From assembly GCA_017960565.1 (NCBI GenBank), contig JAGCYY010000021.1:1-47246 (forward strand): a DNA stretch of 47,246 bases. The letters are read 5' to 3'. Positions 1 through 47,246 of the stretch are shown here, piece after piece. This stretch comes from a bacterium (GTDB lineage: Bacteria > Bacillota_I > Bacilli_A > Izemoplasmatales > UBA1188). The first letter of the stretch is position 1; each line of letters opens with the position of its first letter. The position numbers and the translations under genes are program-made. The notes beneath the pieces were generated by a model, which had not been told where the DNA came from, did no database searches, and saw nothing but the letters and a program-made list of their open reading frames with translations.

Positions 1-114
1 CCAGTTATCGCAAACGCAATAATAGATAGACTAGTCCATCACTGCGAACTAATAAAAATAACTGGGATGTCATATAGAATCAAAGATAAGAATATATTTG
101 ATGATGACATTTAA
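1..114 (+). pseudogene. C-terminal end of an IstB-like IS21 transposition ATPase (cut by window edge)
   Basis: An open frame enters from the left edge and stops at 112-114. The 37 visible residues include IDRLVHHCELIKITGMSYRI, which matches the usual tail of IstB/DnaC-like helper ATPases of IS21-family elements (a DRL-hh...k.tG.SYR pattern). IstB assists the IstA transposase in target capture. Only the tail is visible, so it is not possible to say whether the gene is intact upstream. The downstream 100 bases are very AT-rich and hold no further transposase frame, so the right end of the element should lie close by. Confidence 0.7.
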
Positions 115-226
115 AAACAACATTTTGAGTTGAGCGAAAAATTACAATTTGAGGTTGACTTTTACATAAATAATTAAAAATATGTAAATTAATAAGATAT
201 ATAATAGCAATTATCGTCATCACAAT

Positions 227-264
227 ATTGGACAGTTTGCTATCAACTTTTAAAAGTGTCCAAT
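227..264. repeat. Short inverted repeat with an internal palindrome, possible IS end
   Basis: ATTGGACA at 227-234 is repeated inverted as TGTCCAAT at 257-264. Between them the 12-base palindrome ACTTTTAAAAGT lies at 246-257. It sits just downstream of the IstB tail and at the broken 5' end of the nuclease-like fragment. It may be the abutted terminal repeats of one or two insertion sequences. No target duplication could be identified. Confidence 0.45.
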
Positions 265-438
265 AGAAATAGACAAAAAGAGGAAGTATGTAAAAGGTAT
301 GGAATTAAACTAATAAGAATCCCAAATAGTGCAGTTAAGGATTATGAATCCATAATAAGTCTATTTGAATTTGTTGTAGAAGACCTACCTAATATAGATG
401 ATGCATATAATCAAATGAGTCTTTTTGATGAAGAATGA
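256..438 (+). pseudogene. 5'-truncated endonuclease-like fragment
   Basis: The frame can start at a GTG at 256 (an in-frame stop lies upstream at 205-207) and encodes 60 residues ending in a TGA stop. The segment NRQKEEVCKRYGIKLIRIPN resembles the last strand-helix part of restriction-endonuclease-fold proteins (Vsr, DUF559 or DUF2726-like), where a K-E-..C...GI.LIRIP pattern is usual. The N-terminal catalytic half is missing and the start falls inside the inverted repeat at 227-264. There is no ribosome binding site. I read it as the remnant of a gene broken by an insertion sequence, not a working protein. The family assignment is tentative. Confidence 0.5.
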
Positions 439-470
439 TATAGATACTCTTTACGAGTAATTAGATGTAA

Positions 471-505
471 TAAAAAAATAGAGGTGCACTTTAAAGTACA
501 CCTCT
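471..505 (-). terminator. Rho-independent terminator of the glnN-pur-pyrG operon
   Basis: GAGGTGCAC and GTACACCTC (about 481-504) form a stem with one G-T pair. Read on the minus strand it is followed by a run of seven T (the A run at 472-478). It lies about 55 bases beyond the end of the last minus-strand gene of the operon. There is no T run on the plus side, so it is directional. Confidence 0.75.
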
Positions 506-557
506 GCTTATTTACTTAGCCGAAAGTTCGAGTTTTGATTAATGAATGAGCGTAAAC

Positions 558-1199
558 TTAAATATCAGAAGTAGAATCTATTGTTTTATCTTTTTTAAAA
601 GGAAATCTAATAATTAAAATAATAAGATAAATTGCTGACAAAACGATAACTGAATAATAATTCATCAAATTATAAAATAAAGTTCCTAAAACACAACCTA
701 TAGAAAAACAAATAATAACTGATAAATATAAGAAAAATGTTTTATCCTTTTCTACCAATTTTTCGCTCATTAGTCTTAGATTGTTTGTGCACATAGTAGA
801 TGTATAATTAGTTGATAAACAACTTCTAAACACTTGAAATTGCATCGCAAAGACAAAAGATAATATCGAAACACATATTAGATTATAAACACCTGTATTT
901 GGACATAATCCAGAAATAATAGTAGATAATAATAATGATAGAATCACAATTATTTCGTTATATTTATTTTTAGATAGTAAGATGGATAAAACACAACCTA
1001 AAACAAAGAAAATAATAGGAAGAAGGAAAATCAAAATAAAATTGCCTTTTGTTAGTTCAATAAAAAATTTAATGATGTTTCCTGTCTGCATAGTAACGAA
1101 TAGTCCACCACGGCAAATAAAACTATATGCATCAACAAATCCGCTAGAAATAGTAAATAGAGCCATAGTAACTATTTCAACAATTTTATCTTTCTTCAT
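558..1199 (-). CDS. DUF1275 (YoaK-like) integral membrane protein
   Basis: The 213-residue protein has about six hydrophobic segments. It opens with the family hallmark: GFVDAYSF near residue 20 followed by F.TMQTGN, as in DUF1275/YoaK proteins. The biochemical role of the family is not established. The gene begins 4 bases after the pyrG stop and is the last gene of the glnN-purA-purB-guaA-pyrG run, so it is probably co-transcribed. A strong terminator follows it. The ribosome binding site is weak, which suggests translation coupled to pyrG. Its link to nucleotide or glutamine metabolism is only by position; a transport role is possible but not shown. Confidence 0.8.
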   Translation of the reverse strand: MKKDKIVEIVTMALFTISSGFVDAYSFICRGGLFVTMQTGNIIKFFIELTKGNFILIFLLPIIFFVLGCVLSILLSKNKYNEIIVILSLLLSTIISGLCPNTGVYNLICVSILSFVFAMQFQVFRSCLSTNYTSTMCTNNLRLMSEKLVEKDKTFFLYLSVIICFSIGCVLGTLFYNLMNYYSVIVLSAIYLIILIIRFPFKKDKTIDSTSDI

Positions 1200-1203
1200 A
1201 TCA

Positions 1204-2799
1204 CTAGTCTTTTAATGAGTTTTTAATTAATCCTAAAAATAGAGGATGTGGTTTATTTGGACGTGATTTGAATTCAGGATGAAATTGTACACCAATAAAA
1301 TATTTTAATTTTGGTAGTTCAATTGTTTCAACAATATAGCCATCAGGTGATGTCCCACCTATTACCATACCATTTTCTTGGAAGATGTCTCTATAATCAT
1401 TATTAAATTCATAACGATGACGATGTCTTTCAGAAATGATTTTTTGTTTATAGCAACTATAAAGCAATGTATTATCTTTAACTAAGCATGGATAAGCACC
1501 AAGTCTTAATGTGCCACCCATATTGATTTTAGAATTTTGATCAGGAAGGAAGTTTATTACTTTATTAGTGCTATTTTCATCAAATTCTAATGAAGATGCA
1601 TCTTTTAAGCCACAGACATTTCGTGCAAATTCAATAACCGCAACTTGCATACCTAAACAAATTCCTAGGAATGGTAGATTATTTTCTCTTGCATATTTGA
1701 TCGCTATAATCTTACCATTTATTCCTCTTGTTCCAAAACCACCTGGTACTAATAGTCCATCTACATCAGATAAATAATCATTAACATTTTCTTCGGTAAT
1801 AGTTTCACTATCAATCCATTTGATATTTACTTTAGCGCTATGATAATAACCAGCGTGATGTAATGCTTCAACAACTGACAAATAAGCATCGTGAAGAGCT
1901 ACATATTTCCCAACAAGAGCGATAGTAACTTCCTTTTCTAGATTTTTAATACGATCAACCATATTTGTCCATTCTTTTAAATCTATCTCTTTTGTTTCTA
2001 ACCCTAGTTCTCTACAAACAACAGAAGAAAAATTTTGTCTTTCTAACATTAATGGTGCTTCATATAGAATTGGAAGTGTTCTATTTTCAATTACACAATC
2101 TTTTCTGACATTGCAGAATAATGCTATTTTGTTGAAGATTTTTTCTTCAAGTGGCTGATCACATCTTAAGATTATAATATCTGGTCTAACACCCATGCTT
2201 TGAAGTTCTTTGACAGAGTGTTGAGTAGGTTTGCTTTTGTGCTCATCACTTCCTGATAAGAATGGTACTAAAGTGACATGAATAAATAAACTATTTTCTC
2301 TTCCTACCTCTAAAGAGATTTGGCGAATCGCTTCAATGAACGCTTGTGATTCGATATCACCTATTGTTCCACCAATTTCAGTAATTACGATATCAGCATC
2401 GCTCTCACGCCCAACGTGATAAACGAATTCTTTTATTTCACTAGTAATATGTGGAACAACTTGAACAGTAGAACCTAGATATTCACCTTTTCGTTCTTTA
2501 TTTAGAACATTCCAATAAACCTTACCAGTTGTAAGGTTAGAATAACGATTTAAGTTTTCATCAATAAATCTTTCATAATGTCCAAGATCTAGATCGGTTT
2601 CAATACCATCTTCAGTAACAAAAACTTCTCCGTGTTGATATGGGGACATTGTCCCTGGATCAACATTGATATATGGATCTAATTTTTGGGCAATAACTTT
2701 TAGACCACGTGCTTTTAAAAGTCTACCTAATGATGCAGCTGTTATGCCTTTACCAAGGCCTGATACAACTCCACCTGTAACAAAGATATATTTTGTCAT
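1204..2799 (-). CDS. pyrG: CTP synthase
   Basis: Converts UTP to CTP using ATP and glutamine-derived ammonia. The 531-residue product has the N-terminal synthetase domain, with [17 protein letters not shown] at the start (P-loop) and the [13 protein letters not shown] segment. A C-terminal class I glutamine amidotransferase domain follows, with the nucleophile in GICLGMQ and the His-Glu pair in GVQFHPE. The start is put at 2799 because AAGAGG lies 8 bases upstream. An in-frame ATG at 2820 would add seven residues, overlap guaA and lack a binding site. The length is typical of the family (about 530-545). It lies 11 bases after guaA, in the same operon as glutamine synthetase, which makes its amide donor. 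Confidence 0.97.
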
Positions 2800-2810
2800 T
2801 GTAATACCTC

Positions 2811-4343
2811 TTATTCCCATTCCACAGTCGATGGTGGTTTGGATGTAATATCATATACTACTCTATTAACGCCTTTTATTTCATTTGTGATTCTAGAACT
2901 TATCTCTTCTAAAACTTCATATGGAATTTTAGTCCAAGTTGCAGTCATAAAATCATCAGTTGTGACAGATCTAATCGCAAGACAATATTCATAAGTTCTC
3001 TTATCACCCATTACTCCAACAGAATAAGTATTTGTTAAAACGGTAAAATATTGACTCGCACTCTTTTCTAAACCATATTTTATAAAAGTATCTCTAAGTA
3101 TCTTATCGCTATCTTGAGCAATTTTAATTTTTTCTTCAGTAATCTCACCAATTATTCTTACTGCTAAACCTGGTCCAGGGAAAGGCTGCCTATAAACAAA
3201 TTCATTTGGGAGACCTAGTTCTAGACCAACTTTTCTAACTTCATCTTTAAAAAGTGAAGATAATGGTTCAATAATTTTCTTAAAACCAATTTTCTCTGGA
3301 AGGCCACCGACATTATGATGACTTTTAATAGTTGCAGAAGAACCTTTTCCGCTCTCGATGACATCTGGGTAGATAGTTCCCTGCGCTAATACATCGATGC
3401 CATTAAGTTTTTTAGCTTCATTAATAAAGACATTGATGAACTCTTTCCCAATTATTTTTCTTTTTTCTTCAGGATTAGTTACACCTTTTAACTTCTCTAA
3501 GAAAATCTTTCTTGCATCAACTCTTATGAGATTAATATCAAATTTATCTCTAAAGAGTTTCTCCATTATATCGCCTTCATCCTTTCTTAAAAGCCCATGA
3601 TCAACAAACACACATGTGAGATTCTTGCCGATTGCTTTATTTAGTAGAAGGGCAACGACAGAAGAATCAAGCCCAAATGATAATGCAAGAAGAACTTTTT
3701 GATTTTTGAGTTCAGCCTTATATTTATCAATAGAACTGGTTGTAAAATTTTCCATTTTCCAGTTAGGTTCACATTTGCAGATAGATATCACAAAATTTTT
3801 TAAGATATCAATTCCAAATTCTGTATGTGTAACTTCTGGGTGAAATTGCACACCATAAATCTTTAATTTTTCATTCTCCATAGCTGCACAAGAACAATTA
3901 TCAGTTTTTGCTGTAACCATAAATCCATCAGGAATAGTATCTACATAATCTTTATGACTCATCCAGCAAATAGAATCCTTTTTAATTCCCGCAAATAATG
4001 GACTTTCATTTTTATAGACCATTATTTTACCGTATTCACTATTTTTTACTGTGGATTTAATCTTTCCACCTAGTAAAAATCCAATAAGTTGATGACCGTA
4101 ACAGATTCCAAGGATTGGAATACCAAGTTTGAAAATATCTTTAGATATTTTTGGTGATAGGGGATCATTCACACTATTTGGACCACCAGTAAATATGATT
4201 CCTTTATATCCATTTTCTTTAATTTTGTCTAAACTTATATCATCAAAATTAATTATTTCAGCATATACATTTAGCAAGCGTACTCTTCTTGCGATAAGTT
4301 GATTATATTGTCCACCAAAATCTAATACTAATATCTTATCCAT
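2811..4343 (-). CDS. guaA: GMP synthase (glutamine-hydrolysing)
   Basis: Makes GMP from XMP, ATP and glutamine. The N-terminal amidotransferase domain (about 1-190) has GICYGHQ with the catalytic Cys and GVQFHPE with the His-Glu pair. The ATP-pyrophosphatase domain follows, then the dimerisation domain ending in the usual KPPSTVEWE tail. The 510-residue length is normal. Odd point: the pyrophosphatase PP-loop reads SFGLDSS, where the family motif is SGGVDSS; a Phe replaces the first Gly (bases 3669-3689 on the minus strand, re-read and confirmed). The rest of the protein looks intact. The binding site GAGGA overlaps the purB stop, with 12 bases between the genes. Confidence 0.96.
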
Positions 4344-4355
4344 TGCTTTAATTCC

Positions 4356-5807
4356 TCATTTTGCAATAGGTATTTCAATACCTAGCAATTCCTTGTTTTC
4401 TTCTAGAATAGATTTTACATCATTATTTAAGAAGAAATCAACTTGTTGAATAGATATGCCAATATATTTATCTGGCTTTAGATATTCATCCATTTTAGCT
4501 TTGTCAATTCCAAGTTCTTTGATAGAAGAAATTTTTAGAAATAGATCATTGTCAAGGCCATCTTCTTTAACTCTTTTTAAAGTTTCTAAAGAGAGTTTAC
4601 GGATTTCTTCATGCACATTTTGTCTATCTTTTCCATTTTTAACATTATCCATTAAAATGTTTTCTGTAATCATAAATGGAAGTTCATCTTTTAAATGCTT
4701 TTCAATTATTTTTTTATTGACTACAAGACCAGATGAAATATATATTTCTAAATCGAGAATTGCATCAACAGCAAGGAACCCTTCTGAAATCACAATTCTT
4801 CGGTTGGCAGAATCATCTAAAGTTCTCTCTAACCATTGTGATGCGTGAGTGAAATTTGCACTAGTAGCACTTGAGATAACGAATCTTGCTAAAGAGTCAA
4901 TACGTTCAGATAGAATAGGATTTCTTTTATATGGCATAGCTGATGAACCAATTTGATGTTTAGTAAATGGTTCTTCAATCTCTCGCAAGTGTTGAAGCAA
5001 GCGAATATCATTAGACATTTTTGCTGCAGATGATGCTATAGCTGATAAAATATTATAAACTCGAGAATCAACTTTTCTAGAATATGTTTGTCCAGAAACA
5101 GTATATGTATCACTAAAACCCATTTTTTCAGCAATTAATTTATCAAGTTTTACTGGTAGATAATCATCACCAAATAATTCTTTAAAAGATGCCTGAGTAC
5201 CAGTAGTTCCTTTTGAACCTAAAAGTTTTAGTGAAGAACATATATAATCTAAATCTTTAAGATCTACTAAAAAATCTTGAATCCATAATGTAGCTCTTTT
5301 GCCAACAGTAGAAGGTTGTGCAGGTTGAAAATGTGTGTATGATAAAGTTGGTAGCGCCTTATATTCACAAGCAAATTTAGAAAGAATCGATATGAGATTT
5401 ACTAATTTCTTTTTGAGAACCTTAAGAGCGTCTCTCATGATGATAATATCTGTGTTATCAGTGACATAAGCGCTAGTTGCACCAAGATGAATGATACCTT
5501 TCGCTTTTGGACATTTTAGGCCAAATTCATAGATATGACTCATCACATCGTGATGAAATTTATTTTCATATTCAGAAACAATATCATAATCAATGTCATT
5601 TATATGTTCCTTCATTTCATCAATCATGTCTTTTTCGATAACTGGCTTAGAACCTTCTTTTAGTCCTAGTTCCATTTCAGATTCAGCAAGTGTAACCCAT
5701 AATTTTCTCCAAGTTGAATATTTATTATTTGGACTAAATAGGAATTGCATCTCTTTAGATGCATATCTTATAGAAAAAGGACTGATATATTTATTTTTGT
5801 CATCCAT
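4356..5807 (-). CDS. purB: Adenylosuccinate lyase
   Basis: Catalyses fumarate release from adenylosuccinate (AMP branch) and from SAICAR in de novo purine synthesis. The 483-residue protein has the fumarase/aspartase superfamily signature GSSAMPYKRNP and the conserved THFQPAQPST and TSAYVTDNTD segments. It ends in TGA, which shows TGA is a stop in this organism. At 483 residues it is a little longer than the short bacterial type of about 430 and closer to the longer, eukaryote-like type. It sits 7 bases after purA, the previous enzyme of the AMP branch. No other de novo purine genes are in the window, so its local role is probably IMP to AMP conversion. Confidence 0.96.
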   Translation of the reverse strand: MDDKNKYISPFSIRYASKEMQFLFSPNNKYSTWRKLWVTLAESEMELGLKEGSKPVIEKDMIDEMKEHINDIDYDIVSEYENKFHHDVMSHIYEFGLKCPKAKGIIHLGATSAYVTDNTDIIIMRDALKVLKKKLVNLISILSKFACEYKALPTLSYTHFQPAQPSTVGKRATLWIQDFLVDLKDLDYICSSLKLLGSKGTTGTQASFKELFGDDYLPVKLDKLIAEKMGFSDTYTVSGQTYSRKVDSRVYNILSAIASSAAKMSNDIRLLQHLREIEEPFTKHQIGSSAMPYKRNPILSERIDSLARFVISSATSANFTHASQWLERTLDDSANRRIVISEGFLAVDAILDLEIYISSGLVVNKKIIEKHLKDELPFMITENILMDNVKNGKDRQNVHEEIRKLSLETLKRVKEDGLDNDLFLKISSIKELGIDKAKMDEYLKPDKYIGISIQQVDFFLNNDVKSILEENKELLGIEIPIAK

Positions 5808-5814
5808 ATAATCA

Positions 5815-7089
5815 TTACCTCTTTATGTATGCATTTCTTTCTTGACCAACAGAGATATATTGGATTCTACAACCGATATTTTTTTCGATGTATTCAACAT
5901 ATCTTTGGGCATTCTTTGGAAGATCATTCCATTTTCTCACCTTAGAAATATCACATTTCCAGCCATCTAAATATTCATAAACTGGCGAACAATCTTCAAG
6001 TTCAAATGGGAATGGAAAATCATCTATTGTTTTTCCATTCAATAAATATTTAGTACAAACAGGTATTTTATCCATATACGATAGAATGTCTAGTTTTGTT
6101 AAAGCGATAGAAGTAGCATTTTGGCATTCAACACCATAACGTGTTGCGACAATATCGATTGGTCCAACTCTTCTAGGCCTACCAGTTTTTGCACCATATT
6201 CTTGTCCTATTTCTCTTAATTCATTTGCTTCTTCACCAATCCATTCAGAAACAAAAGGACCTTCACCGACACAAGTAGAATAAGCTTTTACAACACCGAT
6301 AACTTCATCGATATTGATATTTGCAAGTCCCGAACCAAGAGGAATATAAGATGCTAAAGTGTTAGAAGATGTTGTGTATGGATATATGCCATAATCAAGA
6401 TCTCTTAATGAACCAAGTTGAGCTTCAAATAGAATGCTTTTGCCATCTTGTTCAGCTTTTTTTAAAAGCTTTCCAGTGTCACAAATAAAAGGACGTAATT
6501 TAAATGCATATGATTCACACCAAGAATATAATGCATCAAAATCAATTGGATTTTCATGATATACTCCAGTTAGAGTTAAGTTTTTCCATTCTAATATATC
6601 TTTTATATGTTCTTTTAGATGCTTAGAATAGAGAAGTTCACCTACCATAATGGTTTTTTTCTGATATTTATCAGAATAAAATGGAGCTATTCCTTGTTTG
6701 GTTGAACCATATTTTTTATTTTTTAATCTATCCTCTTCTAAAGCATCTAAAGCCTTATGCCAAGGGAAAAGAAGTGAGGCTCTGTCACTTATTTTTAAAT
6801 TGTTTTCATCAACAGTTATTCCTTTTTCCCTTAAGGATTCGATTTCTTGTAATAAACTTTCAGGGTCTATTGCAACACCATTACCTAATACATTTACAAC
6901 ACCTTTATGGAAAATACCTGATGGTATTAGGTGAAGTGCGAATTTACCATATTCATTTAATACTGTATGTCCAGCATTTCCACCACCCTGGTAGCGGACA
7001 ACAAAATCATATTTATTCGATAAAAGATCGACAATTCTGCCTTTTCCTTCATCGCCCCAATTGATTCCAACTATTGCACTATTTTTCAT
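5815..7089 (-). CDS. purA: Adenylosuccinate synthetase
   Basis: Joins IMP and aspartate using GTP, the first step of AMP synthesis. The 424-residue protein begins near the N-terminus with the GTP-binding and catalytic loop WGDEGKGRIVD and then GGGNAGHTV, which carries the catalytic His. KTGRPRRVGPID is the conserved IMP/aspartate-loop region. Length and motifs are typical. The gene lies 16 bases downstream of glutamine synthetase and 7 bases before purB in one minus-strand operon. Confidence 0.97.
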   Translation of the reverse strand: MKNSAIVGINWGDEGKGRIVDLLSNKYDFVVRYQGGGNAGHTVLNEYGKFALHLIPSGIFHKGVVNVLGNGVAIDPESLLQEIESLREKGITVDENNLKISDRASLLFPWHKALDALEEDRLKNKKYGSTKQGIAPFYSDKYQKKTIMVGELLYSKHLKEHIKDILEWKNLTLTGVYHENPIDFDALYSWCESYAFKLRPFICDTGKLLKKAEQDGKSILFEAQLGSLRDLDYGIYPYTTSSNTLASYIPLGSGLANINIDEVIGVVKAYSTCVGEGPFVSEWIGEEANELREIGQEYGAKTGRPRRVGPIDIVATRYGVECQNATSIALTKLDILSYMDKIPVCTKYLLNGKTIDDFPFPFELEDCSPVYEYLDGWKCDISKVRKWNDLPKNAQRYVEYIEKNIGCRIQYISVGQERNAYIKR

Positions 7090-7105
7090 AATATAGCCCT
7101 CAAGA

Positions 7106-9193
7106 TTAGATTACAGAAAACAATAATTTACTATAACTTGGATATGGCCAAATATGTTCTGGATGAACCTGTTCAGCTTTATCGATGTTTTCTCTTAATT
7201 TCATCATTGTTGGAATAATTTTATCTTTAATAAATACAGCTTTCTTGCTGAAATCTTTATTTAATGATTTATTTATTAATTCTTCGAGTGTATTAACTAA
7301 TGTGTTAGAATTTGATAATATTTCTGATAAAACTTTTAATAGATTTTCTTCATATTCAACATTAGCATCTTCAAGAGCTTGTTTTTTAGTGATTATTGTT
7401 GAGGCAACTTCTTTTGAATATTTAGAAATGATAGGTAAATAGTCTTCTTTTACCATATCGACCATTGTTCGAGCTTCTATTAATGCACTTTCAGAATAGT
7501 TTTCAAGTTGGATTTGATATCTTGAATACAGTTCAGATTTATCAAAAACATTAATACCTGTTAACATATCAATATTCTTTTTAGAGATGAGTTGTTCAAG
7601 ACAATCTGGTGTAGTTTTGAGATTATATAATCCTCTTGCTTTTGCCTCTATAACCCATTCTTTACTATAACCATTACCATTAAATATTATTCTTTTATGG
7701 TTAGCTATTTCTTTTTTAATGAGCTCAACAATTTTTTCTTTTGAACTGTCTTTTTCAAGTTCATCTGCAAAACCTTTTAGTACACTAGCTACTGCAGAAT
7801 TGAGCATGATATTTGCACTCGCAATAGAATTAGAAGATCCGAGCATTCTAAGTTCAAATTTATTTCCAGTAAATGCGAAAGGAGAAGTTCTATTACGATC
7901 ACTTGAATCACTTGTCAATTCAGGAATAGATGTTACACCGAAATTAAGAATATGTTTTTCACTATCAGCACTAAAATGTTCATTTTCGATCGAAAGAAGT
8001 TTATTATTTAGTTCATTGCCAATAAATACAGATACGATAGCTGGAGGTGCTTCATTTGCACCAAGACGGAAATCATTTCCGTATGTGGCAACACTAATTC
8101 TAATTAAATCTTGATATAAATCAACAGCCTTAATTATTGCGGTTATGAATAGATAAAAACGTAAATTTTCTTGAGCAGTTTTTCCAGGAGATAAAAGATT
8201 AACACCTGTATCGGTTGCTAAAGACCAGTTGTTGTGTTTACCAGAACCATTAACTCCAGCAAATGGTTTTTCATGTAGTAAGCATACAAGATTATGTTTT
8301 TGTGCAATTTTTTGCATGATTTCCATTGTTAATTGATTGTGATCAGTTGCGATATTACAGCTTTCATATCTTGGTGCTAGTTCATGTTGAGCTGGTGCTA
8401 CCTCGTTATGTTCTGTTTTTGCTGGAATACCGAGTTTCCATAAAGTTTCATTTAATTCATCCATAAAACTTTGAACTCTAGGTTTAATCGCTCCAAAATA
8501 ATGATCATCTAATTGCTGACCTTTTGGAGATGGAGCTCCAAAAAGTGTTCTTCCACAAAGCATTAAATCTTTTCTTTTCTTAAAGATTTCTTTATCTACT
8601 AAGAAATATTCTTGTTCAGGGCCAACCATTGGTATTACTCTTTTTGCCTTAATATTAAATAATTTAACAATTCTTAATGCTTCTTTATTTAATGCATCCA
8701 TAGAACGAAGAAGTGGAGTCTTCTTATCGAGAGCTTCACCAAAGAAAGAACAGAACGCTGTTGGAATGCATAATGTTTTTTCTTTTATAAATGCAAAAGA
8801 GGTTGGATCCCAAGCAGTATAACCTCTCGCTTCAAAGGTAGAACGAAGTCCACCAGATGGAAAACTAGATGCATCTGGTTCACCTTTAATTAATTCTTTG
8901 CCTGAGAATTCAACAATTACTGTTCCCTTATCACTTAAATTAATAAAACCATCATGTTTTTCAGCAGTGATACCAGTTAGTGGTTGAAACCAATGGGTAA
9001 AACGTGTTGCACCCTTAGAAATCGCCCAATTTTTCATTGCGACTGCAACTGCATCCGCAATTTCAATGTCTAACTCACTTCCTTCATCGATGGTTTGTTC
9101 TAATCGTTCAAATATTTCTGATGAAAGCATCGATTTCATTACTCTCTTATCGAAGACATCAGTTCCAAACAATTCTTTTAAATCACTAGTCAT
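7106..9193 (-). CDS. glnN: Type III glutamine synthetase
   Basis: Makes glutamine from glutamate, ammonia and ATP. With the start at 9193 the protein has 695 residues, near the 700-730 typical of the GSIII class (much longer than GSI at about 450). Family features include GSGKHNNWSLAT, the NEVAPAQHE segment and RLGANEAPPAI. The start is chosen for the strong site GGGGGAT about 8 bases upstream; the open frame extends 33 hydrophobic codons further but has no site there. It is the first gene of the operon. Its product feeds GuaA and PyrG encoded downstream. A LysR-type regulator is divergent, 129 bases away, and is the natural candidate regulator, but no target has been shown. Confidence 0.94.
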   Translation of the reverse strand: MTSDLKELFGTDVFDKRVMKSMLSSEIFERLEQTIDEGSELDIEIADAVAVAMKNWAISKGATRFTHWFQPLTGITAEKHDGFINLSDKGTVIVEFSGKELIKGEPDASSFPSGGLRSTFEARGYTAWDPTSFAFIKEKTLCIPTAFCSFFGEALDKKTPLLRSMDALNKEALRIVKLFNIKAKRVIPMVGPEQEYFLVDKEIFKKRKDLMLCGRTLFGAPSPKGQQLDDHYFGAIKPRVQSFMDELNETLWKLGIPAKTEHNEVAPAQHELAPRYESCNIATDHNQLTMEIMQKIAQKHNLVCLLHEKPFAGVNGSGKHNNWSLATDTGVNLLSPGKTAQENLRFYLFITAIIKAVDLYQDLIRISVATYGNDFRLGANEAPPAIVSVFIGNELNNKLLSIENEHFSADSEKHILNFGVTSIPELTSDSSDRNRTSPFAFTGNKFELRMLGSSNSIASANIMLNSAVASVLKGFADELEKDSSKEKIVELIKKEIANHKRIIFNGNGYSKEWVIEAKARGLYNLKTTPDCLEQLISKKNIDMLTGINVFDKSELYSRYQIQLENYSESALIEARTMVDMVKEDYLPIISKYSKEVASTIITKKQALEDANVEYEENLLKVLSEILSNSNTLVNTLEELINKSLNKDFSKKAVFIKDKIIPTMMKLRENIDKAEQVHPEHIWPYPSYSKLLFSVI

Positions 9194-9222
9194 AATTTTT
9201 ATCCCCCAAATTCGCAAACAAA

Positions 9223-9278
9223 AATAGTTTACTATTGTATTATAAACATTTGATTTTACAAAATAAAATATATATAAT
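9223..9278. promoter_or_regulatory. Divergent promoter and possible operator between glnN and lysR
   Basis: For the plus-strand LysR gene, TTGATT (9250-9255) and TATAAT (9273-9278) are 17 bases apart. For glnN on the minus strand, TATAAT reads at 9244-9239 with only a weak -35. The perfect inverted repeat AATAGT-TT-ACTATT at 9223-9236 lies around the expected glnN transcription start and could be a LysR operator. The operator role is inference. Confidence 0.45.
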
Positions 9279-9322
9279 ATTAGTATAATCATATATTTTA
9301 TGTATGATAGAGGAAATGATAT

Positions 9323-10210
9323 ATGGATGTAAGAACTCTTTATTATTTTATAACTATTGCAGAAGAATTAAATATAACAAAAGCGGCAGAAAAATTATGT
9401 ATGAGTCAGCCTCCTTTAAGCAGTCAAATGAAGAGTTTAGAAGAAGAACTCGACACCATTCTTTTTGTGAGAGGAAAAAGGCATTTACAGTTGACTGAAT
9501 CAGGTAAATTACTGTATAGACATGCAAAAGAGATTCTATCGCTTGTAAATAAAACAGCAGAAGAAATAAGAGCGATGGGCAAAGGGATAAGCGGAAAAAT
9601 ATCCATCGGTCTTGTGGAAGGTTCTGCACCTAATATTGCGGCAGAATGGATAGAAACTTTCATCGCAAATTATAAAAATGTTGAATTTTCAATCATCGAT
9701 GGAAACAGTGATGAGTTAATACAAAAACTTAGAAGTGGTCTAATCAATCTTGCGGTTATAACTTCTCCATGTGATAATACACTTTTAAATAGTTTTAAGG
9801 TTGGACAAGAAAAAATGACAGCTTTTATGAGCAAAAATAGCCCTCTTGCAAGTCTTCCTGGAACAACAATCGATCTTGCGATGTTGAAAGATCTTCCACT
9901 CATAATTCCAAGTAGAGAATCGATGAATAGAATGATTTATAAATGGTTTAAAGAAGCACATATTGAACCAAAAATTATCTGCAAAATGGATAATTATTTA
10001 GATGTTGCTGCCTTGTCTGGAAGAAACATCGGTATCAGTTTATTTCCAAAAACATCATATATCTTAAATCCACACATTGTTGCAAAAGAAGTTGTGAATC
10101 CTGAAAGATATGTAGAATACCTATTTGTATGGTTAAAAAATAAACCATTATCTCTTCTCGATGAGGCTTTTATTGATCACGTTAAATCGTTTATAGAGGG
10201 CAATAAATAA
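9323..10210 (+). CDS. LysR-family transcriptional regulator
   Basis: The 295-residue protein has the LysR N-terminal winged helix (residues about 1-60, with AEELNITKAAEKLCMSQPPL and SLEEELDTILFVR) and a C-terminal substrate-binding domain. It starts at 9323 after GAGGAAATGATAT. It is divergent from glnN and its operon, the classic LysR arrangement with a target gene, so control of glutamine or nitrogen status is a reasonable inference. The ligand cannot be told from sequence. No gene follows closely on the same strand. Confidence 0.9.
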   Translation: MDVRTLYYFITIAEELNITKAAEKLCMSQPPLSSQMKSLEEELDTILFVRGKRHLQLTESGKLLYRHAKEILSLVNKTAEEIRAMGKGISGKISIGLVEGSAPNIAAEWIETFIANYKNVEFSIIDGNSDELIQKLRSGLINLAVITSPCDNTLLNSFKVGQEKMTAFMSKNSPLASLPGTTIDLAMLKDLPLIIPSRESMNRMIYKWFKEAHIEPKIICKMDNYLDVAALSGRNIGISLFPKTSYILNPHIVAKEVVNPERYVEYLFVWLKNKPLSLLDEAFIDHVKSFIEGNK

Positions 10211-10565
10211 TTAGAAATATATAATTTTCTATAGAAACTATATTTAATTAATTGGTTCTTTTTTATTCAATAATGTTCTAAATGTTGATGCATATGTATT
10301 TCACTTATATTCTATAATTAATAACACTAAACAATAAATAGAGATAATTATGAAACAAATGGCAAAAACTAATTAAAAATGAAGAATAAGGAATTTTGTC
10401 AGTTGTTAACTTGCAAATGATGTGAGATCAAAATCTCATAAAATAATAATAGAATTTTCTAAAATGTATTTAGCGATGCATAATTCAGATATTAAAGTCA
10501 TTGAGAAAAGGAAGATTTTATAGTTTACAAATACCCTTTTGATATTAACTTTAAAACGATTGATT
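10211..10565. other. AT-rich intergenic stretch without a recognised gene
   Basis: Between the LysR stop and the transposase remnant I see no credible reading frame, RNA gene or strong terminator, only AT-rich sequence with scattered stops in all frames. It probably belongs to the same decayed insertion region as the remnant that follows. Confidence 0.5.
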
Positions 10566-10569
10566 TATA

Positions 10570-10920
10570 ATTTAGAAACTGGAATGGTTATTTATTAACT
10601 ACTTCCCTTAGTTATTTATTAAATCATACTCAATTCATTAAATAAACTTTTATTAAAGAAAGGAAGTATATCCTTTGAATTATGTTTTAAATAAGAATAG
10701 AATCTTTTTGAATTATTTCTGTGGCTTCTTTCTACCTTTCCATTATGTATTAGAGTTTTAGGTTTCTTAGATCTATCTATTAATGGTTCATTTGTTCCAT
10801 CGAGTCTTTTCATCCATCTCATTAGTGAAGCTTTAGAAATGTGGTATAACCTCAAAATATCTTTTAGTTTATAATGATTATCTTTTCTATTAGGTTATGT
10901 TTTTCAAGTGTGAAATCTAG
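10570..10920 (-). pseudogene. Decayed DDE transposase remnant (IS3/IS481-like)
   Basis: A frame at 10619-10855 (minus) encodes the helix-turn-helix piece LYHISKASLMRWMKRLDGTN joined directly to NGKVERSHRNNSKRFYSYL, which is the C-terminal end of the integrase core in this transposase type. The DDE catalytic region that should lie between is gone. Upstream, KDILRLYHIS continues in a shifted frame after a stop. Downstream, IPVSKL is recognisable out of frame at about 10575. So the copy has at least one internal deletion and two frame disruptions and is inactive. Confidence 0.7.
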
Positions 10921-10957
10921 TGTTCAAATCATGAGGATAATAGTTTATGATATCCAT

Positions 10958-11013
10958 GTGGTTTATTCTTCTTTTCTGGTTTGGTCACTTAGATTATAGG
11001 ATGTATAAACCAC
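10958..11013. repeat. 9-base inverted repeat GTGGTTTAT / ATAAACCAC
   Basis: The arms lie at 10958-10966 and 11005-11013, with a 38-base spacer and a short T run after the second arm. It may be an end of the decayed insertion sequence or a weak terminator; neither can be shown. Confidence 0.3.
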
Positions 11014-11101
11014 TTTTTTAATTCTAAATGATAAATTTATAAAAAAGTTTCACATGTATTGTATATCAACAAACGTTTTCTATGCTTATATTTCTTTAAT
11101 A

Positions 11102-11131
11102 TTGATTTTTCATTTTATAGGGTGTTATAAT
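11102..11131 (+). promoter_or_regulatory. Promoter of the small lipoprotein gene
   Basis: TTGATT (11102-11107) and an extended -10 TGTTATAAT (TATAAT at 11126-11131) are 18 bases apart. They lie 35 bases before the start codon and are followed by the site AAAGGAG. Confidence 0.6.
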
Positions 11132-11166
11132 ACAATATCAAACAAAATAAAGGAGCAAAAATTAAA

Positions 11167-11553
11167 ATGAAAAAAACTAGAAAGATTTTATCTTCAATTT
11201 TACTATTATTAGTATGTGGATTATCTGTTTTATGCTTAGCTGGATGTAATTTCTTCTTTGGTCCTACTGCTGAAGATATTCAAAAGAATTTGGAAGATAA
11301 TGGCTATACAGTTACTGTTTTAGATGGCAGTGATTATATTGGTTCTGAAGCTGATACATTTGCTGTTACATCACTTGACACTTATATTTTTGGCGTTAAA
11401 GGTGAAGATAGAATATATGTATTTTTCTTCTATTCAATTGATGATGCAGAACTCAATGGCAGTTTCATAAACATCAGTGGATTAAAGCAAGGCCAAACAA
11501 ACAACATCATCTATGTTGGTACTAAACAAGCAATAAAAGATGCTAAATTGTAA
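11167..11553 (+). CDS. Small hypothetical lipoprotein
   Basis: The 128-residue protein has a lysine-rich start, a hydrophobic stretch and the lipobox LAGC with Cys27 as the lipidation site, so it should be anchored on the outer face of the membrane. The remaining 100 residues (TAEDIQKNLEDNGYTVTVLD, then alternating short strands) resemble small lipoproteins of gut Firmicutes that have an 'IKxxLExxGYxVxxxD' start, but I do not recognise a named family. It has its own promoter and a terminator, so it is a monocistronic unit. Function unknown. Confidence 0.8.
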   Translation: MKKTRKILSSILLLLVCGLSVLCLAGCNFFFGPTAEDIQKNLEDNGYTVTVLDGSDYIGSEADTFAVTSLDTYIFGVKGEDRIYVFFFYSIDDAELNGSFINISGLKQGQTNNIIYVGTKQAIKDAKL

Positions 11554-11585
11554 TATTAAAATAACCATTTAAATTTATATCGAAG

Positions 11586-11618
11586 AGCAATCTAAATTAT
11601 ATTTGATTGCTTTTTTAT
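11586..11618 (+). terminator. Terminator of the lipoprotein gene
   Basis: AGCAATC and GATTGCT pair around a 13-base loop and are followed by TTTTTT. It lies about 35 bases after the stop at 11553. Confidence 0.6.
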
Positions 11619-11705
11619 ATTTTTTTATGAAATAAAAAATAGTTTTTTTATAATATTGCTGTATAATGAAAGCATAAAAAACTATAAATTATTAGGGGGA
11701 TGAAT

Positions 11706-12866
11706 ATGCCTAGTGATGTACTTATAGCTTTTGTAATATTTCAATTCGTGTTTTTTTCCTTAGACTTATACATACTTATTAAAACAGATAGTGGTATTGC
11801 AAGAAAACAAGAATATACTTTCTTTTGTTTATTAGCATTAGCTCATATGTTTTATCTTGTCTTCAACAGCATTTGGAGTCTTCAAGAATACGAAGTGCTA
11901 ACGCTACCTAATTGGCTTATGTCAATAAACTGCATAGTTAGTTATTTAAGTATTACTGGTTGTGGTTTCTTGTTTTTTAGATATACAATCGAAAAAATTC
12001 AACTGAAAATTATGCAAAAGAGCTTCATGAAAGCAATATATTTAGTTCCTGTAGCTTTAGTTGATATTCTAGTGCTAACATCACCATGGACAAAATTAAT
12101 ATTTTCAATAGATTCAGATAATAAACTAGTTGAAGGTCCTATATATGTTCTCTTTTTAATGGTTTCGAGTATTTATTTATTATCTGTCATCATAATTGCA
12201 GCATATAATTTAATTGTTTCTATTAATATTTCAGAAAGAAGAAGCAGTGTATCTTTAATATTTGCGATGATGATAATAGTATTGTTTGTCGTAGTTGATA
12301 GTTTACTTCCAAAAGTTGCTGTTCTTCCTGCAGCTGCCTTTGCAGCAATAATTGTCATCTTTATGAATATGCAAGAATCTAATATTAAAAGCGATGCATT
12401 AACCGGTATGAACAATAGAAGGAAAGCATATGAATATCTATCATTACAATTATCAAATGTAAATATGGATAACCCAATGTATCTTTTTATGTGCGATCTA
12501 AATTCATTCAAAGAAATCAACGATTTATATGGCCATATAGAAGGAGATGAAGCATTGCTAATTACTAGTACAGTATTAAAAAATATTGCGAGTAGATACG
12601 ATGGTTTTACTGCAAGGCTTGGTGGAGATGAGTTCTTGATGTGTATAAGTAAATTCAAGAATAACGATTTTAACCCTGATAGTTTGATTAAAGAAATAGA
12701 TAATGAAATTCTAATTGAAGCACAAAAGTCTTCTAAACCATATGGCATAACAATATCAGTTGGTTATTATAAATGCATAAATAAAAATGAATCGATTAAT
12801 GAATGCATTAATAATGCTGATGAGATGTTATATGAAAATAAAAGAATTTTTCATGAAAATGAATAA
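11706..12866 (+). CDS. Membrane diguanylate cyclase (GGDEF domain)
   Basis: Predicted to make cyclic di-GMP from GTP. The 386-residue protein has about seven hydrophobic segments in residues 5-220, similar to 7TM sensor regions. A GGDEF domain follows from DALTGMNNRR (about 230), with CDLNSFKEINDLYGH and an intact LGGDEF (306-310), so it is likely active. The I-site Asp of the usual RxxD motif appears absent (Arg297 then Gly300), so product inhibition may be weak. The start is put at 11706 because AGGGGG lies 6 bases upstream; the ATG at 11700 abuts that site. It is monocistronic, closed by a strong terminator. Confidence 0.88.
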   Translation: MPSDVLIAFVIFQFVFFSLDLYILIKTDSGIARKQEYTFFCLLALAHMFYLVFNSIWSLQEYEVLTLPNWLMSINCIVSYLSITGCGFLFFRYTIEKIQLKIMQKSFMKAIYLVPVALVDILVLTSPWTKLIFSIDSDNKLVEGPIYVLFLMVSSIYLLSVIIIAAYNLIVSINISERRSSVSLIFAMMIIVLFVVVDSLLPKVAVLPAAAFAAIIVIFMNMQESNIKSDALTGMNNRRKAYEYLSLQLSNVNMDNPMYLFMCDLNSFKEINDLYGHIEGDEALLITSTVLKNIASRYDGFTARLGGDEFLMCISKFKNNDFNPDSLIKEIDNEILIEAQKSSKPYGITISVGYYKCINKNESINECINNADEMLYENKRIFHENE

Positions 12867-12869
12867 AAT

Positions 12870-12911
12870 AAAGAGCATTGAATTTTTAAGTTCAACGCTC
12901 TTTCTTTTATA
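12870..12911 (+). terminator. Terminator of the GGDEF gene
   Basis: AAGAGCATTGAA pairs with TTCAACGCTCTT (about 12870-12903, one mismatch) and is followed by a T-rich tract. Confidence 0.75.
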
Positions 12912-12929
12912 TAAAAAAGACCACAAATC

Positions 12930-12958
12930 TTGTACAAAAACAAATAAAGTGCTAACAT
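12930..12958 (+). promoter_or_regulatory. Candidate promoter of the ABC fusion gene
   Basis: TTGTAC (12930-12935) and TAACAT (12953-12958) are 17 bases apart. The string TAACATTAAG at the -10 also occurs at the same place in front of the paralogous permease gene (15245-15254). Confidence 0.45.
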
Positions 12959-13002
12959 TAAGGCGAAATAAACAATTAAATCCAATGAGTTAATGTAAAT
13001 TT

Positions 13003-15192
13003 ATGGTTATATTAAAATTAGAAAACGTATCTAAAGTATACGAATTAAGTGCTGACAATGAAACATATGCCCTAAGTGAAATAAACCTTTCATTTGAAGA
13101 AAAAGGTCTATCATTCATTGTAGGAAGAAGTGGTTCTGGTAAAACCACTCTTTTAAACATTATTTCGGCAATTGATAGTCCAACATCTGGTGATATATTT
13201 TTATCATCAAATAGTTATAAAAACTTAAAGGACAAAGATTTTGAATTATTAAGAAATAAATATATAGGTAATATTTTTCAAGAATACTTATTAATCCCAT
13301 ATTATACGGTAGGAGAAAACATAAAAATTGCATTAGATCTAAATAGAGATGATTTAGATACTGATGAAAAGATTAATCTAATTAATGAAACATTAAAAAA
13401 AGTATCTTTAGTTGATAGTGATGGAAACACTTTTTATAATAGAAAAATATCAGAATTATCTGGTGGAGAAAAACAACGTGTAGCTATCGCAAGAGCCTTA
13501 ATAAAAAAACCAAAAATCCTCCTCGCAGATGAACCAACTGGTGCGCTAGACTATGAAACTGGAAAAGAAATTCTAAACCTTTTAAAAACAATTTCTTTAG
13601 AATGCCAAGTAATAATAGTATCGCACGATATTGAATTTGCAGAAAAATATGCAGATAGAATTATCAAACTGTCCGATGGCAAGATTGAAAGTGATACAAG
13701 TGATAGTATAGCTAAAGAAGAAATAAAAGAAGATCTATTTGAATCTTACAGCAAATCAAAAATCCCATTTAAAAGTTATCTCAAAATGGGACTTTATGGT
13801 TTTAAGTATAAGAAATTTAGATTATTTCTAACCATTATAATCCTATTGATAACATCTTTTATTTCATTTTTTCTAATAACGATACTTGATATGAACATTT
13901 CGAATGCTTCAATAAAGAATGCATATAGGAACTTTGGATATGCTTTTCTTGAGGGATATGGTCAAGAAACACCAGATAAATTTAATGATTACACATATAT
14001 TGAATACGACAAAAACAATTTAAAAAAAGAATATATAAAAGATTATGGATGCATTCCTGTTTTTTCTTTTGATGATGAAAGTTTTATAAAAACAATTCCT
14101 CTTTCAAAAAACACTATTGAATATTATAGAAGCCAAGAAATCTTTTTAAATAACCCATCATTCGATAATATTATTAGAACCGATTTACTTTATATTAGTT
14201 GTGGTATGGAATATGATGATAATTTGCCACTTGAAGTAGATTCTAGATTTGTTGATAAAGATTTATGCCATCCACCAATGACAATTAATGAAATTGCTCT
14301 TTCTGATATTAAAGCACAAATATATATGGATCTTGGGTTTGTCGATGAACATAATAACATAATTGAAATAAATACACCTGATGATTTAATAGGTAAAAAA
14401 ATAGGTGATTTTACTATATGTGGTGTATATTCAACCCCAGAAAGCAAAATCATATTTGAAAAAAGATTAATTTGGAATTCAAATAATAAGTATGATCCTA
14501 TTGAGAATGCAGTCATAAATGGACTTGATTTTGCAATTTCATCAAAGTGGTTTTACTGTAATGATTACATTGAAAAAGTAAAAGCGCAAAACATTGAAGG
14601 CGATGAACTAATAGACATAGAAGTTAGTAATCAATATATACTTCCATCAAATAAAAGTATAATCGAGGATATTAAGTTTATTAAAAATATAACTTTTAAA
14701 GATGACTTCAACGTACTTAATACGATGACTGCGTCAACTATTTTTACAAGCAATGTGGATTTTATTATTGATGCCAAGGAGTATGTAGAAACAACATTCA
14801 TTTTAGTTGCTATATTAATAGTTTTTATCTTATTGACATTATTAGAATTAATGATCTATTTAAATGTGACAATAAGTAGAAGAAAGAAAGAATTCTCAAT
14901 ACTTTTATCTTTAGGTGCTGGTTTTAAAGATTTAAGAAAAATTGTTTTAATAGAAAGCATTTTTACATGCTTAATTCTTTTAGTTTTATTGTACTTACTC
15001 TCTTTTGTTTCATATTCTATTATTAATGCAAAGATTTTTATTATTCCAGTTTTAAGCATTGGAACTTTAATGATAGTAATTTCAATAGTCTTGACAATAG
15101 GCTTTTCTTATTTTTCAACCCTTATATCGAGTTTAACAATCAAAAAGATTTCTCCGAAAGAAATGCTAATTATTTCTAATGATATTGAATAA
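13003..15192 (+). CDS. ABC transporter ATPase-permease fusion (MacB/FtsX type)
   Basis: The first 230 residues are an ABC ATPase: Walker A GRSGSGKT (41-48), Q-loop Gln93, signature LSGGE (152-156), Walker B ILLADE (172-177) and switch His208. One transmembrane segment follows near 268-293, then an extracellular domain of about 330 residues and three C-terminal segments, which is the FtsX/MacB permease plan. Such fusions act in peptide or lipoprotein export or in antimicrobial-peptide resistance; the substrate here is unknown. The start at 13003 has no clear binding site. Part of the extracellular domain (14321-14462) is almost identical in DNA to the next gene. Confidence 0.88.
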   Translation: MVILKLENVSKVYELSADNETYALSEINLSFEEKGLSFIVGRSGSGKTTLLNIISAIDSPTSGDIFLSSNSYKNLKDKDFELLRNKYIGNIFQEYLLIPYYTVGENIKIALDLNRDDLDTDEKINLINETLKKVSLVDSDGNTFYNRKISELSGGEKQRVAIARALIKKPKILLADEPTGALDYETGKEILNLLKTISLECQVIIVSHDIEFAEKYADRIIKLSDGKIESDTSDSIAKEEIKEDLFESYSKSKIPFKSYLKMGLYGFKYKKFRLFLTIIILLITSFISFFLITILDMNISNASIKNAYRNFGYAFLEGYGQETPDKFNDYTYIEYDKNNLKKEYIKDYGCIPVFSFDDESFIKTIPLSKNTIEYYRSQEIFLNNPSFDNIIRTDLLYISCGMEYDDNLPLEVDSRFVDKDLCHPPMTINEIALSDIKAQIYMDLGFVDEHNNIIEINTPDDLIGKKIGDFTICGVYSTPESKIIFEKRLIWNSNNKYDPIENAVINGLDFAISSKWFYCNDYIEKVKAQNIEGDELIDIEVSNQYILPSNKSIIEDIKFIKNITFKDDFNVLNTMTASTIFTSNVDFIIDAKEYVETTFILVAILIVFILLTLLELMIYLNVTISRRKKEFSILLSLGAGFKDLRKIVLIESIFTCLILLVLLYLLSFVSYSIINAKIFIIPVLSIGTLMIVISIVLTIGFSYFSTLISSLTIKKISPKEMLIISNDIE
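14321..14462 (+). repeat. Near-identical 142-base segment, copy 1
   Basis: It aligns without gaps to 15924-16065 with 5 differences by eye (about 96% identity), including third codon positions. The flanking parts of the two genes match only at protein level. Confidence 0.9.
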
Positions 15193-15221
15193 ATGAATTT
15201 TTCTATAAATTTGTATGTCTA

Positions 15222-15250
15222 TTGAATATTTCAATATTAGATGTTAACAT
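15222..15250 (+). promoter_or_regulatory. Candidate promoter of the stand-alone permease gene
   Basis: TTGAAT (15222-15227) and TAACAT (15245-15250) are 17 bases apart. This is the same spacing and -10 string as in front of the ABC fusion gene. The binding site AAAGGAGAGG follows before the start codon. Confidence 0.45.
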
Positions 15251-15286
15251 TAAGATAAGAAGTATATTTGAAAGGAGAGGTAATTT

Positions 15287-16756
15287 ATGAATCAAGCAAT
15301 TGATAATGTTTCTGATAATAAAGAAAATAAATACACATTTTCTTTTAAAGAATGTTTTAAAACAAGCATATCTAGTTTTAAATATAAAAAAAGTAAACTA
15401 TTTCTTACAATCTTATGCCTCATTATAGTTATGGTTCTTATCGGATCAATAACTATGTTTTACGATGCAAACCCAAATAAAGCTGCATTAAAATATGCAT
15501 ATAAAAACACAGGCTATGTTATTTTAGATGCTTACTATGCAAAAGAAGCAAAATTTGATAGCAGTTTATTTAGTAAATTAAAAATGCCAATACTAAAAAC
15601 ATATACTAAACAAAAAAATTATGATATAAATGCCGTAAGTACTGACATTTTTAATAAATTAATGGACTATGGAACAGTTCCAATATTTAACTATGACATT
15701 AAATATAGAGAATCACTTCCGATTACAAACGATGAATTTGAAAAGACATTTTTATATTATCCTACTGATAATGTAATGAAAATTTCTTTAGCAAATTCAA
15801 ATTCTTGTACAGAATATAGTGATACTCTTCCACTTGAAATAGATTCAAGATTTATAGACAAAAGCCTATGTCATCCACCAAGAAATAAAACAGAAATAGC
15901 TATCACAGATATTAGAGCGCAAGTATATATGGATCTTGGGTTTGTCGATGAAGATAATAATATAATTGAAATAAATACACCTGATGATTTAATAGGTATA
16001 AAAATAGGTGATTTTACTATATGTGGTGTATATTCAACCCCAGAAAGCGAAATTATATTTGAAAATAGAAATAATCAATTAATTGTTGGTGAAATAATAA
16101 AACATAGTATTGTTGGAGATGATAATGCGAATATTCTTGCGACGAAATGGATAATGTATAATGGGTTTGCTAAAAGCGAACTTGAAGGGACTGCTGATGA
16201 GTCATTTTCTAATACTGGTCGATTTATACTTCCAACTATTAATAGTGTAAGAAAAGATTTAAAATTTATCAATAATCTATCTAAAAAAGAAAATAATGAT
16301 ACTTATTTTATGATTGATTGTTTAACATTACATACTAATAATGTAATGGAAGCCAACTATGAATCAAAATTAGTTATGCTTTTCTTCCCACTAATCATAT
16401 CTTTTGTTTTATTGATTATTATTTATTATATCTTCCTTTCAAAATATATAAGAAAATTATTAACATCTAAAGAAAGCATATTCAAAGATCTTGCATTAAA
16501 AGGATATGATAAGCAAAATATTAAATGCACTATAATGATTGATGCCTTGATAATTAACATAATAGTAATGGTATTATTCTATATATTAACTATATTCTAT
16601 ACGAATTATATAAATAGTGTTTGGTTCATAGTTCCATATATAAGAATAAGTACATTTACTATCTTAACTTCAGCAATAATTCTTATAGTATATCCAATAT
16701 TAATTCCAATTTTTATGGATAAAAAGATAAACAATCTATATAATGCTGAATCCTAA
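15287..16756 (+). CDS. FtsX-like permease paralogue lacking an ATPase domain
   Basis: The 489-residue protein matches the permease half of the gene before it. SFKYKKSKLFLTILCL precedes the first membrane segment (about 37-57). A shared extracellular domain follows, with LPLEIDSRFIDKSLCHPP and GDFTICGVYSTPES, then three C-terminal segments. It has no ATPase motifs. It probably pairs with the upstream fusion protein so that one ATPase-bearing and one ATPase-free permease make a heteromeric exporter, but that is inference. It starts after the strong site AAAGGAGAGG, and 94 bases with their own candidate promoter separate the genes. Confidence 0.82.
   Translation: MNQAIDNVSDNKENKYTFSFKECFKTSISSFKYKKSKLFLTILCLIIVMVLIGSITMFYDANPNKAALKYAYKNTGYVILDAYYAKEAKFDSSLFSKLKMPILKTYTKQKNYDINAVSTDIFNKLMDYGTVPIFNYDIKYRESLPITNDEFEKTFLYYPTDNVMKISLANSNSCTEYSDTLPLEIDSRFIDKSLCHPPRNKTEIAITDIRAQVYMDLGFVDEDNNIIEINTPDDLIGIKIGDFTICGVYSTPESEIIFENRNNQLIVGEIIKHSIVGDDNANILATKWIMYNGFAKSELEGTADESFSNTGRFILPTINSVRKDLKFINNLSKKENNDTYFMIDCLTLHTNNVMEANYESKLVMLFFPLIISFVLLIIIYYIFLSKYIRKLLTSKESIFKDLALKGYDKQNIKCTIMIDALIINIIVMVLFYILTIFYTNYINSVWFIVPYIRISTFTILTSAIILIVYPILIPIFMDKKINNLYNAES
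15924..16065 (+). repeat. Near-identical 142-base segment, copy 2
   Basis: Partner of 14321-14462, 1603 bases apart in direct orientation. It encodes the same stretch of the extracellular domain. Confidence 0.9.
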
Positions 16757-16777
16757 TAAACAATATCAAAATAACGA

Positions 16778-16805
16778 TTGATACTAAATCTAAATAATGT
16801 ATAAT
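16778..16805 (+). promoter_or_regulatory. Promoter of the desulfoferrodoxin gene
   Basis: TTGATA (16778-16783) and TATAAT (16800-16805) are 16 bases apart, 28 bases before the start codon. The binding site GAGG follows. Confidence 0.6.
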
Positions 16806-16832
16806 TATAAGTAGAAGATAGAGGTAAAAGAT

Positions 16833-17207
16833 ATGGAAATGAAATTTTATAAATGCAAACACTGTGGTCAAATTGTAGCTATAGTTAAAAAAACAGGAGT
16901 TCCATTAATATGTTGTGGCGAAAAAATGGAAGAACTAGTGCCTGGAACTGTCGATGCTTCACATGAAAAACATGTTCCAGTATATGAAATAAAAGAAAAC
17001 ATTCTATATGTTTCTGTTGGTTCTATAGAGCACCCAATGATTTCTGAACATTATATTGAATGGGTATCAATTCAAACAAAATTTGGCAATCAAAGAAAGT
17101 TATTAAAACCAGGTGAAAAACCAGTTGTGGCTTTTCCACTTCTTGAGGGCGATGAAGTAATAGCTATTTATGCTTACTGCAACCTTCATGGCTTATGGAA
17201 AGCATAA
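16833..17207 (+). CDS. dfx: Desulfoferrodoxin (superoxide reductase)
   Basis: Reduces superoxide to hydrogen peroxide without making oxygen; it is characteristic of anaerobes. The 124-residue protein has the N-terminal desulforedoxin iron site (Cys8, Cys11, Cys27, Cys28). The catalytic Fe(His)4Cys site is His47, His67, His73, Cys116 and His119, with Lys46 in the HEKHVP motif. All ligands are present, so both iron centres should form. It is monocistronic, with its own promoter and terminator. Its peroxide product could be handled by the two peroxidases encoded nearby. Confidence 0.96.
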   Translation: MEMKFYKCKHCGQIVAIVKKTGVPLICCGEKMEELVPGTVDASHEKHVPVYEIKENILYVSVGSIEHPMISEHYIEWVSIQTKFGNQRKLLKPGEKPVVAFPLLEGDEVIAIYAYCNLHGLWKA

Positions 17208-17231
17208 TATAATATAACATATATTATTATT

Positions 17232-17258
17232 GAAAAGGTCCTTGACCTTTTCTTTTGC
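17232..17258 (+). terminator. Terminator of dfx
   Basis: GAAAAGGTC and GACCTTTTC form a 9-base stem with a 3-base loop (17232-17252), followed by a T-rich tract. The tract overlaps the -35 of the next promoter. Confidence 0.75.
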
Positions 17259-17283
17259 TTTTTTAAGGCAATATGTGTATAAT
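17255..17283 (+). promoter_or_regulatory. Promoter of the carboxylesterase gene
   Basis: TTGCTT (17255-17260) and TATAAT (17278-17283) are 17 bases apart. The -10 overlaps an upstream in-frame ATG at 17273, so that ATG cannot be the start on this transcript. Confidence 0.55.
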
Positions 17284-17311
17284 ATCTAAGGCAACAGGAG
17301 AATTACTAACT

Positions 17312-19129
17312 ATGAAAAAAAGAAATACTTTACTTGGAATTATCGGAAGAATCATATTATTTGGTATAGGTTTTACAATAATATTATTTATTGTAGATAT
17401 GCTTAATATCAAAATAGTAGGTATTGTGTTATCTTTCTCAGTTTATATATTATTTGCGATAATACAATATTTATTAAGAAACAAAAACAAAATGATAAGA
17501 TTTTTTAATACCTTAATAGCCGCTGTTTCATTAATACTTGCCATTTCACTTGCGAATGTACATCCAGATTATCTTAACGCAATAAATAATCCTAAAAATA
17601 AAACAGAAATAGTGCATTTATTAAATGGCGATATTGAGGGTGTCGTAGATTTTAATGATGAAGTAGAAATATACACAGGAATCCCTTATGCAAAACCACC
17701 AGTTGGTGATTTAAGATGGAGAGAACCTCAAGATGTTGAAAACTGGGAAGGCGTAAGAGATTGTTCAATGTTCGCCCCAAAGGCAATGCAAGCTAAATAT
17801 AACCCTTTAATGTCTAGTATTCAAGATGTTTATCTAGAAAAAACTTGGAATATTCACTTGATGCCAGAAGATGTGCAAAATATGAGTGAAGATTGTTTAT
17901 ATTTAAATATATATAAACCAAAAAATGCTGATGTTAATACTCCGGTATTTGTCTTCTTTCATGGTGGATCTCTTACTAGTGGTTCAACTGCATTTTCAGA
18001 TTATAATGGTATAGAATATGCAAGACGTGGTGTCATCTTTGTTCAAGTTGCATATCGTCTTGGAATCTTTGGATATCTTGCATTAGATGAATTAAAAGAA
18101 GAATCTATAAACAACACAACTGGTAATTATGGTCTATTAGATCAAATAAAATCATTAGAATGGATAAATAAAAATATCGATAAATTTAATGGTGATAAAG
18201 ATAATGTTACTATCGGTGGAGAATCTGCAGGTTCATCATCAGTTTCAGCACTTTGTTCATCTCCACTTGCGAAAGGATTTTTTAAAAAAGCTGTTGGTGA
18301 GTCTTCATCTACAGTTCTTAAAAATCCTCCACATACATTTAGAAGTTTAGAAGACGCAATGAAGATGGGCGAAGATATCAAAAAAGAATTTGATGTTACA
18401 TCTTTAGCTGAACTTAGAAAGATAGATGCTGATAGATTAGTCACAACTAAATATCAAAATTCGCAGATGACAGTAGATGGATATGCTCTTACAAAAACTC
18501 CTTATGAAGTATATAAAGCAAATGAACAAAATGAAGAAGCATTATTAAATGGATGTAATCTAAATGAAGCTGATTGTTTCATTGTCCCACAATATCTTTT
18601 ATCACTTCAAGCGCTTCCAAACTTAAAAAATTATAAAGAACGTCTTGAATCAATCTTTGGCGATAAAACGAATGAATTACTATCTTTATATGGAGAAATT
18701 ACTACTGATGAAGAAGCCTATAAAGTATTTAATGAAATAGTTTCAACATATTGGTTTGTCTATCCGCATGAATCATGGTCGACTCTCGCAAATGCAAATA
18801 ATGTTAAAGTATATAGATATCTTTTCACAAAAGAAAATGGATACCTATCCACATGGCATTCTGGAGAGATGATCTATCTATATCACAATATTGAAAATTC
18901 AAAAAGACCATATAGATATAATGATAGTGATATAGAATTATCTAATATGATGTCATCATATCTCATCAATTTTATTAAAACAGGTAATCCAAACGGAGCT
19001 GATCTTCCAACTTGGACTATGTGGACAGAAGAAAATAATAAAATATTTGAATTTGGTGAAAACAAGGGAATGATAGATGACCCATTCTCATTCCTTTATG
19101 AATTTATGAAGAATTATGATGAAGCTTAA
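17312..19129 (+). CDS. Membrane-anchored type B carboxylesterase
   Basis: Alpha/beta-hydrolase of the carboxylesterase type B family. The 605-residue protein begins with three hydrophobic segments (about 8-28, 34-55 and 65-82) and then the catalytic domain: YTGIPYAKPPVGDLRWREP, EDCLYLNIY, the oxyanion loop HGGS (217-220), nucleophile Ser305 in GGESAGSS, and the likely His in TWHSGEM. The acidic residue is probably the Glu in LNGCNLNEAD. The N-terminal membrane anchor is unusual for a family that is mostly soluble or secreted, and places the enzyme at the cell surface. The start at 17312 follows AGGAG; the earlier ATG at 17273 falls in the promoter. Substrate unknown. Confidence 0.88.
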   Translation: MKKRNTLLGIIGRIILFGIGFTIILFIVDMLNIKIVGIVLSFSVYILFAIIQYLLRNKNKMIRFFNTLIAAVSLILAISLANVHPDYLNAINNPKNKTEIVHLLNGDIEGVVDFNDEVEIYTGIPYAKPPVGDLRWREPQDVENWEGVRDCSMFAPKAMQAKYNPLMSSIQDVYLEKTWNIHLMPEDVQNMSEDCLYLNIYKPKNADVNTPVFVFFHGGSLTSGSTAFSDYNGIEYARRGVIFVQVAYRLGIFGYLALDELKEESINNTTGNYGLLDQIKSLEWINKNIDKFNGDKDNVTIGGESAGSSSVSALCSSPLAKGFFKKAVGESSSTVLKNPPHTFRSLEDAMKMGEDIKKEFDVTSLAELRKIDADRLVTTKYQNSQMTVDGYALTKTPYEVYKANEQNEEALLNGCNLNEADCFIVPQYLLSLQALPNLKNYKERLESIFGDKTNELLSLYGEITTDEEAYKVFNEIVSTYWFVYPHESWSTLANANNVKVYRYLFTKENGYLSTWHSGEMIYLYHNIENSKRPYRYNDSDIELSNMMSSYLINFIKTGNPNGADLPTWTMWTEENNKIFEFGENKGMIDDPFSFLYEFMKNYDEA

Positions 19130-19145
19130 TAAAGTTTTAGATTAA

Positions 19146-19179
19146 ATGAAAAGAGACTCCACTATGAGTCTCTTTTCAT
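19146..19179. terminator. Bidirectional terminator between carboxylesterase and ohrR
   Basis: ATGAAAAGAGACTC and GAGTCTCTTTTCAT form a perfect 14-base stem with a 6-base loop between two convergent genes. It runs into the last base of the ohrR stop codon. Confidence 0.85.
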
Positions 19180-19613
19180 TATTTCTTTATCGAATCTAAA
19201 ACTTTATAACATAATCTATAAAGTTCAAGACCATCTTCTTTATCTAATCCAACTGAACAATATACTTTAGCAGGTACATCTTTAGCTTTCTCTTTTAATT
19301 CAAGTCCTTCCTTAGTGAGAGTAACATTCACTATTCTCTCATCAATAGTAGATCTATTTCTCTTTACTAAGCCTTTCTTTTCAAGACTTTTTATTACAGG
19401 AGTTAGTGTTCCAGAATCGAGAAAGAGAATATCGCCCATATCTTTAACAGCTATATCATCTTTTTCCCAAAGAACAAGCATAGAGATATATTGTGTATAT
19501 GTTAGATTGATTTCATCTAAAATTGGAGTATATAATTTGTTTATTTCTCTAGAACAAGCATATAAAGCAAAACATAACTGATTTTTGATGCTTAATTCAT
19601 TAAAGTTGTTCAT
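19179..19613 (-). CDS. ohrR: MarR-family organic peroxide sensor, OhrR type
   Basis: The 144-residue winged-helix protein carries NQLCFALYACSREI at its start. The single reactive Cys of OhrR proteins (Cys15 in Bacillus subtilis) corresponds to Cys14 here, so it should be inactivated by peroxide oxidation. The DNA-binding part includes LTPVIKSLEKKGLVKR and DERIVNVTLT. It is encoded 18 bases downstream of a glutathione peroxidase, whose promoter contains a perfect OhrR-like box, so it most likely represses that operon and itself. The linked target is a peroxidase instead of the usual ohrA. A general MarR regulator is the alternative, but the Cys and the box argue for OhrR. Confidence 0.85.
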   Translation of the reverse strand: MNNFNELSIKNQLCFALYACSREINKLYTPILDEINLTYTQYISMLVLWEKDDIAVKDMGDILFLDSGTLTPVIKSLEKKGLVKRNRSTIDERIVNVTLTKEGLELKEKAKDVPAKVYCSVGLDKEDGLELYRLCYKVLDSIKK

Positions 19614-19631
19614 ATTCTCTTCCTCTAATTT

Positions 19632-20108
19632 TTATAATAGTTCTACAATGCTTTCTTCAATATCTTCAGGTTTAACAGCTGGTCCAAATCTCTTTACAAC
19701 TATGCCATTTCTATCAACTAAAAATTTAGTAAAGTTCCATTTAATATTTCCAAACAAGCCACCTTTTTGTTCATTTTTAAGGTATTTATATAGTGGGATA
19801 GCATTTTTGCCATTGACATTGATTTTTTGGAATTGTTTGAATGTTACACCAAATCTGCCCTTACAGAATGCTTGAATCTCTTCATCACTTCCAGGTGCTT
19901 GATTTAAGAATTGGTTGCATGGAAAATCTAAGATTTCTAAGCCTTTTTCTTGATATTTTTCATATAGATTTTGTAAACCTTCATATTGTGGAGTAAAACC
20001 ACAACCTGTTGCAGTATTGACTATAAGCAATACCTTTCCTTGATAATCTGCCATAGACACATCATTGCCTTTATTGTCTTTTACAGTAAATTCATAAATT
20101 TTTTTCAT
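19632..20108 (-). CDS. Glutathione peroxidase family thiol peroxidase (copy 1)
   Basis: Reduces hydroperoxides, probably with thioredoxin as in most bacterial members. The 158-residue protein has peroxidatic Cys36 in TGCGFT, Gln70 in FLNQAPG, Trp124 and Asn125 in KWNFTKF, and a likely resolving Cys82. Selenocysteine is not used. The start has the site GAAGGAG. It is the first gene of a two-gene operon with ohrR, under a TTGACA/TACAAT promoter whose -10 lies inside an OhrR-type box, so induction by organic peroxide is expected. A second, longer paralogue lies at 22363-22908. Confidence 0.93.
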   Translation of the reverse strand: MKKIYEFTVKDNKGNDVSMADYQGKVLLIVNTATGCGFTPQYEGLQNLYEKYQEKGLEILDFPCNQFLNQAPGSDEEIQAFCKGRFGVTFKQFQKINVNGKNAIPLYKYLKNEQKGGLFGNIKWNFTKFLVDRNGIVVKRFGPAVKPEDIEESIVELL

Positions 20109-20142
20109 ATTGAATCTCCTTCTTTTGCTTAATTAAATTGAA

Positions 20143-20180
20143 TACAATTGAATTGTAAACTAATAAATATATTTTGTCAA
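20143..20180 (-). promoter_or_regulatory. gpx-ohrR promoter with overlapping OhrR operator
   Basis: On the minus strand TTGACA (20180-20175) and TACAAT (20157-20152) are exactly 17 bases apart. The perfect inverted repeat TACAATTGAATTGTA at 20143-20157 covers the -10. It matches the TACAATT/AATTGTA operator known for OhrR regulators. Binding there would block polymerase. Confidence 0.8.
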
Positions 20181-20225
20181 GCAATTTTAATAAGAAGATG
20201 AAAAAATTTAACATTTTAAAAAATA

Positions 20226-20244
20226 TATCACATCGTGATATAAT
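20226..20244 (+). promoter_or_regulatory. Promoter of the receiver-EAL gene with an overlapping palindrome
   Basis: There is an extended -10 TGATATAAT (TATAAT at 20239-20244) with a weak -35 (TTAAAA at 20216-20221). The inverted repeat TATCAC-ATC-GTGATA at 20226-20240 overlaps the -10 and could bind a repressor. The regulator is unknown. Confidence 0.5.
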
Positions 20245-20300
20245 ACTAATGTGAAATAATAGCACATAACATTTAATACTTTAATAGGATACAAAAAAAT

Positions 20301-22001
20301 ATGGATAAGATTATAAGTTTTAAAAATAAAAAAAGAACTATACTTGTTGTTGAAGACGAAGTAATCAATCGCGAGACATTAAATGAGATACTAAAAGATT
20401 CATATAATGTGATATTTGCCACAAACGGAAAAGAAGCCATTGATATTATCAGCTTAAATAAAGATAACATTTCTTTGATACTTCTCGATCTAATAATGCC
20501 AATTATGAAAGGCTTTGATGTCCTAGAATGGATGATTCTAAATAATAATCTTCAAAAACATATTCCTGTTATAGTTATTACTGCAGATCAAAAATCAGAA
20601 GTAGAATCATTGAGCCTCGGTGCTGTTGATTTTCTTCCAAAACCTTATCCAGAACCTAGAATTGTGCTCGCAAGAATCAAAAGAACAATCGAACTATTTG
20701 AAGATAGAGAAACAATAAAACTCACAGAAAGAGATCATCTCACGAATCTCTATGCGCCTGAATATTTCTATAATTATGTAAAAAAATATGATAGACAATA
20801 TCCTGATGTAAATATGGATGCTGTAAATATCAATGTTCGTCATTTCAGTAGAATCAATGATTTATACGGAAGATTAACAGGCGATAAAGTCTTAATTGAA
20901 TTATCAAGCAAAATAAAAGAGGTATTCAGCAAATTCGGAGGTATAGTATCAAGAAGAAATGCTGATGTATTTATGATATATACGCCTCATATCGAAAACT
21001 ATGATGATATCTTAGCTTCAATCTCAGAATTAGATTTTAAGAAATATATCAAAAACAATCTTTCAATTAAGATGGGTGTATATCCAAATGTTGATAAAAA
21101 ATTGCTGATTGAAAGAAGATTTGATAGAGCTAAGAATGCGACAGACACACTTAAAACTGTATCTAATAGTTTTGCATATTTCGATTCAAATCTTTTCAAT
21201 AATGAATTATTTGCTGAACAACTATTAGAAGATTTTGAATCTGCTTTACAAGAAAAACAATTTAAACTGTATTATCAGCCTAAATACAATATTGAAGGAG
21301 ATAAACCAAAACTAATAACCGCAGAAGCACTTATTAGATGGATTCATCCAACACTTGGCTTTATTTCACCTGCATTATTTATTCCTCTTTTTGAAAAAAA
21401 TGGCCTTATTCAAAAAATGGATAATTATGTTTGGCATGAAGCAGCTAAAAAGATTAGCGAATTAAAGACAAAATATGATAAAGACATCTCTATTCCAATT
21501 TCTGTAAATGTTTCAAGAGTTAATATTTTTGATACTGATTTTGTAAAGAACTTCAAAAATATTATAGAGATCAACCATTTAAAACCAAGCGAATTATTGC
21601 TTGAAATCACTGAATCTGCCTATACTCAAAACCAAGATCAACTAATAAAGACAATAAATGAATTAAGAGATAATGGTTTTATGATCGAAATGGATGATTT
21701 TGGTAGTGGATATTCATCGCTCAATATGTTGTCATCTATGCCAATAGATGTCTTAAAAATAGATATGAAATTAATTCAATCAGTTTTTAAAGATAAGAAG
21801 AACCTTAGACTTTTAGAAATTACTATGGATATTAAGAATTATCTTAAAGTTCCAGTGGTTGCTGAAGGCGTTGAAACCGAGGAACAGATGCTTGCGCTTA
21901 AGAAACTAGGTTGCAATATTGTTCAAGGTTATTATTTTTCAAAACCACTTCCTGAAGATGATTTTGAACAATTGCTTCTAAAAGAACTTGATAGGAGTTA
22001 G
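20301..22001 (+). CDS. Response regulator with degenerate GGDEF and EAL phosphodiesterase domains
   Basis: Predicted cyclic di-GMP phosphodiesterase controlled by phosphorylation. The receiver domain (about 12-125) has acidic Glu18-Asp19, phospho-acceptor Asp63 in LLDLIMP and Lys114 in LPKPY. The GGDEF domain (about 140-295) is inactive by sequence: the signature position reads RRNADVF near 218-224. The EAL domain (about 305-560) keeps AEALIRW (Glu342), NVSR, LEITES, DDFGSGYSSL, LKIDM, VAEGVE and QGYYFSKPLP, so it should be active. The next gene, 4 bases on, encodes an Hpt protein, a likely phospho-donor. No histidine kinase is in the window. Confidence 0.93.
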   Translation: MDKIISFKNKKRTILVVEDEVINRETLNEILKDSYNVIFATNGKEAIDIISLNKDNISLILLDLIMPIMKGFDVLEWMILNNNLQKHIPVIVITADQKSEVESLSLGAVDFLPKPYPEPRIVLARIKRTIELFEDRETIKLTERDHLTNLYAPEYFYNYVKKYDRQYPDVNMDAVNINVRHFSRINDLYGRLTGDKVLIELSSKIKEVFSKFGGIVSRRNADVFMIYTPHIENYDDILASISELDFKKYIKNNLSIKMGVYPNVDKKLLIERRFDRAKNATDTLKTVSNSFAYFDSNLFNNELFAEQLLEDFESALQEKQFKLYYQPKYNIEGDKPKLITAEALIRWIHPTLGFISPALFIPLFEKNGLIQKMDNYVWHEAAKKISELKTKYDKDISIPISVNVSRVNIFDTDFVKNFKNIIEINHLKPSELLLEITESAYTQNQDQLIKTINELRDNGFMIEMDDFGSGYSSLNMLSSMPIDVLKIDMKLIQSVFKDKKNLRLLEITMDIKNYLKVPVVAEGVETEEQMLALKKLGCNIVQGYYFSKPLPEDDFEQLLLKELDRS

Positions 22002-22005
22002 ATAT

Positions 22006-22347
22006 ATGCTTACAACTACAAAACTAAAAGAAAATGGTGTTGATACAGCTGAAGCATTAGCGCGCTTTATGAACAATGAAGCATTATATTTAAGATTATT
22101 TGAAAAAGCAATCAAAGAGACTAATCTAGATAAATTAGAAGACGCTATAAAAGAAAATAATCTGGATGATGCATTTGAAATTTCACATTCAATGAAAGGT
22201 GTATTTGGAAATCTATCAATAACTAATCTATATAAGATTTCTTCTAATCTTACAGAACTTTTAAGAGCTAAAAAAGACATAGATTATAATGAATATTTAA
22301 AAGAATTATCTAATGAATTAAATAAATATTTAGAACTAATTAATTAA
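22006..22347 (+). CDS. Stand-alone histidine phosphotransfer (Hpt) protein
   Basis: The 113-residue helical protein has HSMKG with His61, matching the HxxKG phosphorylation motif of Hpt domains, followed by FGNLSITNLY as usual. It should pass phosphate between a hybrid kinase and the receiver of the EAL protein encoded just upstream. The start is put at 22006 because AGGAG is 8 bases upstream; an in-frame TTG at 21988 is less likely. The gap to the EAL gene is 4 bases and to the next peroxidase gene 15 bases, so all are probably one transcript. Confidence 0.88.
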   Translation: MLTTTKLKENGVDTAEALARFMNNEALYLRLFEKAIKETNLDKLEDAIKENNLDDAFEISHSMKGVFGNLSITNLYKISSNLTELLRAKKDIDYNEYLKELSNELNKYLELIN

Positions 22348-22362
22348 AATAGAGGAAATAAT

Positions 22363-22908
22363 ATGCGAGAATTTTATACTTATAGTGTAACTAAAAAAGA
22401 TGGTAGTAAATTAGATTTAAAAGATTTTCAAGGAAAAGTAGTTTTAATTGTCAATACTGCAACTGGGTGTGGTTTTACTCCACAATATGCACCAATTGAA
22501 GAGATGTATAAGAAATATCATAATAGTGGACTTGAAATTTTAGATATACCATGCAACCAATTCGGCCAACAAGCGCCTGGAAGTGATGAAGAGATTCATG
22601 AATTCTGCCAAATTCACTACAACACTACATTTGATCAAATGAAAAAGAGTGATGTAAATGGTGAAAATGAATTACCATTATTTAAATATTTAAAAAATGT
22701 ACAGCCATTTACTGGCTTTGGAGAAGGAAAAATGGCTGATTTATTAAGATCACTCCTTCCAACAATCGATCCTGATTATGAAAATAATAATGACATTAAA
22801 TGGAATTTCACTAAATTTTTAGTAGATAAAGAAGGAAATGTCGTTAAAAGATTTGAACCAACTCACGATTTAAAAGAAATAGAAGAACTAATAGAAAAAT
22901 TATTATAG
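22363..22908 (+). CDS. Glutathione peroxidase family thiol peroxidase (copy 2)
   Basis: The 181-residue paralogue of the peroxidase at 19632-20108 has the same catalytic residues: Cys36 in TGCGFT, Gln70 in FGQQAPG, Cys82, and Trp147 in KWNFTKF. It is about 23 residues longer, because of an insertion between the helix at 110 and the Trp motif (PFTGFGEGKMADLLRS region). It lies in the EAL-Hpt transcript, not under the OhrR box, so the two copies should be regulated differently. It probably uses thioredoxin as reductant. Confidence 0.93.
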   Translation: MREFYTYSVTKKDGSKLDLKDFQGKVVLIVNTATGCGFTPQYAPIEEMYKKYHNSGLEILDIPCNQFGQQAPGSDEEIHEFCQIHYNTTFDQMKKSDVNGENELPLFKYLKNVQPFTGFGEGKMADLLRSLLPTIDPDYENNNDIKWNFTKFLVDKEGNVVKRFEPTHDLKEIEELIEKLL

Positions 22909-22914
22909 AAACAA

Positions 22915-23775
22915 ATGGATTATTTAGCAATTATAATTATAACCTTCTTTTCTGGCGTTATTGGAACTGGAATTGGGGGTCTCATCGGTGCAATTCTTAG
23001 AAAAGATTCCAACAAGGTGGTAAGCCTTCTTTTGTCATTCGCTGGTGGTGTTATGCTTTCCGTTGTGACATTTGATCTTATGGTTGAACCTCTTAAGAAT
23101 TATGAAGGTGAAAATGAAATAATTATTATTATTATTTTAACTGCACTGGTTGTAATTGCTGGATATCTTATTATTTGGGGTTTAAATATTTGGATAGACA
23201 AGACGACAAATAAAGAAATACCTCATATAGATAATGAACACCCAAAAACCGCAGATGATCTCGATGAGCTTATTCATGCAGACCATTTTGAATCGCATGT
23301 TAAAAATAATCAAAATCTATTTATTGCTGGACTAATCATGATGCTTGCGATTGCCCTACACAATCTTCCTGAAGGTATGGTAATTGGGGCATCATATGCC
23401 AAAGAAGAAGATTTAATTGCCAATATCTTTAGTGGTTCTGGATTCTTAATTGCTCTTGTTATTGCCCTACATAATATTCCAGAAGGTATGGCTGTATCTG
23501 TGCCATTAATATCAGGTGGAATGAAAAAACTAAAAGCGATTTTTCTAACTGCTCTTTCAGGCCTTCCTACAGTTATTGGTGCAGTTCTTGGGTATCTTCT
23601 TGGAGGACTTGGCGAAGTATCGCTTCTAATATCACTTGGTTTTGCGAGTGGGGCGATGTTATATGTCATCTTTGGTGAACTGCTTCCAGAATCAATTCTC
23701 ATGTGGAAAAGCAAGCTTCCTGCGCTCGCCTTATTTGTAGGTGTAATCCTCGGATTCATCCTTGTATTTATTTAA
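22915..23775 (+). CDS. ZIP-family metal transporter
   Basis: The 286-residue membrane protein of the ZIP (ZupT/GufA-like) family imports divalent metals such as zinc, iron or manganese. It has about eight hydrophobic segments. The metal-binding motifs are ALHNLPEGM in segment 4 and ALHNIPEGM in segment 5, with a variable histidine- and acid-rich loop before them (residues about 100-130, with HADHFESH). It begins 6 bases after the second peroxidase and ends the transcript at a terminator. Association with peroxidases suggests a role in metal balance under oxidative stress, which is inference. Confidence 0.9.
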   Translation: MDYLAIIIITFFSGVIGTGIGGLIGAILRKDSNKVVSLLLSFAGGVMLSVVTFDLMVEPLKNYEGENEIIIIIILTALVVIAGYLIIWGLNIWIDKTTNKEIPHIDNEHPKTADDLDELIHADHFESHVKNNQNLFIAGLIMMLAIALHNLPEGMVIGASYAKEEDLIANIFSGSGFLIALVIALHNIPEGMAVSVPLISGGMKKLKAIFLTALSGLPTVIGAVLGYLLGGLGEVSLLISLGFASGAMLYVIFGELLPESILMWKSKLPALALFVGVILGFILVFI

Positions 23776-23822
23776 TTAGAATCATAATATTTAATATATG
23801 CTATTAGAAATTATATAAAAAA

Positions 23823-23850
23823 TCTCTCACTAGGAGAGACTTTTTTCTTT
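23823..23850 (+). terminator. Terminator after the ZIP transporter gene
   Basis: TCTCTC and GAGAGA pair around a 5-base loop (23823-23839) and are followed by a T-rich tract. Confidence 0.7.
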
Positions 23851-23971
23851 TAGTAGAGTAGGAAAATATCAAAGAGAATTCTAAATCATAAGTAGTAGAA
23901 TGAAAAGCTGACATTGAGAGTTAATTTTTATAATCCTTTTTTATAATGAAAGGTGAAAAGGAGGAATAAAA

Positions 23972-24844
23972 ATGATCAATGTAATTATTTCAATGGAATC
24001 AACGTCAGATCTCACAGAAGAGTTAATAAGAGAATATGATTTCAAAATTATGGATATGAATTTTTGTATAGGCGATATTGAATATTCAGCATTAAAAGAT
24101 GGAATAAGTGAAAGTGAATTATATAAACATATGAAAGATGGAATAAGAGTATCCACATTTCAAGCTCCTCCAGAATCATATATGAAATATTTTAGTGAAC
24201 TTTTAAAGAATGATCTTCCAATCATCCATTTAGCATTCTCATCAGGCTTATCTGGAATGTATAATAATGCTTTTAAAGTTGCGAATGAATTAAATAAAAA
24301 TTCAAAGAATAAAATATTCGTTATTGATTCACTTGCGGCTTGCAGTGGACAAGGTCTTCTTGGAATACTTTCTAGAATCAAGGCAAATAGTACTGATAAA
24401 TTATCAGAAGTACTAGACTATATTATCAAAATCAAAGATAACATCAATCATGTTTTCACTGTAGATACTCTTAAATATCTATTAAATGGCGGAAGAATTA
24501 AGGCAACTAAATATGTTCTATCTGAAATCTTCAACATCAAACCACTTATGCAAGTAGATCTATCTGGAAGACTATTTGTCTTTAGAAAAGTTATCACAAG
24601 AAAGAAAACAATCGATATGATGTTTAATAAATATATTCAAGAAAGAGATAAAAAATCAGACATTGTGATTATCTCACATGCTGATTCTATTAAAGACGCA
24701 TTATATCTAAAATCGCTGATAGAAGATAAACTTAAAATAAATGTTCTTATTACGGATCTTGGTCCGATAATCGGTTCTCATTCTGGTCCCGGAACACTCG
24801 CTATTTATTATCTTGGAAATAAAAAGATTAAATATTATTCATAA
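23972..24844 (+). CDS. DegV family (FakB-like) fatty-acid-binding protein
   Basis: The 290-residue protein shows the DegV pattern: STSDLTEE near the N-terminus, VSTFQAPPESY, FSSGLSGMYNNA, IDSLAACSGQG, LKYLLNGGRIKA and the closing GPIIGSHSGPGTLAI. DegV/FakB proteins bind a fatty acid and present it to fatty acid kinase FakA for phosphorylation. FakA is not in the window. The start follows AAAAGGAGG. It is monocistronic, and convergent with rqcH 4 bases away. Confidence 0.92.
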   Translation: MINVIISMESTSDLTEELIREYDFKIMDMNFCIGDIEYSALKDGISESELYKHMKDGIRVSTFQAPPESYMKYFSELLKNDLPIIHLAFSSGLSGMYNNAFKVANELNKNSKNKIFVIDSLAACSGQGLLGILSRIKANSTDKLSEVLDYIIKIKDNINHVFTVDTLKYLLNGGRIKATKYVLSEIFNIKPLMQVDLSGRLFVFRKVITRKKTIDMMFNKYIQERDKKSDIVIISHADSIKDALYLKSLIEDKLKINVLITDLGPIIGSHSGPGTLAIYYLGNKKIKYYS

Positions 24845-24861
24845 ATACTTAATCTCTTTTT
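24821..24861. terminator. Possible terminator formed by the overlapping ends of degV and rqcH
   Basis: AAAAAGATTAA (24821-24831) can pair with TTAATCTCTTTTT (24849-24861) with one mismatch and a loop of about 17 bases. It lies inside the ends of the two convergent coding regions, with a T run on the plus strand. Weak but well placed. Confidence 0.4.
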
Positions 24862-26477
24862 GGATCTATATAGATTGTTTTATATTTTTTATAAGTGACA
24901 AAAGAACCTTTTCTTCCTGGAACCTTCTTTAAGTTTCTAATTTCTGTATAGTCAATGCCTACACTAGATGAATCTTTTGCTTTAGAATAGATTGCGGCAT
25001 TCACTGCGGCAAATCTAATGACATTTTCACTATATTTATTTTCGCCTCTTACAACGACATGTGAACCATGATTATCTTTCACATGAAACCATAAATCATC
25101 TTTATTCGCAATGACATGCGTAATATATTCATTTTGAATATTGTTTTTGCCGATGAAGATTTCACATCCATCTAGGTCTAATTTAAGATAATTAGGCCTA
25201 GATTTTTTCTTTTTATTTTTTTCTTTACTATGAATATAATTATTTTCAATCAATTCATCTTTTATCTCGATTAGGTCTTTTAGTTTAGCTCTAGATAATT
25301 GATATTCTAATAATTTAAAATACTCAAGTTCTCCTCTAGCATTTTCTAATTCCTTTTGAACATATTCAATACCGATTTTTGCTTTTCGATATTTTTTATA
25401 ATATAATTGACTATTTTCTTTAAGCGATTTAGATGGATCAATAGTTATCTCAATCGACTCATTTGTATAATAATTGATAAGATTGATAGTTGAAGATCTT
25501 CTAATATCATCTTTAGCGTTTGCGAGTAGAATCTCACCTTTTAATCTTAATTCATCAGAATTTTTATCTTTCTCATATTCATCTAACAATTTATTTATTT
25601 TCTTTTCTAGTCGTCTTATGTTAGATGATACACATCTATATATTTCTTGATTATTATCTTTAAGAATCTTAGCTTCAGCTGATCCCTTATAATATTCATA
25701 TAAAAGACTAGACAAATCAGAAAAGTGTGTGAGATTTTCACCAAAGATATTATAAAAATAATAATCTTTTTTTTCGGATAAGACAGGGTCATATTTTTCT
25801 ATTTCACCCTTAAAAAATGAATAAAAATCTTTATCTGAATTAAAATAATTTTTTATTAGATAATCTGCGAATTTAGGAGAAACACCAGAAATAGTATTTA
25901 TAATAGTCTTACTATCTAGATTATCGTTGTTTGAGAAAAATTTGTTTATGTTGATCGAGTCATTTGGACGCAATTTTTCATTTTTTAATGGCTCATATTT
26001 GAGCCCTTTCATAATTCCTCTAGAATTTGTCTCTAAAACAGATAATTGTTTTATAGCTTCGATAATCCTCTCATCATAATCTAGAATCAAAAGATTAGAA
26101 AATCTTCCAATCAGTTCTAGTACGATGGTTTTTTTCTCTTCGCCTTCAAAATCATTTCTAACATTCACATCTATCATAATGACTCTATCGTTATTATATT
26201 GATAGATGTCTTTGATATATCCACCTTCTAGATGCTTTCTTAAAAACATTGTAAAAGAAGATGCCACAAGCGGTTTTTCAAATCTTTCTTTCGATATGAA
26301 AATAGTCGGATTGTTGTAAGAAACCGACATGTATAGATTATATGTGATGCCGATAGATCTTATTTTGAATAAATAATCGGTTTTATTTATTCCATCAATT
26401 GTATCTATTCTTGCACCGATAAGTTTTTCTTTTAATTCATTCGCAAGTTTTGATATGAATATTCCATCAAGAGCCAT
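24849..26477 (-). CDS. rqcH: RqcH / NFACT-family ribosome quality control protein
   Basis: Binds stalled 50S subunits and recruits tRNA-Ala to add C-terminal alanine tails that mark proteins for degradation. The 542-residue protein has an NFACT-N domain whose conserved tRNA-binding pair is Asp97-Arg98 (NNDRVI), a middle helical and coiled-coil region rich in Lys and Glu (about 280-420), and a C-terminal NFACT-R domain with DLWFHVKDNHGSHVVVRG and PGRKGSFVTYKK. Older annotation is 'fibronectin-binding protein'. In Bacillus the homologue yloA also lies close to gmk and rpoZ, as here, but here it is on the opposite strand. Confidence 0.94.
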   Translation of the reverse strand: MALDGIFISKLANELKEKLIGARIDTIDGINKTDYLFKIRSIGITYNLYMSVSYNNPTIFISKERFEKPLVASSFTMFLRKHLEGGYIKDIYQYNNDRVIMIDVNVRNDFEGEEKKTIVLELIGRFSNLLILDYDERIIEAIKQLSVLETNSRGIMKGLKYEPLKNEKLRPNDSININKFFSNNDNLDSKTIINTISGVSPKFADYLIKNYFNSDKDFYSFFKGEIEKYDPVLSEKKDYYFYNIFGENLTHFSDLSSLLYEYYKGSAEAKILKDNNQEIYRCVSSNIRRLEKKINKLLDEYEKDKNSDELRLKGEILLANAKDDIRRSSTINLINYYTNESIEITIDPSKSLKENSQLYYKKYRKAKIGIEYVQKELENARGELEYFKLLEYQLSRAKLKDLIEIKDELIENNYIHSKEKNKKKKSRPNYLKLDLDGCEIFIGKNNIQNEYITHVIANKDDLWFHVKDNHGSHVVVRGENKYSENVIRFAAVNAAIYSKAKDSSSVGIDYTEIRNLKKVPGRKGSFVTYKKYKTIYIDPKRD

Positions 26478-26574
26478 GGTTTATACCTCAAACATATTAT
26501 ATCATTTTTTAAGTTAATCTTATATGTTTTTACTGATCATTAATCATCCATGAAAACTTATTGTGTATAAAAAC

Positions 26575-26598
26575 TTAGATATATGATATAATATCTAA
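26575..26598 (+). promoter_or_regulatory. Promoter of gmk-rpoZ
   Basis: Extended -10 TGATATAAT (TATAAT at 26587-26592) without a good -35. It is embedded in the inverted repeat TTAGATAT (26575-26582) / ATATCTAA (26591-26598). The start codon is 25 bases further on. Confidence 0.5.
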
Positions 26599-26617
26599 AA
26601 AGACGAGAGGATGAACT

Positions 26618-27250
26618 ATGAAGCTTAACGAAAGGGGTCTACTAGTAGTCTTAAGCGGTCCATCTGGAGTTGGAAAAGGAACAGTTAGAAAATCACTATT
26701 CAGTCAAGACAGCCAAAATTATACCTTTTCTGTTTCAATGACAACGAGAGAAAAGAGGCCAAATGAAAAAGAAGGTAAAGACTACTATTTCGTCACAAAA
26801 GAATATTTTGAGAAAAAGATAGAGGAAGGTGGATTCTTAGAATACACATATTTTTGCGGGAATTATTATGGAACTCCACTCGATAAAGTCGAAGAAGCTC
26901 TCAACTCTGGCAAAGAATTGATTCTCGAAATTGAAGTAAATGGTTGTCGTCAAGTCAAAGAAAAAATGATTGATGCAGTGACAATCTTCATAGTTCCACC
27001 ATCAAGAGAAGCTTTATATGAAAGGCTTAAAAAACGTGGCACTGAATCTGACTATCAGATTCAAGAACGTATAGAAAAAGCTAACAGTGAATTTCCGCTC
27101 GCATATCAATATGATTATATCGTCGTCAATGATTCTGTGGAAAATGCTGCCGACAGAATTCGTGCAATAATCCGTGCTGAACATGCGAAGACAAGCAGAA
27201 GCATCTATAAATATTATGAAATGTTAGGAGAAAAAGAAACTTATGAATAA
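26618..27250 (+). CDS. gmk: Guanylate kinase
   Basis: Phosphorylates GMP to GDP with ATP. The 210-residue protein has the P-loop GPSGVGKGT near residue 14, the GMP-binding part SVSMTTREKRPNEKEGKDYYF, and the EVNGCRQVKE and IFIVPPS segments. The length is typical. The start at 26618 follows GAGAGG at a 7-base spacing. It overlaps rpoZ by 8 bases, so the two are translationally coupled, as in many Firmicutes. Confidence 0.97.
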   Translation: MKLNERGLLVVLSGPSGVGKGTVRKSLFSQDSQNYTFSVSMTTREKRPNEKEGKDYYFVTKEYFEKKIEEGGFLEYTYFCGNYYGTPLDKVEEALNSGKELILEIEVNGCRQVKEKMIDAVTIFIVPPSREALYERLKKRGTESDYQIQERIEKANSEFPLAYQYDYIVVNDSVENAADRIRAIIRAEHAKTSRSIYKYYEMLGEKETYE

Positions 27251-27578
27251 AAATAAAGAAGGTTTAAGATATCCATCTATCGATGATTTACTCACTAAGA
27301 TCGACTCTAAATACAAACTCGCATACACTGCAGCTAAAAGAGCCAAAATCATCAAAGAAGAAGAATATTCTTCAATGGAAGAACTAGGTGGAAGTGAATG
27401 TGCAACTCCTGTCGGAATGGCACTCGAAGAAATTTTAAATGAAAAAGTTCATGTAGAATTCAAAGATACTGCGGAAGATGCTAAGCCTGAAAACACATTT
27501 GGTACTATGGAAATCTCTGGTGGATCTGATGATGATAACTACGATATTGAAGATTTCACATCATCATTCGATGAATAA
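27243..27578 (+). CDS. rpoZ: RNA polymerase omega subunit with an acidic tail
   Basis: Helps assemble RNA polymerase. The first 70 residues match omega: LRYPSIDDLLTKIDSKYKLA, then AAKRAKII, and ATPVGMALEEILNEKV. The protein has 111 residues, longer than the common 65-90, because of a C-terminal extension of about 35 residues rich in Asp, Glu and Ser (SGGSDDDNYDIEDFTSSFDE), probably disordered. It overlaps gmk by 8 bases, the usual gmk-rpoZ pair. Confidence 0.9.
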   Translation: MNKNKEGLRYPSIDDLLTKIDSKYKLAYTAAKRAKIIKEEEYSSMEELGGSECATPVGMALEEILNEKVHVEFKDTAEDAKPENTFGTMEISGGSDDDNYDIEDFTSSFDE

Positions 27579-27611
27579 TTAAAAATATATAAAATATTAT
27601 ATAAAATATCT

Positions 27612-27639
27612 TATAGCACACGATTTCGTGTGCTATAAT
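27612..27639 (+). terminator. Terminator after rpoZ overlapping a possible polC promoter
   Basis: TATAGCACACGA and TCGTGTGCTATA (27612-27637) form a 12-base stem with a 2-base loop, followed by ATTTTATT. The right arm carries an extended -10 TGCTATAAT (27631-27639) placed 22 bases before the polC start. The same bases may end one transcript and start the next. Confidence 0.6.
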
Positions 27640-27660
27640 TTTATTGATGAGAGGTTTAAT

Positions 27661-30600
27661 ATGGCGAACAAGATTTCTATATTTTTAGATTTACTTAAAA
27701 TAGATAATGAGGTAATAAGAGAAAACCTAAATTTATCAGGTATCACGGTGGATAGCGAAAATGATGAATGCCATCTTCTTTTTGATGCTGAACGTCCTCT
27801 TCCTGTCAGTGATATTAAAGAATTTTGCCAATTATTAGAAACTAGAACCTTACCTAAAACCAAATGTAATAAATATACCTTCAATTATTCAAACTTTACT
27901 GAAAAAGATGTCAAAGATTATTATAATTATGTCATTCAAAGAGTCGCTAAAAAGACTCCAAAAGCGATATGTGGGGCAAGCTATAATACAGAATATAAAG
28001 ATGGTATTTTAAAAATAACTGTTCCTGGTGATGACACCGTATTTTCCCTAAATAGAAAAGACATCTTAAATGAATTCAACATTCTTGGTTTTAAAATCGA
28101 TATTAGATTTGATGTCGACAATGAAACGGTCGATATCAAAGAAAAAATTGATGAAGAAACATCAAAGATGATCAGTGACACTAAAAAAATCATCAAACAA
28201 GAAAATTATATTTCATTTAATCCACTAAAAGATTTATATGGTAAAGAATTAGAATTATCTGATATTCCAGATAATGAAGAGGATTTCTATATCTTCAAAA
28301 ACAATGAAAAAACTTGGAACTTCATCATAAAAGGGTATATTGTCTTTTTTGATAAAGAACTTTTAGATAAGAAAAATGTAAAATTTATTTTATATGATGG
28401 AAAATCATATGTTTACTGCACAAAAAGACGTCTTTCATCAAAAGAAGAAGAAAAATATTTCCGTCAGATTAGTGAAGGAATGTATGCAGTTGTGCAAGCA
28501 TATCCAGATTATTCAACATATACAGGCGATGTTTCAATGCACATCGTAAATATGAAATATATCAAAGATAAAAAACCTATCACCGATAGAATTGATGATG
28601 CAAAGGTGAAGAGAGTTGAGCTTCATCTTCACACCAAAATGAGCGCTTCAGATGCTGTTCCTGATATGACAGAATATTTAGAGGCAGCTGAAATATTTGG
28701 CTTTGATAGTTTGGCAGTTACTGACCATCAATCTGTACAATCTTTCCATGATCTACATAAATACGCTATGAGTCATCCAAACTTCAAGCCTCTTTATGGT
28801 GTGGAGTTAAGTTTCGTTGATCAAGATAAAATATTGGCCGCATATAATCCAAAAAACATCGATTTATCTGATGCAACATACACCATTTTCGACCTTGAGA
28901 CTACAGGTTTTTCTGTCAATTATGAAAGAATAATTGAAGTCTCGGCAGTAAAGATTAGACATGGTATTACACTCGGTGAATTTTCAGAACTTGTAAACCC
29001 AGAAAAAAACATTCCATCTACAGTCGTATCTCTTACAGGCATCACAAATAAAGATGTTGAAAGAGCGAGATCTAGAGAAGAAGTATTAAATGATTTCAAG
29101 AAATTTATTGATGGTACAATTTTAGTTGCTCACAATGCTGAATTCGATATGTCACATCTTCTTGAGAATTTTGATGAATTAAATATTGAACATCCTGATT
29201 ATCCAGTAATCGATACATTAATTCTTGCGAAAACTCTCTACAAAGATTGTAAACGTTATGGACTAGATCCGCTTTGTAAATTCTTAGGTGTTCAACTTGA
29301 AAGACACCACAGGGCAATAAGCGATGCGAGAGCGACTAAAGAAATATTCCTTCATATGCTCAATGAATTATCTAAAAATGGTATCACTAACCATATGGAA
29401 ATCAATTCACTTGTCGATAAAAAAGATTCTTTTAAATATCCGATTCCTGGTCATATCAACTTGATCGCAAAAACACAAGAAGGTCTACGTAACCTCTACC
29501 ATCTATTATCGATTGCGAGCACAGATTATTTTACAAATGAAGCAATACTAACAAAAGATGTACTTGATAAATATCGTGATGGTATATTAGTTGGTTCTGG
29601 ATGTAGAAATTCATATTTCTTCGATATCGCATTTAGGAAAAATAAAAAAGAATTAGAAGAGATAATCAATCTATTTGACTACATCGAAGTTCAACCACAA
29701 AATTCTTTCGAATATTACAAATATCATATGGATAATTATCAATATGCTTATCAAGATACAGTAAAAAGAATCATTAAAGTGGCTAACGATCATTCTATCC
29801 CTGTCTTAGCAACTGGTGACTGTCACCAAATAAATAAAGAAGATACTCTCTATAGAGAGGTTTTAGTTCAAACCGATCCAGTTGGCGGAGAGAGAATTCA
29901 CTATCTCAAAAACGAAAAAGAGATACCATCAGAATATTTCATGACCACAAGAGAAATGCTTGATGAATTTTCATTTTTAGGTGAACAATTAGCTTATAAG
30001 ATTGTCGTTGAAAACACCAATCTTATAAAAGATGCTTGTGATAATGTTCAAGCATTTTCAAAAACATTATATCCACCTAAAGATAACTTCATGGAAAAAT
30101 ATGGAATACCTTCTGCTGAAGAATACGTAAATAATGAAGTATATTCTAGAGCTAGATTTTTATATGGTGATCTTCTTCCAAGAATCGTAGAAGATAGAAT
30201 CAAAAGTGAGCTTGAAGCTATCAATGAAAACAAGTTTTCAACTGTCTATCTAATCTCTAAAAAATTAGTAGAAAAATCAAGAGAAGATGGTTATATAGTT
30301 GGTAGTCGTGGATCAGTGGGATCATCATTTGTCGCAAATTTATTATCTATCACCGAAGTAAATTCACTTCCACCACATTATAGATGTTCTAAATGCCATT
30401 TTTCAACTTTCAAGATGACAAAAGATGAAAAAGAAAAATATGGCATTAGAAAAGATGAAGAAAGATTTGTCCCAATTCTTGATAAAGTGTTATCGGGATT
30501 CGATCTACCAGATGCTGCTTGTCCTGTCTGTGGTAAAAAACTTGACAGAGATGGTCACGATATTCCATTTGAAACATTTTTAGGAGTTAGAGAAGATCCT

Positions 30601-32130
30601 AAAACTCCAGACATAGATCTTAATTTCTCAAATGAAAATCAACGCTCAATCCACTCATATGTCAGAGAAGTATTTGGTCTTGAAAAAGCATTTAGAGCTG
30701 GAACTATCTTAACTTGTAAAGATAAAACAGCTTATGCTATAGTAAGAGACTTCTTTGATAAAATGAATGAAAAGAGAGAAAAATCAGGTCTTGATCCCCT
30801 CTATCATAAAAAAGCTGAAATAGAAGCTGTATCATTTAAAATTAATGGTTCAAAAAGATCATCTTCCCAACATCCAGGTGGTATAGTCGTTGTCCCAGTA
30901 GATCATGAAATTTATGATGTTACTCCTGTACAATATCCTGGAGATTCAAAAGAAAGATCATGGAAGACAACACATTTTGAATATCATTCATTTGAAAAGA
31001 ATCTATTCAAACTCGATATCCTAGGACATGATGATCCAACTGTAATAAGATATCTTATGAAATTTGTAAAAGAGAATCCAGATGAATTCCCATTTAGTGA
31101 CGCTCTTGATATTCCAGTAAATGATTTCAACTTATATCAACTTATGAATAACACCAAGATAATCGGCTGTAATCCATCAGATATTCTTTCTAATGTTTCA
31201 ACATATGGTATTTCTGAATTTGGTACATCATTTGTAAGAGGTCTACTCGAAACTGCAAAAGTAAATTCATTTGCTGGACTTGTAAAAACATCTGGACTTT
31301 CACATGGAAGAAACGTTTGGACAGATAACGCTGAAGCACTCGTTACAGGTAAAGCAAAAGGTCTTCCTAAAATTGATTTTACAGACATCATCGGATGTCG
31401 TGATGATATCATGACCAATCTAATAAGTTATGGTGTTCCTGCGGACCTAGCTTTTAAGACAATGGAATTTGTAAGAAAAGGCAATCCGCCAAAAGAAGAA
31501 GAAAAATGGAATAGTTTTGTTGAAAAACTTAGAGAATATCCAATACCTGATTGGTATATTTGGAGTTGTTCAAAAATCGAATATCTCTTCCCTAAAGCAC
31601 ACGCAACAGCTTATGTTATAAGCGCTTTAAGAATCGCTTGGTTCAAATTATATAGGCCAATATATTTCTATAGTGCCGTTCTTTCTAAAAAGAAAGCTGC
31701 ATATGATGTAGAAATAATGGCTAGCGGTTCACAAGCGATAAGAACTGAAATTGAGAACTTAAGAAGCAAACCTCAATTAGAAAAAGATGAAAAAGATAAG
31801 AACTTACTTGTAGCACTTGAAATCGCTCTTGAAATGTGCATGAGAGGATTTAAATTCTTTATGATCGATCTTGAGCACAGCGAAGCTACTGATTTCGCAA
31901 TTTCTAGTGACAAAACAGGTCTTTATCTCCCATTTGGCGCTGTCGATGGTTGTGGTCAAACAGTTGCTCAATCGATTGTCGATGCGAGAAACAATAAACC
32001 ATTCACAACTAAAAACGATTTTATGGAAAGAACACAAGTATCTAAAACTGTCTTCAAGAAATTTGAAGATATGGGTGTATTTGGTACACTTCCTGATGAT
32101 AATCAATTATCTTTAGATCTTGGAATTTAA
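27661..32130 (+). CDS. polC: DNA polymerase III alpha subunit, PolC type
   Basis: Main replicative polymerase of low-GC Gram-positives. The 1489-residue protein has N-terminal and OB-like regions, then a PHP domain beginning with VELHLHTKMSA (about 319), which is split by a DEDD 3'-5' exonuclease (FDLETTGF near 413, ending HHRAISDARAT). The polymerase core follows: a Cys-rich zinc site (CSKCHF ... CPVCGK), PDIDLNFS with catalytic Asp near 985, and SSQHPGGIVVVP near 1070. The C-terminus ends in DNQLSLDLGI. Length is slightly above the usual 1430-1460. The start is put at 27661, after GAGAGG; an upstream in-frame GTG at 27628 falls inside the terminator hairpin. Confidence 0.97.
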   Translation: MANKISIFLDLLKIDNEVIRENLNLSGITVDSENDECHLLFDAERPLPVSDIKEFCQLLETRTLPKTKCNKYTFNYSNFTEKDVKDYYNYVIQRVAKKTPKAICGASYNTEYKDGILKITVPGDDTVFSLNRKDILNEFNILGFKIDIRFDVDNETVDIKEKIDEETSKMISDTKKIIKQENYISFNPLKDLYGKELELSDIPDNEEDFYIFKNNEKTWNFIIKGYIVFFDKELLDKKNVKFILYDGKSYVYCTKRRLSSKEEEKYFRQISEGMYAVVQAYPDYSTYTGDVSMHIVNMKYIKDKKPITDRIDDAKVKRVELHLHTKMSASDAVPDMTEYLEAAEIFGFDSLAVTDHQSVQSFHDLHKYAMSHPNFKPLYGVELSFVDQDKILAAYNPKNIDLSDATYTIFDLETTGFSVNYERIIEVSAVKIRHGITLGEFSELVNPEKNIPSTVVSLTGITNKDVERARSREEVLNDFKKFIDGTILVAHNAEFDMSHLLENFDELNIEHPDYPVIDTLILAKTLYKDCKRYGLDPLCKFLGVQLERHHRAISDARATKEIFLHMLNELSKNGITNHMEINSLVDKKDSFKYPIPGHINLIAKTQEGLRNLYHLLSIASTDYFTNEAILTKDVLDKYRDGILVGSGCRNSYFFDIAFRKNKKELEEIINLFDYIEVQPQNSFEYYKYHMDNYQYAYQDTVKRIIKVANDHSIPVLATGDCHQINKEDTLYREVLVQTDPVGGERIHYLKNEKEIPSEYFMTTREMLDEFSFLGEQLAYKIVVENTNLIKDACDNVQAFSKTLYPPKDNFMEKYGIPSAEEYVNNEVYSRARFLYGDLLPRIVEDRIKSELEAINENKFSTVYLISKKLVEKSREDGYIVGSRGSVGSSFVANLLSITEVNSLPPHYRCSKCHFSTFKMTKDEKEKYGIRKDEERFVPILDKVLSGFDLPDAACPVCGKKLDRDGHDIPFETFLGVREDPKTPDIDLNFSNENQRSIHSYVREVFGLEKAFRAGTILTCKDKTAYAIVRDFFDKMNEKREKSGLDPLYHKKAEIEAVSFKINGSKRSSSQHPGGIVVVPVDHEIYDVTPVQYPGDSKERSWKTTHFEYHSFEKNLFKLDILGHDDPTVIRYLMKFVKENPDEFPFSDALDIPVNDFNLYQLMNNTKIIGCNPSDILSNVSTYGISEFGTSFVRGLLETAKVNSFAGLVKTSGLSHGRNVWTDNAEALVTGKAKGLPKIDFTDIIGCRDDIMTNLISYGVPADLAFKTMEFVRKGNPPKEEEKWNSFVEKLREYPIPDWYIWSCSKIEYLFPKAHATAYVISALRIAWFKLYRPIYFYSAVLSKKKAAYDVEIMASGSQAIRTEIENLRSKPQLEKDEKDKNLLVALEIALEMCMRGFKFFMIDLEHSEATDFAISSDKTGLYLPFGAVDGCGQTVAQSIVDARNNKPFTTKNDFMERTQVSKTVFKKFEDMGVFGTLPDDNQLSLDLGI

Positions 32131-32133
32131 TTC

Positions 32134-32859
32134 ATGATTGTAAATCCTATATTCAATTCAGTTAAATCTCAGGCTGAAAACACTAAATCAATAAAGAAAG
32201 ATATAGACTTTTCGCGTCTATACCTTTCTTTTGTTTTTATGATATCGTTCATCATATTAATGCTTATAAAAAGAGATAATTTTAGTGACACATTATCGAT
32301 AATTCTTGTTTCCACAAGTCTTTTTATATCGATATTAATATTAATATTTCTATCTCATTATCATAAAAAGCCACTAATTTTTATTCTCATATATGAAATA
32401 TCTTTTGCAGCATTCTTAGCTTTTTCATCTTTTTTACTAAAAGATAAACTAGGAATTATCAACAACGCATTCAACCCAAACTCATCTATCTTTATCACTC
32501 TTTCAGTAACTACCGTTCTATCAACTGTCATTCATTCAATAATATCTGTGTTTTTTAGAATTAGACATTTCTATTTAGAATTATCTATTTTGTTGGTTCT
32601 AGATTCCATATTTATCATTCTATATTCATTCATCTATAACCACTATGACCCTTCAATTTCTATATTTATAAACTCAATTACAGGGATTATCACATCAGCA
32701 CTATTAAATTTTGGATTTATTTTGTATAGAGAAGAAATCAGAAAATTAGATGAGGTAGGAATAGATAAAAAAGACACATTTATCTTAGCGTTTATTCATC
32801 AAACTTTGATCTTTTATCTACCGATAGAATTAGTGTTTTTATTTACTAAAAAACACTAG
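32134..32859 (+). CDS. Hypothetical multi-pass membrane protein
   Basis: The 241-residue protein, rich in Ile, Leu, Phe and Ser, has a soluble N-terminal stretch of about 25 residues and about seven hydrophobic segments. It ends in FTKKH. I recognise no family. It begins 4 bases after polC and so is probably co-transcribed and possibly translationally coupled. Its last 29 bases form the inverted repeat TAGTGTTTTT / AAAAACACTA (32831-32858), which may act as a weak terminator before the pheS promoter. Rod-shape or division membrane proteins (MreD-like) have a similar look, but no motif supports that. Confidence 0.7.
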   Translation: MIVNPIFNSVKSQAENTKSIKKDIDFSRLYLSFVFMISFIILMLIKRDNFSDTLSIILVSTSLFISILILIFLSHYHKKPLIFILIYEISFAAFLAFSSFLLKDKLGIINNAFNPNSSIFITLSVTTVLSTVIHSIISVFFRIRHFYLELSILLVLDSIFIILYSFIYNHYDPSISIFINSITGIITSALLNFGFILYREEIRKLDEVGIDKKDTFILAFIHQTLIFYLPIELVFLFTKKH

Positions 32860-32874
32860 ATATTAATTTATTGC

Positions 32875-32902
32875 TTGAAAACTTTCACTAATAATATATA
32901 AT
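32875..32902 (+). promoter_or_regulatory. Candidate promoter of pheS-pheT and following genes
   Basis: TTGAAA (32875-32880) and TATAAT (32897-32902) are 16 bases apart, 60 bases before pheS. The leader is too short for a T-box element, which often controls tRNA synthetase genes in Firmicutes. Confidence 0.5.
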
Positions 32903-32962
32903 ATTATTTAGCAAACAAAAAAATTAAATTATCATATATTTAATCAACCTGGAGGAGTAAAA

Positions 32963-33988
32963 ATGGAACTTGAAGAATTAAGAAAGAAAATATGTGATGA
33001 CTTTCAAAATCTTAAATTAAATCTTCAAACACTAACTGAACTTAGAGCTCAGTATTTAGGAAAAAAAGGTCCAATTCAAGAAATGCTTCTGGAAATGAAG
33101 AACCTACCTAATGAAGAAAAACCAAAACTTGGTGAAAAAGTTAATGCTTTAAAAGCCCTCGCAACTGAATTATTTGATGAGAAGAAAAAAGAAATAGAAG
33201 ACAAGCTCACTCAAGAAGCCTTATCAAAAGAAGCAGTTGATGTAACACTTCCTGGTAAAGAAATAAACACTGGTTCTATCCATGTTTTAAATAAAGTTAT
33301 TGAAGAAGTCGAAGACCTCTTTATCGGTATGGGATATGAAGTCAAAGATGGTCCTGAAGTAGAAAGTGACCTATATAATTTCCAATACCTTAATATTCCA
33401 AAAGATCATCCTGCAAGAGCGATGCAAGACACTTTCTATGTTGATGTTGATAGACTTCTTAGAACGCAAACATCAGCTGTACAAGCACATACTATGCTTG
33501 AATCTGGCGGCGAAAAAGACGTCAGAATTATCTGCCCTGGAAGAGCTTATAGAAGGGATGATGATGATGCAACTCATTCACACGAATTCACACAAATTGA
33601 AGGATTAGTAGTCAACAAAGATGTAACTATGGCAGAATTAAAAGGAACTTTAACTGTCATGGCAAGAAAATTGTTTGGTGATGATAGAGAAATAAGATTC
33701 CGCCCATCATATTTTCCATTCACAGAACCATCAATAGAAGTTGATGTTTCTTGTTTTAAGTGTCATGGAAAAGGCTGTAACCTTTGTAAAGGAACTGGCT
33801 GGATTGAAATATTAGGTGCTGGCATGGTCAACAACAATGTTTTAAAGATGTGTGGATATGATCCAAAGAAATATCAAGGTTTTGCTTTCGGTGTTGGTGC
33901 AGAGAGAATCGCAATGCTCAAATATGGCATAGAAGATATCAGAAGTTTATATGCCAATGATCTTCGCCAAAACAAACAATTCAAATAG
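32963..33988 (+). CDS. pheS: Phenylalanine-tRNA ligase alpha subunit
   Basis: Catalytic subunit of the alpha2-beta2 enzyme that charges tRNA-Phe. The 341-residue class II synthetase has an N-terminal coiled coil, motif 2 with RIICPGRAYRRDDDDATHSH, the FRPSYFPFTEPSIEVD segment, the four-Cys insert CFKCHGKGCNLCKGTGW seen in Firmicutes, and motif 3 in GFAFGVGAERIAML. The start follows GGAGGAG. pheT follows 17 bases on. Confidence 0.97.
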   Translation: MELEELRKKICDDFQNLKLNLQTLTELRAQYLGKKGPIQEMLLEMKNLPNEEKPKLGEKVNALKALATELFDEKKKEIEDKLTQEALSKEAVDVTLPGKEINTGSIHVLNKVIEEVEDLFIGMGYEVKDGPEVESDLYNFQYLNIPKDHPARAMQDTFYVDVDRLLRTQTSAVQAHTMLESGGEKDVRIICPGRAYRRDDDDATHSHEFTQIEGLVVNKDVTMAELKGTLTVMARKLFGDDREIRFRPSYFPFTEPSIEVDVSCFKCHGKGCNLCKGTGWIEILGAGMVNNNVLKMCGYDPKKYQGFAFGVGAERIAMLKYGIEDIRSLYANDLRQNKQFK

Positions 33989-34005
33989 GAGGATACTTTG
34001 AATTT

Positions 34006-36366
34006 ATGTTAATACCTATTAGTGTTTTAAAAAAATATGTCGATATAGACATTGATATAAAAGATTTCGTTAAAAACTTTTCTTTAAAAAGTGCTGAAGT
34101 AGATTCTTTTGGTCCTTTTGTGGATGTCAAAGGTCTCGTAATTGGCAAAATCCTCGCTACCAAAGATCATCCAGATTCTAATCATCTTCACATCACAACT
34201 GTAGATACTAAAGATGAAATTCAAGATATCGTTTGTGGTGCTCCTAATGTCATGGTTGGAAAGAAAGTGATAGTTGCCAAAGTTGGAACTGAACTTCCTG
34301 GTGGCATTATCAAAAAAGCGGTTATTCGAGGTGTTGAATCATGCGGCATGAACTGTGCATTAGATGAAATTGGTATCGATCATAAATTCCAAGGCTATGA
34401 AGGAATTTATTATCTTGATGATGATGCACCAGTAGGTGCTGATCCACTAAAATATTTAGGCCTTGACGACGATGTTTTAGAAATAGAATTAACTCCAAAT
34501 AGAAATGATCTATTATCAATAATTGGTGTTGCTTACGACACAAAAGCTATGCTAGGTTCTAAAATGCATATCGATTTTACAAAAGCAACAGAAGAAAAAG
34601 AAAAAGCAGATATCAAAGTCCAAACAGAAACACCTAACTGTATGAGATATCTATCTAAAGTTATCAAAGATGTTGAAATAAAAGAATCTCCAGCGTGGTT
34701 AAAAGGTGCCCTTATGAAGATGGATATTCGTCCTATAAACAATGTCGTTGATATCACAAACTATGTGCTTATGGTCACAGGACAGCCTCTCCACGCCTTC
34801 AATTATGATAAGATTAAATCTAAAAAGATTGTAGTGAGAATGGCAAAAGAAGGTGAAACCCTTACAACCTTAGATCATCAAGAAAGAACTTTAACAAAAA
34901 ATGATATGCTTATCACCGATGGTAAAAAAGGTTTATGTCTTGCCGGTGTTATGGGTGGACTCGATAGTGAAGTTGAACAAGATACTAAGAATATATTCTT
35001 AGAAGCTGCCCTCTTCAATCCTAAAACTATCAAAGAGACATCAAAGCGTTTGGGACTTTCAAGCGAATCAAGCATGAGATTTGAAAAAGGTATCGATCCA
35101 AAGATGACAGAATATGCCTTAAATCTTGCCGCAAAGATGTTTAAAGATATTGCCGGTGGTAAAGTTTTATCAGGTGGTTATTCATTCGATAATATCGATA
35201 TGAGTGATAAGATTGTCAGTGTCTCACTCAAAACTATAAACAAGGTTCTTGGTAGAACTTATACCCTTGATGAAATAAAAGATGTTTTCACTGGTCTCTC
35301 ATTTGAATATAGTTTAAAAGGCACTACATTTAAAGTGTCTATTCCAAAAAGAAGACCTGATATTGAAACATATCAAGATCTAATCGAAGAAATTGTTAGA
35401 ATCAATGGCTACGATAAGATAGATGCAGTTATCCCACCATCGACATCTTCTGGACATCTATCAAATTATCAAGCATTTGTAAGAAAAATTAGACACATTC
35501 TATCTTATAATCTAAATGAGACAATCACTTATTCTCTTACAACTCAAGAAAAAGCTACATATTTTGATAATAAAGAATATGGTCTTGTGAAAATAATGAA
35601 TCCTCTTTCAGATGATAGAATATATTTGAGACATTCAACTCTTCCATCTTTGATTGAAGTTGTAAAATATAATCAAAATAGAAAGACATTAGATAATTTC
35701 CTTTTCGAAATTGGGAGAAGATATACACTAGATAGTGAAGAAGCAATCCTATCAGGAATCCTTACAGGGACAATTTCTAATACTTTATGGAAAGGCGAAA
35801 AAGAAGAAGTTGATTTCTTCTATGTAAAAGGTTTAATAGAAAACCTCTTCAATAAACTAGGTGTTAAGAATTATTCAATTCAAAAACCTATAGATGCTTT
35901 AAGAGGCCTTCATCCAGGTGTATCTGCATCTATTCTAATTGGAAGAGAAGAAATCGGCTTTATTGGAAGACTTCATCCAGATGCAATAAAATATTTTGAT
36001 TGCCCAATGTCTTTCGTATTTGAATTCAGCCTAGAAAAATTATTTGCGGCATCTCACCCTCTTAAGACTGTAAAAGAAATTTCAAAATATCCATTCATTT
36101 CTCGTGATTTAGCACTTGTAATGGATAGTGATAAATCATGTGAATATCTAATTTCTTGCGTCAAGAAAGCTGGCAAGAGAACGCTCACAGATGTAAAAGT
36201 GTTCGATCTATTTACTGGACAATCATTAGGCGAAAATAAGAAACAAATCGCTTTAAAACTTATATTCCAAGATATGAATAGAACTCTTGAAACAGCTGAA
36301 GTTGATGATCTAGTTGAACAAATTCTATCTCAACTAGAAAAATTAGGTATCACACTTAGATCATAA
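34006..36366 (+). CDS. pheT: Phenylalanine-tRNA ligase beta subunit
   Basis: The 786-residue partner of PheS binds tRNA and carries editing activity. It has an EMAP-like tRNA-binding domain (about 40-150, with KDHPDSNHLHITTVD and VCGAPNV), the B3/B4 editing region (RPINNVVDITNYV, GQPLHAFN), the B5 domain (PKRRPDIETYQDLIEEIVRI), a synthetase-like core, and a C-terminal anticodon-binding FDX-ACB domain starting around KYPFISRDLALV. AGGAGG lies upstream of the start. The stop codon overlaps the rlmN start by one base. Confidence 0.97.
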   Translation: MLIPISVLKKYVDIDIDIKDFVKNFSLKSAEVDSFGPFVDVKGLVIGKILATKDHPDSNHLHITTVDTKDEIQDIVCGAPNVMVGKKVIVAKVGTELPGGIIKKAVIRGVESCGMNCALDEIGIDHKFQGYEGIYYLDDDAPVGADPLKYLGLDDDVLEIELTPNRNDLLSIIGVAYDTKAMLGSKMHIDFTKATEEKEKADIKVQTETPNCMRYLSKVIKDVEIKESPAWLKGALMKMDIRPINNVVDITNYVLMVTGQPLHAFNYDKIKSKKIVVRMAKEGETLTTLDHQERTLTKNDMLITDGKKGLCLAGVMGGLDSEVEQDTKNIFLEAALFNPKTIKETSKRLGLSSESSMRFEKGIDPKMTEYALNLAAKMFKDIAGGKVLSGGYSFDNIDMSDKIVSVSLKTINKVLGRTYTLDEIKDVFTGLSFEYSLKGTTFKVSIPKRRPDIETYQDLIEEIVRINGYDKIDAVIPPSTSSGHLSNYQAFVRKIRHILSYNLNETITYSLTTQEKATYFDNKEYGLVKIMNPLSDDRIYLRHSTLPSLIEVVKYNQNRKTLDNFLFEIGRRYTLDSEEAILSGILTGTISNTLWKGEKEEVDFFYVKGLIENLFNKLGVKNYSIQKPIDALRGLHPGVSASILIGREEIGFIGRLHPDAIKYFDCPMSFVFEFSLEKLFAASHPLKTVKEISKYPFISRDLALVMDSDKSCEYLISCVKKAGKRTLTDVKVFDLFTGQSLGENKKQIALKLIFQDMNRTLETAEVDDLVEQILSQLEKLGITLRS

Positions 36367-37385
36367 TGGATTCTATATTTAATTACACTCTTGAAGAATT
36401 AGAAATAAAATTCACTCAAAATAACTTCAAGAAATTCAATGCACATCAAGTCTATGATTGGATATATAAAAAAGAGACACTAGACTATAATCTCATGTCC
36501 AATATCAGTAAAGACTTAAAACAATATCTAAAAGATAATTATTCTCTTTCACTTCCAAAGATTATCATAAAAGAAATATCCAAAGATTCTACAGTTAAAT
36601 ATCTTTTTGAATTCAATGACAATTCTAAGGTTGAAGGAGTATTAATGCACCATCCATATGGCACATCATTTTGTGTTTCATCACAGGTTGGTTGCAATAT
36701 GGGATGCACATTTTGCGCATCAGGGCTTAAGAAAAAAACGAGAGATCTTGAACCTTATGAAATGGTTTCGATGATTCTCTTATCATCTATTGATTCAGCA
36801 GAAAGAATAAGCCATATCGTAATTATGGGAACCGGAGAACCTCTCGACAATTACGATAATGTGGTTAAATTCATAAAAATAATCAATAGCCCAAAAGGAC
36901 TTGAAATAGGTATTAGGCATATCACACTTTCCACATCAGGTATCGTTCCTAATATCTATAAACTCGCAGATTTAAATTTTGGAATAAATCTTGCGATATC
37001 ACTGCATGCTCCAACAAACGAACTTAGATCTAAACTTATGCCGATAAATAAGGCATATAGAATATCTGATATAATTGAGGCAGTGAAATATTATTTTGAA
37101 AAAACTGGCAGAAGGATTACATTTGAATATCTGCTTCTAGAAGGTGTTAATGATTCAAGACTATATGCAGATAAACTCGCAGATTTACTCTCTGGTCTAA
37201 ATTCATACGTAAACCTGATACCATATAACCACGTCGAAGAATTTTCTTATAAAGCATCTACATCAAAATCTTCACTAGATTTTTATGATCAGCTTAAAAA
37301 ACGTGGTATCAATGTCACTCTAAGGCACAAGATGGGTGATGATATAGATGCTGCATGTGGACAGCTCAGAAGCAAGGTAAACTAA
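36366..37385 (+). CDS. rlmN: Dual-specificity 23S rRNA/tRNA adenine-C2 methyltransferase
   Basis: Radical SAM enzyme that methylates C2 of A2503 in 23S rRNA and A37 in some tRNAs. The 339-residue protein has the cluster motif CNMGCTFCASG (Cys110, Cys114, Cys117) and the second catalytic Cys331 in ACGQL near the C-terminus. GTGEPLDNYDNV and LAISLHAPTNELRSKLMP are family hallmarks; the conserved downstream Cys position distinguishes RlmN/Cfr enzymes. The ATG overlaps the pheT stop (TAATG), so translation is coupled. Confidence 0.95.
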   Translation: MDSIFNYTLEELEIKFTQNNFKKFNAHQVYDWIYKKETLDYNLMSNISKDLKQYLKDNYSLSLPKIIIKEISKDSTVKYLFEFNDNSKVEGVLMHHPYGTSFCVSSQVGCNMGCTFCASGLKKKTRDLEPYEMVSMILLSSIDSAERISHIVIMGTGEPLDNYDNVVKFIKIINSPKGLEIGIRHITLSTSGIVPNIYKLADLNFGINLAISLHAPTNELRSKLMPINKAYRISDIIEAVKYYFEKTGRRITFEYLLLEGVNDSRLYADKLADLLSGLNSYVNLIPYNHVEEFSYKASTSKSSLDFYDQLKKRGINVTLRHKMGDDIDAACGQLRSKVN

Positions 37386-37404
37386 AAAAAGGTGGATAAA
37401 TATT

Positions 37405-38538
37405 ATGGCACAAACAATTAAAAGAATTGGGATTCTTACAAGTGGGGGAGATTGTTCTGGACTAAACGCAGTTATAGAATCAGTTGTAAAATCCGCTTCT
37501 AGTAAAAACATTCAAGTATTAGGTTTCAAGATGGGTTATGATGGCCTTCTACGTAACGACTATGTTCTCTTAGACAATGCAAGCGTTAGAAACATCGGTC
37601 ATGAAGGCGGTTCAATCCTCGGTAACTCTAATAAGACTAATCTATTCAAAAGAAGAATCTTTGATGAAAAAGGAGAAATCACTTATAGAGATGATTCTAT
37701 GATCGCTGTAAAGAATCTACAAAATGATTCTGTAGATGCTTTAGTGGTTGTCGGTGGAGATGGTTCTATGACAAGCGCAAGAGATTTTGCACGTCTCGGT
37801 GTAAATGTCGTATGTATCCCTAAAACAATCGATAATGACGTTCCATATACTGATAAAACATTCGGTTATTCAACCGCTGTTGAAAGAATCGCTGATGCTC
37901 TATCGTCAATCAAAACTACTGGATATAGTCACAATAGAGTTATGATTCTTGAAGTTATGGGAAGACATGCTGGCTGGCTTGCACTTGAAGGTGGCCTATC
38001 TGGTGATGCTGATTTTATATTGCTTCCAGAAATTCCATACAACATCGATCATATTGCTGAAAAACTTATTGAAAGATACAATCTAGGTTTCAAATCAACT
38101 TTGATCTGTGTATCTGAAGGTGCTCACCCAAAAAATGGTAAAGTCACTGCCACTGTTAATTCCAAATATCCAGACAGTGTTAAACTCGGTGGAGTTGGCT
38201 CAAAGATTGCTTTTGAACTTGAAGAAAAGATCAAAAATGTCACTGATCAAGAAGTTCGATGCACAAATTTAAGTTATATTCAAAGAGGTGGCAACACCAA
38301 CTATTCTGACCGTATCTTATCATTTAGATATGGTTCATTCGCAGTAGACACAATCATGAAAGGCGAATTTGGTGTAATGGTGGCGATGAGAGGTGAAAAA
38401 ATTGTCACTGTCAAGCTTGAAGATGTAGTAGGAAATGGACCAATGGGCGAAACATCTAAAGGTGGAATGAAAAATGTAACTGAAGATTCTGACCTTTTAA
38501 GATGCGCTCGTTCAATGGGCGTATATCTAGGTGAATAA
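37405..38538 (+). CDS. pfkA: 6-phosphofructokinase (phosphoryl donor uncertain)
   Basis: Phosphorylates fructose 6-phosphate in glycolysis. The 377-residue protein is longer than the 320 residues of classical bacterial ATP enzymes. The donor-site motif is GGDGS (Gly120, equal to Gly104 of E. coli, typical of ATP use). The next motif is PKTIDND with Lys140, equal to position 124, where classical ATP enzymes have Gly and pyrophosphate enzymes have Lys. This mix is known in the clade III type, in which donors vary; ATP is favoured by Gly120. Catalytic Asp143 and the MGRHAGWLA segment are intact. It stands between rlmN and rsgA, where Bacillus has prpC-prkC. Confidence 0.92.
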   Translation: MAQTIKRIGILTSGGDCSGLNAVIESVVKSASSKNIQVLGFKMGYDGLLRNDYVLLDNASVRNIGHEGGSILGNSNKTNLFKRRIFDEKGEITYRDDSMIAVKNLQNDSVDALVVVGGDGSMTSARDFARLGVNVVCIPKTIDNDVPYTDKTFGYSTAVERIADALSSIKTTGYSHNRVMILEVMGRHAGWLALEGGLSGDADFILLPEIPYNIDHIAEKLIERYNLGFKSTLICVSEGAHPKNGKVTATVNSKYPDSVKLGGVGSKIAFELEEKIKNVTDQEVRCTNLSYIQRGGNTNYSDRILSFRYGSFAVDTIMKGEFGVMVAMRGEKIVTVKLEDVVGNGPMGETSKGGMKNVTEDSDLLRCARSMGVYLGE

Positions 38539-38540
38539 TA

Positions 38541-39410
38541 TTGGTTGGAAGAATAATCAAGAATATCTCTAACGAATACACAGTACTAAGTGATAATGGC
38601 GATATTTTAAATCTAAAACCTAGGGGAAAATTCAGGTATTTAGAAGAAAATATCAAAGTTGGAGATTTTGTCGAATTTGATTTGAATACAATCACAAAAA
38701 TTCTTGAAAGAAAGAATACATTTTTACGACCATTCATATCAAACGTTGACTATGTTCTAATAATCACATCCCTTAAACGTCCAGACATCAATTATGAATT
38801 ATTAGATAAATTTTTAATCAACGTTGAAAGTGAAAATGTCACACCAATAATCGTTATCACAAAAACCGATCTTGCAAGTTCTACTGAAATATGTGAACTC
38901 GATCAAAATATGGCTTATTATAGAAAATTTTACAATGTTTTCTATTCAGACTATAATGGTCTAAAAGAAAAAGATTCTTTATTAAAACTCTTGGATAATA
39001 AAATAAGTGTTGTTTCTGGACAAACAGGTGCTGGAAAAAGTCACTTACTCAATACATTAAAAGAAGACCTGCACTTAAAAACGCAAGAAATTAGTGATGC
39101 CCTTGGTAGAGGAAAACACACCACAAGGCATACAGAATTAATTAAAATCGAAAATTTTTATATTGCAGATACTCCAGGTTTTTCAAGCCTTGATCTAATA
39201 AACATCAAATCCAAAAACCTCAAAGAATGTTTCCCAGAATTTGTCGAAGAATTAAATAAATGTAAATACAATGAATGCACACACACTCATGAACCTTCAT
39301 GTATTATCAAACAAAAACTTCAAGAAGGAACCATTCTAAAATCTAGATATGAGAATTATTTAAAATTTTATTTAGACTTAAAAGAAAATGAAAAAGTATA
39401 TAAAAGATAG
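38541..39410 (+). CDS. rsgA: Ribosome small-subunit GTPase RsgA
   Basis: Late 30S assembly GTPase with a circularly permuted G domain. The 289-residue protein has an OB-fold N-terminus, then G4 (TKTD, 107-110), then G1 (GQTGAGKS, 160-167), RGKHTTRH for G2, and G3 (DTPG, 210-213), the permuted order. The C-terminal zinc-binding region is Cys-rich (CKYNECTHTHEPSC). It starts at a TTG 2 bases after the pfkA stop, with AGGTG inside the pfkA end, so it is probably coupled. rpe follows 2 bases on, the order found in Bacillus. Confidence 0.95.
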   Translation: MVGRIIKNISNEYTVLSDNGDILNLKPRGKFRYLEENIKVGDFVEFDLNTITKILERKNTFLRPFISNVDYVLIITSLKRPDINYELLDKFLINVESENVTPIIVITKTDLASSTEICELDQNMAYYRKFYNVFYSDYNGLKEKDSLLKLLDNKISVVSGQTGAGKSHLLNTLKEDLHLKTQEISDALGRGKHTTRHTELIKIENFYIADTPGFSSLDLINIKSKNLKECFPEFVEELNKCKYNECTHTHEPSCIIKQKLQEGTILKSRYENYLKFYLDLKENEKVYKR

Positions 39411-39412
39411 GT

Positions 39413-40066
39413 ATGTTAGTTAATTTATCGATATTAAATGCTGATTTAAATAATATTGAAGACTTTTTAAAGCCTCTTTTAGGTATAAAAATTATTCATA
39501 TGGATATTATGGATGGCAAATTCGTCAAAGAAACATCTTTTGATGAAAAAATCGTAAAGAGATCAAAAGAAACTCTCCCTAATACCATCATAGATTGTCA
39601 TTTAATGGTTGAAAACCCTATTGAAAAAATCCAAAAATATAGGGAAGCTGGAGCTGACTATTTCACATTTCATTATGAAACAGGTAATATAACTAATACT
39701 ATAAATGAAATTCATAAAAGTGGTATGAAAGCTGGCATATCTATTAACCCAACGACTGATGTTTCATCTATAGTGCCATATCTCGATATGCTTGATTTAG
39801 TACTCATAATGAGTGTTTGGCCTGGAAGAGGTGGTCAATCATTTATTGATTCATCAGTTGATAAAGTCAAATTCTTATCTGATTATCGAAAAGAAAATAA
39901 TCTAAATTATTTAATAAGCATAGATGGCGGAATAAACTTAAAAACATATAGTCTTATTAAACCATATTGTGATCTTGCGGTCGTCGGTTCGGCAATCACA
40001 AAATCAAGTGACTATGTGAAAACATATAATGAATATGTAAGTTTATTCAAAAAAGAGGAGGAATAA
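39413..40066 (+). CDS. rpe: Ribulose-phosphate 3-epimerase
   Basis: Interconverts ribulose 5-phosphate and xylulose 5-phosphate in the pentose phosphate pathway. The 217-residue TIM-barrel protein has the metal and catalytic motifs HMDIMDGKFV, DCHLMVENP, MSVWPGRGGQSF and SIDGGI, then VVGSAI for phosphate binding. The length is typical. It lies 2 bases after rsgA and 4 bases before the protease gene. Confidence 0.95.
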   Translation: MLVNLSILNADLNNIEDFLKPLLGIKIIHMDIMDGKFVKETSFDEKIVKRSKETLPNTIIDCHLMVENPIEKIQKYREAGADYFTFHYETGNITNTINEIHKSGMKAGISINPTTDVSSIVPYLDMLDLVLIMSVWPGRGGQSFIDSSVDKVKFLSDYRKENNLNYLISIDGGINLKTYSLIKPYCDLAVVGSAITKSSDYVKTYNEYVSLFKKEEE

Positions 40067-40070
40067 GCAT

Positions 40071-41318
40071 ATGAAAATCATCAAAAAAATTATGCCAATA
40101 ATCTTTCTTTCTTTTATTTTAATGCTTCTTACTGGTTGTGATCTCTTTAACCCTAATAGAACATCTTCAAAACCGGAATCTACAATCGATTACAATAGAA
40201 TTGTAAGTTCTATCTATTCTGATGTCTATGACAAAATTGAAAGAGAACTATATGACCAAATCTATAATGAAATCAAACAAGAATTCATTGAAGGTACAGT
40301 CGATATTGATGAAATACAAAATAGAATCTTAAGGGTTGTCGCAAAAGCTTCCCCAGTCTCAATCGGTGTTTCAGCATTAGTAGTAAACACCCTAGGTGAA
40401 GAAATAACATATTCTGTCGGTTCTGGTGTGATTATCGAACAAGAAGAACTTGAAAACAGCGATAAACAATATAGATATTATTTCTTCACAAATCATCATG
40501 TCATAAGTGGTGGTACAAGATATCGAGCAACTTTCATAGATGACACATATATTCCGGCAAATCTCGTAGGTTCTGATGAAACAACCGATATCGCTCTTCT
40601 ATATTTTGATTCTAATAGATTATATGCAGTTGCCGAACTTGGTGATTCAGACAAAGCTAAAATCGGTGAAATTGTCTTATCGGTTGGTAACCCCAAAGGT
40701 GAATCTCTCTTCGGTTCAGTCACAATGGGAATAATAGGTGGCAAAGATAGACACTTGATTGAAAATGGTATAATCAACACCCTTGTATCTTATATCCAAC
40801 ACGATGCCGCAATCAATTCAGGAAATAGTGGTGGTGGGCTATTTGATCTCGATGGTAAAGTCGTTGGAATCAACACCGCAAAATATACATCAAGCGAAAT
40901 AGAAGGTTTAAATTTTGCAATCCCTATCAATTCAGCCAAAGAAGTAATATATGAAATAAGAAATTTTGGTCACTATAGTGGCAAAGTATCATTCGGTATT
41001 TCTGTAACTTCCGTAAAGGACCTAACTCAAGCTGGAAAAGAAACATATTTCGTTCCAAAAGAACTCACAGAAGGTGTCTTAGTTCGTGATGTTCAGTCTA
41101 CTGGTTCAGCGTATAATATATTAAAAGTAAATGATGTAATTGTAGAAGCTGACGGTAAGAAAATATCAACCTCTGAAGATCTATCAAGAGCGATTATGAA
41201 TTATCGAATCGGTGACACTATTCACCTAGTAGTAATAAGACCTATATTAGATCAAGAATCAGGAACTACAACTTCAGAATTTGTTGAACTTGATATAACA
41301 TTCATAAGAAATAGATAA
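40071..41318 (+). CDS. HtrA/DegP-like serine protease lipoprotein
   Basis: Surface protease or chaperone of the HtrA family. The 415-residue protein begins with a signal peptide and lipobox LLTGC (Cys23), so it is lipid-anchored; most Bacillus HtrA proteins use a transmembrane anchor instead. A Tyr- and charge-rich linker (about 38-75) may form a short coiled coil. The trypsin-like domain has His143 (TNHHVI), Asp173 (TTDIALL) and Ser253 (GNSGGG). One PDZ domain occupies about 300-400 (GVLVRDVQSTGSA, VNDVIVEADGKKI). The catalytic triad is complete. The start follows GAGGAGG. It is the last gene of the pheS run. Confidence 0.93.
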   Translation: MKIIKKIMPIIFLSFILMLLTGCDLFNPNRTSSKPESTIDYNRIVSSIYSDVYDKIERELYDQIYNEIKQEFIEGTVDIDEIQNRILRVVAKASPVSIGVSALVVNTLGEEITYSVGSGVIIEQEELENSDKQYRYYFFTNHHVISGGTRYRATFIDDTYIPANLVGSDETTDIALLYFDSNRLYAVAELGDSDKAKIGEIVLSVGNPKGESLFGSVTMGIIGGKDRHLIENGIINTLVSYIQHDAAINSGNSGGGLFDLDGKVVGINTAKYTSSEIEGLNFAIPINSAKEVIYEIRNFGHYSGKVSFGISVTSVKDLTQAGKETYFVPKELTEGVLVRDVQSTGSAYNILKVNDVIVEADGKKISTSEDLSRAIMNYRIGDTIHLVVIRPILDQESGTTTSEFVELDITFIRNR

Positions 41319-41348
41319 AAGATGCATATTCCCGTGCATCTTTTATTA
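41318..41348 (+). terminator. Terminator after the HtrA-like gene
   Basis: AAAAGATGCA and TGCATCTTTT pair around an 8-base loop (41318-41345). It overlaps the last base of the stop codon. Confidence 0.75.
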
Positions 41349-41420
41349 TTAAGAATGAAGTAAAAAAATCATCTAAAAATATCTTATATTTTATTCATAA
41401 AATATACAAGTTTAGTCATA

Positions 41421-41449
41421 TTGCAAAAAATACTATTTTAATCTACAAT
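41421..41449 (+). promoter_or_regulatory. Promoter of the LytTR regulator gene
   Basis: TTGCAA (41421-41426) and TACAAT (41444-41449) are 17 bases apart, 46 bases before the start codon. Confidence 0.55.
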
Positions 41450-41495
41450 AAAATAAAGCACTTTATATTTACTAATATAAAAACTGGCAGGTTAT

Positions 41496-42218
41496 ATGAT
41501 TGAGATATTATCGATTGCGATTGTTGAAGATGAAGAAAATGCTTATACAGAACTTCAGACAAGAATCGCAAAATATGAAATCGACAAAGGAATTAAAATA
41601 GAAATCGACTGGTTCAAAAACGCAGAATTATTGGTTGATAAATTTCAATCAAAATATGATGCAATCTTTCTAGATATTGATCTTCCTGGTGGGATGAATG
41701 GAATTCAAGCTGCGAAGAGAATCAGAGAAGTTGATGATAGTGTAATCATCATTTTTGTCACAAATATGAAACAATATGTCGTGAGCGGTTATGAAGTATC
41801 TGCCTTAAATTACATAATAAAGCCAATCAAATATCAAGCTCTTCATATGTCACTTGATAAAATAATTAGAATATCTGAATTGACCCAAAATAACCATATT
41901 CTCATAAAGACAAGCGGTTACATTGAAAGAGTCAACATAAATAGTATATATTACATAGATATATATAACCACGTTCTCACAATCCACACAACTACGAAAA
42001 AGATTGAAACTTATTCGACTCTATCAGATTTTGAAAATCGACTCAAAGATAATTTCTTTTTCAAAATTAACAATTACACTCTTGTCAATTTAAGGCATGT
42101 GAAGAGATTCACCACAAAAGAAATAATAATAAGTAATGGTGATAATCTTCAAATATCGAGAAGAAGAAGAAAAGATTTTCTTGATTCTTTAGTTAAATAC
42201 TCTGGTGAAATTCTCTAA
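41496..42218 (+). CDS. LytTR-family response regulator
   Basis: The 240-residue two-domain regulator has a receiver with acidic Glu11-Asp12, phospho-acceptor Asp60 in FLDIDLPGG and Lys109 in IIKP. A LytTR DNA-binding domain covers about 138-235 (INSIYYIDIYNHVLTIHTT, FFKINNYTLVNLRHV). LytTR regulators act on peptide or cell-envelope signals, usually with a membrane kinase; none is visible here. It lies alone under its own promoter, 306 bases upstream of the giant GH3 gene in the same direction, so that gene is a possible target. Confidence 0.92.
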   Translation: MIEILSIAIVEDEENAYTELQTRIAKYEIDKGIKIEIDWFKNAELLVDKFQSKYDAIFLDIDLPGGMNGIQAAKRIREVDDSVIIIFVTNMKQYVVSGYEVSALNYIIKPIKYQALHMSLDKIIRISELTQNNHILIKTSGYIERVNINSIYYIDIYNHVLTIHTTTKKIETYSTLSDFENRLKDNFFFKINNYTLVNLRHVKRFTTKEIIISNGDNLQISRRRRKDFLDSLVKYSGEIL

Positions 42219-42246
42219 TTATAAAAATATTGCAATATTTATAATT
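42217..42246. repeat. Palindrome at the end of the LytTR gene
   Basis: AAATATTGCAATATTT (42225-42240) is a perfect 16-base palindrome. It is extended by flanking AATTATA / TATAATT with a 2-base bulge. All AT apart from the centre; it could be a weak terminator or a binding site. Confidence 0.4.
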
Positions 42247-42311
42247 ATTATGTGCAGAAAATGCAATATAATAAAAAAATAAATAAATTATATTTCAAAT
42301 ACAATACGAAT

Positions 42312-42335
42312 AAGGTGTGAAATTCACATCTTTTT
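42312..42335 (+). terminator. Terminator-like hairpin in the LytTR-GH3 intergenic region
   Basis: AAGGTGTGA and TCACATCTT form a 9-base stem (one G-T pair) with a 3-base loop, followed by TTT. The rest of the 306-base gap is AT-rich. It holds TACGAATAA twice (42305-42313 and 42344-42352), a candidate promoter at 42378-42407 and the GH3 ribosome binding site. Confidence 0.6.
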
Positions 42336-42377
42336 CTACCACTTACGAATAAAATTTAACCACTCAAGTGTCTTATA

Positions 42378-42407
42378 TTGAAAATACATTGCGTATAAAT
42401 GTAATAT
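42378..42407 (+). promoter_or_regulatory. Candidate promoter of the GH3 gene
   Basis: TTGAAA (42378-42383) and TAATAT (42402-42407) are 18 bases apart. This leaves a leader of about 110 bases, ending in the strong site AGGAGGAG before ATG at 42525. Confidence 0.4.
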
Positions 42408-42524
42408 AAATCGATAACAGTTTTTAATTTATTTTATGAATAAAATCACTTAGCATTTCTTCAAGTTATAAATGGTTAATTCCATAAACACATAAAAATA
42501 AACATAGGAGGAGATTTTAAGTTT

Positions 42525-45500
42525 ATGAAAAACAGAATTTTTAAACTTTCTGCATTACTACTTACTGTGGCTCTTGCTGTAGTATCTGTATTATGCTTAA
42601 GTTTAAATTCTAAAGCTATGCTTTTAGACAGAAAAGGCAAATATTATGCCGACTTCGACACTAAAGCTGAAGCTTTGGAATACGCTGATGAACTAAACAT
42701 TGAACTCTCAGCTGAAGGTAACGTACTTTTAAAGAATAATGGTATACTACCTCTTGCAAAAGGTTCAAAGGTTAGTGTATTCGGACGTGCACAAAACTCT
42801 TTAATCGGTGGAACAGCTGGTATGGGCGGTGGCGCTACTGTTGGTGGTACTGGTACAATCGGTGGTGTTCTATACGATTCAGGATTCCAAATCAATCCAA
42901 CTGTTGACCAACTTTATGCTTCTGGAAACGGTGGCATCGGTGTTGAAAAAGATATAAATCCAGCTAAAGATTCATTCTTCTGGTACAATGACGCCGCATT
43001 CATCGTTCTATCTAGAACTGGTGGTGAAGGTAAGGATCTTGATTTAGTAACTAGCGAACTCGCAGTATTAGAAAACGCTCAAACTCTTGTAGTTGGTACA
43101 CCTTACGATTTAGCTAGTGGCTCAGTTATTGAATATGATGGTGAATATTATTATACAACTAGCGCATTCAAGACTGACGTAGCATCTACAAAAGAAGATG
43201 TTAAAGCTGCTGCAACTCTCATCACTCCAACTCCAGTCGCAGTAGGTGACAAGAAGATCAATATCGCTACAGGTACTGTTGTATCTAATGGCGGTTTCAC
43301 TTATGAACTCGCAGCTCCACTCATGACTGCTGATTATTCTGGTGTTGCTGCTTTCTTAGGAAATAGTGAAAATGCAACTAGTGTAGCTTCTCCAACATCT
43401 TTAGTAATTGGTCAAAGAACTAGTTCACAAATCAATGCTGGCGCTTGGGTAATCTACGATGGAAAGTTATATCAATTAGCAAACAGAATAGCTAACCGTA
43501 CTACATTATCAGCCTCTAATATCGCAACTGCAATCGGAGAAAATCCTGGTTACACAATTACTACATTAGTTCTTGGCGATGAAGCTGCTGAATTTGCTGC
43601 TGGTACAGCTCTTTCTTATAATGGAGCTTACTATGTTCTACTTGCTGCTTACAACTATACTCCAGATACAGTAGGTTTAACTGCTGAATTAATCGCTGCT
43701 GCATGTACAGCTGAAACTAAGATTACTCCAGCAGAAGTAGAGATTGGCGTTGAAAAGAATTATGCAAAAGGCGAATACTGCTTAGTTGATGCTGCAATCT
43801 ACAAATTCAACAATGCATTCAGATTAATCGGCACAACTAAAGGTATCACTCTAGAACAAATCAAAGCTCTCGTTGAAGCTGGAAACAAAGCTTACGCTGA
43901 TGGTTTCGAACATGCTGCTCTTGGTAAACAAGGTGCTGTAACTAAATGGAACCTCTCTAACGCTATGGGTCCTGCTAACGGACAAACTGGTAGTATTGAT
44001 GCTCTCTCTGAAGGTCCATATGTAAAACACTATTTACAACTTACTAATAGTGAAAAAGCTTTAATTGAAAATGTTAAAGCTAACTTCAAGAACATCGTTA
44101 TTATCTTAAATACATCTAACGCTATGGAAGTTGGTGACCTCCAAGATGACCCAGCAATCGGTGCAATCATTTGGATTGGTAGACCTGGTTCAACTGGTCT
44201 AAAAGCATTCGGTAAGATCATCAATGGTGAAGTTAACCCTTCTGGTAGACTTGCTGATGAATGGTTCAGAGATTTCACAGCTGATCCAACATGGCAAAAC
44301 TACGCTAAGAACATCCAAGTAGGTTCTGCTCACTTATATATCTATGACTATACAAGTGATGATGCTAAAGCTCACAGTGTTCCAACTCCAGTTATTTCAT
44401 CTGGTACAGTTGCCGGTGAAGGTTTCTATGGTATCGACTATGATGAAGATATCTATCTAGGTTATGGTTATGCTGAAACTGTATATCAGGAAATCTTAAA
44501 TGGCAATATTGAAGATGATCCAGCAACAGGTAACCCAATCGCTGGTGATACTGTACTAGAAATGGCTGACAATTGGTTCCATGACAATGTAGTATATCCA
44601 TTCGGATATGGTCTATCTTATTCTAACTTCAAGATGACTGTTGGTGATGTATATTACAAGACTGGTAATACTAAAACTAAACTTGCTGCTAGCGTTAGCC
44701 CAGCTCTATTCAGTTCAGCTCCTGGCGCTCCTGCACAAGTAGAAAAATTATATGTTCCTGTAACTGTTACAAACGTTTCAGGTCTCCCTGGCAAACAAGT
44801 AGTTCAAATCTATGTAAGAGCTCCTTACATTGATGGCGAAATTGAAAAGACTGATAAAGTATTAGTAGGATTTGAAAAGACTAACTTACTTGCTCCTGGT
44901 GTATCTCAAACATTAGAAGTTGCAATCAATGTTCAAGACTTCGCATCATTTGACTGGAAAGATGCTAATGATAATGATAATAGAGGATATGAATTAGATC
45001 CAGGTGCTTATGAAATCATCGTTGCTTCTAACTCACACGAAGAAGATGATTCATATGCATTCACAATCAGCGGCGCTGATGCTGCTCTTCTAAAGATTGA
45101 TGACTTCAGCCACAATGAAATTATCCCTCTATTCTCTAACCATGATATGTATGATTCACTCCGTATTAACTACCCTGAATATACAGGCGATAAAGAATGG
45201 TTAAGAATTAATACAACTGATGCTAACCAAGTACTACTCTCTCGTAGCGATATGAATGGAACATATCCAGAAACTCAAAGTATTGCTGAAAGAACAGTAA
45301 CTAATGATTTCATTTATGCAGTTCTTTACTACAACAACTACTGGAATGGTGGTGCAAGACAATATTGGTATGATGATCAAACTTCATATTACTATAGTGC
45401 ATACGCTAGTGGAGTTGGTGTTGCTGACTGGTATAAGACAGAAGAACAATACAAAGCTTTAATGGCTGGTTGGACTCAAATCTCAGCTGTTGACAATAAT

Positions 45501-47246
45501 GAAACTTATACTCAACTCCATGAAATGTCAGGTATCAACCTATACATGGAAGATGGTTCAATCAATCCACTTTGGACTACATTCATGAACCAATTAACAT
45601 GGAAGAATATCTGTGATGTTGTTAACCATGGTTCACATACAACTTATGCAGTATCTCACATCGGTAAGAAGACTGCATCTGATGAAAACGGCCCTAACTC
45701 ATTCAATGGTAAGAGCTGGTGTGATGAAGTAGTTCAATCATCTACATGGAATAAAGAATTATTATACGAATATGGTGTAATCAATGGTGACTTATGTATG
45801 CTCGCTGTTACAAACCCAGCTTCAACTAAGGAAACTGGTTGGTATGGCCCAGGCTTAAATAACCACCGTTCTCCATTTGGCGGACGTAACAATGAATACT
45901 TCAGCCAAGATGGTATCCATGGTGGATATGTTGCTGCTGCAGTAGTATCTGGTGCTCAATCTAGAGGTGTTAACGTATATATTAAACATATGTATGGTAA
46001 TGACCAAGAAGAGAACAGATCAAGAGAAGCTCTATTCACATGGTTCTCTGAAGCTGCTCAAAGACAAATCTACGCTAAATCATTCCAAATGGCAATGCAA
46101 GAAGGTGGTGCTACAGGATGTATGACAGCTCTAAACCGTATCGGTAGAGTTGTATCTTCTGCAAACTACAACTTCATTACTAGACTCGTAAGAGATGAAT
46201 GGGGATGGGAAGGCGCATTCGTTACAGACTACTATGGTAACAACTCAATGGTTCAAAATAACATGGACTTACTCTTAAAGGTTGGTTGTGACCTCCCTGA
46301 TGGAACTGCATCAAGTGGACAAGATCCAGTATCTGGTACTTGGGGCGCTGATAAAGTTGGTGTTGGTACAGAATTAGCACCAAGCGGCGCTGTATACTAC
46401 AATAGAACTGTATATCCAGATCTATTCTCAACTGGAAGTGCTTACGCAATTGATGATACAGTAGAATATGAAGGCAAGTTCTACAAGTTCACTGCTGCTC
46501 ATGCTGCTGGTGCTTGGAACGCTGAAGAAGCAACTGAAGTTGCTGAAAATACTCTACCAAAAGCTGATTACGTAGACTTATCACAATGGTACTATGCTCG
46601 TATGGTTGCAATGAGAGTTCTCTATGTTGCTGCTAATACATTAAATAATGAAAACGGTGTAAGAGTAACTGGTTTCGGTGCTACATATTCTGATTTAGCA
46701 CAAGGAACTGCTGCTAACTTATCAATCGCAATTGATCCATCTATGTTAAATGGCGAAACAGTAACTTACGCTGTAACAAGTGGTACACTCCCTGCTGGTC
46801 TTTCACTCAATGCTACAACTGGTGCAATCACTGGTACTCCTCTTGCTGTTGCTAACAACACAAGTGTAACAATTTCTTACACAGTTGCTAAGTACATCAT
46901 TGGTACTGGTACATTCAGATTTACTGTTGCATCTTCATTCGCTCTTGGCGAAGGTGAAGACGCTGCTTCAACTGGAACAGAATATACTGGTACAATTGCT
47001 GGTCTTGCAAATGCTAGTTATGCTCTTGCTGAAGGTTCAGCTCTCCCTGCTGGTCTAACACTTGCTAATACTGGTGCTATTACTGGTACTCCAACTAAGT
47101 CTGGTACATTCAACTTCACAGTTAATGCTACTGTTGGATCTGGAAACAACGCTAAAGTATATCCAGTTGCTTTAAGAATTACTGTAACTGGTGAAGATAT
47201 TGTTCAACCTGAAATGCCACAATATATCGCAGAAGAAGGATATCTA
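42525..47246 (+). CDS. Giant secreted permuted GH3 glycoside hydrolase (runs off the window)
   Basis: 1574 codons are open to the window edge, with no stop. Residues 1-31 are a signal peptide. The GH3 sandwich domain comes first (AEGNVLLKNNGILPLAKG near 63; SRTGGEGKDLDL near 170). Five tandem modules of about 55 residues interrupt it (about 187-456), then it resumes (VIILNTSNAMEVG, NPSGRLADEW). A fibronectin-III-like domain follows (about 745-850). The TIM-barrel domain comes last, with GPGLNNHRSPFGGRNNEYFS, Lys1154-His1155 in IKHMYGNDQEENR and probable nucleophile Asp1235 in FVTDYYG (SDW is commoner). A sixth module lies near 1302-1340. Two He_PIG-like stretches (LPAGLSLNATTGAITGTP, LPAGLTLANTGAITGTP) begin near 1420 and 1510. 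Reversed domain order is known in some beta-glucosidases. A glucosidase or related exo-acting activity is likely; the substrate is unknown. Confidence 0.92.
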   Translation, partial: MKNRIFKLSALLLTVALAVVSVLCLSLNSKAMLLDRKGKYYADFDTKAEALEYADELNIELSAEGNVLLKNNGILPLAKGSKVSVFGRAQNSLIGGTAGMGGGATVGGTGTIGGVLYDSGFQINPTVDQLYASGNGGIGVEKDINPAKDSFFWYNDAAFIVLSRTGGEGKDLDLVTSELAVLENAQTLVVGTPYDLASGSVIEYDGEYYYTTSAFKTDVASTKEDVKAAATLITPTPVAVGDKKINIATGTVVSNGGFTYELAAPLMTADYSGVAAFLGNSENATSVASPTSLVIGQRTSSQINAGAWVIYDGKLYQLANRIANRTTLSASNIATAIGENPGYTITTLVLGDEAAEFAAGTALSYNGAYYVLLAAYNYTPDTVGLTAELIAAACTAETKITPAEVEIGVEKNYAKGEYCLVDAAIYKFNNAFRLIGTTKGITLEQIKALVEAGNKAYADGFEHAALGKQGAVTKWNLSNAMGPANGQTGSIDALSEGPYVKHYLQLTNSEKALIENVKANFKNIVIILNTSNAMEVGDLQDDPAIGAIIWIGRPGSTGLKAFGKIINGEVNPSGRLADEWFRDFTADPTWQNYAKNIQVGSAHLYIYDYTSDDAKAHSVPTPVISSGTVAGEGFYGIDYDEDIYLGYGYAETVYQEILNGNIEDDPATGNPIAGDTVLEMADNWFHDNVVYPFGYGLSYSNFKMTVGDVYYKTGNTKTKLAASVSPALFSSAPGAPAQVEKLYVPVTVTNVSGLPGKQVVQIYVRAPYIDGEIEKTDKVLVGFEKTNLLAPGVSQTLEVAINVQDFASFDWKDANDNDNRGYELDPGAYEIIVASNSHEEDDSYAFTISGADAALLKIDDFSHNEIIPLFSNHDMYDSLRINYPEYTGDKEWLRINTTDANQVLLSRSDMNGTYPETQSIAERTVTNDFIYAVLYYNNYWNGGARQYWYDDQTSYYYSAYASGVGVADWYKTEEQYKALMAGWTQISAVDNNETYTQLHEMSGINLYMEDGSINPLWTTFMNQLTWKNICDVVNHGSHTTYAVSHIGKKTASDENGPNSFNGKSWCDEVVQSSTWNKELLYEYGVINGDLCMLAVTNPASTKETGWYGPGLNNHRSPFGGRNNEYFSQDGIHGGYVAAAVVSGAQSRGVNVYIKHMYGNDQEENRSREALFTWFSEAAQRQIYAKSFQMAMQEGGATGCMTALNRIGRVVSSANYNFITRLVRDEWGWEGAFVTDYYGNNSMVQNNMDLLLKVGCDLPDGTASSGQDPVSGTWGADKVGVGTELAPSGAVYYNRTVYPDLFSTGSAYAIDDTVEYEGKFYKFTAAHAAGAWNAEEATEVAENTLPKADYVDLSQWYYARMVAMRVLYVAANTLNNENGVRVTGFGATYSDLAQGTAANLSIAIDPSMLNGETVTYAVTSGTLPAGLSLNATTGAITGTPLAVANNTSVTISYTVAKYIIGTGTFRFTVASSFALGEGEDAASTGTEYTGTIAGLANASYALAEGSALPAGLTLANTGAITGTPTKSGTFNFTVNATVGSGNNAKVYPVALRITVTGEDIVQPEMPQYIAEEGYL
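43081..43893 (+). repeat. Five tandem ~165-base (55-residue) modules inside the GH3 sandwich domain
   Basis: Units start near 43081, 43228, 43395, 43560 and 43725. Each reads roughly V-h-G...(8-10)..G..h-x-Y-D/N-G-x-Y-Y-x-h-x-x-A, then a Thr/Ala-rich helix-like part ending near ITP. Examples are GSVIEYDGEYYYTTSAF, GAWVIYDGKLYQLANRI and GTALSYNGAYYVLLAAY. They are divergent at DNA level. The 'G..V.Y.G..Y' core resembles CBM5/12-like carbohydrate-binding modules, but the assignment is not certain. Confidence 0.7.
46425..46545 (+). repeat. Sixth, isolated module in the GH3 barrel domain
   Basis: AYAIDDTVEYEGKFYKFTAA followed by HAAGAW has the same core as the five tandem modules and an even closer likeness to CBM5/12 domains (D/G-D-x-V-x-Y-x-G-K-x-Y ending in G-x-W). 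It lies after the nucleophile segment and before the last helices of the barrel domain. Confidence 0.65.

Follow-up and report, generated by a model that had tools for sequence, protein, structure and literature searches.

The open reading frame at positions 42525-47246 (+ strand, as are all features of P0001 below) of the window, the whole 47,246-nucleotide stretch of gut-bacterial DNA analyzed here, encodes a permuted GH3 protein (P0001) in which the loop following the catalytic acid/base residue carries a tandem array of five homologous units. We interpret these units as diverged modules of the CBM5/12 type, and the full array was found in three genes from two species of one genus. Domain insertion beside an active site is a known route to changed specificity, and the GH3 cases described in the literature consulted carry one PA14 domain.

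A permuted GH3 protein

The reading frame is open-ended, running for 1574 codons (1574 aa) without a stop to the end of the contig. Pfam places Glyco_hydro_3_C at residues 502-647, Fn3-like at 759-837, Glyco_hydro_3 at 1114-1238, CBM_5_12 at 1302-1335 and two He_PIG domains after residue 1399. This order, sandwich - FnIII - barrel, is that of a permuted GH3, and bears out the reading of the earlier note that the sandwich domain precedes the barrel. From the N-terminus, P0001 consists of a signal-peptide-like segment recognized by sequence reading (residues 1-31, 42525-42617), the first part of the sandwich domain (residues 33-173, 42621-43043), the second part of the sandwich domain as delimited by Pfam and the structure model (residues 501-700, 44025-44624), a Pfam-defined FnIII-like domain (residues 759-837, 44799-45035), an FnIII-barrel linker (residues 861-1010, 45105-45554), the barrel domain as defined by Pfam and alignment (residues 1011-1378, 45555-46658), and two He_PIG Ig-like domains matched in Pfam (residues about 1399-1530, 46719-47114). 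The linker is a site of modules in relatives, and the Pfam search returned no match for residues 861-1010 of P0001. Among PDB entries, GlyA1 and the beta-glucosidase of P. barengoltzii, both permuted GH3s, are closest to P0001 in sequence (phmmer) and in fold (Foldseek). The permuted domain order was first reported for the rumen enzyme GlyA1 (PDB 5K6L-5K6O, cow rumen, PMC5104943), which, as in P0001, has the arrangement sandwich-FnIII-barrel with the acid/base in the sandwich and the nucleophile in the barrel.

Both a phmmer alignment and a 23-member alignment (A1) pair E168 of P0001 (43026-43028), which is invariant in 23 relatives, with the GlyA1 acid/base E143 (PMC5104943), and D1235 (46227-46229) with the nucleophile D709. 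Four members of the GlyA1 subsite -1 set (D532, R597, K630, H631, R641 and Y677) are kept in P0001, where R1121, K1154, H1155 and R1165 match R597, K630, H631 and R641, and two are changed. GlyA1 D532 is replaced by N1055, an asparagine common to the three array-bearing enzymes and also present in L047. The position of Y677, which is Phe in nearly all relatives, is occupied by L1203, a leucine again common to the array-bearing trio. From the retention of E168, D1235 and the four other pocket residues, we infer that the enzyme is active, possibly with altered specificity; the two subsite -1 changes may mean that activity or specificity differs. These two altered positions, together with the Ig-like domains and the collagen-like stalk of a homologue, which resembles those of the Scl and Lcl adhesins, could also be taken to mean that the protein is mainly an adhesin, that is, a GH3 scaffold with little or no catalysis that displays carbohydrate-binding modules on a collagen stalk. 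We consider this highly improbable, given that P0001 retains both catalytic carboxylates along with the four other pocket residues, and that the barrel is among the slowest-evolving parts of the protein.

Five homologous units in the acid/base loop

The segment lying between E168 and L505 comprises 336 residues in P0001. Across 22 compared relatives, the same loop has 16-30 residues in 14, 43 in one, 69 in one, 91-92 (one unit) in four, and 335-336 in the two array-bearing homologues. The insert of about 270 residues in the sandwich domain is present as claimed in the earlier note, lying between SRTGGEGKDLDL and the rest of the sandwich, with the helix LTNSEKALIENV ahead of the strand VIILNTSNAM. 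Residues 187-460 form five homologous units of 50-57 residues, namely U1 (residues 187-236, 43083-43232), U2 (residues 237-291, 43233-43397), U3 (residues 292-346, 43398-43562), U4 (residues 347-403, 43563-43733) and U5 (residues 404-460, 43734-43904). A return loop (residues 461-500, 43905-44024), modeled with low confidence, leads from the array back to the sandwich.

We assessed the homology of the units with a leave-one-position-out test, in which each unit position of three homologous inserts was scored by an HMM trained on the remaining four, with 1000 shuffles for comparison. The held-out units score 9-49 bits, and for any unit no more than 1 in 1000 shuffles attains the observed score. 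U1, U2, U3 and U5 are defined by unit homology, the HMM test and AlphaFold2; U4 is defined by the HMM test, and its counterparts in two homologues weakly match PF02839 on their own. AlphaFold2 modeling of the insert alone predicts five repeats of a beta-hairpin plus helix at a mean pLDDT of 82. In this model, residues from about 184 to 461 mostly have a pLDDT of 82-95, the return loop (462-501) is of low confidence, and the unit-to-unit placement is uncertain (pTM 0.58). The array units also appear, at lower confidence, in a 1200-residue model; the whole-protein model is only fair, with a pLDDT of 70. Thus, the view that small tandem modules are inserted in the sandwich domain is upheld by the HMM test and the predicted hairpin-helix units, and residues 187-456 do appear as separate small units in the AlphaFold2 prediction. 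An assembly artefact was ruled out, as the whole array is present in three separate genes of two genomes. A simple DNA tandem repeat was likewise ruled out, as a DNA repeat search was empty at the unit length and the repeats are visible as protein only.

Kinship with CBM5/12 modules and a probable position at the pocket rim

The hairpin half of the units has a Y..G..V.YnG..Y pattern, a motif in common with the N-terminal half of the CBM5 and CBM12 chitin-binding modules (2RTS, 1ED7; CjCBM5, PMC8449059). Alignment of the units by hhalign with a set of CBM5/12-like modules from the same proteins (A4) gave 91% over 23 columns. For each of the three homologous inserts, the top-ranking Pfam family is CBM_5_12 (E 5e-4, 1.7e-5 and 0.012), with whole-insert PF02839 scores of 20.5, 25.1 and 16.0 bits that all fall below the cut-off of 26.2. 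A PDB profile search with the insert placed chitinase CBM5/12 domains first, weakly (E 0.04-0.11), and plain HMM comparison of the units with a small CBM set was weak except for U4 of two homologues. By Foldseek, the predicted array matches the fold of CBM5/12-bearing phage proteins among viral models, named ChiC_BD or CBM5/12 (E about 1e-8 to 1e-7), and in the PDB mainly chitin deacetylases and chitinases (E 0.017 or worse, low TM-scores). A phage origin of the array was rejected: no relative was found in viral contigs, searched with patterns from the insert ends only, and there was no meaningful PHROGs match either; the viral fold matches reflect a common module type only.

Chitin-binding CBM5 modules use a surface aromatic pair (Y-W or W-W) and a core Trp (PMC8449059). 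Unlike CBM5 and CBM12, the array units have a helix for the C-terminal half, and the aromatic pair and core Trp are absent by sequence from all five. The 274 residues of the array contain one Trp, in U3 and away from the CBM5 position, and 2-5 tyrosines in each unit. We take the units to be diverged members of the CBM5/12 type, in which the lack of these aromatics means that sugar binding cannot be assumed.

A further CBM5/12 module, identified by PF02839 and loop comparison, lies in the barrel (residues 1297-1341, 46413-46547) and passes the PF02839 cut-off of 26.2 with 30.8 bits in P0001 and 41.7 in the homologue. It carries a Trp. The module is situated between the GCDLPDG segment, which comes after the nucleophile, and the last barrel helix, a site that we take from GH3 topology to be the beta8-alpha8 loop. 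In TIM barrels, the beta-alpha loops lie on the catalytic face. The sandwich acid/base loop of GlyA1 faces the pocket. By this combined geometry, the array loop and the barrel-module loop would both rim the active site. Genus relatives have CBM5/12-like modules in the FnIII-barrel linker instead. The barrel module, the two He_PIG domains and the anchor described below are absent from the earlier note.

The reading we favor, and to which we give about an even chance, is that P0001 is a secreted, surface-tethered, exo-acting GlyA1-like beta-glycosidase with its active-site rim loaded with CBM5/12-type modules. The five modules in the loop after the acid/base and the one in the beta8-alpha8 loop would form a collar beside the pocket, which would limit entry to the pocket and hold an insoluble glycan, plant-derived or other, with its chain ends close to the catalytic site, while a collagen-like stalk would hold the enzyme off the cell. 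The suggestion of the earlier note that the array could present substrate or sit over the cleft is plausible. Alternatively, the array may be a structural spacer or steric lid made of CBM5/12-derived modules without sugar binding, which would restrict pocket access or space neighboring domains. The loss of the canonical binding aromatics in the five units is in keeping with this, as are the PA14 inserts in GH3 sandwich domains, which cover the active site and add a +1 residue (PMC9426481; PMC5104943). However, the 2-5 tyrosines per unit could stack on sugar, a five-fold array exceeds the need of a lid, and the Trp-bearing barrel module is retained alongside, so we regard a spacer or lid as somewhat unlikely.

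The favored reading, a rim loaded with modules, has partial counterparts among characterized enzymes. In GlyA1, the acid/base is followed by about 12 residues with no CBM-like insert, and the sole extra domain is C-terminal. The PA14-containing GH3s K. marxianus BglI, DesR and S. scabiei BcpE2 (PMC9426481) resemble P0001 in carrying a separate domain in the sandwich beside the active site, but they are not permuted and have one PA14 domain, with a module fold other than that of P0001. In BcpE2, the PA14 domain (404-548) precedes the catalytic Glu582, whereas the P0001 insert follows the acid/base. Other surface enzymes of gut bacteria have a catalytic fold interrupted by CBMs, much as that of P0001 is by CBM5/12-like units. 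SusG contains CBM58, and among the Xyn10C-like GH10 xylanases Pm25 contains two CBM4 modules (PMC7848910); the inserted CBM4 pair in the GH10 xylanases raises activity on insoluble substrates (PMC7848910). Pm25-type enzymes are endo-xylanases with the insertion in the beta3-alpha3 loop of a TIM barrel and CBM4 modules of shown binding, in contrast to the GH3 sandwich loop and the five much smaller CBM5/12-like units of P0001. A literature search of open-licence papers found no case of a GH3 with CBM inserts. The five-module loop array of a GH3 is thus an addition to the PA14 GH3s and CBM-bearing GH10s, in which domain insertion by the active site is already known.

Distribution, history and the C-terminal end

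The array-bearing genes are P0001, a second copy that lies in the same genome on another contig, C5 (72-73% identical), and a copy in genome G003 (84%), the coordinates of which match the sheep-rumen genome RGIG6850. No further genome carried the full array in searches covering 90 genomes of the order, 395 of the class and 392 of the phylum, samples that overlap and amount to about 880 genome slots altogether. The arrangement, which might already have been a common one, is therefore rare, with three genes in about 880 overlapping genome slots. A class-level match (G376) was set aside as a marginal match in a prophage-like locus, and matches in plasmid records were to the GH3 core only. One-unit forms occur in G003 and G005, so that the genus presents a series of zero, one and five units at one catalytic loop, with other relatives carrying modules in the linker or barrel. 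This series lets one ask by deletion what array growth beside a catalytic residue does to an enzyme, and it supplies natural components from which enzymes with substrate-holding collars could be built.

In a phylogeny of the enzyme core, enzymes with five units and those with one fall on separate, well-supported branches with zero-unit members between them, although support is low (80/69) at the node where the zero-unit L048 member joins. Given these separate branches, a single gain with losses or two gains may each fit the tree, and growth from a one-unit form is only one possible origin of the array. In the L048 member (1256-5275), the 69-residue acid/base loop accommodates about 50 residues (residues about 180-230) of another kind of insert, rich in tyrosine, which suggests that this loop may be a general insertion site.

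The array has a dN/dS of 0.26-0.40 compared to 0.13-0.16 for the barrel, with synonymous sites partly saturated, values that point to an array under purifying selection and evolving faster than the barrel. The higher ratio of the insert, the different insert in the same loop of the L048 member and the variation in unit number (0, 1 or 5) are what would be seen if the array had expanded neutrally, as an insertion that a fast-evolving loop tolerates and that has no specific role. We consider this improbable, as the dN/dS of the whole insert is well below 1 and three diverged genes of two species have each retained all five units. A more elaborate proposal, to which we likewise assign a low probability, is that the acid-carrying loop is a growth site for tandem modules, where a five-module arm would move with or feed the acid/base loop and tune the turnover or processivity of the exo-enzyme, with further modules at other rim loops in sister enzymes.

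The window contig (C6) and contig C5 share their final 141 bases without a difference (47106-47246 and L041 17860-18000), and both contigs break at the same point in the gene family. The contig end is thus an assembly break, as expected where an assembler meets common sequence. The stop and anchor anticipated downstream are not in this contig, and the anchor is seen indirectly, in a sheep-rumen homologue (L011) of 84% identity in which a collagen-like Gly-X-Y stalk (PF01391, 62 bits) precedes a C-terminal membrane segment, the protein ending GCGSVIGISAVMISGLAICGAALALRRKERE. The P0001 contig stops upstream of the corresponding region. Other genus members have C-terminal ends like that of L011, and P0001 probably shares this type of stalk and anchor. 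A known sorting signal as the anchor was rejected, with no NCBIfam C-terminal sorting model at cut-off. Downstream of the homologue, L011 13439-14329 contains a lipoprotein-like gene with repeated YRFDGWY...LYAKW units.

The two copies in the same genome differ in their upstream genes, with a LytTR-type response regulator at window positions 41496-42218 and an AraC-type gene at L041 12289-13059; an AraC-type gene is also found upstream in L011. Synteny links the C5 copy to the G003 gene, though in sequence the C6 copy is closer to that gene. Elsewhere in the window, two adjacent ABC-permease-like genes (13003-16756) have a near-identical stretch, FVDE.NNIIEINTPDDLIG.KIGDFTICGVYSTPES.IIFE, and two glutathione-peroxidase-like genes (19632-20108 and 22363-22908) lie less than 3 kb apart in this 1.3 Mb genome.
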